Shown: in pieces, positions 1-64,000 of the stretch | Layout of the letters: each line of letters starts with the position of its first letter | Position numbering within the stretch: the first letter of the stretch is position 1 | DNA from: Brevundimonas sp. LM2 | GTDB taxonomy: Bacteria > Pseudomonadota > Alphaproteobacteria > Caulobacterales > Caulobacteraceae | Length of the DNA: 64,000 nt | Assembly: GCF_002002865.1 (NCBI RefSeq) | Contig: NZ_CP019508.1 | Coordinates: forward strand, 558,001 to 622,000 | Direction: 5' to 3' | Program-made: the position numbers and the translations under genes | Notes under the pieces: model-generated | Seen by the model: only the letters and a program-made list of their open reading frames with translations | The model's database searches: none | Told to the model about the DNA's origin: nothing

Positions 1-390
1 CACCAGCAGCAGGCAGAACGGGTTTTCCAGCCCGCCGGTGAAGGCCAGCAGGGCGGTCAGCTGCAGGATGTCGAAGCCCAGGTGCATGGCCGTCTGGCGA
101 CCGTCCGGCAGGCGGCTGTCGGTCTGGCGCAGGCGCGACATGGCCGACAGGTTCATCACGGCGCTGGCCCCGATGACCGTCAGGCATTCCCACACCGGCA
201 GGGGGAAATGCAGCATCATGACCAGGACGATGACCGTCGCCGTCTGTCCGGCGATGGCCAGCCAGCGCAGGATGATCAGGGTGCGCAGGCTCAGGCCCCG
301 GGCGCGCCGGGGCAGTTCGCGCCATCCGGGCAGGGGGGTGCCCTGCGACGTGTTGGCCGCCAGGGCCGGGCTGGTTTCGCTCTGATCCAC
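1..390 (-). CDS. regB: Redox sensor histidine kinase RegB/PrrB/ActS family, N-terminal part (cut by window edge)
   Basis: Only the first 130 codons lie in the window; the kinase core is beyond position 1. The reading frame starts at a GTG (388-390) and encodes several hydrophobic segments. Residues 119-125 read GGLENPF, which matches the GGLxNPF motif of the RegB/PrrB/ActS family, a membrane-embedded site implicated in quinone sensing. The stretch around residues 36-50 (RTLIILRWLAIAGQ) is also typical of the family. RegB phosphorylates the response regulator RegA in response to redox state and controls respiration and energy genes. The divergent neighbour is senC, which is a recurrent partner of regB-regA in alphaproteobacteria and supports the call. 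GTG was chosen because no ATG lies near the start; regA should lie to the left. Confidence 0.85.
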   Translation of the reverse strand, partial: MDQSETSPALAANTSQGTPLPGWRELPRRARGLSLRTLIILRWLAIAGQTATVIVLVMMLHFPLPVWECLTVIGASAVMNLSAMSRLRQTDSRLPDGRQTAMHLGFDILQLTALLAFTGGLENPFCLLLV

Positions 391-445
391 GACGGGTCTA
401 TAGACCGTCCCCGCCGCCCTGTCGGCCCTGCCCTGCGGAGACACG

Positions 446-1069
446 ATGCCACGCCGTTCCATTCTGTTGTTCGCCGGCGCCTGCGTCGCCATCGCCGCCG
501 CCCTGGCGGCCGTGACCGTGGTCGTGGTGACCGGTCGGGATCAGGCCGCGGCTGTGGCCGACGGCTCCGCGACCGGCCAGGCCTCGGTCGGCGGACCGTT
601 CCAGCTGGTCAACCAGGACGGACAGGCCGTCGACCAGACCCTGCTGAACGGCCGATGGAGCCTTGTTTTCTTCGGCTTCACCTATTGCCCCGATTTCTGC
701 CCCACCACGCTCCAGGCCCTGGAGGCGACCAAGGCCCGGCTGGGTCCGGCGGCCGACGACATCCAGATCGTCTTCGTCTCGGTGGATCCGGCGCGGGACA
801 CGCCCCAGGCCCTGAAGGACTATCTGGCCAGCGACGGCTTTCCGGCCGGGGTCGTCGGCCTGACCGGCACGGAGACCCAGGTGAAGGCGGCCGCCGACGT
901 CTACCGCGCCTATTACGAAAAGGTCGGCACGGGGCCGGACTACACCATGAACCATTCCCTGACGGTCTATCTGATGGGCCCCGACGGCCGCTTCCGTTCG
1001 GCCCTCGCCCACGACCTCGGGCCCGAACGGTCGGCCCAGCTGATCCAGCGGGTGATGGCGCGCGGTTAG
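446..1069 (+). CDS. senC: SCO1/SenC/PrrC family copper chaperone
   Basis: A 207-residue protein with one N-terminal membrane anchor (about residues 5-29) and a thioredoxin-like periplasmic domain. The copper-binding set of the family is complete: C81 and C85 in CPDFC, and H170 in YTMNHS. SCO proteins deliver copper to, or reduce, the CuA site of cytochrome c oxidase at the outer face of the inner membrane. The gene starts at ATG 446, only 55 bases from the divergent regB start, so the two probably share a control region. Its TAG stop falls inside the first unit of a heptamer repeat (see 1066-1182). Confidence 0.93.
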   Translation: MPRRSILLFAGACVAIAAALAAVTVVVVTGRDQAAAVADGSATGQASVGGPFQLVNQDGQAVDQTLLNGRWSLVFFGFTYCPDFCPTTLQALEATKARLGPAADDIQIVFVSVDPARDTPQALKDYLASDGFPAGVVGLTGTETQVKAAADVYRAYYEKVGTGPDYTMNHSLTVYLMGPDGRFRSALAHDLGPERSAQLIQRVMARG

Positions 1070-1182
1070 GGCTTAGGGCTTAGGTCTTAGGGCTTAGGTC
1101 TTAGGGCTTAGCCCAGCTTCGGCTCCACCCCCGCGTCGTCGTCGCTACTCCCTAAGCCCTAAGCCCTACGACCTAAGCCCTC
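1066..1182. repeat. Inverted-arm tandem heptamer element, TTAGGGC family
   Basis: From 1066 there are six head-to-tail 7-bp units, TTAGGGC or TTAGGTC, ending near 1110. After a spacer of about 40 bases the reverse-complement units (CCTAAGC/CCTACGA) follow at about 1149-1180. The two arms could pair to form a long hairpin in RNA or single-stranded DNA. The left arm starts on the senC stop codon and the right arm ends about 75 bases before the phaZ start. A second copy of the same family lies at 19024-19140. No promoter or terminator T-run is evident. Confidence 0.9.
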
Positions 1183-1258
1183 CCAGTTTAAATCCTTTTG
1201 CAGCGCAGCACGTTCTATGCTGGCATCACCGCCTCGGCGGGGCCGACCACGGGATCTC

Positions 1259-2539
1259 ATGCTCTACGCACTCCACGAGCTCGCCTATTCCTCGGCGCAG
1301 CCTTTCCGCCTCGGCGCGCAGATGGCGCGCCGGTTCTGGACCTCGCCGCTGAACCCGGCGTCCGAGACGGCCATCGGCCGCACCGCCTATGCCTCGGCCG
1401 AGCTGTTCGAGAGCGTCACCCGGCGCTACGGCAAGCCGGCCTGGGGCCTGGAGACCATCACCATCGACGACCAGCCGGTGCGCACCACCGAACAGGTCAT
1501 CTGGTCCAGCCCCTGGGTGCGGCTGCTGCGGTTCGCGCGCAACGTCGGCGACCTCAAACGGGCCGGAAAACCCGCCGCGGCCCCCGCCGTGCTGATCGTG
1601 GCCCCCCTGTCGGGCCACTATGCGACCCTGCTGCGCGGCACGGTGGAGACCTTCCTCCAGGACCACGACGTCTATGTCACCGACTGGGTCAACGCCCGTC
1701 AGGTGCCGATGCTGGAGGGGCGGTTCGACTTCCACGACTATATCGACCACATCCGCACCATGCTGGCCCAGATCGGGCCCCGCGCCCATGTGGTCGGTGT
1801 GTGTCAGCCGGGCCCGCCGGTGCTGGCCGCCGCCGCCATCATGGCGGCCGAGAACGACCCGAACCGTCCGGCCTCCATGACCTTCATGGGCTCGCCGATC
1901 GATGCCCGCCTGTCCCCGACCGTGACCAATCAGCTGGCCGAGGCCCGGCCGTTCGCCTGGTTCCAGTCCAACATGATCCACACCGTGCCCTGGCCCTATC
2001 CGGGCTTCGGCCGCGAGGTCTATCCGGGCTTCGTGCAGCTCTACAGCTTCATGTCGATGAACGAGCAGCGCCACAAGGACGCCCACTGGGAGTATTTCCG
2101 CGACCTGGTCGCGGGCGACGGCGACGGCGTCGACAAGCACGAGCATTTCTACGACGAATATCTGTCGGTCCTCGACCTGACAGAGGAATTCTACCTCCAG
2201 ACCATCGACATCGTCTTCCAGTCGCATCTGCTGCCGCGCGGCCTGCTGGAGCATCGGGGCGTGCCGGTCGACGTGACCCGGATCACCGACATCGGCCTGA
2301 TGACCGTCGAGGGCGAGAAGGACGACATCTCGGGCGTCGGCCAGACCCAGGCCGCCCATACCCTGTGCACCAACATCCCCGAGGACCGGCGGGTGCTTTA
2401 CGTCCAGCCGGAGGTCGGCCACTACGGCGTCTTCAACGGGCGGCGGTTCCGCGAGGACATCTACCCCCGCACCCGGGACTTTATCGCCAAGAATGAAACG
2501 CTCTGCGCCGTATCAAGCCGGACAACGGCTGCCGCTTGA
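1259..2539 (+). CDS. phaZ: Intracellular poly(3-hydroxybutyrate) depolymerase
   Basis: A 426-residue protein starting MLYALHELAY, the usual N-terminus of PhaZ1-type intracellular PHB depolymerases, so ATG 1259 is preferred over the upstream in-frame start at 1217. The enzyme cleaves stored polyhydroxybutyrate in cytoplasmic granules to release hydroxybutyrate units. The nucleophile is a cysteine: C182 in VVGVCQPGPP, where a classical lipase would have serine; this Cys (Cys183 in Ralstonia PhaZ1) defines the family. A conserved acidic segment (TVEGEKDD) and a late histidine (VGHYGVFNG) fit the Asp and His of the triad. The 3' end overlaps the next gene by 47 bases in another frame. Confidence 0.93.
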   Translation: MLYALHELAYSSAQPFRLGAQMARRFWTSPLNPASETAIGRTAYASAELFESVTRRYGKPAWGLETITIDDQPVRTTEQVIWSSPWVRLLRFARNVGDLKRAGKPAAAPAVLIVAPLSGHYATLLRGTVETFLQDHDVYVTDWVNARQVPMLEGRFDFHDYIDHIRTMLAQIGPRAHVVGVCQPGPPVLAAAAIMAAENDPNRPASMTFMGSPIDARLSPTVTNQLAEARPFAWFQSNMIHTVPWPYPGFGREVYPGFVQLYSFMSMNEQRHKDAHWEYFRDLVAGDGDGVDKHEHFYDEYLSVLDLTEEFYLQTIDIVFQSHLLPRGLLEHRGVPVDVTRITDIGLMTVEGEKDDISGVGQTQAAHTLCTNIPEDRRVLYVQPEVGHYGVFNGRRFREDIYPRTRDFIAKNETLCAVSSRTTAAA

Positions 2540-3218
2540 GGGCGGGGTTCAGCTGCGGCTGAGCGTCAACGCCCGCGCCCGGCGCATCTCGCTCCGCATC
2601 GACAGCCGGGCCGGGGAGGCGGTGGCCGTGGCCCCGACCGAGCGGCGGCTGGCCGATGCGGTCGCCTTCGCCCGGTCCAAGGCCGACTGGATCGCCGAAC
2701 GGCTGTCGGCCCGGCCCTCGGGCGCGGCCCTGGTGCCGGGGGCGGTCATCCCCCTGCGCGGCGGGACGGCGCGGCTGGAGGCGACCGGCGGGGCCGGGTC
2801 GGCGCGGCTGGTCGAGGGAGCGGACGGGCCACGGATCGTCTCGGGCGGGGAGGGCGAGGCCTTCGCCCGACGGGTCGTCAACCTGCTGAAGCGCCTGGCG
2901 CGCGAGGCCCTGACCGAACGCACCGAGGTGCATCTGCGGGCCCTGGGCCAGGCCCCGGTGACCCTGTCGATCAACGACCCGACCTCGCGCTGGGGCTCCT
3001 GCACCCCGGCGACGCGCGGGATCCGCTATTCGTGGCGAGTGGTCATGGCTCCGCCCGCGGTGCTGGACTATCTGGCCGCCCACGAGGTCGCCCACCTGGT
3101 CCATGCCGACCACAGCCCGGCCTACTGGGCGGTGGTGCACCGGCTGGTCGGCGACCACCGGCCGTTCCGCGCCTGGCTGAAGACCCATGGGGCCGGCCTG
3201 CACGCCGTGGGGCGCTGA
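2493..3218 (+). CDS. YgjP-like M48-type zinc metallopeptidase domain protein (DUF45)
   Basis: A 241-residue protein with the C-terminal YgjP/DUF45 signature: RWGSC at 166-170 followed by HEVAH at 197-201 and H207 in HADHSPAYW. These give the HExxH zinc site with a third histidine ligand. The family is widespread; E. coli YgjP has been described as a predicted metallopeptidase or UTP-related hydrolase, so the substrate is uncertain. It starts at ATG 2493 inside the end of phaZ, which suggests coupled translation. The N-terminal half carries the usual beta-rich domain. No signal peptide is visible. Confidence 0.85.
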   Translation: MKRSAPYQAGQRLPLEGGVQLRLSVNARARRISLRIDSRAGEAVAVAPTERRLADAVAFARSKADWIAERLSARPSGAALVPGAVIPLRGGTARLEATGGAGSARLVEGADGPRIVSGGEGEAFARRVVNLLKRLAREALTERTEVHLRALGQAPVTLSINDPTSRWGSCTPATRGIRYSWRVVMAPPAVLDYLAAHEVAHLVHADHSPAYWAVVHRLVGDHRPFRAWLKTHGAGLHAVGR

Positions 3219-3222
3219 CCCG

Positions 3223-5274
3223 CTAGAAGAACAGCGGGTTGTCCGACTTCTCGGCGGCGGGCTCGGGTTCGGGGCGCTGATCGGCTGGCGGCCGCTCGGC
3301 CTCGGGCTGGGTTGGGACATAGGGCTCGCCCAGGGTCGGATCGACCGGATCGATGACGGTGCCGTCGCCGAACGGATCCTCGACCGCCCCCATCAGGTCG
3401 CCGATCGGATCGGGCGCGACCCAGCCCTCGGGCATGGCCGGGCCGTTGGGGATGGGCTGGACGTTCAGGCGCGGCAGGGAGGCCTCCATGAAGCCCTTCC
3501 AGATGGCGGCCGGGGCCGCGCCGCCGGTGACGCCGCGCATGGCGGAGTTGTCGTCCTTGCCGACCCAGACGGCGGCGACGAAGCCGCCGGTATAGCCGAC
3601 GAACCAGGCGTCCTTGTAATCCGAGGTCGTGCCGGTCTTGCCGGCCAGATCCCGGCCTTCGATCTGCACCGACCGCGCCGTGCCGCCGGTCACCACGCCC
3701 CGAAGCATCTGGTTCATATAGTAGAGCGCGGGGTTGTTGATCGCCTGTCCGCCGGCGGCGTCCCGGGCCGCGCGCTGATAGATGACCCGGCCCTGGGGGG
3801 TGCGGATGCGGCTGATGCCGTGGGCCTCGACCCGGCGGCCGCCGTTGGCGAAGGCGTCGTAGGCGGTGGCCATGTCGATCGGCGAGACCTCGACCGCGCC
3901 CAGGGCCATGGCCGGCTCCAGGCCGATCCGCGAGGAGATGCCCAGGCGGCGCGCCACGCCGGCCACGCTGTCGCGCCCGACCTGATCGGCGACATAGGCG
4001 GCCACGGTGTTGATCGACTGGGCCACGGCGTTGGCCATGGTCGTCTCGCCGATGAAGTTGCCGGAATAGTTGCGCGGGCTCCAGTTGCCGATCTGGACCG
4101 GCTCGTCGACCACCGGCGTCTGCGGCGTATAGCCGGCCTCCATGGCCGCCAGATAGACGAAGGGCTTGAAGGCCGATCCGGCCTGGCGGCGCGCATCGAC
4201 GGCGCGGTTGAACTGGCTGTCGGCATAGGAGGCCCCGCCGATCATGGCCCGGACCCGGCCGTCGCCGTCCAGGGCGACCAGGGCCGCCTGCTGCACGCCC
4301 TTGGAGCGGTCGCGCTCGAGGATGCGGCGCACGGCCCGCTCGGCCGAGGTCTGGATGGTCAGGTCCAGGGTCGTCTCGACCACCATGTCCTCGGTCGGCT
4401 CCCCGACCAGACCCCGGATCTCCTTGTCCAGCCAGTCGATGAAATACTGGGCGTGCTGGGTCGCCAGGGTGCGGGACACGCGAACCGGTTCCAGCACGGC
4501 GGCGGCGCGCTGTTCGCGGGTGATCACGCCGGTCTCTTCCATCTGGTCCAGCACGACGGTGGCGCGCACGGCGGCCCGCTCGCTCTCGGAGACGGGCGAA
4601 TAGCGCGACGGGGCCTTCAGCAGGCCGGCCAGCAGGGCGGCCTCGCCGACGGTCAGCTCCTTGGCCGCCTTGTCGAAATAGCGCTGCGACGCCGCCTCGA
4701 TGCCGTAGGCCCCCGCGCCGAAATAGACGCGGTTCAGATACAGGGCGAGGATTTCCTGTTTCGAGAACTTCATCTCCAGCCAGACGGCCAGCATCAGCTC
4801 CTGGACCTTGCGGCGGATGTTCTGGTCCGGCGTCAGGAACAGGTTCTTGGCCAGCTGCTGTGTCAGGGTCGAGCCGCCCTGGACGATCCGGCCGGCCCGC
4901 ATGTTCGAGGCCACGGCCCGGCTCATGCCGATGGGGTCGAAACCCGGATGCCAGTAGAAGCGCCGGTCCTCGATGGCGATGAAGGCGGCCGGCACATAGT
5001 CGGGCAGGGACGCCAGATCGGCGGGCGGGGCCTGTTGCGACCCGCGCGTGGCGATCAGGGCCCCGTTGCGGTCGAGATAGGTGATCGAAGGCTGGCGGTC
5101 GACATCATAGAGGGCCGAGGTGTCGGGCAGGCCGCGGGCGAAGACGGCGAAGAAGACGACCAGGAAGATCAGGCCCCAGACCGCCAGGACCGACATCCAG
5201 TAGAAAAAGCGCTGCAGCGGCGTGCGCGTCCCGCCCGTGCCGCCGCTTCGCGCTCCCTGAACCGGACCTGACAT
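3223..5274 (-). CDS. Class A penicillin-binding protein 1A (glycosyltransferase 51 plus transpeptidase)
   Basis: A 683-residue bifunctional cell-wall polymerase. One membrane segment lies at about 24-46. The GT51 domain carries catalytic E102 in EDRRFYWHPG and the motif GGSTLTQQLAKN (133-144). The transpeptidase domain has SAFK (S367, K370), SIN (420-422) and KTGT (546-549). It polymerises lipid II and cross-links peptidoglycan in the periplasm. ATG 5274 is chosen because it places a short basic cytoplasmic tail before the membrane segment; an in-frame start at 5361 would add 29 untypical residues. It is shorter than classical PBP1A and has a Pro/Glu-rich tail. It ends 4 bases from the convergent metallopeptidase gene. 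Confidence 0.93.
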   Translation of the reverse strand: MSGPVQGARSGGTGGTRTPLQRFFYWMSVLAVWGLIFLVVFFAVFARGLPDTSALYDVDRQPSITYLDRNGALIATRGSQQAPPADLASLPDYVPAAFIAIEDRRFYWHPGFDPIGMSRAVASNMRAGRIVQGGSTLTQQLAKNLFLTPDQNIRRKVQELMLAVWLEMKFSKQEILALYLNRVYFGAGAYGIEAASQRYFDKAAKELTVGEAALLAGLLKAPSRYSPVSESERAAVRATVVLDQMEETGVITREQRAAAVLEPVRVSRTLATQHAQYFIDWLDKEIRGLVGEPTEDMVVETTLDLTIQTSAERAVRRILERDRSKGVQQAALVALDGDGRVRAMIGGASYADSQFNRAVDARRQAGSAFKPFVYLAAMEAGYTPQTPVVDEPVQIGNWSPRNYSGNFIGETTMANAVAQSINTVAAYVADQVGRDSVAGVARRLGISSRIGLEPAMALGAVEVSPIDMATAYDAFANGGRRVEAHGISRIRTPQGRVIYQRAARDAAGGQAINNPALYYMNQMLRGVVTGGTARSVQIEGRDLAGKTGTTSDYKDAWFVGYTGGFVAAVWVGKDDNSAMRGVTGGAAPAAIWKGFMEASLPRLNVQPIPNGPAMPEGWVAPDPIGDLMGAVEDPFGDGTVIDPVDPTLGEPYVPTQPEAERPPADQRPEPEPAAEKSDNPLFF

Positions 5275-5410
5275 CGATATCCCCGACCTGACCGCGCCGT
5301 CATAGCCGGTCGCATGGCCTACACAAACGCAGTTCCCGTGAACGGCGCATGAAGGCTTCACGCCACCGTGATGACGGTTTCAGCCGAAACGATGGCGCGA
5401 CGGTTAACGA

Positions 5411-6022
5411 TCATCCATCGCGGTGCGCCAGCCAGACGGTGCCGTCGTCGGCCCAGACCCCCTGTTCGACGCGAAAGCCCGCGTCGGTCAGGGCTGCGGC
5501 ATAGTCTTCGGCGGCCAGGCTGCCATGATAAAGCGGCTCGCCCCGCCACCGGCCGACCGCATGGCCGAGCCGGTGTCCGGACGAGAACAGGACGGTGGCA
5601 CGCGGCGACGCGTGGGCCAGCAGGCGGGGCAGGGCCAGCCGCTGGTCCTCCGGGGTCAGGTGAAACAGGCTGTGCCAGGCCAGGATGCCGGCGAAGTGGC
5701 GGCCCAGATCGAGGGCGCGCATGTCGGCCTGGACGAAGCGGCCGCAGGGCAGCGCCTCGGTCGCATAGGCGATCAGCCGCGCCGAGGCGTCCACGCCAGT
5801 GACTTGAAGGCCGCGATCCAGCAGGGCCGCCGCCATCGGTCGCCCCGACCCGCAACCGACGTCGAGCACGGCGTCGCCGGGGGTCAGTCGCGCGGTGAAC
5901 CGGTCCAGCCAGACGCGATCGGCAGCGGTAAGGTCGGGGCCCCGATCCTCGATCCAGTCCGGCGCTCGCCGATCATACAGGTTGATGATGTCGGCGGCCG
6001 CCCGCGCGGCCGGATCGGTCAT
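5411..6022 (-). CDS. Class I SAM-dependent methyltransferase
   Basis: A 203-residue cytoplasmic protein with motif I VLDVGCGSGRPM, a second acidic strand (QVTGVDAS) and a post-III region (AGILAWHSLFHL), all typical of Rossmann-fold SAM methyltransferases. The substrate cannot be told from sequence. Its ATG overlaps the TGA of the upstream alpha/beta hydrolase gene (ATGA, 6019-6022), so the two genes are probably translated as a coupled pair. The 136 bases between it and the PBP gene upstream of 5410 show no recognisable feature. Confidence 0.85.
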   Translation of the reverse strand: MTDPAARAAADIINLYDRRAPDWIEDRGPDLTAADRVWLDRFTARLTPGDAVLDVGCGSGRPMAAALLDRGLQVTGVDASARLIAYATEALPCGRFVQADMRALDLGRHFAGILAWHSLFHLTPEDQRLALPRLLAHASPRATVLFSSGHRLGHAVGRWRGEPLYHGSLAAEDYAAALTDAGFRVEQGVWADDGTVWLAHRDG

Positions 6023-6978
6023 TCCGCGACGAAGGCGTCCAATGCCGCGTGGAAGGCGGCGGGCTGGTCCAGCATGATGAAATGGGCGCTGTCGTCGATG
6101 CGCTGAAGCTTGACGCCCGGAAGGCCGGAAAAGGCGTTCTGGTAGATGCCGTCGGTGATTGCCGGGGTCATGCCGGGAAGGTCGAATGCGACATAGACGA
6201 CCTCGGTGGGGACGGTGATCCGGCCCAGCTCCGGGCGCAGGTCCGTGACGATCAGCTCGCGATAGGCGTTGGACGACACCACCCGGTCGCTCGCGGCCGT
6301 ATCGGCCAGCACCGCCGCCTCGGCCGTCTCGTTGCGGACCATCGTCGCGACGGTCGCGGCGGCCCGGGCACGATAGGCCGCCTCCGGAGCCGTCAGCATG
6401 CCTGCATGGATCTGGTCGGCCGCCGGGGTGACGCTCTCCGCCGTGGGGTCGGTGCCGGGCGGGGCGAACATCGCGCCCATGAAGGGCACCATGTCCACGA
6501 CCATCAGCCGGCCCACGGCGTCGGGATGGCGGGCGGCCAGCATCATGGCGATGGTCCCGCCCATCGAGTGACCAACCACCACCGGGCGGTCCAGATCGCT
6601 CTCGGCGATGTAGCGGGCGATCTCTTCGGCGACGGGGGCGGCGACCGGGCCCTCGGCATTGCCGTCGACCGGGGCTCCGGCGAAGCCCTGGATGTGGATG
6701 CGGTGGACGCGCCAGCCGGCCCCCAGATGATCGACCGTGCCCTGCCAGATCTCGGGCGAGGAGCTGAGGCCGGGGATCAGGATGATGTCGCGCACCCCGG
6801 GGCCCGCCTCGCCATCCACCCGCACATGCAGGCGATCCGACTCGAAGGCCGCGTGATGGTGGCCGTGGTCCCCATGGACGGCGTCCTGCCGTCCCGTGGC
6901 GCGCGCCTCCCCGACACCGGCCAGGTTGGCGATCACGCCGAGGGCGGCGATCACGCCGGTCAGGATCTGGGCGTTCAT
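6019..6978 (-). CDS. Secreted alpha/beta hydrolase
   Basis: A 319-residue alpha/beta hydrolase with an N-terminal hydrophobic segment (about 4-26) that fits a signal peptide or anchor. A His-rich patch (GDHGHHH, about 36-42) follows it. The nucleophile elbow is GHSMGG with S138, the oxyanion region is LIPGLSSS, and a late HFIMLD supplies the catalytic histidine. Substrate is unknown. A clear paralogue is encoded at 55226-56125, sharing the ILIPGL, APVA..I.RYI, GHSMGG and MLDQP/MIDQP blocks. Start ATG 6978 is preceded by GGAG. It is divergent from the Rieske oxygenase gene. Confidence 0.87.
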   Translation of the reverse strand: MNAQILTGVIAALGVIANLAGVGEARATGRQDAVHGDHGHHHAAFESDRLHVRVDGEAGPGVRDIILIPGLSSSPEIWQGTVDHLGAGWRVHRIHIQGFAGAPVDGNAEGPVAAPVAEEIARYIAESDLDRPVVVGHSMGGTIAMMLAARHPDAVGRLMVVDMVPFMGAMFAPPGTDPTAESVTPAADQIHAGMLTAPEAAYRARAAATVATMVRNETAEAAVLADTAASDRVVSSNAYRELIVTDLRPELGRITVPTEVVYVAFDLPGMTPAITDGIYQNAFSGLPGVKLQRIDDSAHFIMLDQPAAFHAALDAFVAE

Positions 6979-7085
6979 CGGATGGTCTCCAGGAGGGGCG
7001 CGGGCGAGGTCTGCGTTGGCGAAGCCGGCCTTGCAACCGTGCCTGCGGAATGGCGACGATGGGATTTTCTTTCTAGACTGTCCAG

Positions 7086-8204
7086 ATGCCCGCAGACAGC
7101 GCCCCCCTCCCGTCCAGTGCTCCCGAGGCCAAGGCCCCGCCCGCCGCCTTCGGCAAGGGGTTTGTGCTCGACACCTGGTATTTCGTCGCCCTGTCGCGCG
7201 ACGTCGCCGTGGCCTCACTCAAACGGCACGAACTGCTGGGCGAGCCGGTGCTGGTCGGGCGCCGCCGCGACGGCGCCGTCTATGCCATGCGCGACATCTG
7301 TCCGCACCGCGCCGCCCCGCTGTCGGCCGGGCGGCTGGTGCAGAAGCCGGGCGAGGGCGAGACGGTCGAATGCCCCTATCACGGCTGGCGCTTCGGCACC
7401 GACGGGGTCTGCGCCGCCATCCCGTCGCTGGTGGACGATCAGCCCTATGAGGCCGGGCGGATCCGGGTCCGCTCCTATCCGGTGGTGGAGAGCCAAGGGA
7501 TGGTGTTCGTCTATGTCCGGTCGGACCCCCGCTCGGACGCCGAGCCCGACCATCCGCCCCCGACCTTCCCGGGCGTGGTCGGCGGCGACGCCAAACTGGT
7601 CGAGTTCATGGATTTCGACAGCCATATCGACCATGCGGTCGTCGGCCTGATGGACCCCGCCCATGGTCCCTATGTGCACCAGCAGTGGTGGTGGCGGTCC
7701 GAGCATTCGATGCACGAGAAGGCCAAGCGGTTCGAGCCGCGCGATCTGGGCTTCGCCATGGTCCGCCACGCGCCGTCGTCGAACAGCCGGGCCTACAAGA
7801 TCCTGGGCGGGGCTCCGGCGACCGAGATCACCTTCCGCCTGCCCGGCTATCGCTGGGAGCATATCCAGGTCGGCGAGCGGCAGGTGCTGGCCCTGACCTG
7901 CCTGACCCCGGTGACGGAGACCAAGACGCGGATCACCCAGATCTTCTGGTCCGACCACTGGGTGTTCGGCATCGCCCGACCCTTCCTGCGGCTGGGCGTC
8001 ATCGCCTTCCTGAAACAGGACGGCGGCATGGTGAACCTGCAGAACGAGGGGCTGCGCTACGACCCCGCCCTGATCTGGATCGACGACGCCGACCGGCAGG
8101 CCAAATGGTATCAGCAGCTGAAGCGCGAATGGGCGAAAAGCCGCGCCGAGGGGCGCGACTTTTCAAATCCGGTCCAGCCGGCGGTGCTGAGGTGGAAGAG
8201 CTGA
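7086..8204 (+). CDS. Rieske [2Fe-2S] aromatic ring-hydroxylating oxygenase, alpha subunit
   Basis: A 372-residue oxygenase. The Rieske cluster ligands are C72 and H74 (CPHRAAPLS) and C96 and H99 (CPYHGW). The catalytic domain contains the mononuclear-iron segment around DHAVVGLMDPAHGPYVH, which resembles the D-x2-H-x4-H pattern of the family. Such enzymes hydroxylate or demethylate aromatic and related compounds using electrons from a separate reductase. No reductase, ferredoxin or beta subunit lies nearby, so it must use a partner encoded elsewhere. Substrate is not predictable. Start ATG 7086 gives a 20-residue Ala/Pro-rich leader. It is followed by an inverted heptamer repeat. Confidence 0.9.
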   Translation: MPADSAPLPSSAPEAKAPPAAFGKGFVLDTWYFVALSRDVAVASLKRHELLGEPVLVGRRRDGAVYAMRDICPHRAAPLSAGRLVQKPGEGETVECPYHGWRFGTDGVCAAIPSLVDDQPYEAGRIRVRSYPVVESQGMVFVYVRSDPRSDAEPDHPPPTFPGVVGGDAKLVEFMDFDSHIDHAVVGLMDPAHGPYVHQQWWWRSEHSMHEKAKRFEPRDLGFAMVRHAPSSNSRAYKILGGAPATEITFRLPGYRWEHIQVGERQVLALTCLTPVTETKTRITQIFWSDHWVFGIARPFLRLGVIAFLKQDGGMVNLQNEGLRYDPALIWIDDADRQAKWYQQLKREWAKSRAEGRDFSNPVQPAVLRWKS

Positions 8205-8207
8205 AGG

Positions 8208-8277
8208 GGTGGCTGGTGGCTGGTGGCTCAGTCCGCCGATGAACGACGAACTTCCAGCCACCCGCCACCCGCCACCA
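8208..8277. repeat. Inverted-arm tandem heptamer element, GGTGGCT/GGTGGCG family
   Basis: Three perfect GGTGGCT units (8208-8228) are followed, after a 27-base spacer, by AGCCACC and two CGCCACC units (8256-8276), which are the reverse complements. The design of two inverted arms of tandem 7-bp units around a short spacer is the same as that of the TTAGGGC elements at 1066 and 19024, although the unit sequence is unrelated. It sits between the convergent Rieske oxygenase and tetR genes, four bases after the oxygenase stop, and could act as a bidirectional hairpin. Confidence 0.88.
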
Positions 8278-8281
8278 AATC

Positions 8282-8941
8282 CTACTTCCCGGTACGGACG
8301 CTCGCCAGCAGGATGTCGACCTGGCGGCCGATGTGGTCGGACAGCTGCTTCACCGCCCAGCCGTCATAGGCGGCCCGGCGGTAGTTCGACAGATAGGCGT
8401 CCCAGGTCAGTTCGGTCATCAGGGCGACGTCGGCGTCCTGTTTCAGCTCGCCGGCCCCGATGCCGTCGCGCAGGATGTCGGCGATGACGCCGGTCAGGCC
8501 TTCGGTGGCCGCGCGCTGCCGCGTCTCGGCGGCGACGGGCTGGAACCAGGACCGGGCGACGATGGCCTGGAATAGGGGCAGCTGGTCGATGGAGCCGTGA
8601 TAGCCGGCGGACAGGGCGTTGACGAGACGGTCGCGGGTCGAACCCTCGCCCGCGCCGGTCTTCATGACCGCCGCCAGGTTCGCCATGTCCTCGGTCAGGA
8701 CGGCTTCGAACAGCTCGGCCTTGTCCTGGAAGTTGGCGAAGACGGCGCCGGTCGACATGCCGGCCCCCTTGGCGATGTCGCGGATGGTGGCCGGCTCGTA
8801 GCCGCGCTCGGCGAACAGGCCGCGGGCTGCATCGAGCACTTTCTGGCGCGTCCGGACCTTGGCGGCCTGACGGCGGTTGACCCGGGGCTGGACGGTATTC
8901 TCGGTGACGGGGGAGGACTCTGTCGACGCGGACTCACGCAT
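8282..8941 (-). CDS. TetR/AcrR family transcriptional regulator
   Basis: A 219-residue regulator with an N-terminal TetR helix-turn-helix: the segment from about residue 30 reads TRQKVLDAARGLFAERGYEP, followed by IRDIAKGAGMSTGAVFANF. The C-terminal ligand-binding region is not assignable to a specific inducer. ATG 8941 is chosen; a GTG two codons earlier (8947) is possible. An imperfect dyad lies immediately upstream (8944-8958) and may be its own operator. The flanking genes are the Rieske oxygenase (convergent) and a Kef-type antiporter (same strand, 176 bases away), and either could be a target. Confidence 0.88.
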   Translation of the reverse strand: MRESASTESSPVTENTVQPRVNRRQAAKVRTRQKVLDAARGLFAERGYEPATIRDIAKGAGMSTGAVFANFQDKAELFEAVLTEDMANLAAVMKTGAGEGSTRDRLVNALSAGYHGSIDQLPLFQAIVARSWFQPVAAETRQRAATEGLTGVIADILRDGIGAGELKQDADVALMTELTWDAYLSNYRRAAYDGWAVKQLSDHIGRQVDILLASVRTGK

Positions 8942-8943
8942 GA

Positions 8944-8958
8944 ACACGGTTACTCTGT
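8944..8958. promoter_or_regulatory. Possible TetR autoregulatory operator (imperfect dyad)
   Basis: The 15-bp sequence ACACGGTTACTCTGT lies two bases upstream of the tetR ATG. Its half-sites match as ACA-N2-GT-N-AC-N2-TGT, 10 of 15 positions being symmetric. TetR-family repressors commonly bind such a dyad at their own start, so the position is suggestive, but the symmetry is modest and chance cannot be excluded. Confidence 0.25.
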
Positions 8959-9117
8959 ATGGCGTCCGCGATCAGGCGCGGAACGATTGAACGGCGTGGG
9001 CGGCGATTGGATCTGCGACGCCCTGTGACGCGGAGCGAATGACCCACATCAAGGCAATGCCCGGGGGAAGCGCGGCTTTCATCATGCAACGATGACCAAA
9101 ATGGGTCTTGTTTAGGG

Positions 9118-10938
9118 TTAAGGCCTCAGTGTCGACCGCAGGGCCCGTGTCGGACGGCCGCGGCGACCCTGCGGCGCGGCGGCCTGAAACACCTGCCGGA
9201 AACTGTCGCGCCGCTCGTGGATCGAGGCCAGCACCAGCCCCATCGGCACGCCCAGATCGACCAGCAGGTTCTCGGCCAGCTGCAGACTGGCCTCGGTCGT
9301 CTCGGGCACGGCGTCGGTCACGCCCAGGGCGTAGAGCCGGGCGGCGTGGCGGTCGTCGCGCGCCCGGGCGATCACGATCAAATCCTCGCGCAGGGCCCTG
9401 GCGGCCGTCACCACCTCGTCGACCTTGCCGGGGGCGTCCATGGTCACGACCAGGGCGCGGACCGTGTCGATCCCGCACAGGGAAAGCATCTCGGCCCGTC
9501 CGGCATCGCCGTAGGATACGTCGAATCCGTCCCGACGCCCGTTGGCGACCGCGGTGGTGTCGGTGTCCAGGGCGATGAAGGTCTGGCCATGCTGGGCCAG
9601 CATCTCGGCCACCAGCCGACCGACCCGGCCGAAGCCGACGATCAGCACATCGCCGCTGCGGGCCTCCGGCTCCGGCAAGGCGAGCACGGGCTCCGGCTTG
9701 GCGACCCGCGCGAGCCTCTGGCCCAGCATGGCCATCAGCGGCACGGTGAACATCGAGATGGTCGCCGAGACCAGGACCCCCTGGGTGAAGGCCCGGTCGG
9801 CGATGCCCTCGACCATGCCGGTGGTCAGGATGACGAAGGCGAACTCGCCGGCCGGGCCCAGCACCAGAGCCGTCTCGATCGCGGCGCGGACCGGCACGCC
9901 CCACAGTCGGGCCAGGCCGAAGATCAACCCCGCCTTCACGGCCGTCAGGGCCAGGGCCAGGCCGAACACCCCGACCGGATTGGCGGCGACGGCGTCCAGG
10001 TCCAGTCCGATCCCCACCCCGACGAAGAAGACCCCCAGCAGCAGACCCTTGAACGGCTCGATATTGATCTCGATCTCGCGGCGATACTCGGTCTCGGCCA
10101 GCAGGACGCCGGCGATGAGGGCGCCCAGGCTCATCGACAGGCCGGCCGCCTGGGCCGCCACGCCCGCGCCCACGACCACCAGCAGGCACAGGGCCACGAA
10201 CAGTTCCTGACCCCCGCCCTCCGCCTTCTTGCGGCTCTTGGCGACCGAGCGGAACAGGGGGCGCAGGCCCAGTCGCCCGACCGCGACGATCAGCGCCAGG
10301 CCGATCGCGGCCGGGGCCAGGGTCAGCAGGGCCGGCCCCAGGACGGCCGGCGTCATCTCGCCGCGGCTGGCCGCCAGGGCCCCCAGGACGGTGACGGTGA
10401 TCAGGATGGGCGCGACGGCCAGGTCCTGCGCCAGAAGCGCCGCGAAGGTCGCCCGGCCCACCGCCCCCTTCATCCGTCGCCGCTCGGCCATCACCGGCAG
10501 GACCACGGCCGTCGACGACAGGGCCAGGCCCATGCCCAGAACGGCGGCGGACGCCAGCGACTGTCCCATCAGCATGAAGGCGGCGGCCAGAACGATCGTG
10601 CACACCGCCACCTGCATCAGGCCGAAACCGAACACCATGCGCCGCATGGCTTTCAGCCGATCCCACGACAGCTCCAGCCCGATCATGAACAGCAGGAAGG
10701 CGACGCCCAGTTCCGACAGCTGGGCCAGCTGGTTCGCGTCGTCGATCGTCAGCCAGGCCAGCCACGGGATCAGGTTCGCCAACCGTCCCAGCCCGTCCGG
10801 CCCCAGCAGCACGCCGGCGGCGAGAAAGCCCAGGACCGGGCTGATCTTCCAGCGACTGAACAGGGGCACGACCACGCCGGCCGCCGCCAGGAACACGACC
10901 AGATCCTTGTATTCGCCGCCGCCGTGCCCGCCTGCCAT
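9118..10938 (-). CDS. CPA2 monovalent cation:proton antiporter, KefB/KefC type with RCK/TrkA-N domain
   Basis: A 606-residue inner-membrane transporter. About the first 395 residues form a Na+/H+ exchanger domain with a dozen hydrophobic helices, including the conserved LGFLAAGVLLGP and GPAGEFAFVI segments. A cytoplasmic RCK domain follows, with the nucleotide-binding motif VLIVGFGRVGRLVAEML and an acidic residue at the end of the second strand (ALDTD). This arrangement is that of the potassium/proton antiporters KefB and KefC. No KefF/KefG-type ancillary subunit is adjacent. The divergent neighbour is an M13 peptidase gene, with 161 bases between the starts. Confidence 0.9.
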   Translation of the reverse strand: MAGGHGGGEYKDLVVFLAAAGVVVPLFSRWKISPVLGFLAAGVLLGPDGLGRLANLIPWLAWLTIDDANQLAQLSELGVAFLLFMIGLELSWDRLKAMRRMVFGFGLMQVAVCTIVLAAAFMLMGQSLASAAVLGMGLALSSTAVVLPVMAERRRMKGAVGRATFAALLAQDLAVAPILITVTVLGALAASRGEMTPAVLGPALLTLAPAAIGLALIVAVGRLGLRPLFRSVAKSRKKAEGGGQELFVALCLLVVVGAGVAAQAAGLSMSLGALIAGVLLAETEYRREIEINIEPFKGLLLGVFFVGVGIGLDLDAVAANPVGVFGLALALTAVKAGLIFGLARLWGVPVRAAIETALVLGPAGEFAFVILTTGMVEGIADRAFTQGVLVSATISMFTVPLMAMLGQRLARVAKPEPVLALPEPEARSGDVLIVGFGRVGRLVAEMLAQHGQTFIALDTDTTAVANGRRDGFDVSYGDAGRAEMLSLCGIDTVRALVVTMDAPGKVDEVVTAARALREDLIVIARARDDRHAARLYALGVTDAVPETTEASLQLAENLLVDLGVPMGLVLASIHERRDSFRQVFQAAAPQGRRGRPTRALRSTLRP

Positions 10939-11099
10939 TCGCTCGCTTTGGTCTTGAATCCCGACTCTAGCTTAGCCGATCCGATGTCGGGGTCGCGCGT
11001 CACATGAACTTTTTTTAAGGCGACAGGGGCCGCGTCGGGCGTAGGTACTAGACAGGCGCGCCAAATGTGCAGCGCTCTGACGGAAACTCCAGGAAACCT

Positions 11100-13220
11100 A
11101 TGAAAAGACTTCTGATTGGTGCCGCTGTCGGCGCCCTGCTGCTGCCCGCTTCCGCCGGCCTGGCGCAGGACCACGACTGTATCGACGAGGGCTGCACCGT
11201 GATGACTCTGTTCCAGACCGTACCGGCGGTCGAGGGCGCGACCGGTTACCAGGGCATTGACGCCCCGCGCTATGGAACCTGGGGTTTCGACACGGCCGGC
11301 ATGGATCCGTCGGTCGCGCCGGGCGACGACTTCATGCGCTATGCCAACGGCGCGGCGCTGGATCGTCTGACGATTCCGTCGGACCGCACCAGCTACGGCT
11401 CCTTCGCCCTGCTGCGCGAACTGTCCGACAACCGGCTGAAGGTGATGATCGAGGGCCTGGCCGGCCGCGCCGATCTGGCCGCCGGGTCCGACGAACAGAA
11501 GATCGCCGACGCCTATCGCGCCTATCTGGACACCGCGCGAATCGAGCCGCTGGATGATCAGCCGCTGCGGCCCTATCTCGCCGCCATCCGCGCCGCCGAC
11601 ACGCATGAGAAACTGGCTGCCTATATGGGCGGGACCCAGGGCCGCCTGGGCGCTTCGATCTTCGGCACGGGCATCACGACCGACCAGAAGGCCCCGGACC
11701 GCTACGTCGTCTCGACCGGCCAGGCGGGCATCGGCATGCCCAATCGCGACTACTACTTGTCGCCGCTCTACGCCGACAAGAAGGAGAAGTACCAGGTCTA
11801 CGTCGCGCGGATGCTGGAGATGATCGGCTGGGAAAACCCGACCGAGACCGCCGCCGCCATCGTCGCCACGGAGACCCGGATCGCCGAGGCCCACTGGACC
11901 CCGATCGAGAACCGCAACCGCGACCGGACCTACAACGAATACACCATTGAGCGCCTGGTCGCCGAGGCCCCCGGCTTCGACTGGGTCGGCTACTACGATG
12001 CCGCGCAGCTGGGCGGGGTGCCGCGCCTGATCGTGCGCCAGGACACCGCCCTGCCCAAGATCGCGGCGATCTATGCCGAGACCCCGGTCGCGACGCTGCA
12101 GGCGTGGGAGGCCTTCCACACCGTCGACGAAGCGGCGCCACGCCTGTCGCAACGGTTCTCGGACGCGCAGTGGGAATTCCGGTCGCGCGACCTGTCGGGC
12201 CAGCCCGAGCAGCGCGCCCGGGACAAGCGCGCCATCAGCTTCGCCGAGGGTGCCCTGGGCGAGGCGGTCGGCCGTCAGTATGTCGCCGACTATTTCCCCG
12301 CCGAGTCCAAGGCCAAGATGGAAGCGCTGGTGGCGAACCTGCGCCTGGCCCTGGGTCAGCGCATTGATACCCTCACCTGGATGAGCGCCGAGACGAAGGC
12401 CCAGGCCCACGACAAGCTGGCCAAGTTCACCGTCAAGATCGGCTATCCCGAACAATGGCGGGACTATTCCGGCCTCGAGATCCGCGCCGACGACCTGTTC
12501 GGCAACGGCGAGCGCGCGGGTCTGTTCGAATGGAACTATCAGCTGGCCCGGCTGAACGGGCCGGTGGACAAGGCCGAGTGGGGCATGACGCCCCAGACGG
12601 TGAACGCCTATTACAACTCGACCAACAACGAGATCGTCTTCCCCGCCGCCATCCTGCAGCCGCCCTTCTTCGATCCCGACGCGGACCCGGCCGTCAACTA
12701 CGGCGGCATCGGCGGGGTGATCGGCCACGAGATCGGCCACGGCTTTGACGACCAGGGCTCCAAATCCGACGGCGACGGGGTGCTGCGCAGCTGGTGGACG
12801 GCCGAGGACCGGGCCAATTTCGATGCCCTGACGGTGCGCCTGGGCGCCCAGTACGACCAGTTCGAGCCCCTGCCCGGCTACAAGGTCCAGGGCGGTCTGA
12901 CGATGGGCGAGAACATCGGCGACGCGGCCGGAACGGCGGTCGGTCTGAAGGCCTATCACCTGTCGCTGAACGGAGCCGAGGCTCCGGTGCTGGACGGCTT
13001 CACCGGCGACCAGCGGTTCTTCCTCGGCTGGGCCCAGGTCTGGCAGTCGAAGATGCGCGACGAGGCCCTGAAACAGCAGGTGTCCACCGATCCGCACAGC
13101 CCGGCGGAGTTCCGCGTCATCGGTCCGGTGCGCAACCAGGATGCCTGGTACAGCGCCTTCGACGTCCAGCCCGGGACCGCCTACTATCTGGCCCCGGCCG
13201 ACCGGGTCCGCATCTGGTAG
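11100..13220 (+). CDS. Secreted M13 family zinc metallopeptidase (neprilysin/PepO-like)
   Basis: A 706-residue peptidase with a clear Sec signal peptide (basic KR, hydrophobic core, LPASAGLAQ cleavage region). The M13 catalytic motifs are complete: HEIGH at 543-547 followed by GFDD, the third zinc ligand E604 in GENIGD with D608, and the substrate-binding NAYYN upstream. M13 enzymes cleave peptides in the periplasm or outside the cell. ATG 11100 is chosen over the in-frame 11067 start because AGGAAA lies just before it and the signal peptide begins there. It ends with a GC-rich hairpin. Confidence 0.93.
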   Translation: MKRLLIGAAVGALLLPASAGLAQDHDCIDEGCTVMTLFQTVPAVEGATGYQGIDAPRYGTWGFDTAGMDPSVAPGDDFMRYANGAALDRLTIPSDRTSYGSFALLRELSDNRLKVMIEGLAGRADLAAGSDEQKIADAYRAYLDTARIEPLDDQPLRPYLAAIRAADTHEKLAAYMGGTQGRLGASIFGTGITTDQKAPDRYVVSTGQAGIGMPNRDYYLSPLYADKKEKYQVYVARMLEMIGWENPTETAAAIVATETRIAEAHWTPIENRNRDRTYNEYTIERLVAEAPGFDWVGYYDAAQLGGVPRLIVRQDTALPKIAAIYAETPVATLQAWEAFHTVDEAAPRLSQRFSDAQWEFRSRDLSGQPEQRARDKRAISFAEGALGEAVGRQYVADYFPAESKAKMEALVANLRLALGQRIDTLTWMSAETKAQAHDKLAKFTVKIGYPEQWRDYSGLEIRADDLFGNGERAGLFEWNYQLARLNGPVDKAEWGMTPQTVNAYYNSTNNEIVFPAAILQPPFFDPDADPAVNYGGIGGVIGHEIGHGFDDQGSKSDGDGVLRSWWTAEDRANFDALTVRLGAQYDQFEPLPGYKVQGGLTMGENIGDAAGTAVGLKAYHLSLNGAEAPVLDGFTGDQRFFLGWAQVWQSKMRDEALKQQVSTDPHSPAEFRVIGPVRNQDAWYSAFDVQPGTAYYLAPADRVRIW

Positions 13221-13230
13221 GCTCGGGAAC

Positions 13231-13261
13231 GGCCCCTCTGCGCCTGCGGCGTCGAGGGGCC
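13231..13261 (+). terminator. GC-rich hairpin after the M13 peptidase gene
   Basis: GGCCCCTC (13231-13238) pairs with GAGGGGCC (13254-13261), with a smaller inner stem CGCC/GGCG. It lies 10 bases after the stop codon. There is no T-run, so it is only a weak candidate for intrinsic termination. Confidence 0.35.
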
Positions 13262-13314
13262 GAGGCCACGATTCTCGAAACTTCGTCTTAAGCCGGGTGT
13301 CCCATCATGGGACT

Positions 13315-14586
13315 ATGCCCGGAGCCGCCGAAACCCTCGTCCGACGCCGCATCAGCCAGAGCGAGCTCGACGCCATCTGCGCCCGGCATGACCGGTTGTG
13401 GCAGGCGCGACCCGGCGGCGCGCGCGCGGTTTTCGCCTGGATGGACCTGTCGGGCCTGGATCTGAAGGGTCGCCAACTCGCCGACGCCGACTTCTCCGCG
13501 GCCTGTCTGATCGGGGCGGACATGACCGGGGCTCGCCTGGACAACGCCGCCTTCTTCGGGGCGGACATGCAGGATGCGATCCTGGTCGACGCCTCGATGC
13601 GACGCGCCGACCTGCGCGGGGCCTGTCTGCGCGGGGCCGACCTGTCGGGGGCCGATCTGTTCGAGGCGGACCTGCGCGAAGGGGCCATCGCCGCCGCCGA
13701 CCGGGCGGTCGGCTTTCGCATGGTGGAGGCCCAGAGCCGCAACGTCACACAGGCGCAAGGGGCCAGCCTGGTCGGGGCCAATCTGCAGCGCTCGCGCCTG
13801 TCGGGCATCTCGGCCCAGTGCGCGGACTTTTCCGACGCCATCATGAAGGACTGCAAACTGGTCCGGGCCAATCTGAAACAGGCCAATTTCCGCGGCGCCG
13901 ACCTGGCGGGGGCCGACATGTCCGGGGCCGACCTGACGGGAGCCGACCTGCGCGACGCGGTGCTGGTGGGGGTGGTCTCGTCCCTGTGGCGGACCGACGG
14001 AGCCAATCTGGAGGGGGCCCTGACCGACAGCCGGTCGGCCGGTGAACCGGTGGTGCAGCTGCCGGCGGCCGAGATGCTGCACGAGCACGCCATCTGGTGC
14101 GAAAGCGGCGGGGTCGAGGGTCAGCCGTCGGTCTTCGACCGGGTCGATCTTCGGGGCCTGGGATCGATCACCGGTCTGAACCTGACCGCCCTGTCCGCCC
14201 AGGGGGCGGTCTTCTACGGGCTGAACATGGAGGGGGTGCAGCTTCAGGGCGCGCGCCTGGAAGGGGCCGACCTGAGGTCGACCAATCTGAGACGGGCGGA
14301 CCTGCGGGGGGTGCGACTGGCAGGGGCGCGCCTGAACGGGGCCGATCTGAGGGAGGCGCAGCTGGGTCCGCTGATGATCGGCAAGGACCGCCTGCTGCCA
14401 GCCGACCTGACCGGAGCGATCCTGCGCTCCGCCGACCTGACCGGGGCGGATCTGCGCCGCGCGACCCTGGTCGGGGCCGATCTGACGCGGGCCAGCCTGC
14501 ACGGCACCCAGACCCGGCACGCGGACCTGACCGACGCCGTGATGCTGGGCGTCAAAGGCTATGTCCAGCAGGTCGACCTGACCTGA
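13315..14586 (+). CDS. Pentapeptide-repeat protein
   Basis: A 423-residue protein made mostly of A(D/N)LxG pentapeptide repeats, which fold as a right-handed quadrilateral beta-helix. Repeats occupy about residues 42-125, 150-232 and 285-420. They are separated by two non-repeat segments, one near 125-148 and a longer one near 232-283 with bulky residues (LWRTD, HEHAIWCESG). The N-terminal 40 residues are non-repetitive and contain ISQSELDAICARHDRLW. No signal peptide is present, so it is probably cytoplasmic. Some members of the superfamily mimic DNA and bind gyrase, but nothing here identifies the function. ATG 13315 is used; the longer frame starting at 13141 overlaps the previous gene. 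Confidence 0.85.
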   Translation: MPGAAETLVRRRISQSELDAICARHDRLWQARPGGARAVFAWMDLSGLDLKGRQLADADFSAACLIGADMTGARLDNAAFFGADMQDAILVDASMRRADLRGACLRGADLSGADLFEADLREGAIAAADRAVGFRMVEAQSRNVTQAQGASLVGANLQRSRLSGISAQCADFSDAIMKDCKLVRANLKQANFRGADLAGADMSGADLTGADLRDAVLVGVVSSLWRTDGANLEGALTDSRSAGEPVVQLPAAEMLHEHAIWCESGGVEGQPSVFDRVDLRGLGSITGLNLTALSAQGAVFYGLNMEGVQLQGARLEGADLRSTNLRRADLRGVRLAGARLNGADLREAQLGPLMIGKDRLLPADLTGAILRSADLTGADLRRATLVGADLTRASLHGTQTRHADLTDAVMLGVKGYVQQVDLT

Positions 14587-14596
14587 CCGGCGCACG

Positions 14597-14627
14597 AAAA
14601 AAGGGGACGGCCCACGGGCCGCCCCCT
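14597..14627 (-). terminator. Rho-independent terminator of hsp20
   Basis: Read on the minus strand, GGGGGCGGCCCG pairs with CGGGCCGTCCCC across a one- to three-base loop and is followed by TTTTTT. It lies 20 bases beyond the hsp20 stop. The core is nearly identical to the terminator at 19981-20010, though in the opposite orientation. Confidence 0.85.
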
Positions 14628-14647
14628 TCCAGTCCGGGCTGTGCGTC

Positions 14648-15112
14648 CTAGGCCGCCTTGCCTTCGATCAGGCCGGAAGACACGCCGGTGGCGATCTCGA
14701 TCCGACGGGGCTTCAGTGCTTCCGGCAGCTCGCGCTGCAGGCTGATGGACAGCAGGCCGTTGTCCAGGCCGGCGTCCTTGACCACCACATAGTCGGCCAG
14801 CTGGAACCGGCGCTCGAAATCGCGCTCGGCCAGGCCGCGATGCAGATAGGTCCGCTCGGTTCCCGCATCGTCGTTGGCGGTCTTGCGGCCGGTGACGGTC
14901 AGCAGGTTTTCCTTGACCTCGATGTTCAGCTCGTCGGGGCGGAAGCCGGCGACGGCGATCTCGATCCGATAGGCGTTCTCGCCGGTCGTCTCGATGTTGT
15001 AGGGCGGCCAGCCGGTCTCCTGGCTGGTGCGCGCGGCCGTTTCCAGCAGGCCCGCCAGACGGTCGAAGCCCACGGCGGAGCGATAGAGGGGGGTAAAGTC
15101 GATGGTACGCAT
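14648..15112 (-). CDS. Small heat-shock protein, Hsp20/IbpA family
   Basis: A 154-residue alpha-crystallin-domain chaperone. The domain runs from about residue 36 (PPYNIETTGENAYRIEIAVAGF) to 130, and contains VKENLLTVTGRK and a RGLAERDFERRF segment typical of IbpA/HspA proteins of alphaproteobacteria. It binds unfolding proteins without ATP and holds them for refolding. ATG 15112 is set by AGGAG six bases upstream. That Shine-Dalgarno sequence is enclosed in a ROSE-like hairpin (see 15119-15135), so translation is probably temperature-controlled. A strong terminator follows. Confidence 0.93.
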   Translation of the reverse strand: MRTIDFTPLYRSAVGFDRLAGLLETAARTSQETGWPPYNIETTGENAYRIEIAVAGFRPDELNIEVKENLLTVTGRKTANDDAGTERTYLHRGLAERDFERRFQLADYVVVKDAGLDNGLLSISLQRELPEALKPRRIEIATGVSSGLIEGKAA

Positions 15113-15118
15113 GTCGAT

Positions 15119-15135
15119 CTCCTGATCATCAGCAA
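15119..15135 (-). promoter_or_regulatory. ROSE-like RNA thermometer hairpin masking the hsp20 ribosome-binding site
   Basis: On the minus strand the leader reads UUGCUGAUGAUCAGGAG directly before the hsp20 start. UUGCU (15135-15131) pairs with AGGAG (15123-15119) as U-G, U-A, G-G, C-G, U-A, and the stem continues with G-C and A-U to close a UGA loop. A UUGCU or UCGCU segment facing the Shine-Dalgarno sequence with a single G-G opposition is the hallmark of ROSE elements, known from rhizobial and other proteobacterial small heat-shock genes. A further GC-rich stretch upstream (about 15140-15200) would supply the other leader hairpins. This is a fold made by hand. Confidence 0.72.
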
Positions 15136-15370
15136 GACGGAACCTGCCCTGCGCCCCCCGCGAGGAGAGCGCGCCCGGACAGGCGGTGGGATCAGCCCGC
15201 CTGGCCCCTGTCGGGCGCCGAGCGGTCTGCAAGAGCCCGGAACCGGCACTCTCGGGATGGAATTTGGGAGGGCCGCATGCGTCGTCAAGGGGCCGCGGTT
15301 GGCGAATTCGTCACTTGCCCGTCCCCGTCGCCCCCGTATGGTGCCGCGACCCTGTCATCCGGAGACGCCC

Positions 15371-16189
15371 ATGCGCCGCTTTGCCCTGACCCTCGCCATG
15401 CTTGCCGTGACGGCGGGCTCCGCCGTCGCCCAGACCTTGCCGAGCCTGGCTGAGACCCCGGCCCAGCGGGTGGCCCGGCGCGACGCGATGACTCCGCCCG
15501 TGCTGCAGGAAGACGAACAGCTCCAGGCCGCGATCGGCTCGGACGCCCGACCGGCGGCGGACGTGGCGCGCGACGTCTACCGCCACCCCTATGAGACCCT
15601 GACCTTCTGGGGCCTGATGCCGGGGCTGAACATCGTCGAGATCGAGCCGGGACGGGCCGGCTGGTGGAGCGCCATCCTGCGCCCCTACGCGGCCGCCACC
15701 GGGGGCACCTACACCGCTGTGGGCCGTCCGCTGGAAGGCATGGGCGTGGCCGAAGGCTCGGCCGATCTGATCGTCGTCGCCCGAGCCTTCCACAACTGGC
15801 AGCGGGCCGGGCGGACGGCCCCCTATCTGGAAGCCTTCTTCAAGACGCTGAAGCCCGGCGGAATCCTGGCCGTCGAACAGCACCGTGCCGAAGAGGGGCT
15901 GAATGCAGAGGTCACCGCCCCCACGGGCTATGTCTCGGAGAGCTACGTCATCAAGGCCGCCCAGGCCGCCGGTTTCGTGCTGGAGGCGCGCAGCGAGCTG
16001 AACGCCAATCCTCGGGATGACCGCGACCATCCGTACGGCGTCTGGAGCCTTCCGCCGAACCGGGTCAGCGCCCCCCGCGACGGCGTGACCACCGACCGTC
16101 CGACCCCGCTGACCGAGGCCGAGCGGGCCGCACTCGACGCGGTCGGGGAGAGCGACCGCATGACCCTGCGGTTCCGCAAGCCGGCCTGA
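15371..16189 (+). CDS. Secreted methyltransferase-like protein (COG4798-type), divergent paralogue 1
   Basis: A 272-residue protein with a Sec signal peptide (MRRFALTLAMLAVTAGSAVAQ). The mature part resembles predicted methyltransferases: ARDVYRHPYETLTFWGL, then a motif-I-like IVEIEPGRAGWWS, and LKPGGILAVEQHRA, ending in ESDRMTLRFRKP. The next gene encodes a paralogue sharing every one of these blocks. Compared with that paralogue, the glycine motif here is disrupted (PGRAGW instead of PGSGW) and an inner segment of about 35 residues is missing, so SAM binding is doubtful. The predicted periplasmic location is odd for a SAM enzyme. ATG 15371 starts the signal peptide. Function unknown. Confidence 0.82.
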   Translation: MRRFALTLAMLAVTAGSAVAQTLPSLAETPAQRVARRDAMTPPVLQEDEQLQAAIGSDARPAADVARDVYRHPYETLTFWGLMPGLNIVEIEPGRAGWWSAILRPYAAATGGTYTAVGRPLEGMGVAEGSADLIVVARAFHNWQRAGRTAPYLEAFFKTLKPGGILAVEQHRAEEGLNAEVTAPTGYVSESYVIKAAQAAGFVLEARSELNANPRDDRDHPYGVWSLPPNRVSAPRDGVTTDRPTPLTEAERAALDAVGESDRMTLRFRKPA

Positions 16190-16305
16190 TCGGACGCGGC
16201 GGGAAAGCGGCGGCGCAAGCCTTTGACGCGCCCGGCGAAGCCCTCTAATCCAGCGGCGTCCGGGGGCCTTTCCACCTTCGGGGGGCGACGGGACATGGGT
16301 CATTG

Positions 16306-17211
16306 ATGCGGCATTGGACGTGGCCAGAGCGGAAAGGCGTATCGCGTCGCGCGATGCTGTCGGGCGCGGCCACGATTCTTGCCCTGGCCGGATGTGGTCG
16401 CGAGCCGGAGGCGGCGGCGGCCCCGGAGCTGCCAGCCGGTCCGCCCGAAGGCTCCCTGGAGTGGGCCGTCGCCGGCCCCTGGCGGGCGGCCGATCGCGCG
16501 CGCGACGTCTGGCGTCATCCGCTTGAAACCCTGCGGTTCTTCGGGCTCCAGCCCGCCATGACGCTGGTCGAGTTCTGGCCCGGCAGCGGCTGGTACACCG
16601 AAATTCTCGCCCCCTATCTGCATAAGGGCGAGGGCCAGTACTATGCGGCCGGCTTCGCCACGGGTCCCGGCGCGGACCCGGCGCAGGTCGCGCTCAGCGC
16701 CAATTTCGAACGCCGCTTCAGCGCCGACGAGCGGCTGTATGGCGAGGTCATGTTCAGCCAGTTCGGCGCGACCACTGGGCCGGTCTGTCCGGCCGGCGAG
16801 GCCGACATGGTCCTGTTCATGCGCAACATCCACGCCTGGATGGCGGCCGGCATCGCCGAAAAGGCCTTCGCCGACGCCCATGCCGCCCTGCGTCCCGGCG
16901 GCGTCCTGGGCATCGAGCAGCACCGCCTGGGTCCGGATCAGGACCAGGATCCCGCCGCCGCCAACGGCTATGTCCAGGAAACCTTCGTCAAACAGCTGGC
17001 GGCCGAGGCCGGCTTCATCTTCGTGGCCGCGTCGGAGATCAACGCGAACGAGGACGACACCAAGGATCATCCGTTCGGCGTCGAGACCCTGCCGCCCCGT
17101 CTGGTGACCTCGGCCCCCGGCACCCCGCCGGATCCCGCGTTCGACAGCGCCCCCTACCGCGAGATCGGCGAGAGCGATCGCATGACCTTGAAGTTCAGGA
17201 AGCCCGAGTGA
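16306..17211 (+). CDS. Exported lipoprotein-like methyltransferase homologue (COG4798-type), paralogue 2
   Basis: A 301-residue protein. The N-terminus has twin arginines (VSRRAML) and a hydrophobic run ending in a lipobox LALAGC, so it is probably exported by Tat or Sec and lipidated. The body has ARDVWRHPLETLRFFGLQP, motif I LVEFWPGSGWYTEIL, LRPGGVLGIEQHR and a C-terminal ESDRMTLKFRKP. It is a tandem duplicate of the preceding gene but with an intact glycine motif. Start ATG 16306 follows an alternative TTG at 16303. Its stop overlaps the GTG start of the alpha/beta hydrolase gene (GTGA), suggesting translational coupling. Substrate unknown. Confidence 0.82.
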   Translation: MRHWTWPERKGVSRRAMLSGAATILALAGCGREPEAAAAPELPAGPPEGSLEWAVAGPWRAADRARDVWRHPLETLRFFGLQPAMTLVEFWPGSGWYTEILAPYLHKGEGQYYAAGFATGPGADPAQVALSANFERRFSADERLYGEVMFSQFGATTGPVCPAGEADMVLFMRNIHAWMAAGIAEKAFADAHAALRPGGVLGIEQHRLGPDQDQDPAAANGYVQETFVKQLAAEAGFIFVAASEINANEDDTKDHPFGVETLPPRLVTSAPGTPPDPAFDSAPYREIGESDRMTLKFRKPE

Positions 17212-18230
17212 ACCGCGCCGCAGCCTTCGCCGCCAATGCCCCGCTGATGGGGGTGCCCGGCGCCGCCTCGCCGCCCGGGGGGACCGGGGAATGGTTCCGT
17301 GGCGCCGGCGGGCTTCGCCTGCGCGCCGCCTTCTGGACGCCGTCGACCCTGGTCGCCGCCCAGCCGCGCGGCACGGTCATCGTCAGCCCCGGCCGCACCG
17401 AGCCGATCGAGAAATATTTCGAGGTCATCGGCAATTTCCTGGCCCGGGGCTGGTGCGTTCTGGCCCATGACTGGCGCGGGCAGGGCCTGTCGGCCCGTCT
17501 TCTGCCCGACCGGCTGAAGGGTCACGCGCGGGCGGTGGAAGAGTTTCTGGACGACTATTCGCGTCTGCTGGATGCCTTCGAAGGTCGGGCGCCCAAGCCC
17601 TGGCTTTCGGTCGGCCATTCGATGGGTGGGGTGCTGAACCTGCTGACCCTCGAAGCGGGGGAGACCCGGCTGGCGGGCGCGATCCTGTCCAGCCCAATGC
17701 TGCGGATCAAGACCGGCAAGCGGTCGATGTGGTCGGTCAAGCTGGCGGTCCGCTGGAACGTGCGCCACGGCAAGGCCGGCGACTTCGTGCTGGACGATGC
17801 CGACGACCCGTTCGACCATACGTTCGAGAACGACGCTCTGACCTCCGATGAAGGGCGTTACGAGATGTGGCGTCAGCAGCTGTACGCCTGCCCCCATCTG
17901 GCGGTCGGGGGGCCGACCTGGGGCTGGCTGGCCTTCGGAATCGACGCCGGCGAACGATCGCTCAAGCCCAAGGCGCTGAAGGCCGTGACCATTCCCTGCA
18001 CGATCGTGCAGTCGGGCGAGGATGAGAAGGTCTGGAAACAGACCAACCGCTGGGCCGCGAAGCGGCTGGGCCGGGGCCGCTATGTCGAGGTGCCGGGCGC
18101 AAAGCACGAGATCATCATGGAAACGGACGATCTGCGGGCCGTCTTCCTGCACGAGTTCGACGCCCTGGCGGACTATCTGTCACCGCCCGGCGGGGCCGTG
18201 GCGTCCGACACCCCCGATCCGGCCGTCTGA
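17208..18230 (+). CDS. Alpha/beta hydrolase, lysophospholipase/monoacylglycerol-lipase-like (S33 family)
   Basis: A 340-residue cytoplasmic protein. It carries the hydrolase-4 pattern of PldB-like enzymes: TVIVSPGRTEPIEKYFEVI, an oxyanion-side HDWRGQGLS, the nucleophile elbow GHSMGG with S138, and late residues SGEDEKV and GAKHEII that fit the catalytic Asp and His. It probably hydrolyses a lysolipid or monoacylglycerol, but the substrate is inferred only from family. GTG 17208 overlaps the upstream stop by four bases (GTGA). It ends two bases from the convergent hisN. Confidence 0.87.
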   Translation: MNRAAAFAANAPLMGVPGAASPPGGTGEWFRGAGGLRLRAAFWTPSTLVAAQPRGTVIVSPGRTEPIEKYFEVIGNFLARGWCVLAHDWRGQGLSARLLPDRLKGHARAVEEFLDDYSRLLDAFEGRAPKPWLSVGHSMGGVLNLLTLEAGETRLAGAILSSPMLRIKTGKRSMWSVKLAVRWNVRHGKAGDFVLDDADDPFDHTFENDALTSDEGRYEMWRQQLYACPHLAVGGPTWGWLAFGIDAGERSLKPKALKAVTIPCTIVQSGEDEKVWKQTNRWAAKRLGRGRYVEVPGAKHEIIMETDDLRAVFLHEFDALADYLSPPGGAVASDTPDPAV

Positions 18231-18232
18231 CG

Positions 18233-19018
18233 CTACTGGGCCCCGCGCCGGAAGGCGACCAGGGCCTGGTCGCGCACCCGGGGGTCGCCCACGGCGATGA
18301 TCCGGCCGTCGCCGCTGACCGGACCGCCGGTCCAGTTGGTGACCTGGCCGCCGGCCGCCTCCACCACCGGGATCAGGGCCGACCAGTCCCAGACCTTCAG
18401 CCCGGTCTCCGCCACCATGTCGAGCCGGCCCAGCGCCAGCATGGCATAGGCATAGGCGTCGCAGCCGTAGCGGGCCAAGCGCGCCGCCGCCATGACCTGG
18501 GTCCAGGCCCCCAGTTCGGGGGCGGTGAAGATCTCGGGGGCGGTCGTGGCGATCACCGCCTCGGTCAGCCGTTCGCAGGCGCGCACTCTCAGGGCGCGGG
18601 TCTGGCCCCGGCGCAGCAGCACGCCGCCCGACGGCCCGCCGAGGAAGGTCTCCTCCAGATAGGGCTGGGAGATAACGCCCACCGCGGGCCGTCCCTCGGT
18701 CCTGAGCGCGATCAGGGTCGTCCACAGCGGCAGGCCGGCGATGAAGGCGCGGGTGCCGTCGATGGGGTCGAGGATCCAGACGTGCTCCGCCTCCGGGCGG
18801 TCCTCGCCATATTCCTCGCCGATGACCCCGTGTTCGGGATAGCGGGCCGCGATCAGGGCACGGATAGCGGCCTCGGCCTCCTTGTCGGCCTGGGTGACCG
18901 GGTCGAAGGCCCCGGGCCCGGCCTTGTTCTCCTCGGCATAGTCGCCCCGGAAGAACGGCAGGGTCACCCGGGCCGCCTCGGCGGCCAGTTCGACGGCGAA
19001 GGATTCGAATTCGGTCAT
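18233..19018 (-). CDS. hisN: Histidinol-phosphatase of the inositol-monophosphatase family
   Basis: A 261-residue phosphatase with the IMPase metal-binding motifs: GEEYG, WILDPIDGTRAFIAGLPLW and WDWSALIPVVEAAGG. The DPIDGTRAFIxGxPLW form is that of HisN-type enzymes, which remove phosphate from L-histidinol phosphate in histidine biosynthesis and depend on Mg2+. Other IMPase substrates (myo-inositol phosphate, 3'-phosphoadenosine 5'-phosphate) cannot be excluded. No other his gene is in the window. The heptamer repeat element begins six bases upstream of its ATG, so it would occupy the promoter or leader region. Confidence 0.85.
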   Translation of the reverse strand: MTEFESFAVELAAEAARVTLPFFRGDYAEENKAGPGAFDPVTQADKEAEAAIRALIAARYPEHGVIGEEYGEDRPEAEHVWILDPIDGTRAFIAGLPLWTTLIALRTEGRPAVGVISQPYLEETFLGGPSGGVLLRRGQTRALRVRACERLTEAVIATTAPEIFTAPELGAWTQVMAAARLARYGCDAYAYAMLALGRLDMVAETGLKVWDWSALIPVVEAAGGQVTNWTGGPVSGDGRIIAVGDPRVRDQALVAFRRGAQ

Positions 19019-19023
19019 AGGGA

Positions 19024-19140
19024 GGGCTTAGGGCTTAGGGAGTAGGTCTTAGTCAAGAGAGGGCCCTGTATCGACCCGATGGCCTGTTCCTAAGCCCTAA
19101 GCCCTAAGCCCTAAGCCCTAAGCCCTAAGCCCTAAGCCCT
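19024..19140. repeat. Inverted-arm tandem heptamer element, TTAGGGC family (second copy)
   Basis: The left arm (19024-19052) has about four GGGCTTA-type units, some degenerate. After a spacer of about 37 bases the right arm carries seven exact tandem CCTAAGC units (19089-19137). The unit is the same as in the element at 1066-1182. It fills the space between the hisN start and the end of the PraR-like gene. It resembles a microsatellite, so unit number may vary between strains. Confidence 0.92.
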
Positions 19141-19145
19141 CAAAC

Positions 19146-19532
19146 TCAGGACGCGACCACGTCCCCGTCGCTGTGCAGCGACTTGGCCAGGTCCAGAAGG
19201 CGACGGCGCGGACGCTCGCCCAGCTGGTAATAGGCCTGGATCAGGTCGAGGGTTTCCTTGCGCGAGAACATCTCGCCGCCGTTGGCGCTGGCGGTCTCCT
19301 TGCGTTCCATGGCTTCGGCCAGCCCGTCGTAGAAATAGCTGATCGGGGTCTCCAGCGCCTCCGACAGCTGCCACAGTCGGGCGGCCGAGATGCGGTTGGC
19401 ACCGCATTCGTATTTCTGGATCTGCTGGAAGCGGATGCCGACTTGGATGGCCAGCTGCTGCTGGGTCAGGCCCAGCAGGCGACGGCGACGGCGCAGCCGG
19501 CGGCCCAGGTGGAGATCGATATCGGTGGCCAT
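19146..19532 (-). CDS. XRE-family helix-turn-helix regulator (PraR/SinR-like)
   Basis: A 128-residue protein. A Cro/CI helix-turn-helix occupies about residues 8-65: LGLTQQQLAIQVGIRFQQIQ then KYECGANRISAARLWQLSEAL. The IxFQQIQKYExGxNRxxAxRLxxIS pattern and the C-terminal segment ending in DLAKSLHS are characteristic of the PraR group of alphaproteobacteria, which includes biofilm and symbiosis regulators. Targets here are unknown. ATG 19532 is preferred over an upstream in-frame start at 19595 because it places the domain at the usual distance from the N-terminus. Confidence 0.85.
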   Translation of the reverse strand: MATDIDLHLGRRLRRRRRLLGLTQQQLAIQVGIRFQQIQKYECGANRISAARLWQLSEALETPISYFYDGLAEAMERKETASANGGEMFSRKETLDLIQAYYQLGERPRRRLLDLAKSLHSDGDVVAS

Positions 19533-19703
19533 TGCCCAGTCCCCTTGATCTTGCGGGCTGTGCCAAAGCGGCACGGCTCGTCCGGGAAGTCGCAATCACC
19601 ATGCCGCGCTCGCGTGACGGGCGAGCGACCAATCTCGCGTGCGACGCAACCAGCTGTGCCGCAGCGCATTATCTGGCCACGTTAGTTTTGGAAGGAAGAA
19701 ATC

Positions 19704-19958
19704 ATGGGTCTCGGAATCATTGGCTGGATCGTCATCGGCATCGTCGCCGGCTGGCTGGCCGAAAAAGTCATGGGTCGCAATCACGGCCTCGTCACCAACC
19801 TGATCGTCGGTATTCTCGGCGCTCTGCTGGGCGGCTTCATCGCTCAGAACCTGCTGGGCGTTCCGGTCGGCGGCTTCAACATCGTGACCCTGCTGGTCGC
19901 CTTCGGTGGTGCCGTTCTGCTGCTGTTCCTGTTGGGCCTGGTCAAGCGCCGCGCCTAA
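19704..19958 (+). CDS. GlsB/YeaQ/YmgE family stress-response membrane protein
   Basis: An 84-residue, very hydrophobic protein with three predicted membrane segments (about 5-21, 30-50 and 58-78) and the family's glycine pattern: GWIVIGIVAGWLAEKVMG and IVGILGALLGGFIA. Members of this transglycosylase-associated family are small inner-membrane proteins induced by envelope or acid stress; their exact role is unknown. ATG 19704 follows GGAAGGAAG. It is monocistronic, with a strong terminator 22 bases after the stop. Confidence 0.92.
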   Translation: MGLGIIGWIVIGIVAGWLAEKVMGRNHGLVTNLIVGILGALLGGFIAQNLLGVPVGGFNIVTLLVAFGGAVLLLFLLGLVKRRA

Positions 19959-19980
19959 TACGATCCTCGGGTCGAAAGAG

Positions 19981-20010
19981 AAGGGGCGGCCCACGGGCCG
20001 CCCCTTTTTT
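19981..20010 (+). terminator. Rho-independent terminator of the GlsB-type gene
   Basis: AAGGGGCGGCCCA pairs with GGGCCGCCCCTT around a C/A loop and ends in TTTTTT. It also separates the gene from the convergent secreted-protein gene ending at 20031. Confidence 0.9.
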
Positions 20011-20030
20011 CGTGCGCGAGGCGTAGAACC

Positions 20031-20558
20031 TTAGGCCGGAGGCGTCGCCGGCTCGGCTTCACCGCCCGCGTCGGACGACGTCGGCTCGGCCGCGCTCGTC
20101 GGATCGGCCGGAGACGAAGCGGGGGCCGGGGCGGGCGAGGGGCTGTCCGCAGCGCTGTCGGCGATGGCGGGCGCGGCCGAATATTCGCCGGCGCTCCAGC
20201 CGACGACCACATCGGCACCCTGCTGGGTCAGGCCCGCGAGCGGCACGCCGCGCAGCTGGCCATCGGTGCCGCGCACGGTCAGTTCTTGCTCGCCCGCGTC
20301 ATTGTTGCGGACGCCTTCCAGTGTCCCGAGCGTGGCGCCGTCGGAGCCCTTGACCGACGCGCCCGGCTGCAGCTGGATCGTGCCGGACGGCGCCGGCGTT
20401 GCGGCGGACGGCGTTCGGGCCGGAGCGGCGGGGCTGGACGCGGTCGGGCTGGACGTTGTCGAGCTGGGTGGTGTCTGGCCGGTGGCGTCCTGGGCCAGGG
20501 CGGGGGCGGCCATCAAAGCCGTGGCAGCAGCGGCCATCAAAAGCGTATTGCGGATCAT
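20031..20558 (-). CDS. Secreted Ala/Pro/Ser/Thr-rich protein with PRC-barrel-like segment
   Basis: A 175-residue protein with a clean signal peptide (MIRNTLLMAAAATALMAAPALAQ). The mature protein has low-complexity Ser/Thr/Pro/Ala tracts at both ends (about 24-58 and 130-175). These flank a compact segment of about 70 residues, GASVKGSDGATLGTLEGVR then TVRGTDGQLRGVPLAGL. That segment has the beta-hairpin spacing seen in PRC-barrel proteins, but the match is by eye. Function unknown. The 131 bases upstream to the next gene show nothing recognisable. Confidence 0.75.
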   Translation of the reverse strand: MIRNTLLMAAAATALMAAPALAQDATGQTPPSSTTSSPTASSPAAPARTPSAATPAPSGTIQLQPGASVKGSDGATLGTLEGVRNNDAGEQELTVRGTDGQLRGVPLAGLTQQGADVVVGWSAGEYSAAPAIADSAADSPSPAPAPASSPADPTSAAEPTSSDAGGEAEPATPPA

Positions 20559-20689
20559 CAGTCTGTCCTGATTGACGCGGGCGAACTGCCCGCAGACCTA
20601 TCAAGCACGTCAGATTACGGTTTGTTTCGTCTGCCCCGAAATGACCCCGACACCGCCGGACTTGCCCCAATGATGAGCGAATATGGGCT

Positions 20690-21676
20690 CTAAAGCATCG
20701 CCGGAATGACGCGATCGGGCGGGCGGTGGCCGTTCTGGAAGGTCATGATGTTGGCGATGACCCGGTCGCCCATGTCCTGGCGCGCCTCCAGCGTGGCCGA
20801 GCCCAGGTGCGGCAGCAGCACGACGTGGGCATGGCCCCGCAGGCCGGGATGGATGGCCGGCTCGTGCTCATAGACATCCAGCCCAACTCCGGCGAGCCCG
20901 CGCCGTGCCACGGCGTCGGACAGGGCCGCCTCGTCGATCAGCTCGCCGCGGGCGGTGTTGATCAGGATCGCATGGGGCTGCAGCCGCGCCAGTCGCTCGG
21001 CCGACAGCAGGTGGTGCGTGTCTTTCGTCGCCGGACAGTTCAGCGAAACGAGATCCATCCGCGACAGCATCTGGTCCAGATCGTCCCAGTAGGTCGCGCC
21101 CAGTTCCTCCTCGATGCGGGGGCTGACGGGTTTGCGATTGTGATAGTGGACCTGCAAGCCGAAGGCCCGGGCGCGACGGGCCAGGGCCTGGCCGATCCGC
21201 CCCATGCCGACGATGCCCAGCCGCTTGCCCCACAGTTTGCGGCCGCACATCCAGGTCGGGGTCCAGCCCTCGAACCGGCCGTCGGCCACCACCTGGGCCC
21301 CCTCGACGATGCGCCGACTGACGGCCAGGATCAGGCTCATGGCCAGGTCGGCCGTGTCCTCGGTCAGGACGCCCGGGGTGTTGGTGACCAGGATCTGGCG
21401 GGCCACGGCGGCGTCGATGTCGATATGATCCACCCCCGCCCCGAAATTGGCGATCATCTTCAGCTGATCGCCGGCCCCGGCGATCAGGGCGGCGTCGATC
21501 TCGTCGGTGATGGTGGGGACCAGGACGTCGGCGCGCTGCACCGCCGCCTCCAGAGCCGCCCGGTCGAACGGTATGTCCTTGAGGTTCAGCTCGGCGTCGA
21601 ACAGCTCGCGCATGCGGGTCTCGACCGCGTCCGGCAATCTTCTGGTTAAGACGACCTTAAGCCGGGGGTTGGACAT
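20690..21676 (-). CDS. D-isomer-specific 2-hydroxyacid dehydrogenase (glyoxylate/hydroxypyruvate reductase type)
   Basis: A 328-residue NAD(P)-dependent oxidoreductase. The Rossmann motif is LGIVGMGRIGQALARRARAF, the catalytic arginine region is LINTARGELIDE, and the acid and histidine are in VGLDVYEHEP and LLPHLGSAT. It reduces 2-oxoacids such as glyoxylate, or the reverse; the precise substrate is not fixed by these motifs. ATG 21676 begins MSNPRLKVVLTRRLP, the usual N-terminus for GyaR-like proteins. The gene is divergent from an SH3 protein gene, and a 26-bp palindrome lies 18 bases upstream of its start. Confidence 0.9.
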   Translation of the reverse strand: MSNPRLKVVLTRRLPDAVETRMRELFDAELNLKDIPFDRAALEAAVQRADVLVPTITDEIDAALIAGAGDQLKMIANFGAGVDHIDIDAAVARQILVTNTPGVLTEDTADLAMSLILAVSRRIVEGAQVVADGRFEGWTPTWMCGRKLWGKRLGIVGMGRIGQALARRARAFGLQVHYHNRKPVSPRIEEELGATYWDDLDQMLSRMDLVSLNCPATKDTHHLLSAERLARLQPHAILINTARGELIDEAALSDAVARRGLAGVGLDVYEHEPAIHPGLRGHAHVVLLPHLGSATLEARQDMGDRVIANIMTFQNGHRPPDRVIPAML

Positions 21677-21694
21677 AGGGACCTTGGGTTTTCC

Positions 21695-21720
21695 CGGGCG
21701 ACACCGATCGGTGTCGCCCG
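21695..21720. promoter_or_regulatory. 26-bp perfect palindrome between divergent genes
   Basis: CGGGCGACACCGATCGGTGTCGCCCG reads the same on both strands without a spacer; it is quoted here in two parts as CGGGCGACACCGA and its reverse complement. It lies 18 bases from the dehydrogenase ATG and 20 bases from the SH3-protein GTG. It could be an operator for a dimeric regulator acting on both genes, or a hairpin in either leader RNA. No T-run follows on either strand. Confidence 0.6.
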
Positions 21721-21740
21721 CCTGCGACGGGTCGATACGG

Positions 21741-22310
21741 GTGTCTAGCAAGTCTCGCAGCCGCTTCCAAAGACTCCAGGCCCGGATTCCGGTGCTGGCG
21801 GCCGTCATGGTCGGGGCTGTCCTGGCGGGGGCGACGGCGACGATGCCGGATGGACGGCCCACGCCCACGGGGCTGGAGGTGCCGCGCTGGGTCTCGCTGA
21901 AGTCGTCCGAAGTCCGCGCCCGCCAGGGGCCCGGCCTGGATTATCGCATCCTGTGGGAGTACCGCGCCGCCGGTCTGCCGGTGCAGGTGATCGCCGAGAC
22001 CCGCGAATGGCGCAAGATCTGCGACCCCGAGCAGGGCGTCGCCTGGATCCATCGCAGCGTCGCGTCGGGCCGACGGGGGGCCTTCAACGGCACGGACGCG
22101 GAAATCCCCGTGCGCGCCGGCCGCGATGACCAGTCTCCGATCCGGGCCCGCTTCAGCCCCCGGTCGCTGATCGCCCTCGAGGACTGCGAAGACGGCTGGT
22201 GCCGGGTTCGCGCGCGTAAGCTGAAGGGCTGGATCGCGCAAGGCGCGGTATTCGGCACCCAGACGACCGCCCAGTGCGACGCGGCGAGACCGGCGGGCGA
22301 GGCCGACTAG
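21741..22310 (+). CDS. Exported SH3-domain protein
   Basis: A 189-residue protein if started at GTG 21741. That start gives a basic N-terminus followed by a hydrophobic segment (IPVLAAVMVGAVLAGATA), consistent with export or anchoring. Two bacterial SH3-type repeats follow: WVSLKSSEVRARQGPGLDYRILWEYRAAGLPVQVI is the first, and the second ends in ALEDCEDGWCRVRARKLKGWI. Such domains bind peptidoglycan or protein partners in the envelope. The start is uncertain because there is no ATG before the hydrophobic run; an ATG at about 21807 would remove the basic part. It precedes fabA by 80 bases. Confidence 0.8.
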   Translation: MSSKSRSRFQRLQARIPVLAAVMVGAVLAGATATMPDGRPTPTGLEVPRWVSLKSSEVRARQGPGLDYRILWEYRAAGLPVQVIAETREWRKICDPEQGVAWIHRSVASGRRGAFNGTDAEIPVRAGRDDQSPIRARFSPRSLIALEDCEDGWCRVRARKLKGWIAQGAVFGTQTTAQCDAARPAGEAD

Positions 22311-22389
22311 GCCCGCCTTCCGGCGCTGCGTGGTTGAGCCCCCCGTCGTCGTCGTGTAACCCGACCGCCACACTACCGGAGCGGCCCCC

Positions 22390-22923
22390 TTGAGCACGTC
22401 CAAATATCCGTCGTCCTTCGACCATGCGGCCCTGCTGGCCTCGGGCCGGGGCGAGCTGTTCGGGCCGGGCAACGCCCAGCTGCCGGCCCCGCCGATGCTG
22501 ATGTTCGACCGGATCACCCAGATCAACGGCGACGGCGGCGAACACGGCAAGGGCTATGTCGAGGCCGAGCTGGATATCCATCTGGACCTCTGGTTCTTCC
22601 AGTGCCATTTCATCGGCGATCCGGTCATGCCCGGCTGCCTCGGCCTGGACGCCATGTGGCAGCTGGTCGGCTTCTACCTGGGCTGGATCGGCGGCCCCGG
22701 GCGGGGCCGGGCGCTGGGCGTCGGCGAGGTCAAGTTCACCGGCCAGGTCCAGCCGGACGTCAAGAAGGTCACCTACAAGATCACCCTGAAGCGCGTCATC
22801 AACCGGCGCCTGGTCATGGGCATCGCCGACGGGGTGATGGAAGCCGACGGCGTCCCCATCTATACGGCCACGGACATGCGGGTCGGTCTGTTCGGCGCGG
22901 GCGAAAAGCCGGCCGAGGCCTGA
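22390..22923 (+). CDS. fabA: 3-hydroxydecanoyl-ACP dehydratase/isomerase
   Basis: A 177-residue enzyme of type II fatty-acid synthesis that dehydrates 3-hydroxydecanoyl-ACP and isomerises the product, so introducing the cis double bond of unsaturated fatty acids. The active site is visible: H73 in [15 protein letters not shown] and D87 in [19 protein letters not shown] near the N-terminus is the family signature. The start is a TTG (22390) preceded by CCGGAG; the next in-frame Met would delete the signature. It is followed by fabB at 56 bases, the conserved fabA-fabB operon. Confidence 0.96.
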
Positions 22924-22979
22924 TCCTCTGCAACAACCGCGATCAACGCGGGAACGACCAGCACAAAGAAGGAAACACC

Positions 22980-24209
22980 ATGCGGCGTGTCGTCGTCACC
23001 GGTCTGGGTATCGTCTCCTCCATCGGCACGGGTGCCGAAGAGGTCACCGCCTCGCTGCGCAGCGCGCGGTCGGGCGTCGTCGCCGCCCCCGACCATATCA
23101 AATACGGCTTCCGCTCCCAGGTCTGGGCCCCGCCGTCGCTGGGCGTGACGGCCGAGGACTGGGCCCCTCTGGTGGACCGCCGCGCGGCGCGCTTCCTGGC
23201 CAACGGCACCGCCTGGGGTCACATCGCCTTCGAGGAGGCCTTAAAGGACTCCGGCATGACGGCGGACGAGATCAAGGACGAGCGCATCGGCCTGATCGTC
23301 GGCGAGGGCGGCCCGTCGACCCAGGTCATCCTGCAGGCCGCGGCCACCACGGTCGAGCGGACCTCACCCAAGCGGATCGGGCCGTTCGCCGTGCCCAAGG
23401 CCATGGCCTCCGGCCCTTCGGCGGTTCTGGCGACCTGGTTCCAGCTCAAGGGCATCAACTATTCCATCTCCTCGGCCTGCGCGACCAGCGCGCACTGCAT
23501 CGGGGCGGGGGCCGAGCAGATCCAGTGGGGCAAGCAGGACGTGGTCTTCGCCGGCGGGGTCGAAGACATCGACTGGTCCATGTCCAACATGTTCGACGCG
23601 ATGGGGGCCATGTCCTCGAACTTCAACGCCACGCCGTCCGTGGCCAGCCGCGCCTATGACGTCGCCCGCGACGGTTTCGTCATCGCCGGCGGGGCCGGCA
23701 TCGTGGTGCTGGAAGAATACGAGCGGGCCGTGGCGCGCGGCGCGAAGATCTACGGAGAGATCGTCGGCTACGGCGCCAACTCGGACGGCCACGACATGGT
23801 CGCCCCGTCCGGTGAAGGGGCTGAGCGCTGCATGAAGATCGCCCTGGCGGAGGCCGGCAACCGAAGGATCGACTATCTGAACCCCCACGGCACCTCGACG
23901 CCGGTCGGGGACTCCAAGGAGATGGGGGCGGTCCGCAACGTCTTCGGTGCCGACATGCCGCTGATCTCCTCAACCAAGTCCCTGACCGGCCACAGCCTGG
24001 GGGCGGCGGGCGCGCAGGAGGCGATCTATTCCCTGCTGATGCTGCACCACGGCTTCGCGGCCGAAAGCGCCCATATCGAAACCCTGGATCCCGAGTTCGA
24101 GGGCATGCCGATCCTGCGCGAGCGCAGGGACGTCGAACTGACGACGGTCATGTCCAACTCGTTCGGCTTCGGCGGCACCAATGGGACGGTGATCTTCTCG
24201 AAGGTCTAG
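22980..24209 (+). CDS. fabB: 3-oxoacyl-ACP synthase I (KAS I)
   Basis: A 409-residue condensing enzyme. The Cys-His-His triad is C167 (SSACATSAH), H303 ([11 protein letters not shown]) and H338 ([12 protein letters not shown]). With FabA it elongates unsaturated acyl-ACP chains. ATG 22980 follows AAGGAAACACC. The stop codon overlaps the stop of the oppositely oriented protease-nuclease gene (shared CTAG at 24206-24209). In most alphaproteobacteria fabI would follow directly; here it is displaced by 2.2 kb. Confidence 0.96.
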
Positions 24210-26287
24210 ACGGCCGCGAAACGGTCGGCCTTCAGCACCGCCTTGGGGAAACGGACCAGGCCGATCCGGGCCTGGAGGGTCTTCAGCGGCAGCATGTGCC
24301 GCCGCCAGCGGGCTTCCGGATCGAATTCGAAGGCGACCTTGGTCAGGTCCTGCTCGAGCAGGAAGCCGAAGGCGGCCAGATCGTCTCCGTCGCGCGCCAC
24401 GATCACCTTCCAGTAGGCGCGGGGAATGCGGACGGACACGGGACCGGCATCGTCGACGCCCAGGAAGACGGGATCGTCGTCGACCAGAAGCGGGCCGGCG
24501 AACAGACAGTATCGCTCGGTCGCGCCCTGATCCTCGATCTCGTTTTCCAGCTCGCCCCACAGGCCGTCGAATTTCGACTGGTTGAAGCCGGCCACCTGAG
24601 GCGTGCAGTTGGTCACGTGATAGGTGTCGCCATTGGCGCGCCGGACCTGGGCGTGGTCCACGCCCCAGCAGACCTCCTCGCGGCGGACCAGGTGACCCTT
24701 GTCGAAGGCCTGCCGGTCATTGTTGAAGAACCGCTCGGGCAGCTGAGATGACGCCGGCAGCCGGGGATCGAGGAACCACTTCTCCCGGTCCTTCTCTCCC
24801 AGCCCGCCCAGGGCGCGCCGCGTATAGACGAAGCCCGGCTCCGGCTCCTTGGCGGCGGGGGAAAAATCCACATTGGCGGCGGTGAAGATCGGCAGGCGGC
24901 GAAGCCGGTGCATAGCCAGGGTGAAATGCTCATACGGCACCAGAACCCCCTGGCCGTCGGTGCGGGGCGTCGCGTCCGCGGCGTCCGTCAGATCCGGCAG
25001 CGAAACCGCGATCCCCAGGAAGTCCGGGCGGTACCCCTTGCGGCCCACGTAGTCGGGATCGTGCCAGGGCTCGACATTGCGCTCCGGCGCTTCGGCCAGG
25101 GCCGGGGCACCGGGGGCTGCCGCCATGCCCAGCCGCACGGTCACGGTCAGGGGGATGGTCACCTCTCCGAACGTCGTCGATGCGACCGCGGTGGGGGCCG
25201 GGGCCGGGGATGCGACCGGGCCGGGGGCGACATGCTGTTCCGTCGGGCGACGTGTCCCGGCTGCGGTCCCGCTCGCCGGCCGGATCTGGCCGAGGCAGGC
25301 CGCCTCCAGCCCGGATCCCAGCGGCCCATCGGGCGCCAGGCCCAGCACCGTGCTCGCCACCCGGCTGGCACGGACGCCCTCGTTGGCGATCCAGTCGACA
25401 TCGGCGTCGTCGTCGTCGTCGCCGACGGGCGTGCCGTTTTTCAGCAGCCAGCGGCCTTGCGCGTCCTTCCGCGGCACGCCGGAGTGATGCAGGGCCACGA
25501 CCTGCCAGGAGTCGTTGAAGACCGGGGCGCCGGACGAGCCCGGCGCGGTATCGGACTCGTAGGTCAGGTGGTCGGCGCTGATCGACAGCAGGCGGTTCTC
25601 GCGCAGGGCGATCTGTTTGGCCCGACCGTTGGGGTGCTGAATGACCGTGATCGGCTCCCCCTCGTTGATCTTGCCCAGATCGGGGCTCAGCCGCAGCCAG
25701 CCGTAGTCGTCGAGCCGACCCGGGCCGTTCAGCGGGTCCGCCCCGACGGCGACCAGGGCGAAATCCAGACCGGCGTCGGCGACGAAGAACCGGGCCGGCT
25801 CCAGCGCGAAGGTCGTCGTCGGCCGCTCGAACCCCATCAGGTCCAGTTCGCAGTCGAACAGGGCCAGAGACGCCGCGGCGTCGGCGGCGGTGGGAAAGAC
25901 GTGATGGTTGGTGAGAAGCAGGCCCGGCGCGATCAGAAAGCCGGTGCCGTCCCCCAGGCTGCGCCCGGTCGCATCTCGGATCGCCAGCCGCGCCACCGCC
26001 CTCGCGGCCTGCAGGCCCCGCGCCAGATAGTTGACATCGACCAGATCGTCGCGACCGAGCGTCCGCTCCAGTTCGGAGCGCGAAATCTTGCGTCCGCCTT
26101 CTTGGAGCTGGAGTGTGCGGGCCTGCCGGCGCGCCTCGGTTTCGAACTGCCCGGGCGCCGTGGCGTCGGCCCGCGCCTTCAGCAGCTCGATCGCGGTTGG
26201 GGCTCCGGGTCCGGTCGGAGGCTGCACCTCCGCCGTGACGCGGCGCTCGGTGGCGTCGACGGTCTCGCGAATGCGTTCGATCTTCAT
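24206..26287 (-). CDS. Trypsin-like serine protease fused to a DNA/RNA non-specific endonuclease
   Basis: A 693-residue two-enzyme protein. Residues 1-90 are charged and probably helical. A trypsin-like domain spans about 95-315, with H129 (LLLTNHHVF), D175 (GLDFALVAV) and S252 ([10 protein letters not shown]). An acidic run (290-295) and a Pro/Ala linker (335-370) follow. The C-terminal part (about 405-690) is a NucA/NUC1-type nuclease with DKGH (529-532), N569 in GFNQSKFDG and E579/E581 in WGELENEI. No signal peptide is visible, so it should act in the cytoplasm. The nuclease family degrades DNA and RNA and is normally secreted or inhibited. Proteolytic release or gating of the nuclease is an inference. 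It lies between fabB and fabI on the opposite strand, with no immunity gene in sight. Confidence 0.85.
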
Positions 26288-26449
26288 AGGAGAGCCCTCC
26301 GCCCGTCAACCTAACGTGGATATGCGACAGCCGCGAGTCGGGCGGGATCACGACCACGCCATGCGGCGCTTTGCACGCCCGCGCCGCCGCTGCTAACCCT
26401 CCGCTCACGAACCGCTCGGCCGCAAGTCGGGATCAAGAGGAGACGCCTG

Positions 26450-27271
26450 ATGGCCACCGAATCGACCTGGAACATGCCCGCGGGCGAACTCATGAAGGGC
26501 AAGAAGGGCCTGATCATGGGGGTGGCGAACGCCAATTCCATCGCCTGGGGCATCGCCTCCCAGCTGGCCGCCCAGGGGGCCGAGCTGGCCTTCACCTATA
26601 TGGGCGAGGGGCTGGAGCGCCGGGTGCGGCCGCTGGCCGAGAGCGTCGGCGCGAAACTGCTGATCCAGGCCGACGTCACCGACGACGCCTCGATGGACGC
26701 CGCCTTCGCCGCGCTCGAGGCCGAGTTCGGCACGATCGATTTCGTGGTCCACTCGGTCGCCTTCGCCAACAAGGACGAGCTGAAGGGCTCCTTCATCGAC
26801 AACACCAGCCGCGACAGCTTCCTGCTGGCCATGAACATCTCGTGCTTCAGCTTCGTCGACGTCGCCAAACGCGCGTCCAAGATCATGCCCAACGGCGGGT
26901 CGATGATCACCATGACCTATCTGGGCTCGGAGCGGGCCATCCCCAACTACAACACCATGGGCGTGGCCAAGGCGGCGCTGGAGGCGGCGACCCGCTACAT
27001 CGCCCGCGACCTGGGTCCCAAGGGTATCCGCGTCAACGCCATCTCGGCCGGGGCCATGCGCACCCTGTCGCTGGCCGGCATCTCGGGCGGCCGGGGCATG
27101 ATCGCCCAGGGCCGGGCGATGTCGGCGATGAAGGAGGACACCTCGATGGAGGGGGTCGCCGGAGCCGCCCTGTGGCTGTGCTCGGACCTGGGCCTGTCGA
27201 CCACCGGCGAGGTCATCCACGTCGACGCCGGCTTCCACATGATGGGTCTGGCGGGCGACGAAGAGGCCTGA
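26450..27271 (+). CDS. fabI: Enoyl-ACP reductase (NADH)
   Basis: A 273-residue SDR-fold enoyl reductase that completes each round of fatty-acid elongation and is the triclosan target in many bacteria. Key residues are Y157 (MTYLGSERAIP), Y167 and K174 in the YNTMGVAK motif, and the cofactor-binding start GLIMGVANANSIAWGIA. ATG 26450 follows AGAGGAG. It is co-directional with fabA-fabB but separated from them by the antisense protease-nuclease gene and a 162-base gap, so it must have its own promoter. A bidirectional terminator follows. Confidence 0.95.
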   Translation: MATESTWNMPAGELMKGKKGLIMGVANANSIAWGIASQLAAQGAELAFTYMGEGLERRVRPLAESVGAKLLIQADVTDDASMDAAFAALEAEFGTIDFVVHSVAFANKDELKGSFIDNTSRDSFLLAMNISCFSFVDVAKRASKIMPNGGSMITMTYLGSERAIPNYNTMGVAKAALEAATRYIARDLGPKGIRVNAISAGAMRTLSLAGISGGRGMIAQGRAMSAMKEDTSMEGVAGAALWLCSDLGLSTTGEVIHVDAGFHMMGLAGDEEA

Positions 27272-27290
27272 GCCCTCGGACGCCAAGCAA

Positions 27291-27318
27291 AAGGCCGCCC
27301 CTTCGCAGGGGCGGCCTT
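27291..27318. terminator. Bidirectional terminator between fabI and the stress-protein gene
   Basis: AAGGCCGCCCCT pairs exactly with AGGGGCGGCCTT around a four-base TCGC loop. The minus strand continues with TTTTGCTT, so it best serves the gene ending at 27342; the plus strand has only a weak T-run. Confidence 0.8.
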
Positions 27319-27341
27319 GAGATTTCGGACGTTCAGCGGGC

Positions 27342-27773
27342 CTACAGCGCCAGTTCGCCCTCGTCCTCGCCGTCCCAATAGGCGATGCGCGAGGCCTTGG
27401 CCTGGATCAGGACCAGGCCGGGGGTGTCCACGCCTTGCGGGAACCAGCGCTCCAGACCCTTGGTCCAGTGGGCGGTGAAGGCGGCCTTGTCGCGGATCAG
27501 CTCGGCCCGCGCCTCGATGGCGATGAAGATGCCGGGCTTGCCCAGCAGGCCACGCTCGCCGGTCAGGGTCAGGCCGACGATGGGATCCGCCATGATGTCG
27601 CCGACCATCCCGGCGTCCTCGGTGGTGAAGAACCAGCTGTCGCCGTCGTAGTCGACCTCGCCGTTGTTGCTCATCGGCCGCGACGTCAGGGCCCCGCCCG
27701 CCGTGCGGGTGGTCAGCATGGTGAAGTCGATGTTGCGCATCTTCTTCGAGAGTTCTTTCAGGATCAGTTTCAC
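27342..27773 (-). CDS. Pyridoxamine-5'-phosphate-oxidase-like protein (general stress protein 26 type)
   Basis: A 143-residue split-barrel flavin-binding protein. It shows FTMLTTRTAGGALTSRPMS, GDSWFFTTEDAGMVGDI and GLTLTGERGLL, the pattern of the general-stress FMN-binding group. Members bind FMN or related flavins; their reactions are mostly unknown. GTG 27773 is chosen because GAGGAG lies eight bases upstream (27780-27788); the longer frame would need a TTG at 27803. It is downstream of a GST gene on the same strand (58 bases), possibly one stress-related transcript. Confidence 0.85.
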   Translation of the reverse strand: MKLILKELSKKMRNIDFTMLTTRTAGGALTSRPMSNNGEVDYDGDSWFFTTEDAGMVGDIMADPIVGLTLTGERGLLGKPGIFIAIEARAELIRDKAAFTAHWTKGLERWFPQGVDTPGLVLIQAKASRIAYWDGEDEGELAL

Positions 27774-27831
27774 GCGGGGCTCCTCAAGCTTTGCCTGCAC
27801 CAAACCCGCGAAACCCCGAGCCGATCCCGCG

Positions 27832-28536
27832 TCAGGGTCGCGCAGGGATATTCAGCCCCCGCGCCACCGCCGGCCGCGCCTGGCAGCGCTCGACCCAGGC
27901 CGGGACCGCCTGCAACGCGCCCCAGTCCACCAGAGCGCCGGCGCCGTAGAAGTCGGGGACGGCGCGGACCCAGCCGATCAGGGCGATGTCGGCGATGGTG
28001 AATTCATCGCCCATGACGAAGTCGCGGTCCGCCAGCCGGCCTTCCAGGACGCCCAGCAGCCGTTTGGTCTCGGCCGCGAAGCGGTCGCGGGGACGCTTGT
28101 CGTCGTAATCCTTGCCGGCGAACTTGTGGAAGAAGCCCAGTTGTCCGACCATCGGCCCGACCGCCGCCATCTGCCAGAACACCCACTGGATCGTCTCGTA
28201 GCGAGCGATCGGGTCGGTCGGCAGCAGCTGGCCGGTCTTTTCCGCCAGATAGATCAGGATGGCCCCGGACTCCCACAGGGCCAGGGGCCGGCCGCCCGGG
28301 CCGTCGGGATCCAGGATGGCGGGGATCTTGCCGTTGGGGTTCAGCGCCAGATAGTCGGGGGTCCAGGTCTGGTTCTGCATGATATCCACCAGGTGGACCT
28401 CATAGGGCAGGCCGATCTCCTCCAGCATGATCGCGGCCTTCACCCCGTTGGGCGTCGGAAACGAATAAAGCTGCAGTCGGTCGGGATGGGCGGCCGGATA
28501 CTGGCGCGTGATCGGGAAGGTGGAAAGGTCGGCCAT
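27832..28536 (-). CDS. Glutathione S-transferase, YghU/YfcG-like
   Basis: A 234-residue GST. The N-terminal thioredoxin-fold domain contains LYSFPTPNGVKAAIMLEEIG, where the TPNG motif is that of the nu-class (YghU/YfcG) disulfide-bond oxidoreductases, and NPNGKIPAILDPDGPGG. The all-helical C-terminal domain ends with FTIADIALIGWV. The role is probably glutathione-dependent disulfide reduction or peroxide detoxification in the cytoplasm. ATG 28536 is used. It lies downstream of rimM with 63 bases between, in the place where trmD usually follows rimM. Confidence 0.88.
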   Translation of the reverse strand: MADLSTFPITRQYPAAHPDRLQLYSFPTPNGVKAAIMLEEIGLPYEVHLVDIMQNQTWTPDYLALNPNGKIPAILDPDGPGGRPLALWESGAILIYLAEKTGQLLPTDPIARYETIQWVFWQMAAVGPMVGQLGFFHKFAGKDYDDKRPRDRFAAETKRLLGVLEGRLADRDFVMGDEFTIADIALIGWVRAVPDFYGAGALVDWGALQAVPAWVERCQARPAVARGLNIPARP

Positions 28537-28599
28537 GGGACACCGTGACGGTTGCGGATGACCCCATGTCGGAAGGCGCCCGCGACGGCGCAATAGGGG

Positions 28600-29124
28600 T
28601 CAGTCCGGCTCGCGCTCGCCGACCTCTTCGGGGCGGATGGCCAGCAGCCAGCCGTCGGCCAGGTGAAGCTCCGGCGTGGCCGCCCTGGTGAAGGGCAGGA
28701 ACCAGGTCGGTCCGCCGGCGGCGGGGGCGATCTCCAGCATGTCGTCGGCGCCGAAATTCTGGACCGCCTTGACGGTGCCCAGGACCGTGCCCTCGGGGTC
28801 GCGCGCCTCGACCCCGATCAGGTCGGCCAGATAGAATTCGTCCTCGTCCGGCTGCGGGAAGCGGTCGCGCGGCACGTGGAGCTTGAGGTTGCGCAGGGCG
28901 TCGGCCTCTTCCTTGGTGGCCACTTCCTTCACCCGGCCGACGATGCCGTCCTTGGTCGGGCGGGCCGACAGCACGGTCAGGGCGTGGGAGCCGTCGGCGC
29001 GCAGCAGCGGCCCATAGGCGGTCAGGGCCAGGGGATCGGCCGTATAGGCGGTGATCTTGACCTCGCCCTTGACGCCGAAGCCCCCGGCGACATGGCCGAC
29101 GAGGATCAGTTTGGATTCAGTCAT
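28600..29124 (-). CDS. rimM: Ribosome maturation factor RimM
   Basis: A 174-residue 30S assembly factor that binds S19 and helps 16S rRNA maturation near helices 31 and 33b. The RimM N-terminal barrel has VGHVAGGFGVKGEVKI and the C-terminal PRC-barrel has DEFYLADLIGVEARDPEGTVLGTV. It follows rpsP on the same strand with a hairpin in the 74-base gap. The standard continuation trmD-rplS is absent; a GST gene follows instead. Confidence 0.95.
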   Translation of the reverse strand: MTESKLILVGHVAGGFGVKGEVKITAYTADPLALTAYGPLLRADGSHALTVLSARPTKDGIVGRVKEVATKEEADALRNLKLHVPRDRFPQPDEDEFYLADLIGVEARDPEGTVLGTVKAVQNFGADDMLEIAPAAGGPTWFLPFTRAATPELHLADGWLLAIRPEEVGEREPD

Positions 29125-29142
29125 CGCAGGCTCCGATAGCAG

Positions 29143-29171
29143 AAGGGCGGCGCCCGATGGACGCCGCCCTT
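29143..29171 (-). terminator. Hairpin between rpsP and rimM (attenuator candidate)
   Basis: AAGGGCGGCG (29143-29152) and CGCCGCCCTT (29162-29171) form a 10-bp perfect stem with a nine-base loop. It lies just after the rpsP stop on the minus strand. There is no strong T-run, so it may reduce rimM expression relative to rpsP or protect the rpsP mRNA end rather than stop transcription fully. Confidence 0.5.
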
Positions 29172-29198
29172 GCCGTGGTCAGTTCACCGGGCGGCCAA

Positions 29199-29756
29199 TC
29201 AGGCCTCGGTCTTCTCTTCTTCGGTGGCCGGAGCCTCTTCAGCGGCGGCCTCGGCCGGAGCCTCTTCGGCAGCGGCGTCCTCGGCAGGGGCCTCCTCGAC
29301 CGGCGGCGCGTTCTTGGCGGCTTCGGCGGCGGCGGCGGCCTCTTCCTTGGCGCGTTCAGCGGCTTCGGCGGCTTCGATCTTGGCGGCGGCCTCGGCCTCG
29401 GCGCGGTCGGCTTCGCGCTGGGCGCGCTCGGCCGAGCGTTCCTGGGCCTTCTTGCCCGGGGCGCCCTTGGTCGGGTTGTTCGACTGGGTCCACTTGACCT
29501 TGCCGGCCAGGGCTTCGTCCTGGCTCAGGAAGCGGGCGACGCGGTCGGTCGGCTGGGCGCCCTTGGCGAGCCATTCCGAGATGCGCTCCTGCTTCAGGGT
29601 CACGCGGGGCTTTTCGCCGTCCTTGGGCAGCATCGGGTTGTAGGTGCCGACGCGCTCCAGGAATTTGCCGTCACGGGGCGAGTGGCTGTCGGCGACGACG
29701 ATGTAGTAGTAGGGACGCTTCTTGGCGCCCCCGCGGGCCAGACGAATCTTCAGCAT
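29199..29756 (-). CDS. rpsP: 30S ribosomal protein S16 with long acidic C-terminal extension
   Basis: A 185-residue protein. The first 80 or so residues are canonical S16 ([36 protein letters not shown]). The remaining hundred residues are a charged Ala/Glu/Lys extension, first helical and mixed-charge (about 95-140), then almost purely Ala/Glu/Pro. E. coli S16 has 82 residues, so this is more than double. Shorter extensions occur in other alphaproteobacteria. The extension should protrude from the body of the 30S subunit; its role is unknown. It is 21 bases after ffh. Confidence 0.95.
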
Positions 29757-29777
29757 TTTCAGTCTCTTTCTAGGAAG

Positions 29778-31316
29778 TCAGTTGGGTTTCTTGGGAAGGC
29801 CGGGAAGGCCTCCCGGCAGTGATCCGCCGCCCAGGCCGGAGAGCCGGTCCTGAAGGGCCTTGATTTCGTCTTCGGACGGTTCGGGCATGCGCCCGCCGCC
29901 GAGGGCTTTCAGGCGCGAGATATCGGGGCCGCCCGGCCCGCCCATGCCGCCGCCGCCGGGCATGCCCGGCATGCCGCCCATCATGGCCGCCATCTTCTGC
30001 AGGTTGCCGCGGCCGCCCTTGGCCAGGGACTTGACCATGTCGGCCATCTGGCGGTGCTGTTTCAGCAGGCGGTTGATGTCCTGGACCTCGACGCCGGCCC
30101 CGGCCGCGACGCGCTTCTTGCGGCTGGCGTTCAGCAGGTCGGGCTTCTTGCGCTCGGCCTTGGTCATCGAACTGATGATGGCTTCCTGACGCAGGATCAT
30201 CCGGTCGTCGATGTTCTGGTCGGCCATCTGGGCCTTCATCTTGGCCACGCCGGGCAGCATGCCCATGATGCCCTGAAGCCCGCCCATCTTCTTCATCTGC
30301 TGCAGCTGGGCCGCCAGGTCGTTCAGGTCGAACTGTCCCTTGGCCAGCTTCTTGGCCATGGCCTCGGCCTTGGACTGGTCCAGCTCGCCGGCGGCCTTCT
30401 CGACCAGGGCGACGATGTCCCCCTGGCCCAGGATCCGGCCGGCGACGCGGCGGGCGTCGAACACCTCGAGCGCGTCGACCTTCTCGCCGGCCCCCATGTA
30501 TTTGATCGGCAGGCCGGTGACAGCCCGCATCGACAGCATGGCTCCGCCGCGCCCGTCGCCGTCGGCGCGGGTCAGGATCAGGCCGGTCAGGGGCAGGCGC
30601 TCGTGGAAGGCCTTGGCCGTGCGCACCGCGTCCTGGCCGGTCAGGCTGTCGGCGATCAGCAGGGTCTCGACCGGATTGGCGATCGAGGCGACCTCGGCCA
30701 CCTCGTTCATCAGGGCCTCGTCCAGCGTGATCCGGCCGGCGGTGTCGAGGATCAGGACGTCGAAACCCTGCAGCTTCGCCGAGGTCAGGGCCCGGCGGGT
30801 GATCTGGACGGCGCTCTCGCCGGCCACGATCGGCAGGACGGCGACCTCGATCTGGGCCCCCAGCTGGGCCAGCTGTTCCATCGCCGCCGGACGCCGCGTG
30901 TCCAGCGAGGCCATCATGACCTTCTTGCGGTCGAACTTGGTCAGCCGCAGCGCCAGCTTGGCCGAGGTCGTGGTCTTGCCGGAGCCCTGCAGGCCGGCCA
31001 TCAGCAGCACGGCGGGCGGGGCGGCGTTCAGGTTCAGCGGGGTCGGCTCCTCGCCCCCCAGCATCTCGACCAGGCCGTCATAGACGATCTTGATGACCTG
31101 ATCGGCGGGCCGGACCGAGCGGATGACCTCTTCGCCCGTGGCCTTTTCGGTGGCGAAGGCGATGAAGTCCTTGACCACGGGCAGGGCGACGTCGGCCTCC
31201 AGCAGGGCCACGCGCACTTCGCGCATCGCCTCCGCCACGTCCTTTTCGGACAGGGCGCCGCGACCGGTGATCCGGTCGAAAACGCCTGACAGCCGCTCGT
31301 TCAGAGCCTCGAACAT
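29778..31316 (-). CDS. ffh: Signal recognition particle protein Ffh
   Basis: A 512-residue GTPase that binds signal sequences on the ribosome and, with 4.5S RNA and FtsY, delivers inner-membrane proteins. The N and G domains carry LMAGLQGSGKTTTSAKLA, LDTAGR and TRADGDGRGG. The M domain has the Met-rich QMKKMGGLQGIMGMLPG and the RNA-binding segment ending in SRKKRVAAGAG. A Gly/Met/Pro-rich tail follows. ATG 31316 is preceded by GAGG; a GTG two codons earlier is possible. Its RNA partner ffs is at about 39530 in this window. Confidence 0.96.
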   Translation of the reverse strand: MFEALNERLSGVFDRITGRGALSEKDVAEAMREVRVALLEADVALPVVKDFIAFATEKATGEEVIRSVRPADQVIKIVYDGLVEMLGGEEPTPLNLNAAPPAVLLMAGLQGSGKTTTSAKLALRLTKFDRKKVMMASLDTRRPAAMEQLAQLGAQIEVAVLPIVAGESAVQITRRALTSAKLQGFDVLILDTAGRITLDEALMNEVAEVASIANPVETLLIADSLTGQDAVRTAKAFHERLPLTGLILTRADGDGRGGAMLSMRAVTGLPIKYMGAGEKVDALEVFDARRVAGRILGQGDIVALVEKAAGELDQSKAEAMAKKLAKGQFDLNDLAAQLQQMKKMGGLQGIMGMLPGVAKMKAQMADQNIDDRMILRQEAIISSMTKAERKKPDLLNASRKKRVAAGAGVEVQDINRLLKQHRQMADMVKSLAKGGRGNLQKMAAMMGGMPGMPGGGGMGGPGGPDISRLKALGGGRMPEPSEDEIKALQDRLSGLGGGSLPGGLPGLPKKPN

Positions 31317-31595
31317 AAACACCTCATGGGGCGGTCGAACCGTGCTCCATAGCGAAACGACCTCTGGCGACGATCACGTCGGCAGAGGGTTCTCGCCATC
31401 CTCGTCCCGTCGAAACAGGGGTCGTGATGGTGGAGACGCAGGTTCAATTGCGCCGGAAGCGGCGGCTTATGCGGGAAAACAGGCGGTTTGTCGACTCGTG
31501 TGGCGCGACGCACTTTCCGTTTCAGCGTTTGGCTTTGCGATGGCCGATCGGCGAAGCCCTGATACGGTTCCGCTTCGGCCTCCCCGCTGCCCGAG

Positions 31596-34310
31596 ATGAC
31601 CATGCCCGTATCCAACGCCCCCGTCGCCGACGACCGCCTGCGCGAGGAGGTCCGCCTGCTGGGCGGGCTGCTGGGCGAGGTGATCCGCGACGAGAGCGGG
31701 CAGGATCTCTACGACCGGATCGAGGCGGTGCGGGTGGCGTCGGTCGGCTACCACCGCCACGCCGGGGCGCGGGGGTCGGCGGAGCTGGAACGGCTGCTGT
31801 CGGAGCTGTCGCTGGACGATGCGGTGGGGCTGGCGCACGGGTTCGCGGTCTTTTCTCTCCTGGCCAATGTCGCCGAGGACCGGGCGGGCAAGCGCCGCGC
31901 CCGCAGCCAGACCGCCGAGGGGGCGCGGCCCGATACGCCCGAAGGGGCCCTGGCCCGGCTGGCCCAGGCCGGCAAGTCCCCCGACGACGCCCGCGCCCTG
32001 CTGTCCGAGGCCCTGATCTCGCCGGTCCTGACCGCCCACCCGTCCGAGGTGCGGCGCAAGAGCGTGATCGACCGGATCGCCACCGTGTCGGACCTGCTGG
32101 ACGCCTGCGACCGGGACGACCTGTCGTGCGCGCCGGACGTCATGATCGCGGGCCTGCGCCGTCAGACGGTCATCCTGTGGGCCACCCGGCTGGTGCGGAC
32201 CTCGGGCCTGGTGGTCCAGGACGAGATCGACACGGTGGTGTCCTTCCTCGAGCGGGTGTTCCTGAAGGTCGCGCCGGAACAGCTGATCGACTGGCGGCGG
32301 CGTCTGGACGCCCCGGACCTGAAGCCCTTCATCCGCATCGGGGCCTGGGTCGGGGGCGACCGGGACGGCAATCCCAACGTCGACGCCGCCGCCTTGCGCG
32401 CCGCCTTCGCCACCCCGGCCAAGGCCGTGCTGCGGCACTATCTGGAGGCGGTGAACACGCTCGGGGCCGAGCTCAGCCTGTCCGGCTCGCTGGCGGCCGT
32501 CAGCCCGGCGATGCGGGCCCTGGCCGAGACCTCGGGCGACCCCTCGCCGCATCGGGCCGACGAGCCCTATCGCCGCGCGCTCAGCCACATCTATGCCCGG
32601 CTGTCGGCGACCCATCCCCTGCTGACGGGCGAGACCGCCCCCCGCCCCGCGCCCTTCGCCGCCCCGCCCTATGACGGGCCCGAGGCCTTCCGCGCCGACC
32701 TGGCGGTGCTGCAGGACAGTCTGGTGGCCGGCCACGGGGCGGTCTTCGCCGACGACGGCCTGTCGCGCCTGATCGCCACGGTCGACGTGTTCGGCTTCCA
32801 CATGGCGACGCTCGATCTGCGCCAGAACTCAGACGTCCATGCGCGCGTCGTTTCCCATCTTCTGCGCGTCGCCGGCGTCTGCCCCGACTATGCCGCTCTG
32901 GACGAGGAGTCTCGGATCGCCCTGCTGTCGGCCGAGTTGGCTGCGCCGCGTCTGCTGTTCAGCCCCTATGAGGCCTATGACCCCGAGGTGCTGAAGGAGC
33001 GGGCCATCCTGCAGGCGGCGGCCGAGGCCCTGCGCGCCTTCGGGCCCCAGGCGATCCGCACCCATATCGTGTCCAAGACCGACGCCGCCTCCGACCTGCT
33101 GGAGGTCTATCTGCTGCTGAAGGAGGTCGGCCTCTATCGCCATGACGACCCCGCGGCCTGCCCGATCCAGGCCGCGCCCCTGTTCGAGACCATCGACGAC
33201 CTGCGCGCCGCCAAGCCGACGCTGGAGCGGCTGTTGCGGGAGCCCTCGGCCCTGGCGGTGGCCCGGGCGCGGGGCGTGCAGGAGGTGATGATCGGCTATT
33301 CCGACTCCAACAAGGACGGCTCCTACCTGACCTCGACCTGGGAGCTGCACGAGGCCTCGCGGGCCCTGCTCAGCGTCACGGAGGCCGTCGGCGTCCTGCT
33401 GCAACTGTTTCACGGCCGGGGCGGGGCGGTCGGGCGCGGTGGCGGCTCCAGCTTCGCCGGCGTGATCTCCCAGCCGACCGGCACCGTCGCGGGCCGGATC
33501 CGCATCACCGAACAGGGCGAGGTCATCGCCAACAAGTACGGGGAGCCGGACGTGGCCCGCCGCAACCTCGACGCCCTGACCGCCGGCACCCTGATCGCGT
33601 CGCTGGCTCCGCCGCCGGACGAGGCGATGACGGCCAGGCATGGCAACACGGCGTCCGCCCTGTCGGTCGCCTCGATGGCCGCCTATCGGGCCCTGGTCTA
33701 TGAGACGCCGGGCTTCGTCGACTATTTCCGCGCCGCGACCCCGATCAACGAGATCGCCGGGCTGAAGATCGGCTCCCGGCCGACCTCGCGCACCGCCTCC
33801 ACCGCCATCGAGGACCTGCGGGCCATCCCCTGGGTGTTGAGCTGGAGCCAGTCGCGGGTCATGCTGCCCGGCTGGTTCGGCTTCGGCTCGGCGGTGCAGG
33901 GCCGCGACATGGGCGAGCTGCGCGCCATGGCGACCGACTGGCCCTTCTTCCGCACCCTGCTGCAGAACATGGAGATGATCATGGCCAAGGCCGACATGAC
34001 CATCGCCCGGCGGTATGCCTCTCTGGTACCGGATCAGGCCCTGGCGGCGACCATCTTCGGCGCCTTGCAGTCTGAATGGGACCGGACCCGCGACGCGGTC
34101 CTGGCCATCACCGGCCAGCCCGATCTGCTGGGCGGCCAGCCCGAGCTGGACAGGCTGATCCGGCTACGCATGCCCTATGTCGAGCCGCTGAACCACGTCC
34201 AGATCGAGCTGATCCGGCGTCGGCGGGCCGGGGACGACGATCCGCGCGTCCGCGAGGGCATCCTGCTGACCATCAATGGCGTGGCGGCGGGCCTCAGGAA
34301 CAGCGGATGA
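31596..34310 (+). CDS. ppc: Phosphoenolpyruvate carboxylase
   Basis: A 904-residue enzyme that carboxylates PEP to oxaloacetate to refill the TCA cycle. Signature segments are VLTAHPSEVRRKS (the catalytic-histidine region; most family members have T rather than S after P), VGGDRDGNPNVD, GYSDSNKDGSYLTS and the glycine-rich FHGRGGAVGRGGG. The C-terminus ends NGVAAGLRNSG, the expected aspartate-effector side. ATG 31596 is used; ATG 31602 is equally possible. The 279 bases upstream contain no recognisable gene or RNA. Confidence 0.96.
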   Translation: MTMPVSNAPVADDRLREEVRLLGGLLGEVIRDESGQDLYDRIEAVRVASVGYHRHAGARGSAELERLLSELSLDDAVGLAHGFAVFSLLANVAEDRAGKRRARSQTAEGARPDTPEGALARLAQAGKSPDDARALLSEALISPVLTAHPSEVRRKSVIDRIATVSDLLDACDRDDLSCAPDVMIAGLRRQTVILWATRLVRTSGLVVQDEIDTVVSFLERVFLKVAPEQLIDWRRRLDAPDLKPFIRIGAWVGGDRDGNPNVDAAALRAAFATPAKAVLRHYLEAVNTLGAELSLSGSLAAVSPAMRALAETSGDPSPHRADEPYRRALSHIYARLSATHPLLTGETAPRPAPFAAPPYDGPEAFRADLAVLQDSLVAGHGAVFADDGLSRLIATVDVFGFHMATLDLRQNSDVHARVVSHLLRVAGVCPDYAALDEESRIALLSAELAAPRLLFSPYEAYDPEVLKERAILQAAAEALRAFGPQAIRTHIVSKTDAASDLLEVYLLLKEVGLYRHDDPAACPIQAAPLFETIDDLRAAKPTLERLLREPSALAVARARGVQEVMIGYSDSNKDGSYLTSTWELHEASRALLSVTEAVGVLLQLFHGRGGAVGRGGGSSFAGVISQPTGTVAGRIRITEQGEVIANKYGEPDVARRNLDALTAGTLIASLAPPPDEAMTARHGNTASALSVASMAAYRALVYETPGFVDYFRAATPINEIAGLKIGSRPTSRTASTAIEDLRAIPWVLSWSQSRVMLPGWFGFGSAVQGRDMGELRAMATDWPFFRTLLQNMEMIMAKADMTIARRYASLVPDQALAATIFGALQSEWDRTRDAVLAITGQPDLLGGQPELDRLIRLRMPYVEPLNHVQIELIRRRRAGDDDPRVREGILLTINGVAAGLRNSG

Positions 34311-34313
34311 CGG

Positions 34314-34331
34314 CATGACCAAAAGGTCATG
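34314..34331. promoter_or_regulatory. Short inverted repeat CATGACC-AAAA-GGTCATG
   Basis: A perfect 7-bp dyad with an AAAA spacer lies three bases after the ppc stop and 119 bases before the UrcA-family gene. It could be an operator for that gene or a small hairpin at the ppc 3' end. No regulator is assignable. Confidence 0.35.
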
Positions 34332-34449
34332 ACCTTGATTTAAAGCTTGGCCTTAACTCGGCCACCGCATGGGCCCGGCACGGCAACAGTGACGCCTCAG
34401 AAGGGGTGCGGTCGCCGCAAGAACGACTGCCCTTTCAAAGGATCGTCCC

Positions 34450-34767
34450 ATGAAGCCCGCCGTCACCCTCCCCGCCCTTCTCGTGACCCTGACACTCGCC
34501 TGTGCCGGGACCGCCTCCGCCGAACCGCAACGTCTGGCCTTCAGCGATCTCGACCTGTCGAGCGCCGCCGGTGCCCGGACCCTGGATCTGCGCATCGCGC
34601 GCATCGCGCGGACCCTGTGCAACAATCGCAGCGGCCTGGACCAGGCGCACTGCGAGCGTGGCATCCGGCAGGAGGCCCTGTCCAAGCTGCCGGCCCCGGC
34701 CCGAACCGACTATGCCGCCACGCGGCAGCAGAAGGCGACGGCCCGGAGCTTCGCCGCAGCTCAGTGA
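34450..34767 (+). CDS. UrcA family secreted protein
   Basis: A 105-residue protein with a signal peptide (hydrophobic core LPALLVTLTLACAGTASA). The mature part has the UrcA pattern: FSDLDLSSAAGARTLDLRIARIA, then two cysteines (C in TLCNNR and AHCERG) and a tail rich in Ala and Gln. The family is abundant in Caulobacterales and Sphingomonadales and is of unknown function; Caulobacter UrcA was named from uranium-induced expression. ATG 34450 follows AAAGGATCGT. Confidence 0.85.
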   Translation: MKPAVTLPALLVTLTLACAGTASAEPQRLAFSDLDLSSAAGARTLDLRIARIARTLCNNRSGLDQAHCERGIRQEALSKLPAPARTDYAATRQQKATARSFAAAQ

Positions 34768-34981
34768 AGCCCCCTTGGCCCGCCGCTCCCCCGGCGGGTC
34801 GGGACGCCTTCAGCGGCACTGCACCCATGGCATCGACGCCATGCATCGCCCGTTTCCGCCGCGAGGCCATGCGGCGGCCTGCCGGAGACCTCGCGCCAGG
34901 ACTATGTCCGGTCGCGCGGCAATGGCGTGCTGGTTATGGTGCCCGTCGTCTACGGCTGAACCCCGCGGGGCGCGGCGAACT

Positions 34982-35584
34982 TCAGGCCGGGCGTCGCGCC
35001 CGCAGGGCCTGGACGATCGTGCCGTCGTCCAGCCAGTCGAGATCGCCGCCGACCGGGACGCCCCGGGCCAGGGAGGTGACCTCGACGCCGTTGCCGGCGA
35101 CCCGTTCGGCCAGATAGTGGGCCGTGGTCTGGCCGTCGACGGTGGCGGGAAGGGCCAGGACGATCTCGCGCACCTCGCCGCCCCGCACCCGGCCGACCAG
35201 TTCGGCGACCCGCAGGGCCTCCGGCCCGACGCCGTCCAGCGCCGACAGCAGGCCGCCCAGCACATGATATTTGCCGCGAAACGCCCCGGACCGCTCCATG
35301 GCCCACAGCGACCCCGCCTCCTCGACGACGCAGATCAGGCCGTTGTCGCGCGCTCCGTCCGAGCAAATCGAGCAGGGGTCGCGGGTATCGGGGGTGCCGC
35401 AGACCGAACAGGACACGACCCTGGCCGCCGTCTCGGCGAGCGACGCCGCCAGGGGCTCCAGCAGGGTCTCGCGCTTCTTCAGCAGGGCCAGGGCCGCGCG
35501 TCGGGCCGAGCGGGGACCGAGCCCCGGCAGCTTGGCCAGCAGGGCGATCAGCCGCTCGATCTCAGGTCCGGCGGAAGCGGCCAA
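34982..35584 (-). CDS. recR: Recombination mediator protein RecR
   Basis: A 200-residue recombination protein that acts with RecO/RecF to load RecA at gaps. It has the N-terminal helix-hairpin-helix ([17 protein letters not shown]), the four-cysteine zinc site ([16 protein letters not shown]) and a Toprim domain ([16 protein letters not shown]). The start is a TTG (35584) placed immediately after the ybaB TAA stop, giving [12 protein letters not shown]; no better start exists nearby. It is the last gene of dnaX-ybaB-recR. The 214 bases beyond it (34768-34981) hold only a GC-rich hairpin near 34780-34803. Confidence 0.94.
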
Positions 35585-35914
35585 TTAGAACAGCTTGGGC
35601 ATGCCGGGGATGTTCATGCCCGCCATCGGGCCGGCGGCCTCGCGCATCAGCTCGCCGTTGATGGCGTCCAGCCGGCGTTTGGCGTCGGCATGGGCGGCGA
35701 CGATCAGGTCGGACAGGATCTCCCCCTCGCCCGGGGCCATCAGGCTGTCGTCGATCTTCACCGAGGTGATCTCGCCGGCCCCCTTCAGGGTGATCGTCAC
35801 AAGACCTCCGCCCGAGGTGCCCTCGGCGGTGGTTTCGGCCATCTTGGCCTGGGCGTCCTGCAGCTTCTGCTGCATCGCCTGGGCCTGCTGCATCAGGGCG
35901 TTGAGATCTTTCAT
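35585..35914 (-). CDS. ybaB: YbaB/EbfC family nucleoid-associated protein
   Basis: A 109-residue DNA-binding protein with the family layout: an N-terminal Met/Gln-rich helix (MKDLNALMQQAQAMQQKLQ), a central beta region (VTITLKGAGEITSVKIDDSL) and a C-terminal helix. It forms dimers that bind DNA. It sits between dnaX and recR, the most conserved context for this family, and abuts recR without spacing. A 24-bp inverted repeat separates it from dnaX. Confidence 0.94.
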   Translation of the reverse strand: MKDLNALMQQAQAMQQKLQDAQAKMAETTAEGTSGGGLVTITLKGAGEITSVKIDDSLMAPGEGEILSDLIVAAHADAKRRLDAINGELMREAAGPMAGMNIPGMPKLF

Positions 35915-35976
35915 GGGGTGAAGATAGGGGCGATCGGGGGCTTCGGACAGGGGGCAAGACGATCAATGCCGTTTAA

Positions 35977-36050
35977 GGAGCGCGGACCTCCAGGTCCGCC
36001 ATTATGTAGACCTAGCGACCTCGAAGGGCGGACCTGGAGGTCCGCGCTCC
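35977..36050. repeat. 24-bp perfect inverted repeat between dnaX and ybaB
   Basis: GGAGCGCGGACCTCCAGGTC plus CGCC (35977-36000) is repeated in exact reverse complement at 36027-36050, with a 26-base spacer. Each arm itself contains a near-palindrome GGACCTCCAGGTCC. The right arm touches the dnaX stop codon. The form is that of a REP/BIME-type intergenic element and it would form a strong hairpin in the dnaX-ybaB mRNA. Confidence 0.85.
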
Positions 36051-37904
36051 CTAATCTTCGTCTTCCACCTCGTCCGGGATCTCCGGCATCTCCACGGCGG
36101 GGGCCAGGGTCTTGATGTCGCCGACCACGGCACCGGGAAAGGCGGCCATGACGGCCAGGACGAAGGGATCGGCGGCCACCTCGGCGCGCAGGTTGGCGGT
36201 GGCCTTCTTCTCCTGTTCGATCAGGGTCTCGCCGCCGCCCTGGCCGTTGGCGACGACGAACCAGGGCCGGCCGGTCCATTCCTTCAGCCGTGAGGACAGG
36301 CGGGTGGCCAGGTTGGCGGGCGCGCCCTCGACCGGCTCATAGGTCAGGGCCCCGGGCTTGAACGACACGGGCCGGACGTAGCGCTGGACGTCCATCTGAA
36401 GGGCAATCTCGCGCTTTTCGCCGATCAGGGCGACGACGGCCTCGAAGGTCTGGGGGTCGGGGAAGGCGGGGGCGGCCACGGGGCGCGGGGCCATCTGGGC
36501 CGAGGCTCCACCGCCGCCGCCGTTGCCGCCCCGGGGCGCGCCCGAGCCGGAGCCGCCGCCCGATCCACCGGACAGGGGCTCGCCCGACTGAAGCCGCTTC
36601 AGCGCCTCTTCCGGTCCCGGCAGGTCGGCGGCGTAGGCGAGGCGGACGATGGCCATCTCGACCGCATCGGCGGGGCTCGGCGCACGCCGGACCTCGTCCA
36701 GCGCCTTCAGCAGCATCGACCAGGTGCGCGACAGGGTGCCGGCGGAGACCTGCGATCCCATGGCCGCCAGCCGCTGGGCCTGGTCGTTGGGCAGGCGGGT
36801 CGCATTCGGCCCCAGCATCTTGGCGACCGAGGCGGCGTGGCAGTGTTCCAGCAGGTCGTTGGTCACCTGGACCGGATCGGCCCCGTAGCCGTAGAGGGTG
36901 CGGAAGGTCTCCAGCGCCTCGGGCGTGCGGCCGGCCATGATCTGTTCGAACAGGGCGATGGTCTGGCTGCGGTCGGCCAGGCCCAGCATGTCGCGGACCG
37001 TTTCGGTGGCCACCGGCTCGCCGCGCTCCCCCTGGACCAGGGCCTGGTCCAGCAGGCTGAGGCCGTCGCGCACCGAGCCCTCGGCGGCGCGGGCGATCAG
37101 GGCCAGGGCGTCGTCCTCGACCTTCATGCCTTCCTTCGTCGCGATCCGCCCCAGGTGCTCGACCAGGATCTCGGGCTCGACGCGGCGCAGGTCGAAGCGC
37201 TGGCAGCGGCTCAGGATCGTCACCGGCACCTTGCGGATCTCGGTGGTGGCGAAGATGAATTTGGCGTGGGGCGGCGGCTCTTCCAGGGTCTTCAGCAGGG
37301 CGTTGAAGGCCTGGTTCGACAGCATGTGCACCTCGTCGAGCACATAGACCTTGTAGCGGGCCTCGACCGGGCCGTAGCGGACGCTCTCCAGGATGTCGCG
37401 GATGTCGTTGACGCCGGTGTGGCTGGCGGCGTCCAGCTCCATCACGTCCATATGCTGGCCGGCCATGATTGCGGCGTCGTGGCGACCGTGGGCGGTCAGC
37501 GCCAGCGACGGGCGGTCGATGACGTCGGTCTCGTTGTTCAGGGCCCGGGCCAGCAGGCGGGCGGTGGTGGTCTTGCCGACCCCCCGGACCCCGGTCAGCA
37601 TGAAGGCGTGGGCGATGCGGCCGGTGGCGAAGGCATTGGTCAGGGTGCGGACCATGGCCTCCTGGCCGATCAGGTCCTCGAAGGTGCGCGGCCGGTATTT
37701 GCGCGCCAGGACGGTATAGGCCTCGCCGTCATTCTGATGCCCGGCGTCGGTCACCACCGGCGAGGGCGCGGCGGCTGGGGAAGACACCGCAGACGGAGGA
37801 GCAGGGGCAGGGCCCCCGAACATGTCGTCGGTGTTCTCGTCCCGCTCGGGTGCTTCGTCTTCCGCCCAGGGCGGATCGCCGGAATCAAGGTCGACGTCGG
37901 TCAT
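36051..37904 (-). CDS. dnaX: DNA polymerase III subunits gamma/tau
   Basis: A 617-residue clamp-loader ATPase. After a variable acidic/Pro-rich leader (about 1-58) comes the AAA+ core: YTVLARKYRPRTFEDLIGQE, the P-loop GVRGVGKTTTARLLA, and the DEVHMLSNQAFNALLKTLEEPP box. The last third is the polymerase- and helicase-binding tau region with a Gly-rich linker. The zinc-binding cysteines seen in E. coli DnaX between P-loop and DExx are replaced by an insert lacking them (NNETDVIDRPSLALTAHGRH), as is usual in some alphaproteobacteria. It heads dnaX-ybaB-recR. Confidence 0.95.
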   Translation of the reverse strand: MTDVDLDSGDPPWAEDEAPERDENTDDMFGGPAPAPPSAVSSPAAAPSPVVTDAGHQNDGEAYTVLARKYRPRTFEDLIGQEAMVRTLTNAFATGRIAHAFMLTGVRGVGKTTTARLLARALNNETDVIDRPSLALTAHGRHDAAIMAGQHMDVMELDAASHTGVNDIRDILESVRYGPVEARYKVYVLDEVHMLSNQAFNALLKTLEEPPPHAKFIFATTEIRKVPVTILSRCQRFDLRRVEPEILVEHLGRIATKEGMKVEDDALALIARAAEGSVRDGLSLLDQALVQGERGEPVATETVRDMLGLADRSQTIALFEQIMAGRTPEALETFRTLYGYGADPVQVTNDLLEHCHAASVAKMLGPNATRLPNDQAQRLAAMGSQVSAGTLSRTWSMLLKALDEVRRAPSPADAVEMAIVRLAYAADLPGPEEALKRLQSGEPLSGGSGGGSGSGAPRGGNGGGGGASAQMAPRPVAAPAFPDPQTFEAVVALIGEKREIALQMDVQRYVRPVSFKPGALTYEPVEGAPANLATRLSSRLKEWTGRPWFVVANGQGGGETLIEQEKKATANLRAEVAADPFVLAVMAAFPGAVVGDIKTLAPAVEMPEIPDEVEDED

Positions 37905-37949
37905 GAGACCGTCTTACCCCGGGTCGGGGCGGCCGCGCGACTCCCGCGT

Positions 37950-37981
37950 CCGCTCATCCCCACGAAAGCGAGGATGAGCGG
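37950..37981. repeat. Hairpin repeat CCGCTCATCC/GGATGAGCGG
   Basis: A 10-bp perfect inverted repeat with a 12-base spacer (CCACGAAAGCGA) lies between dnaX and the DUF3597 gene. The spacer resembles the CCCGCGAAAGCGGG-type sequence common in alphaproteobacterial intergenic repeats. It may terminate the DUF3597 transcript, but no T-run is present. Confidence 0.65.
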
Positions 37982-37990
37982 GTTGGTATC

Positions 37991-38395
37991 TTACATATCG
38001 CGCGGAAGCTGACCGCCATTGTCGACGATCTTCTGAAGCACCTGCTTGTGCAGCCAGATGTTCATCGAAGCGGAATCCGATTTGTCGCCGGTATAGCCGA
38101 GCTCGTCGGCCAGTTCCTTGCGCTCGGACAGCGAGCTTTCCATGCCGCACAGCTTCATCAGGTCGACGATCGAGGTGCGCCAGTTCAGCTTCTGGTCGCG
38201 CTGCTCGTTCATGAAGTCGAGGATGCCGGCGACGTCGACCGGCTGGGCCGGCTGGGGCGCGGGCGCGGCGGCAGAGGCGGTGGTCGGGGTCTGGACCGGG
38301 GTGGCGGTCGGGGCCGGCTGCGCCGGGGCGGACGGAGCCTTGGGCTGCTCCTTGCGCTTGAAGATCTTGCCGAGAATATTGCCGAGAATGCTCAC
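37991..38395 (-). CDS. DUF3597 domain protein
   Basis: A 134-residue protein. It begins MSILGNILGKIFKRK, continues with a Pro/Ala/Thr linker (about 19-50) and ends with a compact helical domain, VDVAGILDFMNEQRDQKLNW through to DKSDSASMNIWLHKQVLQKI. This layout and the NWRTSIVDLMKLCGMESS segment match DUF3597, a small family of unknown function often annotated LysM-adjacent or periplasmic. No classical signal peptide is visible, although the N-terminus is amphipathic and could bind membranes. Confidence 0.85.
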   Translation of the reverse strand: MSILGNILGKIFKRKEQPKAPSAPAQPAPTATPVQTPTTASAAAPAPQPAQPVDVAGILDFMNEQRDQKLNWRTSIVDLMKLCGMESSLSERKELADELGYTGDKSDSASMNIWLHKQVLQKIVDNGGQLPRDM

Positions 38396-38461
38396 GAAGG
38401 GCTCCGTTCGTTGTGAGCCAAGGGAGCGGGCGGGACCGGTGAAGGTTCCCGCCCCCGGCGG

Positions 38462-39316
38462 TCAGCCCTCGCCTTCGGGGAAGTCCGCGCCCTCGGTGAC
38501 CTCGGCCCAGGCGTCGAAGTCCTTCCGCAGCATCTCGATCTTCTGACGGCCCGTCTGCAGGGCCGTCTTGCCCAGCAGCAGGCGCAGGGGCGGATCCTCG
38601 GCCTCGACCGCCTGGATGATGGCGGCGGCGGCGCGTTTCGGATCGCCGGGCTGGGTGCCCGAATAGGCGCGGATCGAGGCGCGGCGGGCTCCGGCGGTCT
38701 CCGCATAGTCGTCGATAGTGATGCTGGTTTCATTGGCCGACCGACCGGCCCAGTCGGTGCGGAAGCCCGAAGGCTCCACGATCAGGACCTTGATCCCCAG
38801 GGGGGCGACCTCGGCCGCCAGGGTCTCGGACAGGCCCTCGACGGCGAATTTCGTGGCGGCGTAGTGGCCCACGGCGGGGAAGCCCCGCAGCCCGCCCATG
38901 GACGAGATGTTGACGATCGTTCCGGACCGCTGGTCCCGCAGCCCCGGCAGGACCAGCTGGGTCATGCGGATCAGACCCCAGACGTTGATCTCGAACATGC
39001 GGCGGACCTCGACCTCCTCGGCCTCCTCGATGGCCGCGAAATAGCCGATGCCGGCGTTGTTCACGAGCACGTCGATGCGGCCGAAATGTTGCGTCGCCGC
39101 CGCCACGGCCGCCTCGGCCTGGTCCGTGTCGGTGACGTCGAGCTTCAGCGCCAGCACCCGGTCGCCGCCCAGGGTCGCCAGATCGGCGACGTCGTCGGGG
39201 TTCCGGGCCGTGGCGACGACGCGGTAGCCCCTGTCGATCAGGGCGGTGGCCAGTTCGCGGCCGAAGCCGGTCGAACATCCGGTGATGAACCAGACGGGGG
39301 TGTCGTGATCGGCCAT
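38462..39316 (-). CDS. Short-chain dehydrogenase/reductase
   Basis: A 284-residue classical SDR oxidoreductase. The cofactor motif is TGCSTGFGREL (TGxxxGxG), the structural NNAG is in VLVNNAGIGYFA, and the active site is S in ISSMGG with HYAATKFA (Tyr and Lys). The TGCSTGFG form is typical of a large group of NADP(H)-dependent enzymes of unknown substrate, often named oxidoreductase. ATG 39316 follows GGAGCCGCCCC. It stands alone between the DUF3597 gene and a covarying direct repeat. Confidence 0.9.
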   Translation of the reverse strand: MADHDTPVWFITGCSTGFGRELATALIDRGYRVVATARNPDDVADLATLGGDRVLALKLDVTDTDQAEAAVAAATQHFGRIDVLVNNAGIGYFAAIEEAEEVEVRRMFEINVWGLIRMTQLVLPGLRDQRSGTIVNISSMGGLRGFPAVGHYAATKFAVEGLSETLAAEVAPLGIKVLIVEPSGFRTDWAGRSANETSITIDDYAETAGARRASIRAYSGTQPGDPKRAAAAIIQAVEAEDPPLRLLLGKTALQTGRQKIEMLRKDFDAWAEVTEGADFPEGEG

Positions 39317-39385
39317 GGGGCGGCTCCGTATCGGGGGGACCCGTTCAGGTGGGGGACGCGGGCGCGATCGCAAGCGCAAGCGCCC

Positions 39386-39474
39386 CTCAAGCAGCGAGGC
39401 TCCGCGAGCCGAGCGTTAGCGCACTAAACCCGCGCTCAAGCAGCGAGCGACCGTGTCGCGAGCGTTAGCGCACT
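39386..39474. repeat. Two 40-bp direct repeats with covarying internal hairpins
   Basis: Copies at 39386-39425 and 39435-39474 share CTCAAGCAGCGAG at the left and GAGCGTTAGCGCACT at the right. The middle differs but stays self-complementary: GGCTC-CGC-GAGCC in the first and GCGAC-CGT-GTCGC in the second. Conserved flanks with compensatory stem changes suggest that the hairpin is what is maintained. They end about 10 bases from the 3' end of the SRP RNA gene. Confidence 0.85.
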
Positions 39475-39484
39475 GAGAGGGAAG

Positions 39485-39575
39485 GTGGAGACCGCGACCC
39501 GAAGGGGAATTCGTTGTGGCTGCTGCCTTCCGGCCCTGACCAGGTTGGCGAAGCCTTCGCCCGCGATCTCCGAGG
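39485..39575 (-). ncRNA. ffs: 4.5S signal recognition particle RNA (small bacterial SRP RNA)
   Basis: The minus strand carries the universal SRP helix 8 core GGTCAGGGCCGGAAGGCAGC followed by AGCC. The ends pair as a closing helix: GGAGATCGCG (from 39571) with CGCGGTCTCC (to 39487). An internal stem GGCGAAGG/CCTTCGGG is also consistent. The RNA binds the Ffh M domain encoded at 29778-31316. Exact ends are estimated to within a few bases. Upstream of dnaX is a common location for ffs in alphaproteobacteria; here two protein genes lie between. Confidence 0.93.
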
Positions 39576-39650
39576 CCTATATCGCGCCGGACACGGTCGA
39601 GATCAAGCCACCCTCTCCCGCCGCCCTGCGAACCCGGCTAGGAAGCGGCC

Positions 39651-40577
39651 ATGGCCCTCCCTCTTCTCAATACCTTCGGCGGCAACCCGCTGGATCGCGC
39701 CGGCGACCAGAGGAACAGCCCCGACTGGCTGGCGGAGCAGGCGGCGAACCCCGAGGCCCTGGCCGCGGTCTTCTGGGACGGGCGGCCGCTGTTGGAACAG
39801 CATGCCGACGGTCCGCGCCTGGCCTGGATCGCGCTCAGCCATGCCCGCGACCTGATCCGCGACGGGGACCGCGAGCTGTTCCTGGGCCTGTGGAAGGGCG
39901 CACCCTGTTTCGCGATCGAGTTCGGCGGCGCGGCGGATCCCGCCACCGGGCCCGTCCGGGGCCTGGGCACCTTCACCGAGATGCGCGAGGCGGCGGCGGT
40001 GCTGTCGGCGACCGACGCGGCCATCGCGGGCGGGGCCAAGTCGCTGTTCGACTGGCGGCGTCGTCACGGCTTCTGCGCCAACTGCGGCCAGGAGACCGAG
40101 ACGGCCTGCGGGGGGTGGAAGCGGATCTGTCCGGCCTGCACGGCCGAGCATTTTCCCCGCGTCGATCCCGTGACGATCATGCTGCCGGTGTTCGGGGACC
40201 GCTGCCTTCTGGGGCGGCAGGCCAGCTGGCCGGTTGGGCGGATGTCGGCTTTGGCGGGGTTTCTGGAGCCGGGCGAAACCATCGAGGAGGCCTGCGCGCG
40301 CGAGATCCAGGAGGAGGCGGGGCTGACGGTGACGGCCACCACCTACCATTCCAGCCAGCCCTGGCCCTTCCCGTCGCAGCTGATGATCGGCCTGATCGCC
40401 GAGGTCTCCGACGATGACGCCACGCCCGACCAGACCGAACTGGAAGAGGTACGCTGGCTGACGAAGGATGAGGCCCGCGCCGTCCTGGCGGGTGAGCATG
40501 AGGTCAAGGCCCCGCCGACGTTCGCGATCGCCCGGACGCTCCTTCAGGCCTGGGTCGACGGCTTCGAGGCGACGTGA
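39651..40577 (+). CDS. nudC: NAD+ diphosphatase / NAD-capped RNA decapping hydrolase
   Basis: A 308-residue Nudix hydrolase that cleaves NADH to NMNH and AMP and removes NAD caps from RNA. It has the four-cysteine zinc site (CANCG and CPAC around residues 141-163), the Nudix box GFLEPGETIEEACAREIQEE followed by AGL, and the NudC-specific SQPWPFPSQLM just after it. ATG 39651 is used. It is convergent with kdsB, with a 162-base gap occupied by an inverted repeat. Confidence 0.94.
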   Translation: MALPLLNTFGGNPLDRAGDQRNSPDWLAEQAANPEALAAVFWDGRPLLEQHADGPRLAWIALSHARDLIRDGDRELFLGLWKGAPCFAIEFGGAADPATGPVRGLGTFTEMREAAAVLSATDAAIAGGAKSLFDWRRRHGFCANCGQETETACGGWKRICPACTAEHFPRVDPVTIMLPVFGDRCLLGRQASWPVGRMSALAGFLEPGETIEEACAREIQEEAGLTVTATTYHSSQPWPFPSQLMIGLIAEVSDDDATPDQTELEEVRWLTKDEARAVLAGEHEVKAPPTFAIARTLLQAWVDGFEAT

Positions 40578-40587
40578 GGCAGGCTTT

Positions 40588-40728
40588 TCTCCCTCCCCCT
40601 CGGGGAGGGCAGATCGCGAAGCGATCGGGTGGGGGCGGCAAGGCAAGGCCGCACAGACCGGTGTCCGGGTCGCCTGGACCTCCCCACCCCGTCGCTTCGC
40701 GACGCCCCTCCCCCGCGGGGGGAGGGAC
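40588..40728. repeat. Large imperfect inverted repeat between nudC and kdsB
   Basis: The left arm (40588-40636) reads CTCCCTCCCCCTCGGGGAGG then GCAGATCGCGAAGCGATCGGGTGGGGG. The right arm (40680-40728) is its approximate reverse complement, CCTCCCCACCCCGTCGCTTC through to CCCCCGCGGGGGGAGGGA. Each arm contains its own small hairpins (CCCTCGGGGAGGG, TCGCGAAGCGA). This type of GC-rich element between convergent genes is widespread in alphaproteobacteria and probably acts at transcript ends. Confidence 0.8.
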
Positions 40729-40739
40729 AACGCTTTGCG

Positions 40740-41462
40740 TCACACCAACTTGCGCGCCGCTTCCAGATCCTGCGGATTGTCGACCGAGATCGGGGCCTCT
40801 CCGATGACCGCCGCCCAGATCGACAGGCCCATCTCCAGCGCCCGCAGCTGTTCCAGCTTCTCGCGGCGCTCCAGCGGGGACGGCGGGGCGGCGCAGAAGC
40901 GTTTCAGGGCCTCGCGGCGATAGCCGTAGACGCCGATGTGTCGCCACACCGGCGCGTCGCCATACAGGGTCGACCGGGTGAAATAGAGGGCGCGGGCGTG
41001 GCGCTCGCCGTCCGCCAGCGCCAGAACGGCCTTGACCACGTCGACGTTGGTCCGGTCCGAGACGTCGGCCTCGGGCGCGACCAGGGTGGCGATGTCGCAG
41101 CTCGGCTCGCCATTCAGCAGGGCGGCGCAGGCCGTGGCGATGCCGGGATCGGCGAAGGGCATGTCGCCCTGCAGGTTGATGATGGCGTCATATTCCCCGT
41201 CGGGATCCAGGGTCTCCAGCGCCGCCAGCACGCGGTCGGAGCCGCTGGGCAGGGCGGGGTCGGTCAGGACGGCGCGCCCGCCCACGGCCTCGATCGCGGC
41301 GACGATCTCGGGGTCCCCGGCGGCGACGGCGACCGGCAGGCCGGAGTCCATCGCCCGTTCCCAGGCGCGCACGATCATCGACGTGCCGCCGATGTCGGCC
41401 AGGGGCTTTCCGGGCAGGCGGGTGGCGGCCAGCCGCGTCGGGATGAGGATCAGAGGCGTCAT
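40740..41462 (-). CDS. kdsB: 3-deoxy-manno-octulosonate cytidylyltransferase
   Basis: A 240-residue enzyme that makes CMP-Kdo from CTP and Kdo for the lipopolysaccharide inner core. Signature segments are the N-terminal LILIPTRLAATRLPGKPLAD, TDPALPSGSDRV, INLQGDMPF and HIGVYGYRREAL. Start ATG 41462. It is divergent from the cytochrome c gene, with 151 bases between starts in which no clear motif was seen. Confidence 0.95.
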   Translation of the reverse strand: MTPLILIPTRLAATRLPGKPLADIGGTSMIVRAWERAMDSGLPVAVAAGDPEIVAAIEAVGGRAVLTDPALPSGSDRVLAALETLDPDGEYDAIINLQGDMPFADPGIATACAALLNGEPSCDIATLVAPEADVSDRTNVDVVKAVLALADGERHARALYFTRSTLYGDAPVWRHIGVYGYRREALKRFCAAPPSPLERREKLEQLRALEMGLSIWAAVIGEAPISVDNPQDLEAARKLV

Positions 41463-41613
41463 CGATGCGTTTCCCGACTGCGACGCCCCGACGCCTGCTC
41501 AGAGCGCCGGGGCCGGTTGCGAAGGCGGCGCTAGCGTGTCAGAGACGCCCACGCAAGAATTTCGCCCGATTGCTGCACCGCAGCGGGCCTCAAAGACGGG
41601 ATGCGACGACGCG

Positions 41614-42339
41614 ATGAGCGGCGATCTGAAGTGGAACAAGATTTTCGGCGCGGGTCTGGGGACGGCGTTCGCCATCCTGGTGGTCCAGCAGGTGTCGCAG
41701 GCGGTCTACACGACCGAGGGACCCGAGAAGGCCGGCTATGCCGTCACCGTGGCCGAACCCACCGAGGGCGGTGAAGCCGCCGAGCTGGCGCCGGACTGGG
41801 GCACGCTGATCCCGGTCGCCGATCTGGCTGCGGGCGAGGCCGCGTTCGCGCGCTGCCAGGGCTGCCACAACGTCGCCTCGGGCGGCGCGAACGGCATCGG
41901 GCCGAACCTGTGGGCCGTCGTCGGTCGCCCCGTGGCCAGCCATGCGGGCTTTGCCTATTCCGAGGCCATGGCGGGACATACCTCGGTCGACCCGACCTGG
42001 TCGCTCGACGCGCTGGACAAGTTCATCACGGCTCCGGCGCGTTACGTGCCGGGCACGAAGATGTCCTTCGCCGGCCTGCGGGACACCGAGGCGCGGGTCA
42101 ATCTGATCGCCTATCTGCGCAGCCAGGGTTCCGCCGCCGCTCCGATCCCCGCGCCCGATCCGACCCGTCAGCCTGGCGGCGCCGCTCCGGCGGCCGTCCC
42201 CGCTGAAGGTGCGGCACCGGCCGCCGAAGGTGCCGAAGCGGTTGACGGCGCCGCCGCACCGGCTGCCGGTGCCACGCCGGCGCCCGCGGTGCCGGCGGCT
42301 CCGGCCGCGGCAGCCGCTCCGGCTGTGCCGGCCGCCTGA
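41614..42339 (+). CDS. Membrane-anchored class I cytochrome c (CycM/c552-like) with Ala/Pro tail
   Basis: A 241-residue protein with an uncleaved N-terminal anchor (about 10-30). The haem domain has C81-Q-G-C84-H85 for covalent haem attachment and M150 in GTKMSFAGL as the distal ligand; GPNLWAVVGRPV is a typical class I segment. It carries electrons in the periplasm, probably from the bc1 complex to a terminal oxidase as CycM does. Residues 173-241 form a nearly pure Ala/Pro/Glu tail, unusual for this family. ATG 41614 gives MSGDLKWNKI, the expected start. A terminator follows. Confidence 0.93.
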   Translation: MSGDLKWNKIFGAGLGTAFAILVVQQVSQAVYTTEGPEKAGYAVTVAEPTEGGEAAELAPDWGTLIPVADLAAGEAAFARCQGCHNVASGGANGIGPNLWAVVGRPVASHAGFAYSEAMAGHTSVDPTWSLDALDKFITAPARYVPGTKMSFAGLRDTEARVNLIAYLRSQGSAAAPIPAPDPTRQPGGAAPAAVPAEGAAPAAEGAEAVDGAAAPAAGATPAPAVPAAPAAAAAPAVPAA

Positions 42340-42363
42340 TCGGTCCAAGGAACATCGAACGCG

Positions 42364-42395
42364 GACGGGCGGCCTTCGGGTCGCCCGTTTTCGTT
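42364..42395 (+). terminator. Rho-independent terminator of the cytochrome c gene
   Basis: ACGGGCG pairs with CGCCCGT around GCCTTCGGGT, followed by TTTCGTTT. It lies 25 bases after the stop and abuts the end of the convergent NlpC/P60 gene. Confidence 0.85.
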
Positions 42396-43217
42396 TCAGG
42401 GCCGGATGCGGCGGAAGATCACCGGCTGAAACCCATCCGCCCGGCAGCGGGCGTCGGCCTCGGCGAAGGCTTCGATCACGACCGCGCCATGATGGCCGGT
42501 GGCGTGAAGGACGCGGTCGGCGTCCAGGACGAAGGCCGAATGGCCGGTCCAGCTCTGACCGGGTCGCACGTCCAGCCAGATGGCGAGGTCGCCCCGGCGC
42601 GCCTGTGCCCGCGCGACGTCGGTGCCCAGGGCAGCCTGTTCGTGCGCGCGGCGCGGGCCGGGCAGGCCGCAGGCCAGCAGGGCCTGCTGCACCAGTCCGG
42701 AACAGTCGGTCGCCCGCGAGGATCGCGCGCCGAGCGCGTGGGGCACGCCCAGAAGCCGCTCCGCGACCGTGACGGGATCGTCTCCGAACAGGCCGATCTC
42801 GACCAGATCCGGTCCGACGTCATCGCCGGCGCGCACCAGGGCGTTCAGCGGCAGGTCGGCGTCCACGGCGGCGACGCGGTGCGTCGGCAAGGCCACGGCC
42901 GGAGCGAGGGCCTCCGCGTCCACCCAGCCGACGGTGCCGTCGCGTCGCGCCTGGCCCCAGACGCGGTCGCCGCGGCGCTCCAGCCCGTCGAACACCTCTC
43001 CGAACAGCAGCTGGTCGATCCGCTCCGAGCTTTGTGACGCCTCGGCGTGAATGTCAGCGACCGGTGCGCGCCCGCGCAGGGGCTCGGCCGCTCTGAAGGC
43101 CCGGGCCCGGACAAGCCCCTCCAGCGCCTGAACCGCCAGATCGGGCCGGGCCAGGGTGGTGCGGGGATCGAGGGCGGGCGAGGGGTTGAACAAGGCGGGC
43201 TCTGAGGGTTGGACCAT
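42396..43217 (-). CDS. NlpC/P60 family cysteine peptidase with SH3-type N-terminal region
   Basis: A 273-residue protein. Residues 55-130 resemble tandem bacterial SH3 modules (ERRGDRVWGQARRDGTVGWV). The C-terminal NlpC/P60 domain has C172 in TDCSGLVQQAL, H226 in GHSAFVLD and a polar residue near H238-H243. The family cuts D-gamma-glutamyl-diaminopimelate or related peptidoglycan bonds. No signal peptide is visible, so it may act on recycled muropeptides in the cytoplasm, a common feature of this alphaproteobacterial group. It follows an M17 aminopeptidase on the same strand, a recurrent pairing. Confidence 0.9.
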   Translation of the reverse strand: MVQPSEPALFNPSPALDPRTTLARPDLAVQALEGLVRARAFRAAEPLRGRAPVADIHAEASQSSERIDQLLFGEVFDGLERRGDRVWGQARRDGTVGWVDAEALAPAVALPTHRVAAVDADLPLNALVRAGDDVGPDLVEIGLFGDDPVTVAERLLGVPHALGARSSRATDCSGLVQQALLACGLPGPRRAHEQAALGTDVARAQARRGDLAIWLDVRPGQSWTGHSAFVLDADRVLHATGHHGAVVIEAFAEADARCRADGFQPVIFRRIRP

Positions 43218-43332
43218 CCTTGTGGCAAACGAAGGCGAAAGTCTCGTTAATGGCGCAGATCGTATCGCAATCCTGCGTCGGGCGTCTGGTCGCAGGATTG
43301 GCGGCCTTCAACGAGCGACCGGCCCGGCCGGC

Positions 43333-44727
43333 TCAGCCGGCGTAACGCGCCTTCAGCATGGCATAGGCGGCGCGCAGGCCCTGGGCCTCGCCGCCCTCGG
43401 GCCAGCCCGGGCGGTTGCGGCTGTTCCAGGCGAAGACGTCCAGATGGCCCCAGGCCCCGGTGGTTGGGGCGAATTTCTGCAGGAACAGGGCGGCGGTGAT
43501 CGATCCCCCCTGCGCCCAGGCGGCGGAGTCGTTGCGGACGTCGGCGAGATCGCTGTCGATCGCGGCGAGGTAGCCCGGCCACAGCGGCATGCGCCACAAA
43601 GGATCCCGAACGGCTCTGGCCGCCCGCAGCAGGTCGTCGGCCAGGGCCTCGTCATCGGTGTAGAGCGGCGGCAGGTCCGGCCCCAGGGCCACGCGCGCGG
43701 CCCCGGTCAGGGTGGCGAAATCCAGCGTCAGATCCGGCGCATGCTCGCTCGCCCGCGTCAGGGCGTCGGCCAGGATCAGCCGGCCCTCGGCATCCGTATT
43801 GCCGATCTCGATGGTCAGGCCCTTGCGGCTGGACAGCACGTCGCCGGGCCGGAAGGCATCGGCCGAGATGGCGTTCTCCACGGCGGCGACCAGCACCACC
43901 AGTCGCACGTCGAGGTCGGCCTGCATGACCAGCCGGGCCAGGGCCAGGACGTGCGCCGCCCCGCCCATGTCCTTCTTCATGTTGCGCATGCCGGCCGACG
44001 GCTTGATGTCCAGCCCGCCGGTGTCGAAGGCGACCCCCTTGCCGACCAGGGCGACCAGCGGCCGGTCGGTGCGATCCAGGTTCCAGCCGAGCTCGATGAT
44101 CCGTGGCGCGCGGTGCGGGGCGGCGGCCCGGCCGACGGCGTGGATGGCGGGATAGTTGGCTTCCAGCAGGTCATTGCCGGTCACCACCGCGATCGTGGCA
44201 CCGTGGGCCTCGGCGATCTCGCGGGCGATGGTCTCCATCTGCAGCGGCCCCATGTCGGCGGCGGGCGTGTCGACCATCTCGCGGCACAGGGCGCAGGCGG
44301 CGGCGATCCGCCCGGCCTCGGCGGCGTCGAAGCCTTCGGGGGCCACGAGCCGTACCTCGCCCTTATCGGGGCTGGGCTTGTAGCGATCGAACCGGTAGCG
44401 GCCCAGCAGGAAGGCGAGGCCCGCAGCGTGCGCTTCTGCAGGGTCCGCATCCAGACGATACAGGCCCGCGGGAAGCCGGGTGGACAGGGCCCGCGCGCTC
44501 ATCGGATCGAAGCTCGGACCGGTTCCGACCAAGACGTGATCGATCCCGCCCTCGGGGCCCGGCACGATCAGGATCTGGCCCGGCTGGCCGTCGAAGCCCA
44601 GGCGTTCGGCCCAGGTCCGGGCTGTCGGGGGGACGGGCTGATCGGGCGCCACGAAGCGCAGGGGAACCGCCTGGGCAGCCTCGGCGGCATCGCCGGGGAC
44701 GATCGGGTCGGGCGCTACGATGGACAT
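43333..44727 (-). CDS. M17 leucyl aminopeptidase family protein
   Basis: A 464-residue cytoplasmic aminopeptidase. The two-metal site is seen in VGKGVAFDTGGLDIKPSAGM (Lys and Asp) and NTDAEGRLILADAL (Asp and Glu); the MKKDMGGAAHVLA segment is also diagnostic. It removes N-terminal amino acids from peptides. Placed upstream of the NlpC/P60 gene, it may complete degradation of peptides released by that enzyme, an inference from context. ATG 44727. The 115-base gap to the NlpC gene has no clear feature. Confidence 0.93.
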   Translation of the reverse strand: MSIVAPDPIVPGDAAEAAQAVPLRFVAPDQPVPPTARTWAERLGFDGQPGQILIVPGPEGGIDHVLVGTGPSFDPMSARALSTRLPAGLYRLDADPAEAHAAGLAFLLGRYRFDRYKPSPDKGEVRLVAPEGFDAAEAGRIAAACALCREMVDTPAADMGPLQMETIAREIAEAHGATIAVVTGNDLLEANYPAIHAVGRAAAPHRAPRIIELGWNLDRTDRPLVALVGKGVAFDTGGLDIKPSAGMRNMKKDMGGAAHVLALARLVMQADLDVRLVVLVAAVENAISADAFRPGDVLSSRKGLTIEIGNTDAEGRLILADALTRASEHAPDLTLDFATLTGAARVALGPDLPPLYTDDEALADDLLRAARAVRDPLWRMPLWPGYLAAIDSDLADVRNDSAAWAQGGSITAALFLQKFAPTTGAWGHLDVFAWNSRNRPGWPEGGEAQGLRAAYAMLKARYAG

Positions 44728-44810
44728 GGGCGGCCTGAAATTCGGGATTAACCAATGATTGACGCGAAAGGCGGACCCTTCGGCGTCGAAGACCTTTCGC
44801 CGGATGGCCC

Positions 44811-45629
44811 ATGTCGCGCAACCGTTCCCTGATCTTCCTGACCGGCCTGTCGCTCGCCGGGGCCATGGCGGGGTCCGCCTGGGCCCAGGTCGCCACCCCG
44901 GCCGCGGCGCCCGCCGCCCGACAGGCCGCCTCGGCCGAGGAACGGGCGGCCTACGGTCGTCTCGATCCCCTGGCCCGGTCGGTCTTCTGGTCGCGCGAAA
45001 TGGAGGTGAACCCCGCCGACGTCGAGGCCGGCGTCCGCCTGGCCGAGGCGCTGCGCCAGATGGGTCAGTTCGATCAGGCGGCGACGATCGCCCAACAGGT
45101 CCTCGTCACGCAGCCGACCAACATCGAGGCGATGATGGAGATCGGCCGGACCCAGATCGCGCGGGGCCAGGCCTTCTACGGCATCGCGCCGCTGGAACAG
45201 GCGCGCGCCCTGGCTCCGGGCGATTGGCGACCGCTGTCGTTGCTGGGGGTGGCCTATCAGCAGGTCAGCCGCACGGCCGATGCGCGTCAGGCCTGGAACC
45301 AGGCCCTGACCGTGTCGCCCGACAACCCGGAAATCCTCACCAACGCCGCCATGGCCCTGGTGACGACAGGGGATGCGCGCGGGGCCGAGACCCTGTTGCG
45401 GCGCGCCGTCGCTCAGCCCGCCGCCACGCAGAAGATGCGGCTGAACCTGGCCATGGTGCTGGGGCTGCAGGGGCGGGCGGGGGAGGCGGAGCAGATCATC
45501 CGCCGGGAACTTCCCCCCGCCTCCGCCGAGCGCAACCTGCAATGGCTCCGCAGCCAGGTGGTGGCTCCGCCCGCAGAGACGACGGCCCCGGCCTCGGCCC
45601 GAACCTGGTCGTCCCTGCAGGGCGGCTAG
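44811..45629 (+). CDS. Secreted tetratricopeptide-repeat protein (TadD-like)
   Basis: A 272-residue protein with a Sec signal peptide (LIFLTGLSLAGAMAGSAWAQ). At least four TPR units follow, for example VRLAEALRQMGQFDQAATIAQQ, GRTQIARGQAFYGIAPLEQA, LGVAYQQVSRTADARQAWNQ and LNLAMVLGLQGRAGEAEQII. The layout resembles TadD/CpaJ-type pilus assembly proteins, but no tad/cpa genes are near, so a general scaffold role is as likely. ATG 44811 begins the signal peptide. It is convergent with the DUF4168 gene with three bases between stops. Confidence 0.82.
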   Translation: MSRNRSLIFLTGLSLAGAMAGSAWAQVATPAAAPAARQAASAEERAAYGRLDPLARSVFWSREMEVNPADVEAGVRLAEALRQMGQFDQAATIAQQVLVTQPTNIEAMMEIGRTQIARGQAFYGIAPLEQARALAPGDWRPLSLLGVAYQQVSRTADARQAWNQALTVSPDNPEILTNAAMALVTTGDARGAETLLRRAVAQPAATQKMRLNLAMVLGLQGRAGEAEQIIRRELPPASAERNLQWLRSQVVAPPAETTAPASARTWSSLQGG

Positions 45630-45632
45630 ACC

Positions 45633-46202
45633 TTATTGGGTCTGGGCGTCGGCCAGTTCCATGCGCGCCTGCAGACGCTCGTCGGTCGAGACCGCCTGGG
45701 CGATCGCGTTGAAGCGCTCCAGCTCGAGACCCGAGGCCGTCACGGCCGCGGCCATGGCGGCTTGCTGCTCGGTCGTGGGCGTCGTGCCGTCGGTCGGCCC
45801 GGCGGCGCGGACCTGGACCATGGCGGCGGCGAACTGAGCGGCCTCTTCATCGGTCACGGAGGCGGCGACCGATCCGGCGGCCGACTCGGGGGCGGCCAGA
45901 ACGGCCAGCCGGGCCTGCAGCACTTCGTCGGTGGAGACCGCCGTGCCGAGGGCGTTGAAGGCGGCGATGTCCATGCCCGAGGAATCGACGGCGGCGGCCA
46001 TGGCGGCCTGCTGCTCGGGAGTCGGGGTGGCACCGTCCGCCGGGCCGGCGGCGCGCACGGCCGTCATGGCGGTGGCGAAGGCCTGAAGCTGCGCGTCGGT
46101 GTATTCGACGGCCTGGGTGATCGCGACGGGCGCGGCGGCGACGGCGGTGGCGGCGCCGGTCAGGGCCAGGGCGGAAACGGCGGCGATCAGGGTCATGCGC
46201 AT
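45633..46202 (-). CDS. Secreted protein with two tandem DUF4168-like domains
   Basis: A 189-residue protein with a signal peptide (LIAAVSALALTGAATAVAAA). The mature region is an internal duplication. Unit 1 runs from YTDAQLQAFATAMTAVRAAGP to STDEVLQARLAVL; unit 2 runs from VTDEEAAQFAAAMVQVRAAGP to STDERLQARMELA. Both share ATPTPEQQAAMAAAV and FNA(L/I)..AVSTDE. The FNxIxxAVSxDxxLQxR ending is that of DUF4168, normally a single-copy, periplasmic domain of unknown function. ATG 46202 is used; ATG 46196 is also possible. Confidence 0.8.
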   Translation of the reverse strand: MRMTLIAAVSALALTGAATAVAAAPVAITQAVEYTDAQLQAFATAMTAVRAAGPADGATPTPEQQAAMAAAVDSSGMDIAAFNALGTAVSTDEVLQARLAVLAAPESAAGSVAASVTDEEAAQFAAAMVQVRAAGPTDGTTPTTEQQAAMAAAVTASGLELERFNAIAQAVSTDERLQARMELADAQTQ

Positions 46203-46349
46203 GAGAAAAATCCTTGGGGGCTTAAGCGGCTTAGGCGTCGGGGAGTGACGACGGCCATCGCCGCCTGAACGCTGCGGCAAAGCCACGGTTCCTGGGGTCC
46301 GGTCGCCGGGCGGCTTCTCCGAACCCCGGTGGGTCCCTATCTTGGCGGC

Positions 46350-46805
46350 ATGATCGACGACCTTTACAGCGCGCGGATCCTGACCCTGGCCGCCAATCTT
46401 CCCCACGCCGGGCGGCTGGCCGATCCCCAGGGCACCGGAGAGCGCGTGGCCAAGCTGTGCGGGTCGCGCGCCACGGTCGATGTGAATCTGGACGCGGATG
46501 GCCGGGTCGTCGCCTTCGCCCAGGACGTGAAGGCCTGCGCCCTGGGCCAGGCGGCGGCGGGCGTGGTCGGCGAGGCGGTCCTGGGCGCGTCCATGGCGGA
46601 GGTGCAGGCCGCCCGCGAGGCCATGCTGGCCATGCTGAAGTCGGGCGGTGAGGGGCCGACCGGGCGGTTCGAGGGCTTGCGGGCCCTCAAACAGGTGGCC
46701 GACTATCCGGCCCGGCACGCCTCCACCATGGTGGCGATCGAGGCGACCCTGGAGGCGATCGCCAAGGCCGAGGCGGCGCGCCATCCCGTGGCCGGCGCCG
46801 CCTAG
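46350..46805 (+). CDS. NifU/IscU-like iron-sulfur cluster assembly scaffold protein
   Basis: A 151-residue protein with the IscU-type fold pattern: ARILTLAANLPHAGRL, then C37 in KLCGSRATVDV and C63 in QDVKACALGQAAAGVV. Canonical IscU has three cluster cysteines; only two are present here, as is common in this alphaproteobacterial subgroup. It probably acts in Fe-S assembly or delivery, but the loss of the third Cys makes the exact role unsure. ATG 46350 is chosen over an in-frame start seven codons earlier. yidD and thrS follow on the same strand. Confidence 0.83.
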   Translation: MIDDLYSARILTLAANLPHAGRLADPQGTGERVAKLCGSRATVDVNLDADGRVVAFAQDVKACALGQAAAGVVGEAVLGASMAEVQAAREAMLAMLKSGGEGPTGRFEGLRALKQVADYPARHASTMVAIEATLEAIAKAEAARHPVAGAA

Positions 46806-46860
46806 GTCCGGCCCTCCATCGGCCAGTTGCTCCTGACCGCGACCCGGGGGATAAGCCCGC

Positions 46861-47112
46861 ATGGCCCAGCCCGGCACCCTGTACGAACGCGGCGTTCGCG
46901 CGGCCCATCGCGGCTACAAGGTCACCCTCAGCCCCTTGTTCGGCCAGTCGTGCCGGTTCCTGCCGACCTGTTCGGACTATGGGCGCGACGCCCTGATCCG
47001 GCACGGTCTGCGCAAGGGGGGGTGGCTGACCCTGCGCCGGCTCTGTAAATGCCACCCCTTCGGCGGTTCGGGCTATGACCCGGTTCCGCCCCTCGAGACC
47101 GAGACCCCATGA
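46861..47112 (+). CDS. yidD: Membrane protein insertion efficiency factor YidD
   Basis: An 83-residue basic protein with the YidD signature: [27 protein letters not shown] and [16 protein letters not shown]. It associates with the inner membrane and assists YidC-dependent insertion. The gene usually sits with rnpA-yidC; here it is coupled to thrS, its TGA overlapping the thrS ATG (ATGA at 47109-47112), an arrangement seen in other Caulobacterales. Confidence 0.94.
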
Positions 47113-49028
47113 TCCAACTGACCTTCCCCGACGGTGCCGTGCGTGACTACCCGGCCGGTTCGACCGCCCGCGACGTGGCCCACGCCATCTCTCCCTCCCT
47201 GGCCAAGAAGGCCGTCCTGGCCGAGTTGAACGGCGAGCAGCGCGACCTGAACCGGGTGCTGGAGGCCAGCGGGTCCTTCCGCCTGATCATGCGCGACGAC
47301 CCGGCGGCCCTCTACACCATCCGCCACGACACGGCCCACGTGCTGGCCGAGGCGGTGCAGAAGCTGTTCCCGGGCACCCAGGTGACCATCGGCCCGGCCA
47401 TCGAGGACGGATTCTACTACGACTTCTATCGCGAGACGCCCTTCTCCACCGACGACTTCGCCGCCATCGAGAAGGAGATGGGCAAGATCGTCGATCGCGA
47501 CGCGAAATTTGAACGCGAGGTCTGGGACCGCGACGAGGCCATCCTGTTCTTCGAGGCGCGGGGCGAGAAGTTCAAGGCCGAGCTGATCCGCGACCTGCCC
47601 GAGGCCGAGACCATCACCTTGTACCGCCAGGGCGACTGGATCGACCTTTGCCGGGGGCCGCATTTCCCCTCGACCCGCCACACCGGCAAGGCGTTCAAGC
47701 TGACCAAGCTGGCCGGGGCCTACTGGCGCGGCGACTCCAACCGCGAACAGCTGCAGCGCATCTACGGCACCGCCTGGGCGACCAAGGAGGACCTCGACGC
47801 CTATCTGCTGCGCATCGAGGAGGCCGAGAAGCGGGATCACCGCAAGCTGGGCCGCCAGATGGAGCTCTTCCACATGCAGGAAGAGGGCCGGGGCATGGTC
47901 TTCTGGCACCCCAAGGGCTGGTTCCTGTGGCAGGTCATCGAGGCCTATATGCGCCGCCGCCTGGACGCCGCCGGCTATGTCGAGGTCAAGACGCCCCAGG
48001 TGCTGGACCGCAAATTCTGGGAGGCCTCGGGCCACTGGGAGAAATACCGGCCCAACATGTTCGTCTGCGAGACGGTGGAGGGCGAGACTCTCAGCCTCAA
48101 GCCGATGAACTGCCCCGGCCACGTCCAGATCTTCGGCATCGGCCAGCGGTCGTACCGCGAGCTGCCGCTGCGCATGGCCGAGTTCGGGGCCTGTCACCGC
48201 TACGAGCCGTCGGGTGCCCTGCACGGCCTGATGCGGGTGCGCGGCTTCACCCAGGACGACGCCCACATCTTCTGCCGCGAGGACCAGATCGTCGAGGAGA
48301 CGCGCCGGTTCATCGAGCTGACCCGGATCGTCCATGCCGACCTCGGCATGCAGACCGCCTACATCAACCTGGCCACGCGCCCGGACGTGCGCGCCGGGTC
48401 TGATGAGTTCTGGGACAAGGCCGAGGGCATGCTGGGCGAGGCCGCGCGCCTGGCCGGGGTCGATCCGGTCATCGCCGAGGGCGACGGGGCCTTCTATGCG
48501 CCGAAGCTGGATTTCGTGGTCAAGGACGCCATCGGGCGGGAATGGACCTGCGGCACCCTTCAGCTGGACTATGTCCTGCCCGAACGGCTGAACGCGGAAT
48601 ACATCGGCGAGGACGGTCAGAAGCACCGGCCGGTCATGCTGCACCGGGCCATCCTGGGCAGTTTCGAGCGGTTCATCGGCATCATGATCGAGAACTACGC
48701 CGGGGCCTTCCCCCTATGGCTGGCGCCGGTCCAGGCGGTGGTGGCGACCATCACCTCGGACGCCGACGACTATGCGCAAGAGGTGGCGGCCAGGTTCAAG
48801 GCGGCCGGCCTGCGGGTCGAGACCGACCTGCGCAACGAGAAGGTCGGCTACAAGGTGCGCGAACATTCGGTTGGCAAGGTGCCGGTCATCGCCGTGGTCG
48901 GTCGCAGCGAGGCCGAGCAGGGCGAGGTGGCCATCCGGCGGCTGGGCTCCCAGGCCCAGACGGTGGTCTCGATCGAGGAGGCGATCCGGATCCTGACCGA
49001 AGAGGCGACCCCGCCCGATCTGCGCTAG
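47109..49028 (+). CDS. thrS: Threonine-tRNA ligase
   Basis: A 639-residue class II aminoacyl-tRNA synthetase. It has an N-terminal TGS domain (ITF-like start [15 protein letters not shown]), the editing domain with [11 protein letters not shown] and the zinc-site [12 protein letters not shown]. The catalytic core contains [10 protein letters not shown], the motif 2 [20 protein letters not shown] and motif 3 [15 protein letters not shown]-terminal anticodon-binding domain follows. The start overlaps the yidD stop. The stop overlaps that of the small convergent gene (CTAG, 49025-49028). Confidence 0.97.
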
Positions 49029-49216
49029 GGCCTCAGCCGGCGGATCGTGGCGATGCGCTTGTCGTCGAGCAGGATATGGGCCGCGATGCCGCTGGCGTGG
49101 GTCGACAGCAGCGCCTTGGCCTGGGCCCGCGCCTGATCCTCGCTGTCGGCGTCCAGCGGCTCCATATGCGGCGTGCCGATGATGTCGCGCTCGATGAAAC
49201 AGAAATAGGTCGGCAC
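49025..49216 (-). CDS. Small protein of unknown function (DUF6894-like layout)
   Basis: A 63-residue protein, [20 protein letters not shown] then [22 protein letters not shown] and a C-terminal [10 protein letters not shown]. The short N-terminal strand followed by a loop with Pro/Leu/Asp, and an Ala-rich helix, resembles the small DUF6894-type proteins of alphaproteobacteria, but this is by eye. No known function. It is accepted as real because it is the only frame in its strand with these features and its stop meets the thrS stop exactly in a CTAG. Confidence 0.6.
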
Positions 49217-49316
49217 AGTCAGCTCCCGGTCGTGCGACAGGATACCATGTATGTTCCCCTTTTGTGCCCGGCGCGGGACATAGGGATCGAAGCTCGGCTT
49301 TCAGCGTTGCCGTACC

Positions 49317-50012
49317 ATGTCGGACCCTTTCGAAAATCGTTTCCTCAACGCGCTCGTTTCCGAGGATATTCAGGTGCTTCGGCGCTTGTTGAGGCGCGTT
49401 TCCCTGACCGTGGATCAGATCGTGGTCGATCAGGGGGCGGCCGTCGAACAGGTGCATTTTCCGATCGACGCCCAGTTCGCCAATCTGATCCGGTTCGCGG
49501 ACGGCACGGCCATCGAGACCGCGGTGATCGGCAATGAGGGCCTGACGGGGCTGGCTCCTGTCATGGCCAACCTGCACTGCGGGTGGGAGATCGTCTGCCG
49601 CGCCTCGGGCGAGGCCTATGTGGCCAGCGCCCAGGCTCTTCGTGCGCTGGCGGCCGAGCGGCCCACGGTGATGGCGCGTCTGCTGGCCCTGACCGACCTC
49701 TATCAGGCGCAGGCGGCTCAGGCGGCGGCCTGCAACGCGGCCCACCCCGTGCCCGACCGGATCGCGCGGTGGTTTCTGACGGCCGACGACCTGTCGCCGC
49801 GGGACATGATGACCTTCCGCCAGGAGGAACTGGCCCGGCTGATCGGGGCGCGCCGCTCGACGGTCAGTGAGGCCGCGTCCCAGCTGAAGCGCCGCAAGCT
49901 GATCGCCTACAATCGCGGGATCATCCGGATCCTCGATCGGCCCGCCCTGGAGGCGGCCGCCTGCGATTGCTACCGCATGTTGAAACCCCGGTTGGACGGG
50001 CTCTACGCCTAG
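49317..50012 (+). CDS. Crp/Fnr family transcriptional regulator
   Basis: A 231-residue protein. The N-terminal cyclic-nucleotide-type barrel (about 15-125) reads VSLTVDQIVVDQGAAVEQVH and FPIDAQFANLIRFADGTAIE. The C-terminal winged helix is FRQEELARLIGARRSTVSEA followed by LKRRKLI. There are no N-terminal Fnr-type cysteines for an Fe-S cluster. The IGNEGLTGLAPVM segment is typical of a group near a stress-responsive DUF892 gene, which is the next gene here. Ligand unknown. Confidence 0.88.
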   Translation: MSDPFENRFLNALVSEDIQVLRRLLRRVSLTVDQIVVDQGAAVEQVHFPIDAQFANLIRFADGTAIETAVIGNEGLTGLAPVMANLHCGWEIVCRASGEAYVASAQALRALAAERPTVMARLLALTDLYQAQAAQAAACNAAHPVPDRIARWFLTADDLSPRDMMTFRQEELARLIGARRSTVSEAASQLKRRKLIAYNRGIIRILDRPALEAAACDCYRMLKPRLDGLYA

Positions 50013-50098
50013 ATGTCCCTGGTTTAGGTCGCCTTGGCGACATAGGAACCGACGTTCGGTCGACGGCTTCTAGGGGCTTGCCACACAGGAGTTCCCCC

Positions 50099-50602
50099 AT
50101 GGCCGACAAGACCCTCGACACGCTGTTCCACGACACGCTCAAGGACATCTACTATGCCGAGCGCAAGATCCTGAAGTCCCTGCCCAAGATGCAGCGCGCG
50201 GCCCAGTCGCCCGACCTCAAGGCCGCCTTCGAGAAGCACAAGGGGCAGACCGAGGGCCAGATCGAGCGCCTGCAGCAGGTGTTCGAGATCATCGGAAAGC
50301 CGGCCCGCGGCAAGACCTGCGACGCCATCGAGGGCATCCTGGCCGAGGGCGAGGAGATTATGGAAGAGTACAAGGACACGCCGGCGCTCGACGCCGGCCT
50401 GCTGGCCGCCGCCCAGGCCGTCGAACACTATGAGATCACCCGCTACGGCACGCTGAAGCGCTGGGCCCTGGTGCTCGGCCTGGAGGACGCCGCCGCCCTG
50501 CTGGACGAGACCCTGCAGGAAGAGTCCCAGACCGACGAGGACCTGACGACGATCGCCGACGCGACGGTCAACGCCGAAGCCATGCAGGCCGTCGCCGCCT
50601 AG
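50099..50602 (+). CDS. DUF892 ferritin-like protein (YciE/YciF family)
   Basis: A 167-residue all-helical protein. LFHDTLKDIYYAERKILKSL is the diagnostic first helix with Asp and Glu in positions used for a di-iron-type site; further acidic/His residues occur in EKHKGQTEGQ and EHYEITRYG. Members are induced by stress and share a ferritin-like four-helix fold. ATG 50099 follows CACAGGAG. It may be under control of the upstream Crp/Fnr-type regulator. A terminator follows. Confidence 0.9.
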   Translation: MADKTLDTLFHDTLKDIYYAERKILKSLPKMQRAAQSPDLKAAFEKHKGQTEGQIERLQQVFEIIGKPARGKTCDAIEGILAEGEEIMEEYKDTPALDAGLLAAAQAVEHYEITRYGTLKRWALVLGLEDAAALLDETLQEESQTDEDLTTIADATVNAEAMQAVAA

Positions 50603-50629
50603 GCCACGCCGAACGATCGACCGGAACGC

Positions 50630-50660
50630 GAGGCCGGCGAGGGACATCCTCGCCGGCCTT
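50630..50660 (+). terminator. Terminator after the DUF892 gene
   Basis: GAGGCCGGCGAGG and CCTCGCCGGCCTT form a 12-bp stem around a five-base loop, followed by TTCGTCC. The T-run is short. Confidence 0.7.
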
Positions 50661-50719
50661 CGTCCGTCTGCGCTCACCCGATACTTCGCGCGTTGGACGA
50701 TAAGCAACGGGAGGCGGTC

Positions 50720-51115
50720 GTGCTGGATCACATTGGGGTCGACGTCAGCGACGTCGCGCGCTCGCGGGCCTTCTATGAAGCGGCCCTCGCCCCGCTGGGC
50801 TATCGGGTCCTGGACGCGAGCGATCCCGGCGCCACGGGCGCGGATACGGTGGTCCTGTTCGGGATCGACACGCCGGACTTCGTCATCGCCAGGGACCAGG
50901 CCCCGGGCCGCGGCAACCATATCGCCTTCCGGGCGGAGACGCGCGCCGCCGTCGATGCCTTCCACGCCGCCGCGCTCGCTGCGGGCGGCACGGACAACGG
51001 CGCGCCGGGTCTGCGTCCGCACTACGGACCGACCTACTATGCCGCCTTCGTGATCGATCCCGACGGGTTCAATATCGAGGCGGTCTGTCACGACGCCGAC
51101 GGCCTTCTTACTTGA
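50720..51115 (+). CDS. VOC (glyoxalase/bleomycin-resistance/dioxygenase) superfamily protein
   Basis: A 131-residue protein beginning MLDHIGVDVSDVARSRAFYE, the standard start of the family, with a first-metal His in DHIG. Later segments are GRGNHIAFRAETRAAVDAFH and a C-terminal AAFVIDPDGFNIEAVCH that supplies the last metal ligand. Substrate unknown. GTG 50720 is preferred to the TTG at 50693 because GGGAGG (50709-50714) lies five bases before it and the family normally starts MLDH. Confidence 0.85.
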   Translation: MLDHIGVDVSDVARSRAFYEAALAPLGYRVLDASDPGATGADTVVLFGIDTPDFVIARDQAPGRGNHIAFRAETRAAVDAFHAAALAAGGTDNGAPGLRPHYGPTYYAAFVIDPDGFNIEAVCHDADGLLT

Positions 51116-51180
51116 CGTTGACGTAAACGTAGGCTTTAGACGCGGCAGCGTCGAAACCGTCCTCTTTGGAGACCCACCCG

Positions 51181-52386
51181 ATGACCGAAGCCTATATCTA
51201 TGACGCGGTACGAACCCCGCGCGGCAAGGGCAAGAAGGACGGATCGCTGCACGAGATCACCGGGCTGAGCCTGGCGACCCAGGTGCTGGAAGCCCTGCGC
51301 GACCGCAACAATCTGGACACCTCCAAGGTCGACGACGTGATCTTGGGCTGCGTCACCCCGATCGGCGAACTGGGCGCGGACGTCGCCCGCACCGCCGTCC
51401 TGGCCGCCGGCTGGGACCAGAGCGTCGCCGGCGTGCAGATCAACCGCTTCTGCGCCTCGGGCCTGGAAGCCGTGAACATGGCGGCCGCCAAGGTGAAGTC
51501 CGGCGAGGCCGATTTCGCCGTCGGCGGCGGCGTCGAGGCCATGAGCCGCGTGCCCATGGGTTCGGACGGCGGGGCCTGGCCGGTCGATCCGTCCAGCGCC
51601 TTCCCGACCTATTTCGTGCCCCAGGGCGTGTCGGCCGACATGATCGCCTCGAAATACGGCTTCAGCCGCGATGACGTCGACGCCTATTCGATGGAAAGCC
51701 ACAAGCGCGCCGCCGCCGCCTGGGCCGCCGGGAACTTTTCCAAGTCCGTGATCCCCGTGAAAAACCAGCTCGGCCTGGTCCAGCTGGACCGCGATGAGAC
51801 CATCCGCCCGAACACGGACATGCAGACCCTGGGCGGGCTGAACCCGTCCTTCGCCATGATGGGCGAGATGGCCTTCGATTCCGTGATCAGCCAGCGCTAC
51901 CCCGAGGTCGCGCGGGTCAATCACGTCCACACGCCCGGCAACTCGTCGGGCATCGTCGACGGCTCGGCCGGGGTGCTGATCGGCACGCTGGAGGCCGGCA
52001 AGGCCCTGGGGCTGACCCCCCGCGCCCGCATCAAGGGAGCCGCCTCGATCGGGTCGGAGCCCTCGATCATGCTGACGGGCCCCGAGTTCGTGACCAAGAA
52101 GCTGCTGGGCAAGCTCGGCATGACCGTCGCCGACATCGACGTCTGGGAGCTGAACGAGGCCTTCGCCGCCGTCGTGCTGCGCTACATGCAGGCGCTGGAC
52201 ATCCCGCACGACAAGATGAACGTCAACGGCGGCGGCATCTCCATGGGCCATCCCCTGGGGGCCACCGGAGCCATGATCACCGGCATCGCCCTGGACGAGC
52301 TGGAGCGCTCCGGCAAGGAGACCGCCCTGATCACCCTGTGCATCGGCGGCGGCATGGGCACCGCCACCGTCATCGAACGCGTCTGA
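51181..52386 (+). CDS. fadA: Acetyl-CoA C-acyltransferase (thiolase)
   Basis: A 401-residue thiolase. The nucleophilic Cys is in [16 protein letters not shown], and the C-terminal active site is [18 protein letters not shown] with CIGGGMGTA. It cleaves 3-ketoacyl-CoA to acetyl-CoA in beta-oxidation; a biosynthetic acetoacetyl-CoA role cannot be excluded by motif alone, but the next gene is the multifunctional dehydrogenase/hydratase, which argues for beta-oxidation. ATG 51181 is preferred to one five codons earlier. The two genes are 11 bases apart. Confidence 0.93.
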
Positions 52387-52397
52387 GGATCACGACC

Positions 52398-54575
52398 ATG
52401 GAAAACTTCAAGATCGACGTCGACGCCGACGGCATCGCCCTGATCACCTTCGACGTGCCCGGCCGGTCGATGAACACCCTGACCGGCCAGGTCATGGATG
52501 AGCTGCCGCAGCTGGTCGAACGCATCAAGACCGACGACGCCATCAAGGGTGCGGTCATCACCTCGGGCAAGGCCTCGGGCTTCTGCGCCGGGGCGGACCT
52601 GGGCGACATGGCGTCCGGCCTGCTGTCAGGCTCGGGCGACCTGCAGGCGGCGTACGACGCCGGCTGGAAGATGAACGGGGCGCTGCGCGCGCTGGAGACC
52701 TGCGGCAAGCCGGTGGCGGCCGCCATTAACGGCCTGGCCCTGGGCGGCGGGCTGGAGGTCACCCTGGCCTGTCACTACCGCGTCGTCGGCGACAGCCCCA
52801 AGATCCAGCTGGGCCTGCCCGAGATCAAGGTCGGCCTGTTTCCCGGCGGCGGCGGCACCCAGCGCCTGACGCGCCTGATCGGCGTCCAGGCGGCCATGAC
52901 GGCGATGAGCGCCGGCTCGTCGTGGCGTCCCAACGACGCCAAGGGCGCGGGCGTGGTGCATGAGGTCGTGCCCGCGGGCACCGAGGTCGAGGCGGCCAAG
53001 GCCTGGATCAAGGGCGGCGGCAAGGCCGTCCAGCCGTGGGACGACAAATCCTTCAAACTGCCCGGCGGCGGCCCCTACCACCCGGCCGGCATTCAGAATT
53101 TCCTGGTCGGCAATGCCATGATCCGCAAACAGTCCTACGGCAACTATCCGGCCGTGCTGAACCTGATGAAGGCCGTCTATGAGGGCACCCAGGTGCCGAT
53201 GGACGCGGCCCTGCGGATCGAGACCCGCTATTTCATCAAGACCCTGATGACGCCCGAGGCCCAGGGCATGATCCGCAGCCTGTTCCTGTCTAAGCAGGAG
53301 CTGGACAAGGGCGCCGTGCGCCCGGTCGGCATTCCGCAGTCCGATCCCCAGAAGGTCACCGTCATCGGGGCCGGCATGATGGGGGCGGGCATCGCCTATG
53401 TGCAGGCCCTGGCCGGCATCCAGACCATCCTGATCGACCGCGACCAGGACGCCGCCGACAAGGGCAAGGCCCATGTCGAGGAACTGCTGAAGAAACGCCT
53501 GTCGCGCGGTCAGCTGACCCAGGACAAGTACGACGCCCTGCTGGCCTCGGTCGTCGCCACCACCGACTACGACCAGATCAAGGGCTCGGACCTGGTGATC
53601 GAGGCGGTGTTCGAGAACCGCGAGATCAAGGCCGACGTCACCCGGCGCGCCGAGGCCCAGCTGGAGCCCGGCGCGGTGTTCGGCTCCAACACCTCGACCC
53701 TGCCGATCACCGGCCTGTCCGAGGCCAGCGTGCGGCCTGAGGACTTCATCGGCATCCACTTCTTCTCGCCCGTCGACAAGATGATGCTGGTCGAGATCAT
53801 CCTCGGCGAGAAGACCGGCCCGGCGGCGATCGCCAAGGCGCTGGACTATATCATCAAGATCAAGAAGACCCCGATCGTCGTCAACGACGGCCGCGGCTTT
53901 TACACCTCGCGCTGTTTCTCGACCTATGTGGCCGAGGGCCTGGCCATGCTGCAGGAGGGTTACGCCCCCGCCCTGATCGACAACCTGGGCCGGATGACCG
54001 GCATGCCGCGCGGTCCGCTGGAGATGCACGACGACGTGGCCCTGGACCTGTCGGTCAAGATCGCCAAACAGACGGCCGAGGACCTGGGCGACGCCTATGT
54101 GCCCCTGGCCGGGGCCGAGATCGTCCGCAAGATGGTCGAGGACCTGGGCCGCTATGGCCGCAAGAACGGCAAGGGCTTCTACGACTACGATACCAAGCCC
54201 AAGACCCTGTGGGCCGGCCTGTCGGACCTGGCGGCCGTCACCATCAACGACTCGACCCCCGAGCTGATCGAAGACCAGAAGCGCCGCCTGCTGTACCGCC
54301 AGGCCGTCGAGGTCGCGCGCTGCTGGGAAGAGGGCGTGATCGACGATCCGCGCGAGGCCGATGTGGGCGCCATCCTGGCCTGGGGCTTCGCGCCCTGGAC
54401 GGGTGGGCCGATCACCATGATCGACCAGATCGGGCTGAAGGCCTTCGTCGAACAGGCGGACGTCTATGCCGAACGCTACGGCGACCGGTTCCAGGTGCCG
54501 CAGCTGCTGCGCGACATGGCGGCCCGGGGCGAGACCTTCTACGGCAACTTCGCCGGGGCGAAGGCCGCGGCCTGA
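52398..54575 (+). CDS. fadJ: Multifunctional enoyl-CoA hydratase / 3-hydroxyacyl-CoA dehydrogenase (FadJ/FadB type)
   Basis: A 725-residue beta-oxidation enzyme. The N-terminal crotonase domain has [16 protein letters not shown] and [20 protein letters not shown] with the two catalytic glutamate regions. The dehydrogenase domain has the NAD motif [16 protein letters not shown], the [10 protein letters not shown] strand and [14 protein letters not shown] with the catalytic His. It forms a complex with the thiolase encoded just upstream. ATG 52398 is used; the longer frame overlaps fadA. Terminator at 54583. Confidence 0.94.
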
Positions 54576-54582
54576 TCGACCA

Positions 54583-54616
54583 AAGGGCGGCGGCCGGGCC
54601 GGTCGCCGCCTTCCTG
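54583..54616 (+). terminator. Terminator after fadJ
   Basis: AAGGGCGGCGGCC and GGTCGCCGCCTT form a stem with a GGGCC loop, followed by CCTGTTCT. It lies between the fadJ stop and the convergent gene ending at 54619. Confidence 0.65.
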
Positions 54617-54618
54617 TT

Positions 54619-55110
54619 CTAGGGCCGACCCGCGTCGATGAAGGCGCGGATGGAGGGATAGCCGGGCCCGGCCAGGCTCCCCTCCTCGCAAGCGATCATC
54701 TTGATGCCCTCGTCGAAACTCCCGGGCTCCACCGGCAGCCAGGGCTCGTCGGCGGGGTAGGTGTCCGCCGTCGTGCCGTCGGCCGCGATGTCGCTCTCCT
54801 CGACCAGATGCAGTTCATTCGCCTGACAGCGCACGGCGAACAGGTTCACCGTATGGCTGTAGTCGCCTGCGCGGGAGGTGGTCCGCACCCGGGCGGCTTT
54901 CAGGGTCACCCCGTCGGCGCCGGGGGCGAGGCTGTTGACGTCGATCAGATTGGCCCGGTCGGTGGCCCGTGACACGACCCGCCAGTCCGGCCCGGCCGGG
55001 GCTGCGGCGTCTGTCGGTGCCGGGTCGGGCGCGGGCGCCTCCTGTGCCGAGGCCGTCTCCAGACCGAGCGCTGCCGCCAGGGCGATGCTGCTGAGTGTGA
55101 ACCATTCCAT
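54619..55110 (-). CDS. Secreted protein of unknown function (surface-adhesin-E-like layout)
   Basis: A 163-residue protein with a short signal peptide (SSIALAAALGLETASAQ) and an Ala/Pro linker. The mature domain reads WRVVSRATDRANLIDVNSLA, TLKAARVRTT, SHTVNLFAVRCQANELHLV and ends in MIACEEGSLAGPGYPSIRAF. The pattern of a tryptophan-initiated strand, a DVNSLA turn and a paired-Cys region resembles the small extracellular adhesin-E/CNP1-like group; this is a tentative match. Two cysteines could form a disulfide. Confidence 0.7.
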   Translation of the reverse strand: MEWFTLSSIALAAALGLETASAQEAPAPDPAPTDAAAPAGPDWRVVSRATDRANLIDVNSLAPGADGVTLKAARVRTTSRAGDYSHTVNLFAVRCQANELHLVEESDIAADGTTADTYPADEPWLPVEPGSFDEGIKMIACEEGSLAGPGYPSIRAFIDAGRP

Positions 55111-55225
55111 TGTCGTCGTTCCCCCGAACGCTGTTGCTTTGACGGCAGTTCGCGCCTGATGCCGTGAAAGATCAAGAGGGCGACCCGGCCAACGAAAGGC
55201 CCCGATGCGCGTTCAGGGAGGCGTC

Positions 55226-56125
55226 ATGACCCGCACCCTGCTGTTCGCCCTCGCCCTTCTGCTCCTGCCCGGCCTAGCCGCCGCCCAGGACCGGCCGACC
55301 GCCGCGTTCGCCTCGGACCGGATCGTCGTCAGCGTGCGGGGCGCGGGGCCGGACGTGATCCTCATCCCCGGCCTGGCCTCGACGGGGGAGGTCTGGCAGC
55401 GGACGGCGGACCGGCTGGACGACAGTCACCGGGTCCATATCGTCTCCGTGCGGGGCTTCGGCGACGTGCCCGCGGGGGCCAACACCAGCGGGGCCCTGGT
55501 CGCGCCCGTCGCCGCGGAACTGCGCCGCTACATCGCCCAGAACCGGCTGGACCGCCCGGCCCTGATCGGCCATTCGATGGGCGGGCTGGTGGCGCTGCGG
55601 GTCGCCGCCGACGCCGGGCGGGATCGCCGGGGCGCGGCCGTGGGCCGGGTCATGGTGGTGGACGCCACGCCCTTCTTCCCCTCCCTGATCAGCCCGGGCG
55701 CGACCGTGGGCGACGTCGAGCCGATCGCCCAGATCGCCTATCAGGCCCTGCTGTTCCTGGGCGACGAGGCCCTGCGTCGCCAGGGAACGGCCCTGGGCGC
55801 CCAGCTGGGCGGGGCGGCGGACGGGATCTTCAACTCGGTCGGCTGGCAGGGCGGCGACCGGACGGTCCTGGCCCAGGGCCTGTACGAGGTCATGACCACC
55901 GACCTGCGCAACCGCCTGCCCGACATCGCGGCCCCCGTGACCGTGGTCTATGGCTGGAGCGCCGATGATGCGTCGCCCCGCGCCCGGCTGGATGGCCTGT
56001 TCCAGGCCGGCTATCGCAACCTGTCCCGCCCCGCCCGGTTCGAGCGGATCGAGGGGGCGGAGCACATGGTCATGATCGACCAGCCTACCCGTTTCCTGGC
56101 CGCCGTGACGCGCTTCCTGGCCTGA
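55226..56125 (+). CDS. Secreted alpha/beta hydrolase, paralogue of the 6019-6978 protein
   Basis: A 299-residue hydrolase with a strong signal peptide (LLFALALLLLPGLAAAQ). The active site has VILIPGLAST, GHSMGG with S117, and a late EHMVMIDQP for the His. It aligns along its length with the hydrolase encoded at 6019-6978 (shared RVHI.S.RGFG, APVAAEL.RYIA and VMVVDATPF blocks). Substrate unknown. ATG 55226 is chosen over the ATG at 55205 because AGGGAGG lies directly before it. It is three bases from the convergent GNAT-nitrilase gene. Confidence 0.87.
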   Translation: MTRTLLFALALLLLPGLAAAQDRPTAAFASDRIVVSVRGAGPDVILIPGLASTGEVWQRTADRLDDSHRVHIVSVRGFGDVPAGANTSGALVAPVAAELRRYIAQNRLDRPALIGHSMGGLVALRVAADAGRDRRGAAVGRVMVVDATPFFPSLISPGATVGDVEPIAQIAYQALLFLGDEALRRQGTALGAQLGGAADGIFNSVGWQGGDRTVLAQGLYEVMTTDLRNRLPDIAAPVTVVYGWSADDASPRARLDGLFQAGYRNLSRPARFERIEGAEHMVMIDQPTRFLAAVTRFLA

Positions 56126-56127
56126 CC

Positions 56128-57675
<1,548 letters not shown>

Positions 57676-57761
57676 GCGCCGGTGAACGCACGGCGACGGT
57701 GCCGGATCAACCCGGCCGGCCGCTTTTCTTCCTTCTCACGCCGATCGGTCGCGGTTGACGC

Positions 57762-59036
57762 CTAGAGCCAGCGCGCCATGGTCTCGCGCGCCAGCATCGC
57801 TTCATAGGTGGGTCGGGTCCGAACCAGGGCCCAGCGGTCGCCGTCGACCAGGATCTCGGGGACCAGAGGTCGCGAGTTGTACTCGCTGGCCATCACCGCC
57901 CCATAGGCCCCGGCCCCGGTGAAGACGACCAGGTCTCCGGCCTGAAGCGGCGGCAGCGCCCGGTCGCGGGCGAAGGTGTCGCCGGTCTCGCAGACCGGAC
58001 CGACGATGTCGCAGGCGATCTTGGCCCCGGGACGGGGGGTCACGGCCTTCACCTCGTGGAAGGCGTCGTAGAGGGCGGGACGCAGCAGGTCGTTCATGGC
58101 GGCGTCCAGCACCACGAAGCGCCGGCCATCGGCCCGCTCGGTGATCTGGATGACCCGGCTCAGCAGCACCCCGGCATTGGCGGCCAGCAGCCGGCCCGGT
58201 TCGAACGCCGCCTCGACGTCGAGGCCGTCCAGAACCCGGGCGGCCATGGCGGCATAGTCGGCGGGTGAGACGGAGTGGGCTCCCCCCGCATAGGGCACGC
58301 CGAGACCGCCGCCGAGATCCAGCCGGGTCACGGACAGGCCCTGGCCGCGCAGGGTCTCGGTCATCTGCCGCAGCAGGCGGAAGGCGGCCTCCAGCGGGGC
58401 CAGGTCGGTGATCTGGCTGCCGATGTGGCAGGCCAGGCCCACGGGGTTCAGATGCGGGCTGGCGGCGGCCCGGGCGTACAGGGCCATGGCCTCGTCGGAC
58501 GGCACGCCGAACTTGTCGCCCTCGCCCCCGGTGGTGATCTTGGCGTGGCCGCCGGCCCCGATCTTGGGGTTCACGCGGATGGCGATGTCGGGGCAGGCCC
58601 CCTTGCCCGCCGCGACCGCGATCAACCGGTCCAGCTCGGCCGGGCTCTCGACATTGATCTGGCGCACGCCGGCGTCGAGGGCGAAGGCCAGTTCGGCGTC
58701 GGTCTTGCCGACGCCGGAGAAGATGATCTTCCCGGCCGGCACGCCCGCCGCCCGCGCCCGGCGAATCTCGCCTTCCGACACGGTGTCCGCGCCGCAGCCC
58801 AGGCGGGCCAGGGTCGCCAGGACTGACAGGTTCGAGTTGGCCTTGACCGCGAAGGCGATCAGGGCGTCGCCGAAGGCGGCCGAATGGGCCGCCACGGCGT
58901 CGCGCAGCACGCTGTAATGGCGCGTCAGGGTCGCGGTGGAATAGACGTAGGCAGGGGTGCCGACCTCGGCGGCCAGGGCCGACAGGCTGACGCCTTCGGC
59001 CCAGAGCGCGCCGTCACGCGGTTCAAAATGATCCAA
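57762..59036 (-). CDS. lysA: Diaminopimelate decarboxylase
   Basis: A 424-residue PLP enzyme that makes lysine from meso-diaminopimelate. The PLP lysine is K65 in IAFAVKANSNLSVL; the substrate-side segments are HIGSQITDLAPLE, FEPGRLLAANAG and the C-terminal CETGDTFARDR and GAYGAVMASEYNSRP. The only start in the usual place is a TTG (59036) giving MDHFEPRDGAL; the ribosome-binding site is weak. It follows lptM and argH on the same strand, the conserved argH-lptM-lysA order. Confidence 0.94.
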   Translation of the reverse strand: MDHFEPRDGALWAEGVSLSALAAEVGTPAYVYSTATLTRHYSVLRDAVAAHSAAFGDALIAFAVKANSNLSVLATLARLGCGADTVSEGEIRRARAAGVPAGKIIFSGVGKTDAELAFALDAGVRQINVESPAELDRLIAVAAGKGACPDIAIRVNPKIGAGGHAKITTGGEGDKFGVPSDEAMALYARAAASPHLNPVGLACHIGSQITDLAPLEAAFRLLRQMTETLRGQGLSVTRLDLGGGLGVPYAGGAHSVSPADYAAMAARVLDGLDVEAAFEPGRLLAANAGVLLSRVIQITERADGRRFVVLDAAMNDLLRPALYDAFHEVKAVTPRPGAKIACDIVGPVCETGDTFARDRALPPLQAGDLVVFTGAGAYGAVMASEYNSRPLVPEILVDGDRWALVRTRPTYEAMLARETMARWL

Positions 59037-59049
59037 GGCGCGTGAAGAC

Positions 59050-59289
59050 CTACTGCGGATCGCGCGTCGCCGCGGCCGAACCGAACGGGTTCGTCGGGCC
59101 GCCGTCGATCGGAACCTGGCTGGACGGGCGGTTGACCGTCGCCGGATCGGGCAGGGCGGGGGCGCGGGCGTCGCGCGGGGCGCGCTCGGTCTCGCGCGGA
59201 GCGGGGCTTTCCAGGTCGGCCATCCGGCCGCAGCCGGCGGCGGCGAGGGCGGTCAGGGCCAGGGCGCCCGCGACAATCAGCTTGTTCAT
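59050..59289 (-). CDS. lptM: LptM-like (YifL) small lipoprotein
   Basis: A 79-residue lipoprotein. The signal sequence [20 protein letters not shown] ends in a clear lipobox AAGC, and the mature part is a short Pro/Arg-rich chain with no domain. LptM helps oxidative maturation of the LPS translocon component LptD in enterobacteria. The call rests mainly on the lipobox and on the position between argH and lysA, which is conserved from alpha- to gammaproteobacteria. The start overlaps the argH stop (ATGA). Confidence 0.85.
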
Positions 59290-60719
59290 GCGAGACGCTC
59301 TTTCCAATCGGCGATGCGCGCGCGGACCTGTTCCGGCGCGGTGCCCCCGAAACTCTGGCGACTGGCGCAGGAGGCCTCGGGGGTCAGCACCTTGTAAACC
59401 GCTTCCGTCACGGAGGGATGCAGGGCCTGAAGTTCTTTTAGCGGCAGTTGCGCCAGACCCACGCCCAGGGATTCCGCCCGCTTGACCGCCGCGCCCGTCA
59501 CATGGTGGGCCTGGCGGAACGGCAGGTCGGCCTCGCGCACCAGCCAGTCGGCCAGGTCGGTGGCGGTGGAAAAGCCCCAGCCGGCCGCCTCGGCCATGCG
59601 GGCGGTGTTCGGCTGCAGGGCCGAGACCATGGCGGTCATGGCCGTCAGGGCCAGGTCCAGGGCGTCCAGAGCCTCGAACACCGGCGGCTTATCCTCCTGC
59701 ATGTCCTTGGAATAGGCCAGGGGCAGGCCCTTCATCACCGTCGACAGGGCCACGAACGACCCCAGGATCCGCCCGGTCTTGGCCCGCACCAGTTCGGCCG
59801 CGTCGGGGTTGCGCTTCTGCGGCATGATCGAGGAGCCGGTGGTCAGGTCGTCGGGCAGGCTGGCGAAACCGAACATCGGCGTCATCCAGACCACGATCTC
59901 CTCGGCGAAGCGCGACAGGTGGCCGGCCGTGATCGAGGCGGCGGCCAGGGTTTCCAGGGCGAAATCCCGGTCGGACACGGCGTCCAGGCTGTTGCCCATG
60001 GGCCGGTCGAAACCCAGGGCCGCTGCGGTGGCGTGGCGATCGATGGGGAAGGGCGAGCCGGCGAGGGCCGCGGCTCCGAGCGGGCTTTCGTTCATCCGCG
60101 CCCGGGCGTCGGCGAACCGCGAGGCGTCGCGGCCGAACATCTCGACATAGGCCATCAGGTGGTGGCCCAGGGTCACGGGCTGGGCCGTTTGCAGATGGGT
60201 GAAGCCCGGCATCAGGTCGCCGGCATGCTGTTCGGCGCGGGCCAGCAGGGCGCGCTGCAGGGCCTGAAGCTGCGCCACCGACCGGTCGCAGGCGTCGCGG
60301 ACCCACAGGCGGAAGTCCAGGGCGACCTGGTCGTTGCGGCTGCGCGCCGTGTGCAGCCGCCCCGACGGCTCGCCGATCAGTTCCGACAGACGGGCCTCCA
60401 CGTTCAGGTGGATGTCTTCGTATTCGTCGCGGAAGGGAAAGGTGCCGGCCTCGATCTCGGCCTGGATGGTGTCGAGGCCGGACAGGATGGCCCGGCCGTC
60501 GTCCGGCGTGACGATGCCGCGGTCGATCAGCATGCGGCAATGGGCCCGGGAGCCCGCCAGGTCCTGCGCCCACAGGCGGCGATCGACCCCGATCGAGACG
60601 TTGATGGCCTGCATGATGTCGGCGGGCTTGGCGGAAAAGCGTCCACCCCATAGGGTCTGGCCCGATGGGGACGTCGCCGCCCCGCCCGGTTCGGGCGTCG
60701 GCACTGGGGATTGAGGCAT
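59286..60719 (-). CDS. argH: Argininosuccinate lyase
   Basis: A 477-residue enzyme that releases arginine and fumarate from argininosuccinate. The superfamily signature [12 protein letters not shown] is present, as are LWGGRF near the N-terminus, [11 protein letters not shown] and the [10 protein letters not shown] catalytic-His segment. The start [11 protein letters not shown] (ATG 60719) adds a Pro-rich leader of about 20 residues before the usual N-terminus; no shorter in-frame start precedes LWGGRF. This ATG overlaps that of the divergent tlpA gene by two bases. Stop overlaps the lptM start. Confidence 0.94.
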
Positions 60720-61344
60720 GGGCGGCTCGTTGAAAGTCGTTTTGATCGCCGGGGCGGTCGCGGGCGTCCTCGCGGGCGGGACGATCGGCACCCTATACGC
60801 GATGAAGGCCGGACCTTTCAAAGCGTCCGCGTCGGCCGTGGCCGAAAAGAGCGATCTGGCGCGGTTCGCCACGGGATCGCTGGCGGCTCTGGAGACCCCC
60901 GCGGCCCTGATGCCCGCGCCGGACTATGTGTTCAAGACCCGCGACGGAGCCGATGTCCGGTTCGCCGACTTTCGGGGCAAGGTGGTCCTGGTCAATCTTT
61001 GGGCCATGTGGTGCGCGCCATGCCGGACCGAGATGCCGACGCTGGCCGCCCTCGCCGCCGCCTACCCCGAGGGGGATATGATGGTCCTGCCCATCAGCGT
61101 CGATGTGGGTGACGACGCCGTGGCCGACGCGAAGAGCTTCATCGACGTGCACGAGCCGCTGCCTTTTTACGGCGACCCGAAATTCCAGCTGCCGTTCGAG
61201 TTTCCCGGCAAGGGCAAGATGCCCCAGACGATCCTGCTGGACCGTCAGGGGCAGATCCGCGCCGCCTTCTCGGGCGAGGCCGACTGGTCGAGCGCCGAGG
61301 CCCGCGCCCTGATCGACGCGGTCCTGGCCGAGGGCGCGCCCTAG
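60718..61344 (+). CDS. TlpA-like membrane-anchored thioredoxin
   Basis: A 208-residue protein with one N-terminal anchor (about 7-28) and a periplasmic thioredoxin-fold domain. The active site is C99-A-P-C102 in [15 protein letters not shown]; the cis-proline is in [11 protein letters not shown]. TlpA/ResE-like proteins reduce disulfides during cytochrome oxidase or cytochrome c assembly, or act in general periplasmic redox control. ATG 60718 shares two bases with the divergent argH ATG (CATG). Confidence 0.92.
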
Positions 61345-61358
61345 CGCGCTCGCTCCAC

Positions 61359-61694
61359 CTACTGTCGTTCGTCGGTCACCGGATCCACGGCCCCGGGACG
61401 GCCTTCGGCGGCGGCTTCCGCCTGTTCGGCCTCGAGGCGGTCGGCGACGTTGCCGGCCCCGGTCTCGACGGCCTGGGCCGCCTTCATGGCACCGGATTCG
61501 ATGACTTCGCCAGCGGCGGCGGCGCCCTCCTGGATCTCCTGACCCGCTTCCGACGTGGCGGCCTCGACATTGTCGCCGGCCGCGTCGGCCTCGACCGCCG
61601 TGCGGTCCTGTTCGGCCTCGGTGCAGGCGAGGGTGCCGATGGACAGGGCGGCGATCGCCGACACAGCGAGCACGGACGGGAAGCGGATGGTCAT
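61359..61694 (-). CDS. Small Ala/Glu-rich lipoprotein
   Basis: A 111-residue protein. The signal sequence ends in a lipobox (SIGTLAC). The mature part is almost wholly Ala, Glu, Gly and Asp, with a heptad-like spacing (EAATSEAGQEIQEGAAAAGE, then KAAQAVETGAGNVADRLEAE) suggesting an amphipathic helix or entericidin-like structural lipoprotein. Function unknown. It ends 14 bases from the tlpA stop (convergent). Confidence 0.75.
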   Translation of the reverse strand: MTIRFPSVLAVSAIAALSIGTLACTEAEQDRTAVEADAAGDNVEAATSEAGQEIQEGAAAAGEVIESGAMKAAQAVETGAGNVADRLEAEQAEAAAEGRPGAVDPVTDERQ

Positions 61695-61847
61695 GGGAAA
61701 CCCTCGATTGGCGTTGAACCTTGGCCGTTAACGCGGGTCTTGCCATCGGGTTGCGCGAGCGGCCCCAGACCCGGGCGGGTCGGGTCTTCCGCTGCCGCGA
61801 GACCGCGCCCCGACGCTCGCCGCTGGCGCGGCTGCCGATGTCTGTGC

Positions 61848-61924
61848 TGGTGGCTGGAGGCGGGATCGAACCGCCGACCTGTGGGTTATGAATCCACCGC
61901 TCTAACCATCTGAGCTACCCAGCC
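61848..61924 (-). tRNA. tRNA with CAT anticodon (tRNA-Met, possibly tRNA-Ile2)
   Basis: A 77-base cloverleaf with encoded CCA. The acceptor stem is GGCTGGG/TCCAGCC, the D arm GCTCAGATGGTTAGAGC, the anticodon loop TTCATAA and the T arm GGCGGTTCGATCCCGCC. The first base pair is G-C, so it is not the initiator tRNA. Elongator tRNA-Met and the lysidine-modified tRNA-Ile2 both read CAT and cannot be separated by eye; the A31-C39 opposition at the bottom of the anticodon stem is unusual. Confidence 0.93.
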
Positions 61925-62123
61925 CAGCACAGCGCGCATCCACAAGCGGGATCGCGGGAGGCGTGCCTATATCGTCGTGGGCGCTCGGGTTCAAGTCGCA
62001 TCGACGACGGCGTGACCGGCAAGTTGCTGCGACGGGCCGCCGCGCCTCAATCCGGAACCGGAACTGCAGCGTTGCCATACCGTTCCAAACGATATCGATT
62101 TTCGTAACCGTCCGGAGACTTCC
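61925..62123. other. Intergenic region without recognised genes
   Basis: Between the tRNA and the sugar dehydrogenase gene. It should hold the tRNA promoter and the dehydrogenase promoter. No further RNA, repeat or convincing small gene was seen; GATATCGATT near 62091 is a weak dyad only. Together with 61695-61847 this is the longest protein-free stretch apart from 39317-39650. Confidence 0.4.
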
Positions 62124-63362
62124 ATGCGTCCGCTTCTTCTTGTTGCCTCATCCTCGCTGCTCGTGCTCGCCGCCGCCTGTGGAGCCAACGGCCAGACGGC
62201 CCAGACGGCCCAGACGGAGGCTGAGGGCGCGCCCATCGAGTCGCGGCCCGCCAACGGCGTTGGCCAGACGCCGGCCTTCGAGGGCCAGACCCGCGCGCCG
62301 GGCGTCCGCACCGAACAGGCGCTGTCGACGGCGGTGGTCGCCTCGAACCTGGTGCATCCCTGGGGCTTGGCCCTGCTGCCGGACGGCCGCTGGCTGGTGA
62401 CCGAGCGGCCGGGCCGTCTGCGGATCATCAGCGCCGAGGGCCAGATCGGCGCGCCGATCAGCGGCCTGCCGGCCGTCGACGCGCGCGGTCAGGGGGGCCT
62501 GCTGGACGTGGTCCTGTCGCCGACCTTCGCGAGCGACCGGACGATCTTCTGGAGCTATGCGGCGCCTCGGGACGGCGGCAATGCCACCTCGGTCGCGCGC
62601 GGCCGCCTGTCCGACGACGGGACTTCGGTGACCGAGGTGCGGGTCATCTTCCGCGCCCTGCCGACCTATGACGGCGACAAGCATTTCGGCTCGTCCCTGG
62701 CCTTCTCGCAGGACGGCAAGCTGTTCGTGACCCTGGGCGAGCGCTCGGACAAGCCGATGCGGCCGCAAGCCCAGCAGTTGGGCTCGCACATGGGCAAGGT
62801 CATCCGCATCAATGCGGACGGATCGGTGCCCGAGGACAATCCCTTCGTCGGCCAGGCCGGGGCCCTGCCGGAGATCTGGTCGCTCGGGCACCGCAACGTC
62901 CAGGGCATCGCGGTCCAGCCGGGCACGGGCGCGATCTGGACCATCGAACACGGCACCAAGGGCGGGGACGAGCTGAACCTGACCGAGGCCGGCAAGAACT
63001 ACGGCTGGCCGATCATCGCCTATGGCGTCGAATACCAGGGCGGGCCGATCAATGAGGGGATCACCGCGCGCGAAGGGCTGGAACAGCCGGACTACTACTG
63101 GGACCCGGTGATCGCGCCCGGCGGTCAGGCCTTCTACGCCGGGGCGATGTTCCCGGGCTGGGACGGCAACCTGCTGGTCGCGGGCCTCGGCAGCAAGTCG
63201 ATCAACCGACTGGTGCTCGAGGACGGCCGGGTCGTGGGAGAAGAGGCGCTGATCACCGACTTCGGCAAGCGGATCCGCGACGTGGCGGTGGGCGCGGACG
63301 GCGCGGTCTGGGCCATCACCGACGAGGAAGACGGTCAGCTGATCCGGATTTCCGCGCAATAG
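62124..63362 (+). CDS. PQQ-dependent sugar dehydrogenase family lipoprotein (soluble aldose dehydrogenase type)
   Basis: A 412-residue exported protein. The signal sequence ends in a lipobox (VLAAACG). The six-bladed propeller shows LVHPWGLALLPDGRWLVTER, QGGLLDVVLSPTF, GKLFVTLGERSD, LGHRNVQGIAVQP, EHGTKGGDELN and GKNYGWPII. These are the conserved PQQ- and calcium-site segments of the YliI/Asd family, which oxidise aldose sugars. No pqq biosynthesis genes are in the window, so the cofactor may be scavenged or made elsewhere. ATG 62124 follows CCGGAGAC. Confidence 0.92.
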   Translation: MRPLLLVASSSLLVLAAACGANGQTAQTAQTEAEGAPIESRPANGVGQTPAFEGQTRAPGVRTEQALSTAVVASNLVHPWGLALLPDGRWLVTERPGRLRIISAEGQIGAPISGLPAVDARGQGGLLDVVLSPTFASDRTIFWSYAAPRDGGNATSVARGRLSDDGTSVTEVRVIFRALPTYDGDKHFGSSLAFSQDGKLFVTLGERSDKPMRPQAQQLGSHMGKVIRINADGSVPEDNPFVGQAGALPEIWSLGHRNVQGIAVQPGTGAIWTIEHGTKGGDELNLTEAGKNYGWPIIAYGVEYQGGPINEGITAREGLEQPDYYWDPVIAPGGQAFYAGAMFPGWDGNLLVAGLGSKSINRLVLEDGRVVGEEALITDFGKRIRDVAVGADGAVWAITDEEDGQLIRISAQ

Positions 63363-63371
63363 GACCGCCGA

Positions 63372-63399
63372 GGCGAGGCGGACTCTCCGCCGCCTCGCC
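63372..63399 (+). terminator. GC-rich hairpin after the sugar dehydrogenase gene
   Basis: GGCGAGGCGG and CCGCCTCGCC form a 10-bp perfect stem with an eight-base loop nine bases after the stop. No T-run. A GACTC methylation site lies in the loop. Confidence 0.5.
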
Positions 63400-63405
63400 G
63401 AACGT

Positions 63406-63529
63406 CGATTCAAGATGTGGTTTCTGTGGACGGAGTGAGTCGCACATCTTGCGTCCCTTAAGGGCTAGTTTACGATTAGTTGTGGCTCGGGAGACCCGAT
63501 CGGGGATTTAGGCGCCACATCTTGAATCG
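63406..63529. promoter_or_regulatory. gcrA control region: inverted repeat, GANTC sites and CtrA-like site
   Basis: CGATTCAAGATGTGG (63406-63420) is repeated as its exact reverse complement CCACATCTTGAATCG (63515-63529). A third, partial copy CACATCTTG is at 63443-63451. GANTC (CcrM-type) sites are at 63381, 63407, 63437 and 63524; two of them are inside the repeat arms. TTAA-N7-TTTA at 63458-63472 differs by one base from the CtrA consensus TTAA-N7-TTAA. In Caulobacter gcrA is activated by DnaA and repressed by CtrA, so these sites are in a plausible place. Confidence 0.65.
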
Positions 63530-63547
63530 CTCGACCCGGAGGGTGTC

Positions 63548-64000
63548 ATGACTGCAGGCTGGACCGAAGATCGTGTCGGCGCGCTGAAGAAGCTGTGGCT
63601 GGAAGGCCAATCGGCCTCGCAGATCGCCAAACAGCTGGGTGGCGGCGTCACCCGCAACGCCGTCATCGGCAAGGTGCACCGCCTCGGCCTGTCGGGTCGC
63701 GCGACCCCTTCCCAGCCGGCCCGCACCTCCACCTTCCGGCCCGCGCGCACGCGCACCACGCCCCCGGCCCAGCCGTCCGCCCCGCGCCGCATCGAGGCCG
63801 TCCAGCCCGCGCCGCGGCCCGTCGTGACCACGCCCAGCCTGCCGGCCGTGGCCGAGATGGCCGGCACGGCGACAGTAATGACCCTGGGGGCTCACATGTG
63901 CAAATGGCCGATCGGCGACCCGTCCTCGACCGAGTTCAGCTTCTGCGGCCGCCGCGCCTCGGAGGGCGTCTATTGCCAGGAACACGCCCGCGTCGCCTAC
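63548..64000 (+). CDS. gcrA: Cell-cycle regulator GcrA (cut by window edge)
   Basis: The first 151 codons are present; the stop lies beyond the window. The N-terminal DNA-binding domain reads MTAGWTEDRVGALKKLWLEG then QSASQIAKQLGGGVTRNAVIGKV, which is near-identical to the family. A Pro/Ala/Arg linker (about 50-110) leads to the C-terminal sigma-70-contacting part with CKWPIGDPSS, FCGRRA and YCQEH cysteine motifs. GcrA works with sigma-70 RNA polymerase at GANTC-methylated promoters and drives S-phase genes in Caulobacterales. ATG 63548 follows GGAGGGTGTC. Confidence 0.96.
   Translation, partial: MTAGWTEDRVGALKKLWLEGQSASQIAKQLGGGVTRNAVIGKVHRLGLSGRATPSQPARTSTFRPARTRTTPPAQPSAPRRIEAVQPAPRPVVTTPSLPAVAEMAGTATVMTLGAHMCKWPIGDPSSTEFSFCGRRASEGVYCQEHARVAY

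Follow-up and report, generated by a model that had tools for sequence, protein, structure and literature searches.

A stand-alone NucA-trypsin fusion gene of Brevundimonas sp. LM2 as a suspected self-destruct pro-nuclease with a candidate cleavage site

How can a cell keep a nuclease and a protease in one protein that carries no export signal, and what might such a protein be for? This question is raised by a gene in the stretch of Brevundimonas sp. LM2 DNA analysed here (contig NZ_CP019508.1, 64,000 nucleotides, referred to as the window). The first-pass annotation, made from the letters alone, had called a fusion gene on the minus strand, and this reading frame was confirmed. We take the nearby genes listed below to be fabA, fabB and fabI, and the neighbourhood as a whole to comprise genes for fatty acids, the ribosome and SRP.

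24206..26287 (-), trypsin-like protease / Endonuclease_NS fusion gene, 693 aa (open reading frame and Pfam)
26296..26300 (-), GGAGG ribosome-binding-like site, 8 nt 5' of the fusion ATG, read from the intergenic sequence
22390..22923 (+), fabA (context; presumed name)
22980..24209 (+), fabB (context; presumed name), convergent, the stops of fabB and the fusion overlapping by 4 nt
26450..27271 (+), fabI (context; presumed name), divergent, 162 bp from the fusion start

Judged by hydropathy and frame length, the fusion is a cytoplasmic form. The absence of an export signal, as first annotated, held up, since the best 19-residue hydropathy in residues 1-60 was 0.12, and no membrane helix was found in the whole protein, where the maximum was 1.43 on the same measure. 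The open frame is 699 aa at most, so that a longer form bearing a signal does not fit, and the Pfam scan of the fusion revealed neither repeats nor a targeting domain. Exported nucleases and delivered toxins can contain Endonuclease_NS domains, and the fusion might accordingly reach other cells as a toxin, along a route not yet characterised, with its protease trimming it in transit; we regard this as very improbable, because signal, membrane segment, repeat and targeting domain are all lacking and fabB and fabI directly adjoin the gene. The composition of the gene is ordinary (GC 0.700, the window having 0.696; GC3 0.870, near the lower limit of the 0.860-0.949 spanned by seven neighbours), and the repeat search found no long direct repeat at its two ends; by these two criteria a recent mobile insertion is not indicated. 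PADLOC gave no whole-protein system model for the fusion, and its matches were weak and confined to the protease domain (RT-Protease, E 1.8e-8 and 7.8e-8; LmuA, 0.033).

Both catalytic sets are intact, and the pairing of the two domains recurs in the listed relatives. Among 7995 candidates scored, 1239 related proteins were obtained at E 1e-3, and both domains were present in 119 of the 120 proteins listed from these 1239. The alignment used below has 119 rows, made up of the query plus 118 further listed relatives; the one remaining relative, at 427 aa, was left out for its length. Pfam places Trypsin_2 at residues 114-266 of the fusion (E 8.4e-23), and the protease has the following parts.

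25328..26002 (-), trypsin-like protease domain, about residues 96-320 (Pfam, structure model and alignment)
25901-25903 (-), catalytic H129
25763-25765 (-), catalytic D175
25532-25534 (-), catalytic S252
25547..25549 (-), T247, candidate Glu-type S1 pocket residue (119/119 aligned rows)
25487..25489 (-), H267, candidate Glu-type S1 pocket residue (119/119 aligned rows)
25406..25420 (-), acidic run D290-D294, conserved tail of the protease domain

The catalytic set H129/D175/S252 is complete, as had been claimed, and each residue is invariant in 119/119 aligned rows. T247 and H267 stand at what we take to be the Glu-pocket positions of the glutamyl endopeptidase group; the PDB sequence matches of the protease are V8-like glutamyl endopeptidases and their kin, and T247/H267 align with T and H of one PDB member and with V and H of another. 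By sequence, the protease would have a V8-like pocket and a candidate specificity for Glu. It thus resembles the V8-like glutamyl endopeptidases and the Spl proteases in its PDB matches and conserved candidate pocket residues, but those are secreted single-domain enzymes, whereas the window protease is cytoplasmic and fused. The acidic run, previously assigned to the linker, lies instead in the protease domain, within its conserved tail.

The second domain is matched by Pfam Endonuclease_NS at residues 443-676 (E 8.6e-29).

24209..25081 (-), Endonuclease_NS domain (EndoG/Serratia nuclease fold), residues 403-693
24692-24703 (-), DKGH, residues 529-532
24581-24583 (-), N569
24545-24547 (-), E581

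H532, N569 and E581 are each invariant in 119/119 aligned rows. The first-pass annotation had left the catalytic glutamate as E579 or E581; E581 can be assigned, because the E579 column is not conserved (its top residues over the 119 rows are L 28, K 28, R 24 and D 13). The VIA-align rows covered mostly the nuclease and, in some, the protease. EndoG/CPS-6 and Serratia nuclease are mitochondrial or secreted enzymes, and unlike them the window nuclease is fused to a protease. In six pairwise comparisons among the four Brevundimonas copies, dN/dS was 0.10-0.30 for the protease, 0.15-0.35 for the nuclease, 0.21-0.41 for the N-terminal region and 0.46-0.85 for the linker; from these values, both enzyme domains appear to be maintained by purifying selection.

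This domain pairing has been described before. In the available part of Kaur et al. 2020 (PMC7159879), NucA-trypsin fusions constitute a predicted conflict 'System 3' with activation through a proteolytic cascade, a table gives 45 organisms, and System 3 is presented as mostly alphaproteobacterial, with some members fused in one protein and proteolytic deployment proposed; the class is repeated in the accessible text of a follow-up paper (PMC8195603). The window fusion has both System 3 hallmarks, a NucA-type Endonuclease_NS domain and a trypsin-like peptidase, and the earlier idea that the nuclease is released or unmasked by proteolysis is, in outline, probably right, as it matches what the available part of Kaur et al. 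2020 (PMC7159879) proposes for NucA-trypsin proteins. The window gene is a stand-alone member of this already described and widespread family. A relative is encoded at 218 of the 285 pattern matches obtained in a collection of species genomes, and the best of these yielded 79 loci, which are spread over Pseudomonadota, Bacteroidota, Cyanobacteriota, Chloroflexota, Planctomycetota, Gemmatimonadota, Verrucomicrobiota, Acidobacteriota, Myxococcota, Actinomycetota and Rokuibacteriota. Plasmids also carry relatives (114 of 72,556 records match, 13 of them over >=80% of the query). A phage origin was rejected, since matches were limited to one of 50,697 phage records (covering 13% of the query), one weak match among viral contigs (24% identity) and one PHROG match, which concerns the protease part and a family of unknown function.

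Within the genus the gene is rare, and its surroundings are less regular than had been assumed. Full-length fusions were found in 4/131 Brevundimonas genomes (any match in 6/131), and in four of four carriers the gene lies between fabB and fabI. To describe this interval, 127 of the 131 genomes could be used (three lacked a fabI match and one with a split fabI was left out), giving 128 rows with one genome present twice. In 51/128 rows the 9.3 kb before fabI, covered in full, contained no fabB, and in 14/128 none was present in a stretch shortened by a contig end or edge; the fabB-fabI interval exceeded 400 bp in 49/128 and was <=400 bp in 14/128. The conserved fabA-fabB-fabI block invoked in the first-pass annotation could therefore not be confirmed, the interval being variable over the 127 genomes. 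Its proposal of cargo-gene insertion keeps one point, the location shared by all four carriers, but the argument is weak in view of the variable interval, the ordinary composition and the lack of long direct repeats. The 162 bp before fabI have only short stretches in common with the empty-site spacers of five relatives, and the exact join is unreadable.

The fabB-fabI interval (window 24210-26449; L094-L239) is a variable gene site with exchanger-type genes among its contents. In two carriers, G103 and G043, it measures 4.1 kb, about 1.9 kb of which is additional to the fusion; in G043 this part encodes a Na+/H+ exchanger (PF00999, L010:7932-9206, (+), Pfam) adjoining the fusion, and the spacing in G103 is identical. 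In the genus, the interval most often contains the ORF cluster to which the G043 exchanger belongs (25 ORFs), as given by a crude ORF calling that picked wrong frames in the window's own interval. Other contents, read from the sequences, include an M28-like peptidase, a Fic-like protein, alpha/beta hydrolases and a hybrid histidine kinase.

These counts bear on whether the fusion is an enzyme of housekeeping or stress turnover in the cytoplasm, acting for instance in nucleic-acid salvage in dying cells, with no role in defence. The presumed fatty-acid, ribosome and SRP genes around it would suit such a role, as would the mixed neighbours of the sampled stand-alone relatives, but presence in only 4/131 Brevundimonas genomes and scatter over many phyla and plasmids form the pattern of an accessory gene, and we hold this explanation to be improbable. 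A housekeeping gene shared by all Caulobacterales was not seen, with full-length fusions in 4/131 Brevundimonas genomes and any match in 18/249 genomes of the Caulobacteraceae sample, most of these matches being partial. A housekeeping gene within a conserved fab block was rejected for its rarity and for the variable interval.

Does the fusion act with partners? Of the 79 loci, 73 could be scored (one Brevundimonas duplicate and 5 loci where the fusion was not called were removed), and 26/73 lack any same-strand neighbour within 200 bp. Many relatives stand without a partner gene beside them, and around the sampled stand-alone relatives the neighbours are mixed and no recurring partner was found. 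A minority of relatives sit in System 3-like operons. For example, Hoeflea L065 encodes a trypsin-NucA-subtilase, a trypsin, a bDLD2-trypsin and an AAA protein (read as STAND), and the gene order at Asticcacaulis L074 is similar, with a NACHT protein and with trypsins that gave no bDLD2 match; in Sphingomonas, an EAD1-trypsin is found at L061 and an EAD5-trypsin at L075, and L066 has a TPR-S-trypsin. bDLD2 was matched once among 85 neighbours of relatives. With regard to defence-island membership, 90 neighbour proteins at 18 loci, hand-picked from 167 listed, gave scattered PADLOC matches; restriction enzymes, pAgo, CARF-RtcR and further models were each matched by one protein, all as raw counts with no background set. 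Two neighbours were noted in more detail: in a Deltaproteobacteria MAG, the TPR-S sensor domain fused to a second trypsin directly downstream of the relative (L066:11101-12771, (+)), and in a Chthoniobacterales MAG, a patatin-like protein (weak Pfam match below the cut-off) overlapping the relative by 4 bp (L027:7893-10004, (+)).

Unlike the multi-gene System 3 loci, the window fusion has fabB and fabI as direct neighbours and no second peptidase, EAD, bDLD2 or STAND gene beside it; because of these neighbours we classify it as the core fusion protein and not as a full System 3 locus. It is nevertheless conceivable, though unlikely, that it serves as effector to a System 3-type circuit of several genes, the other parts being encoded elsewhere in the genome. 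Operon-linked relatives in Hoeflea (L065), Asticcacaulis (L074) and Sphingomonas (L061, L075) speak for this, and so does the quick tree of 82 nuclease domains (22/79 inner branches unsupported), in which the window's three-row Brevundimonas group (support 99) joins partnered Sphingomonas and Bosea rows with support 86. On this tree the 10 partnered rows, labelled by hand, cluster more than in shuffles, and the partnered state changes at least 6 times, 2 of the changes being forced by starred branches. Against a dispersed circuit, the Hoeflea STAND-like query matched in 0/4 carriers while the control G221 was matched (a sixth genome, G256, gave nothing), and the 26/73 loci already mentioned have no close same-strand neighbour. 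The Asticcacaulis STAND query, run without a control, gave no match. The bDLD2 profile was silent in every genome searched and thus has no bearing on the carriers; in the fusion itself, Pfam detects neither bDLD2 nor EAD1.

Among the open-licence PMC papers that the literature searches brought up, none dealt with the stand-alone NucA-trypsin form, and the only experimental work seen on the family concerns LypC, a distant member from a three-gene system. According to the available part of PMC13236601, LypC belongs to the CARD-NLR-like cell-lysis system LypABC of Caulobacter crescentus; its S296A mutation abolishes lysis, H471A and N505A mutants still lyse, and the LypC of C. endophyticus lacks the nuclease. 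The window fusion comes from the same bacterial family and has the same trypsin-linker-endonuclease order with both active sites present, but LypC is encoded with LypA and LypB, in contrast to the fabB and fabI neighbours here. As the nuclease residues of LypC are dispensable for lysis, these results argue against the nuclease always being the killer, and the protease of the window fusion could likewise be the working effector on host or phage proteins, with the nuclease as a stabilising or accessory part. We rate this as unlikely, if somewhat less so than a dispersed circuit. A LypC-type protein is only distantly related to the window fusion (31% over the nuclease), the spacing from the catalytic Ser to His is 175 residues in LypC vs 280 in the fusion, and four LypC-type rows form their own group on the quick tree (SH-aLRT 100) with the window fusion outside, the type being assigned through the matching spacing of 175 in one of the four rows, since LypC itself is not in the tree. 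Moreover, the invariance of H532, N569 and E581 and the purifying selection on the nuclease stand against a dispensable nuclease.

The remaining question is where the two enzymes could be separated, for which the regions outside the domains are needed.

26003..26287 (-), N-terminal helical region, residues 1-95 (separate fold not confident)
26036-26068 (-), strongly conserved ERxxGxxDLVD-type motif, residues 74-84, 5' of the protease
25091..25270 (-), flexible linker, residues 340-399 (pLDDT <50)
25127..25174 (-), strand-like conserved motif within the linker, residues 372-387
25082..25084 (-), E402, linker/nuclease boundary, candidate P1 cut site

The Pro/Ala linker of the first-pass annotation was right as to a flexible stretch, which spans residues 340-399, but it is not solely Pro/Ala; it carries the strand-like motif around P379, a residue found in 103/119 aligned rows, while most linker columns are variable. 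This motif is also visible in System 3 operon proteins. At the boundary, the E402 column has Glu in 108/119 aligned rows and the remaining 11 have E two residues on, so that a Glu stands 12-15 residues before R416 in 119/119 rows and exactly 14 before it in 106. The linker is otherwise poor in Glu (<=9/119 at every offset from 17 to 59 before R416), and the second common Glu, at offset 10, occurs in 42/119 rows. A further 14 family members, most of them from partnered operons, were compared; the boundary motif could be scored in 13, and the Glu was present in 13/13, L062 being the single one not fitting the motif pattern; of 10 Caulobacteraceae loci sought, 8 were scorable and had it in 8/8, including six LypC-type proteins. 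Together with the candidate pocket, this suggests Glu-specific cleavage at or near E402 as the candidate site. E402 may also simply belong to the nuclease fold, because the conserved P407, D410, Y413, R416 and G418 adjoin it and the model confidence rises there (block 401-410 = 82).

Putting these parts together, we suspect a stand-alone NucA-trypsin pro-nuclease that cuts its own linker on a trigger and serves as a self-destruct protein, a reading to which we give about an even chance. The helical N-terminal region would act as a possible sensor or latch, and the linker, with its strand motif around P379, would hold the EndoG/Serratia-type nuclease inactive. Infection or a breach of cell integrity may be the trigger that would activate the V8/HtrA-like serine protease, which would then cut its own linker or that of a neighbour after Glu, most likely at E402, and the freed nuclease would destroy DNA or RNA and stop the cell in an act of self-sacrifice. 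The sensor role is a guess, and a death-like domain in this region would be conjecture, because the region modelled alone gives a weak model (pLDDT 73, pTM 0.34), and the ERxxGxxDLVD-type motif may be a latch on the protease. Cleavage could equally occur in trans, or be absent. Of this picture, the two domains, their conserved active sites, the cytoplasmic form, the predicted flexible linker, the fixed Glu, the breadth of the family and the housekeeping neighbours come from the analysis, and autoinhibition, Glu specificity, cut site, trigger and self-sacrifice are inferred. LypC, whose type has the boundary Glu, weighs against the pro-nuclease reading, as the available part of PMC13236601 has its H471 and N505 mutants still lysing, and so does the failure to find a defence neighbour that recurs around the sampled relatives.

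Activation of a pro-nuclease by a protease has a precedent. The accessible part of Tuck et al. 2025 (PMC12799240) shows trypsin-activated MBL pro-nucleases in Hachiman, AVAST, Lamassu and DRT, and the same logic is proposed here for the window fusion. Those systems, as far as that part of the source describes them, use the unrelated MBL fold and separate nuclease and protease genes, and HamM is cut after Ile, whereas Pfam finds no MBL domain in the window fusion. What we add to the known family is the hypothesis on E402, T247 and H267, the finding that many relatives are partnerless at their locus, and the corrected argument on the fab locus. With both active sites under selection, a stand-alone member offers the simplest setting for questions about release, cut site and trigger. 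A bolder version, which we offer tentatively and with clearly lower confidence than the pro-nuclease reading, is a one-protein death device made of a latch, a Glu-specific protease and an EndoG-like nuclease, which would activate itself at E402 with neither NLR nor partner protease and would commonly stand alone; if true, bacteria would have in it a self-contained equivalent of an apoptotic protease that releases EndoG.

Another arrangement of the family parts was seen in a Caulobacteraceae genome (G271), where L244 and L256 form a single 1629-aa frame that has the trypsin and nuclease parts of the family and a large N-terminal extension.
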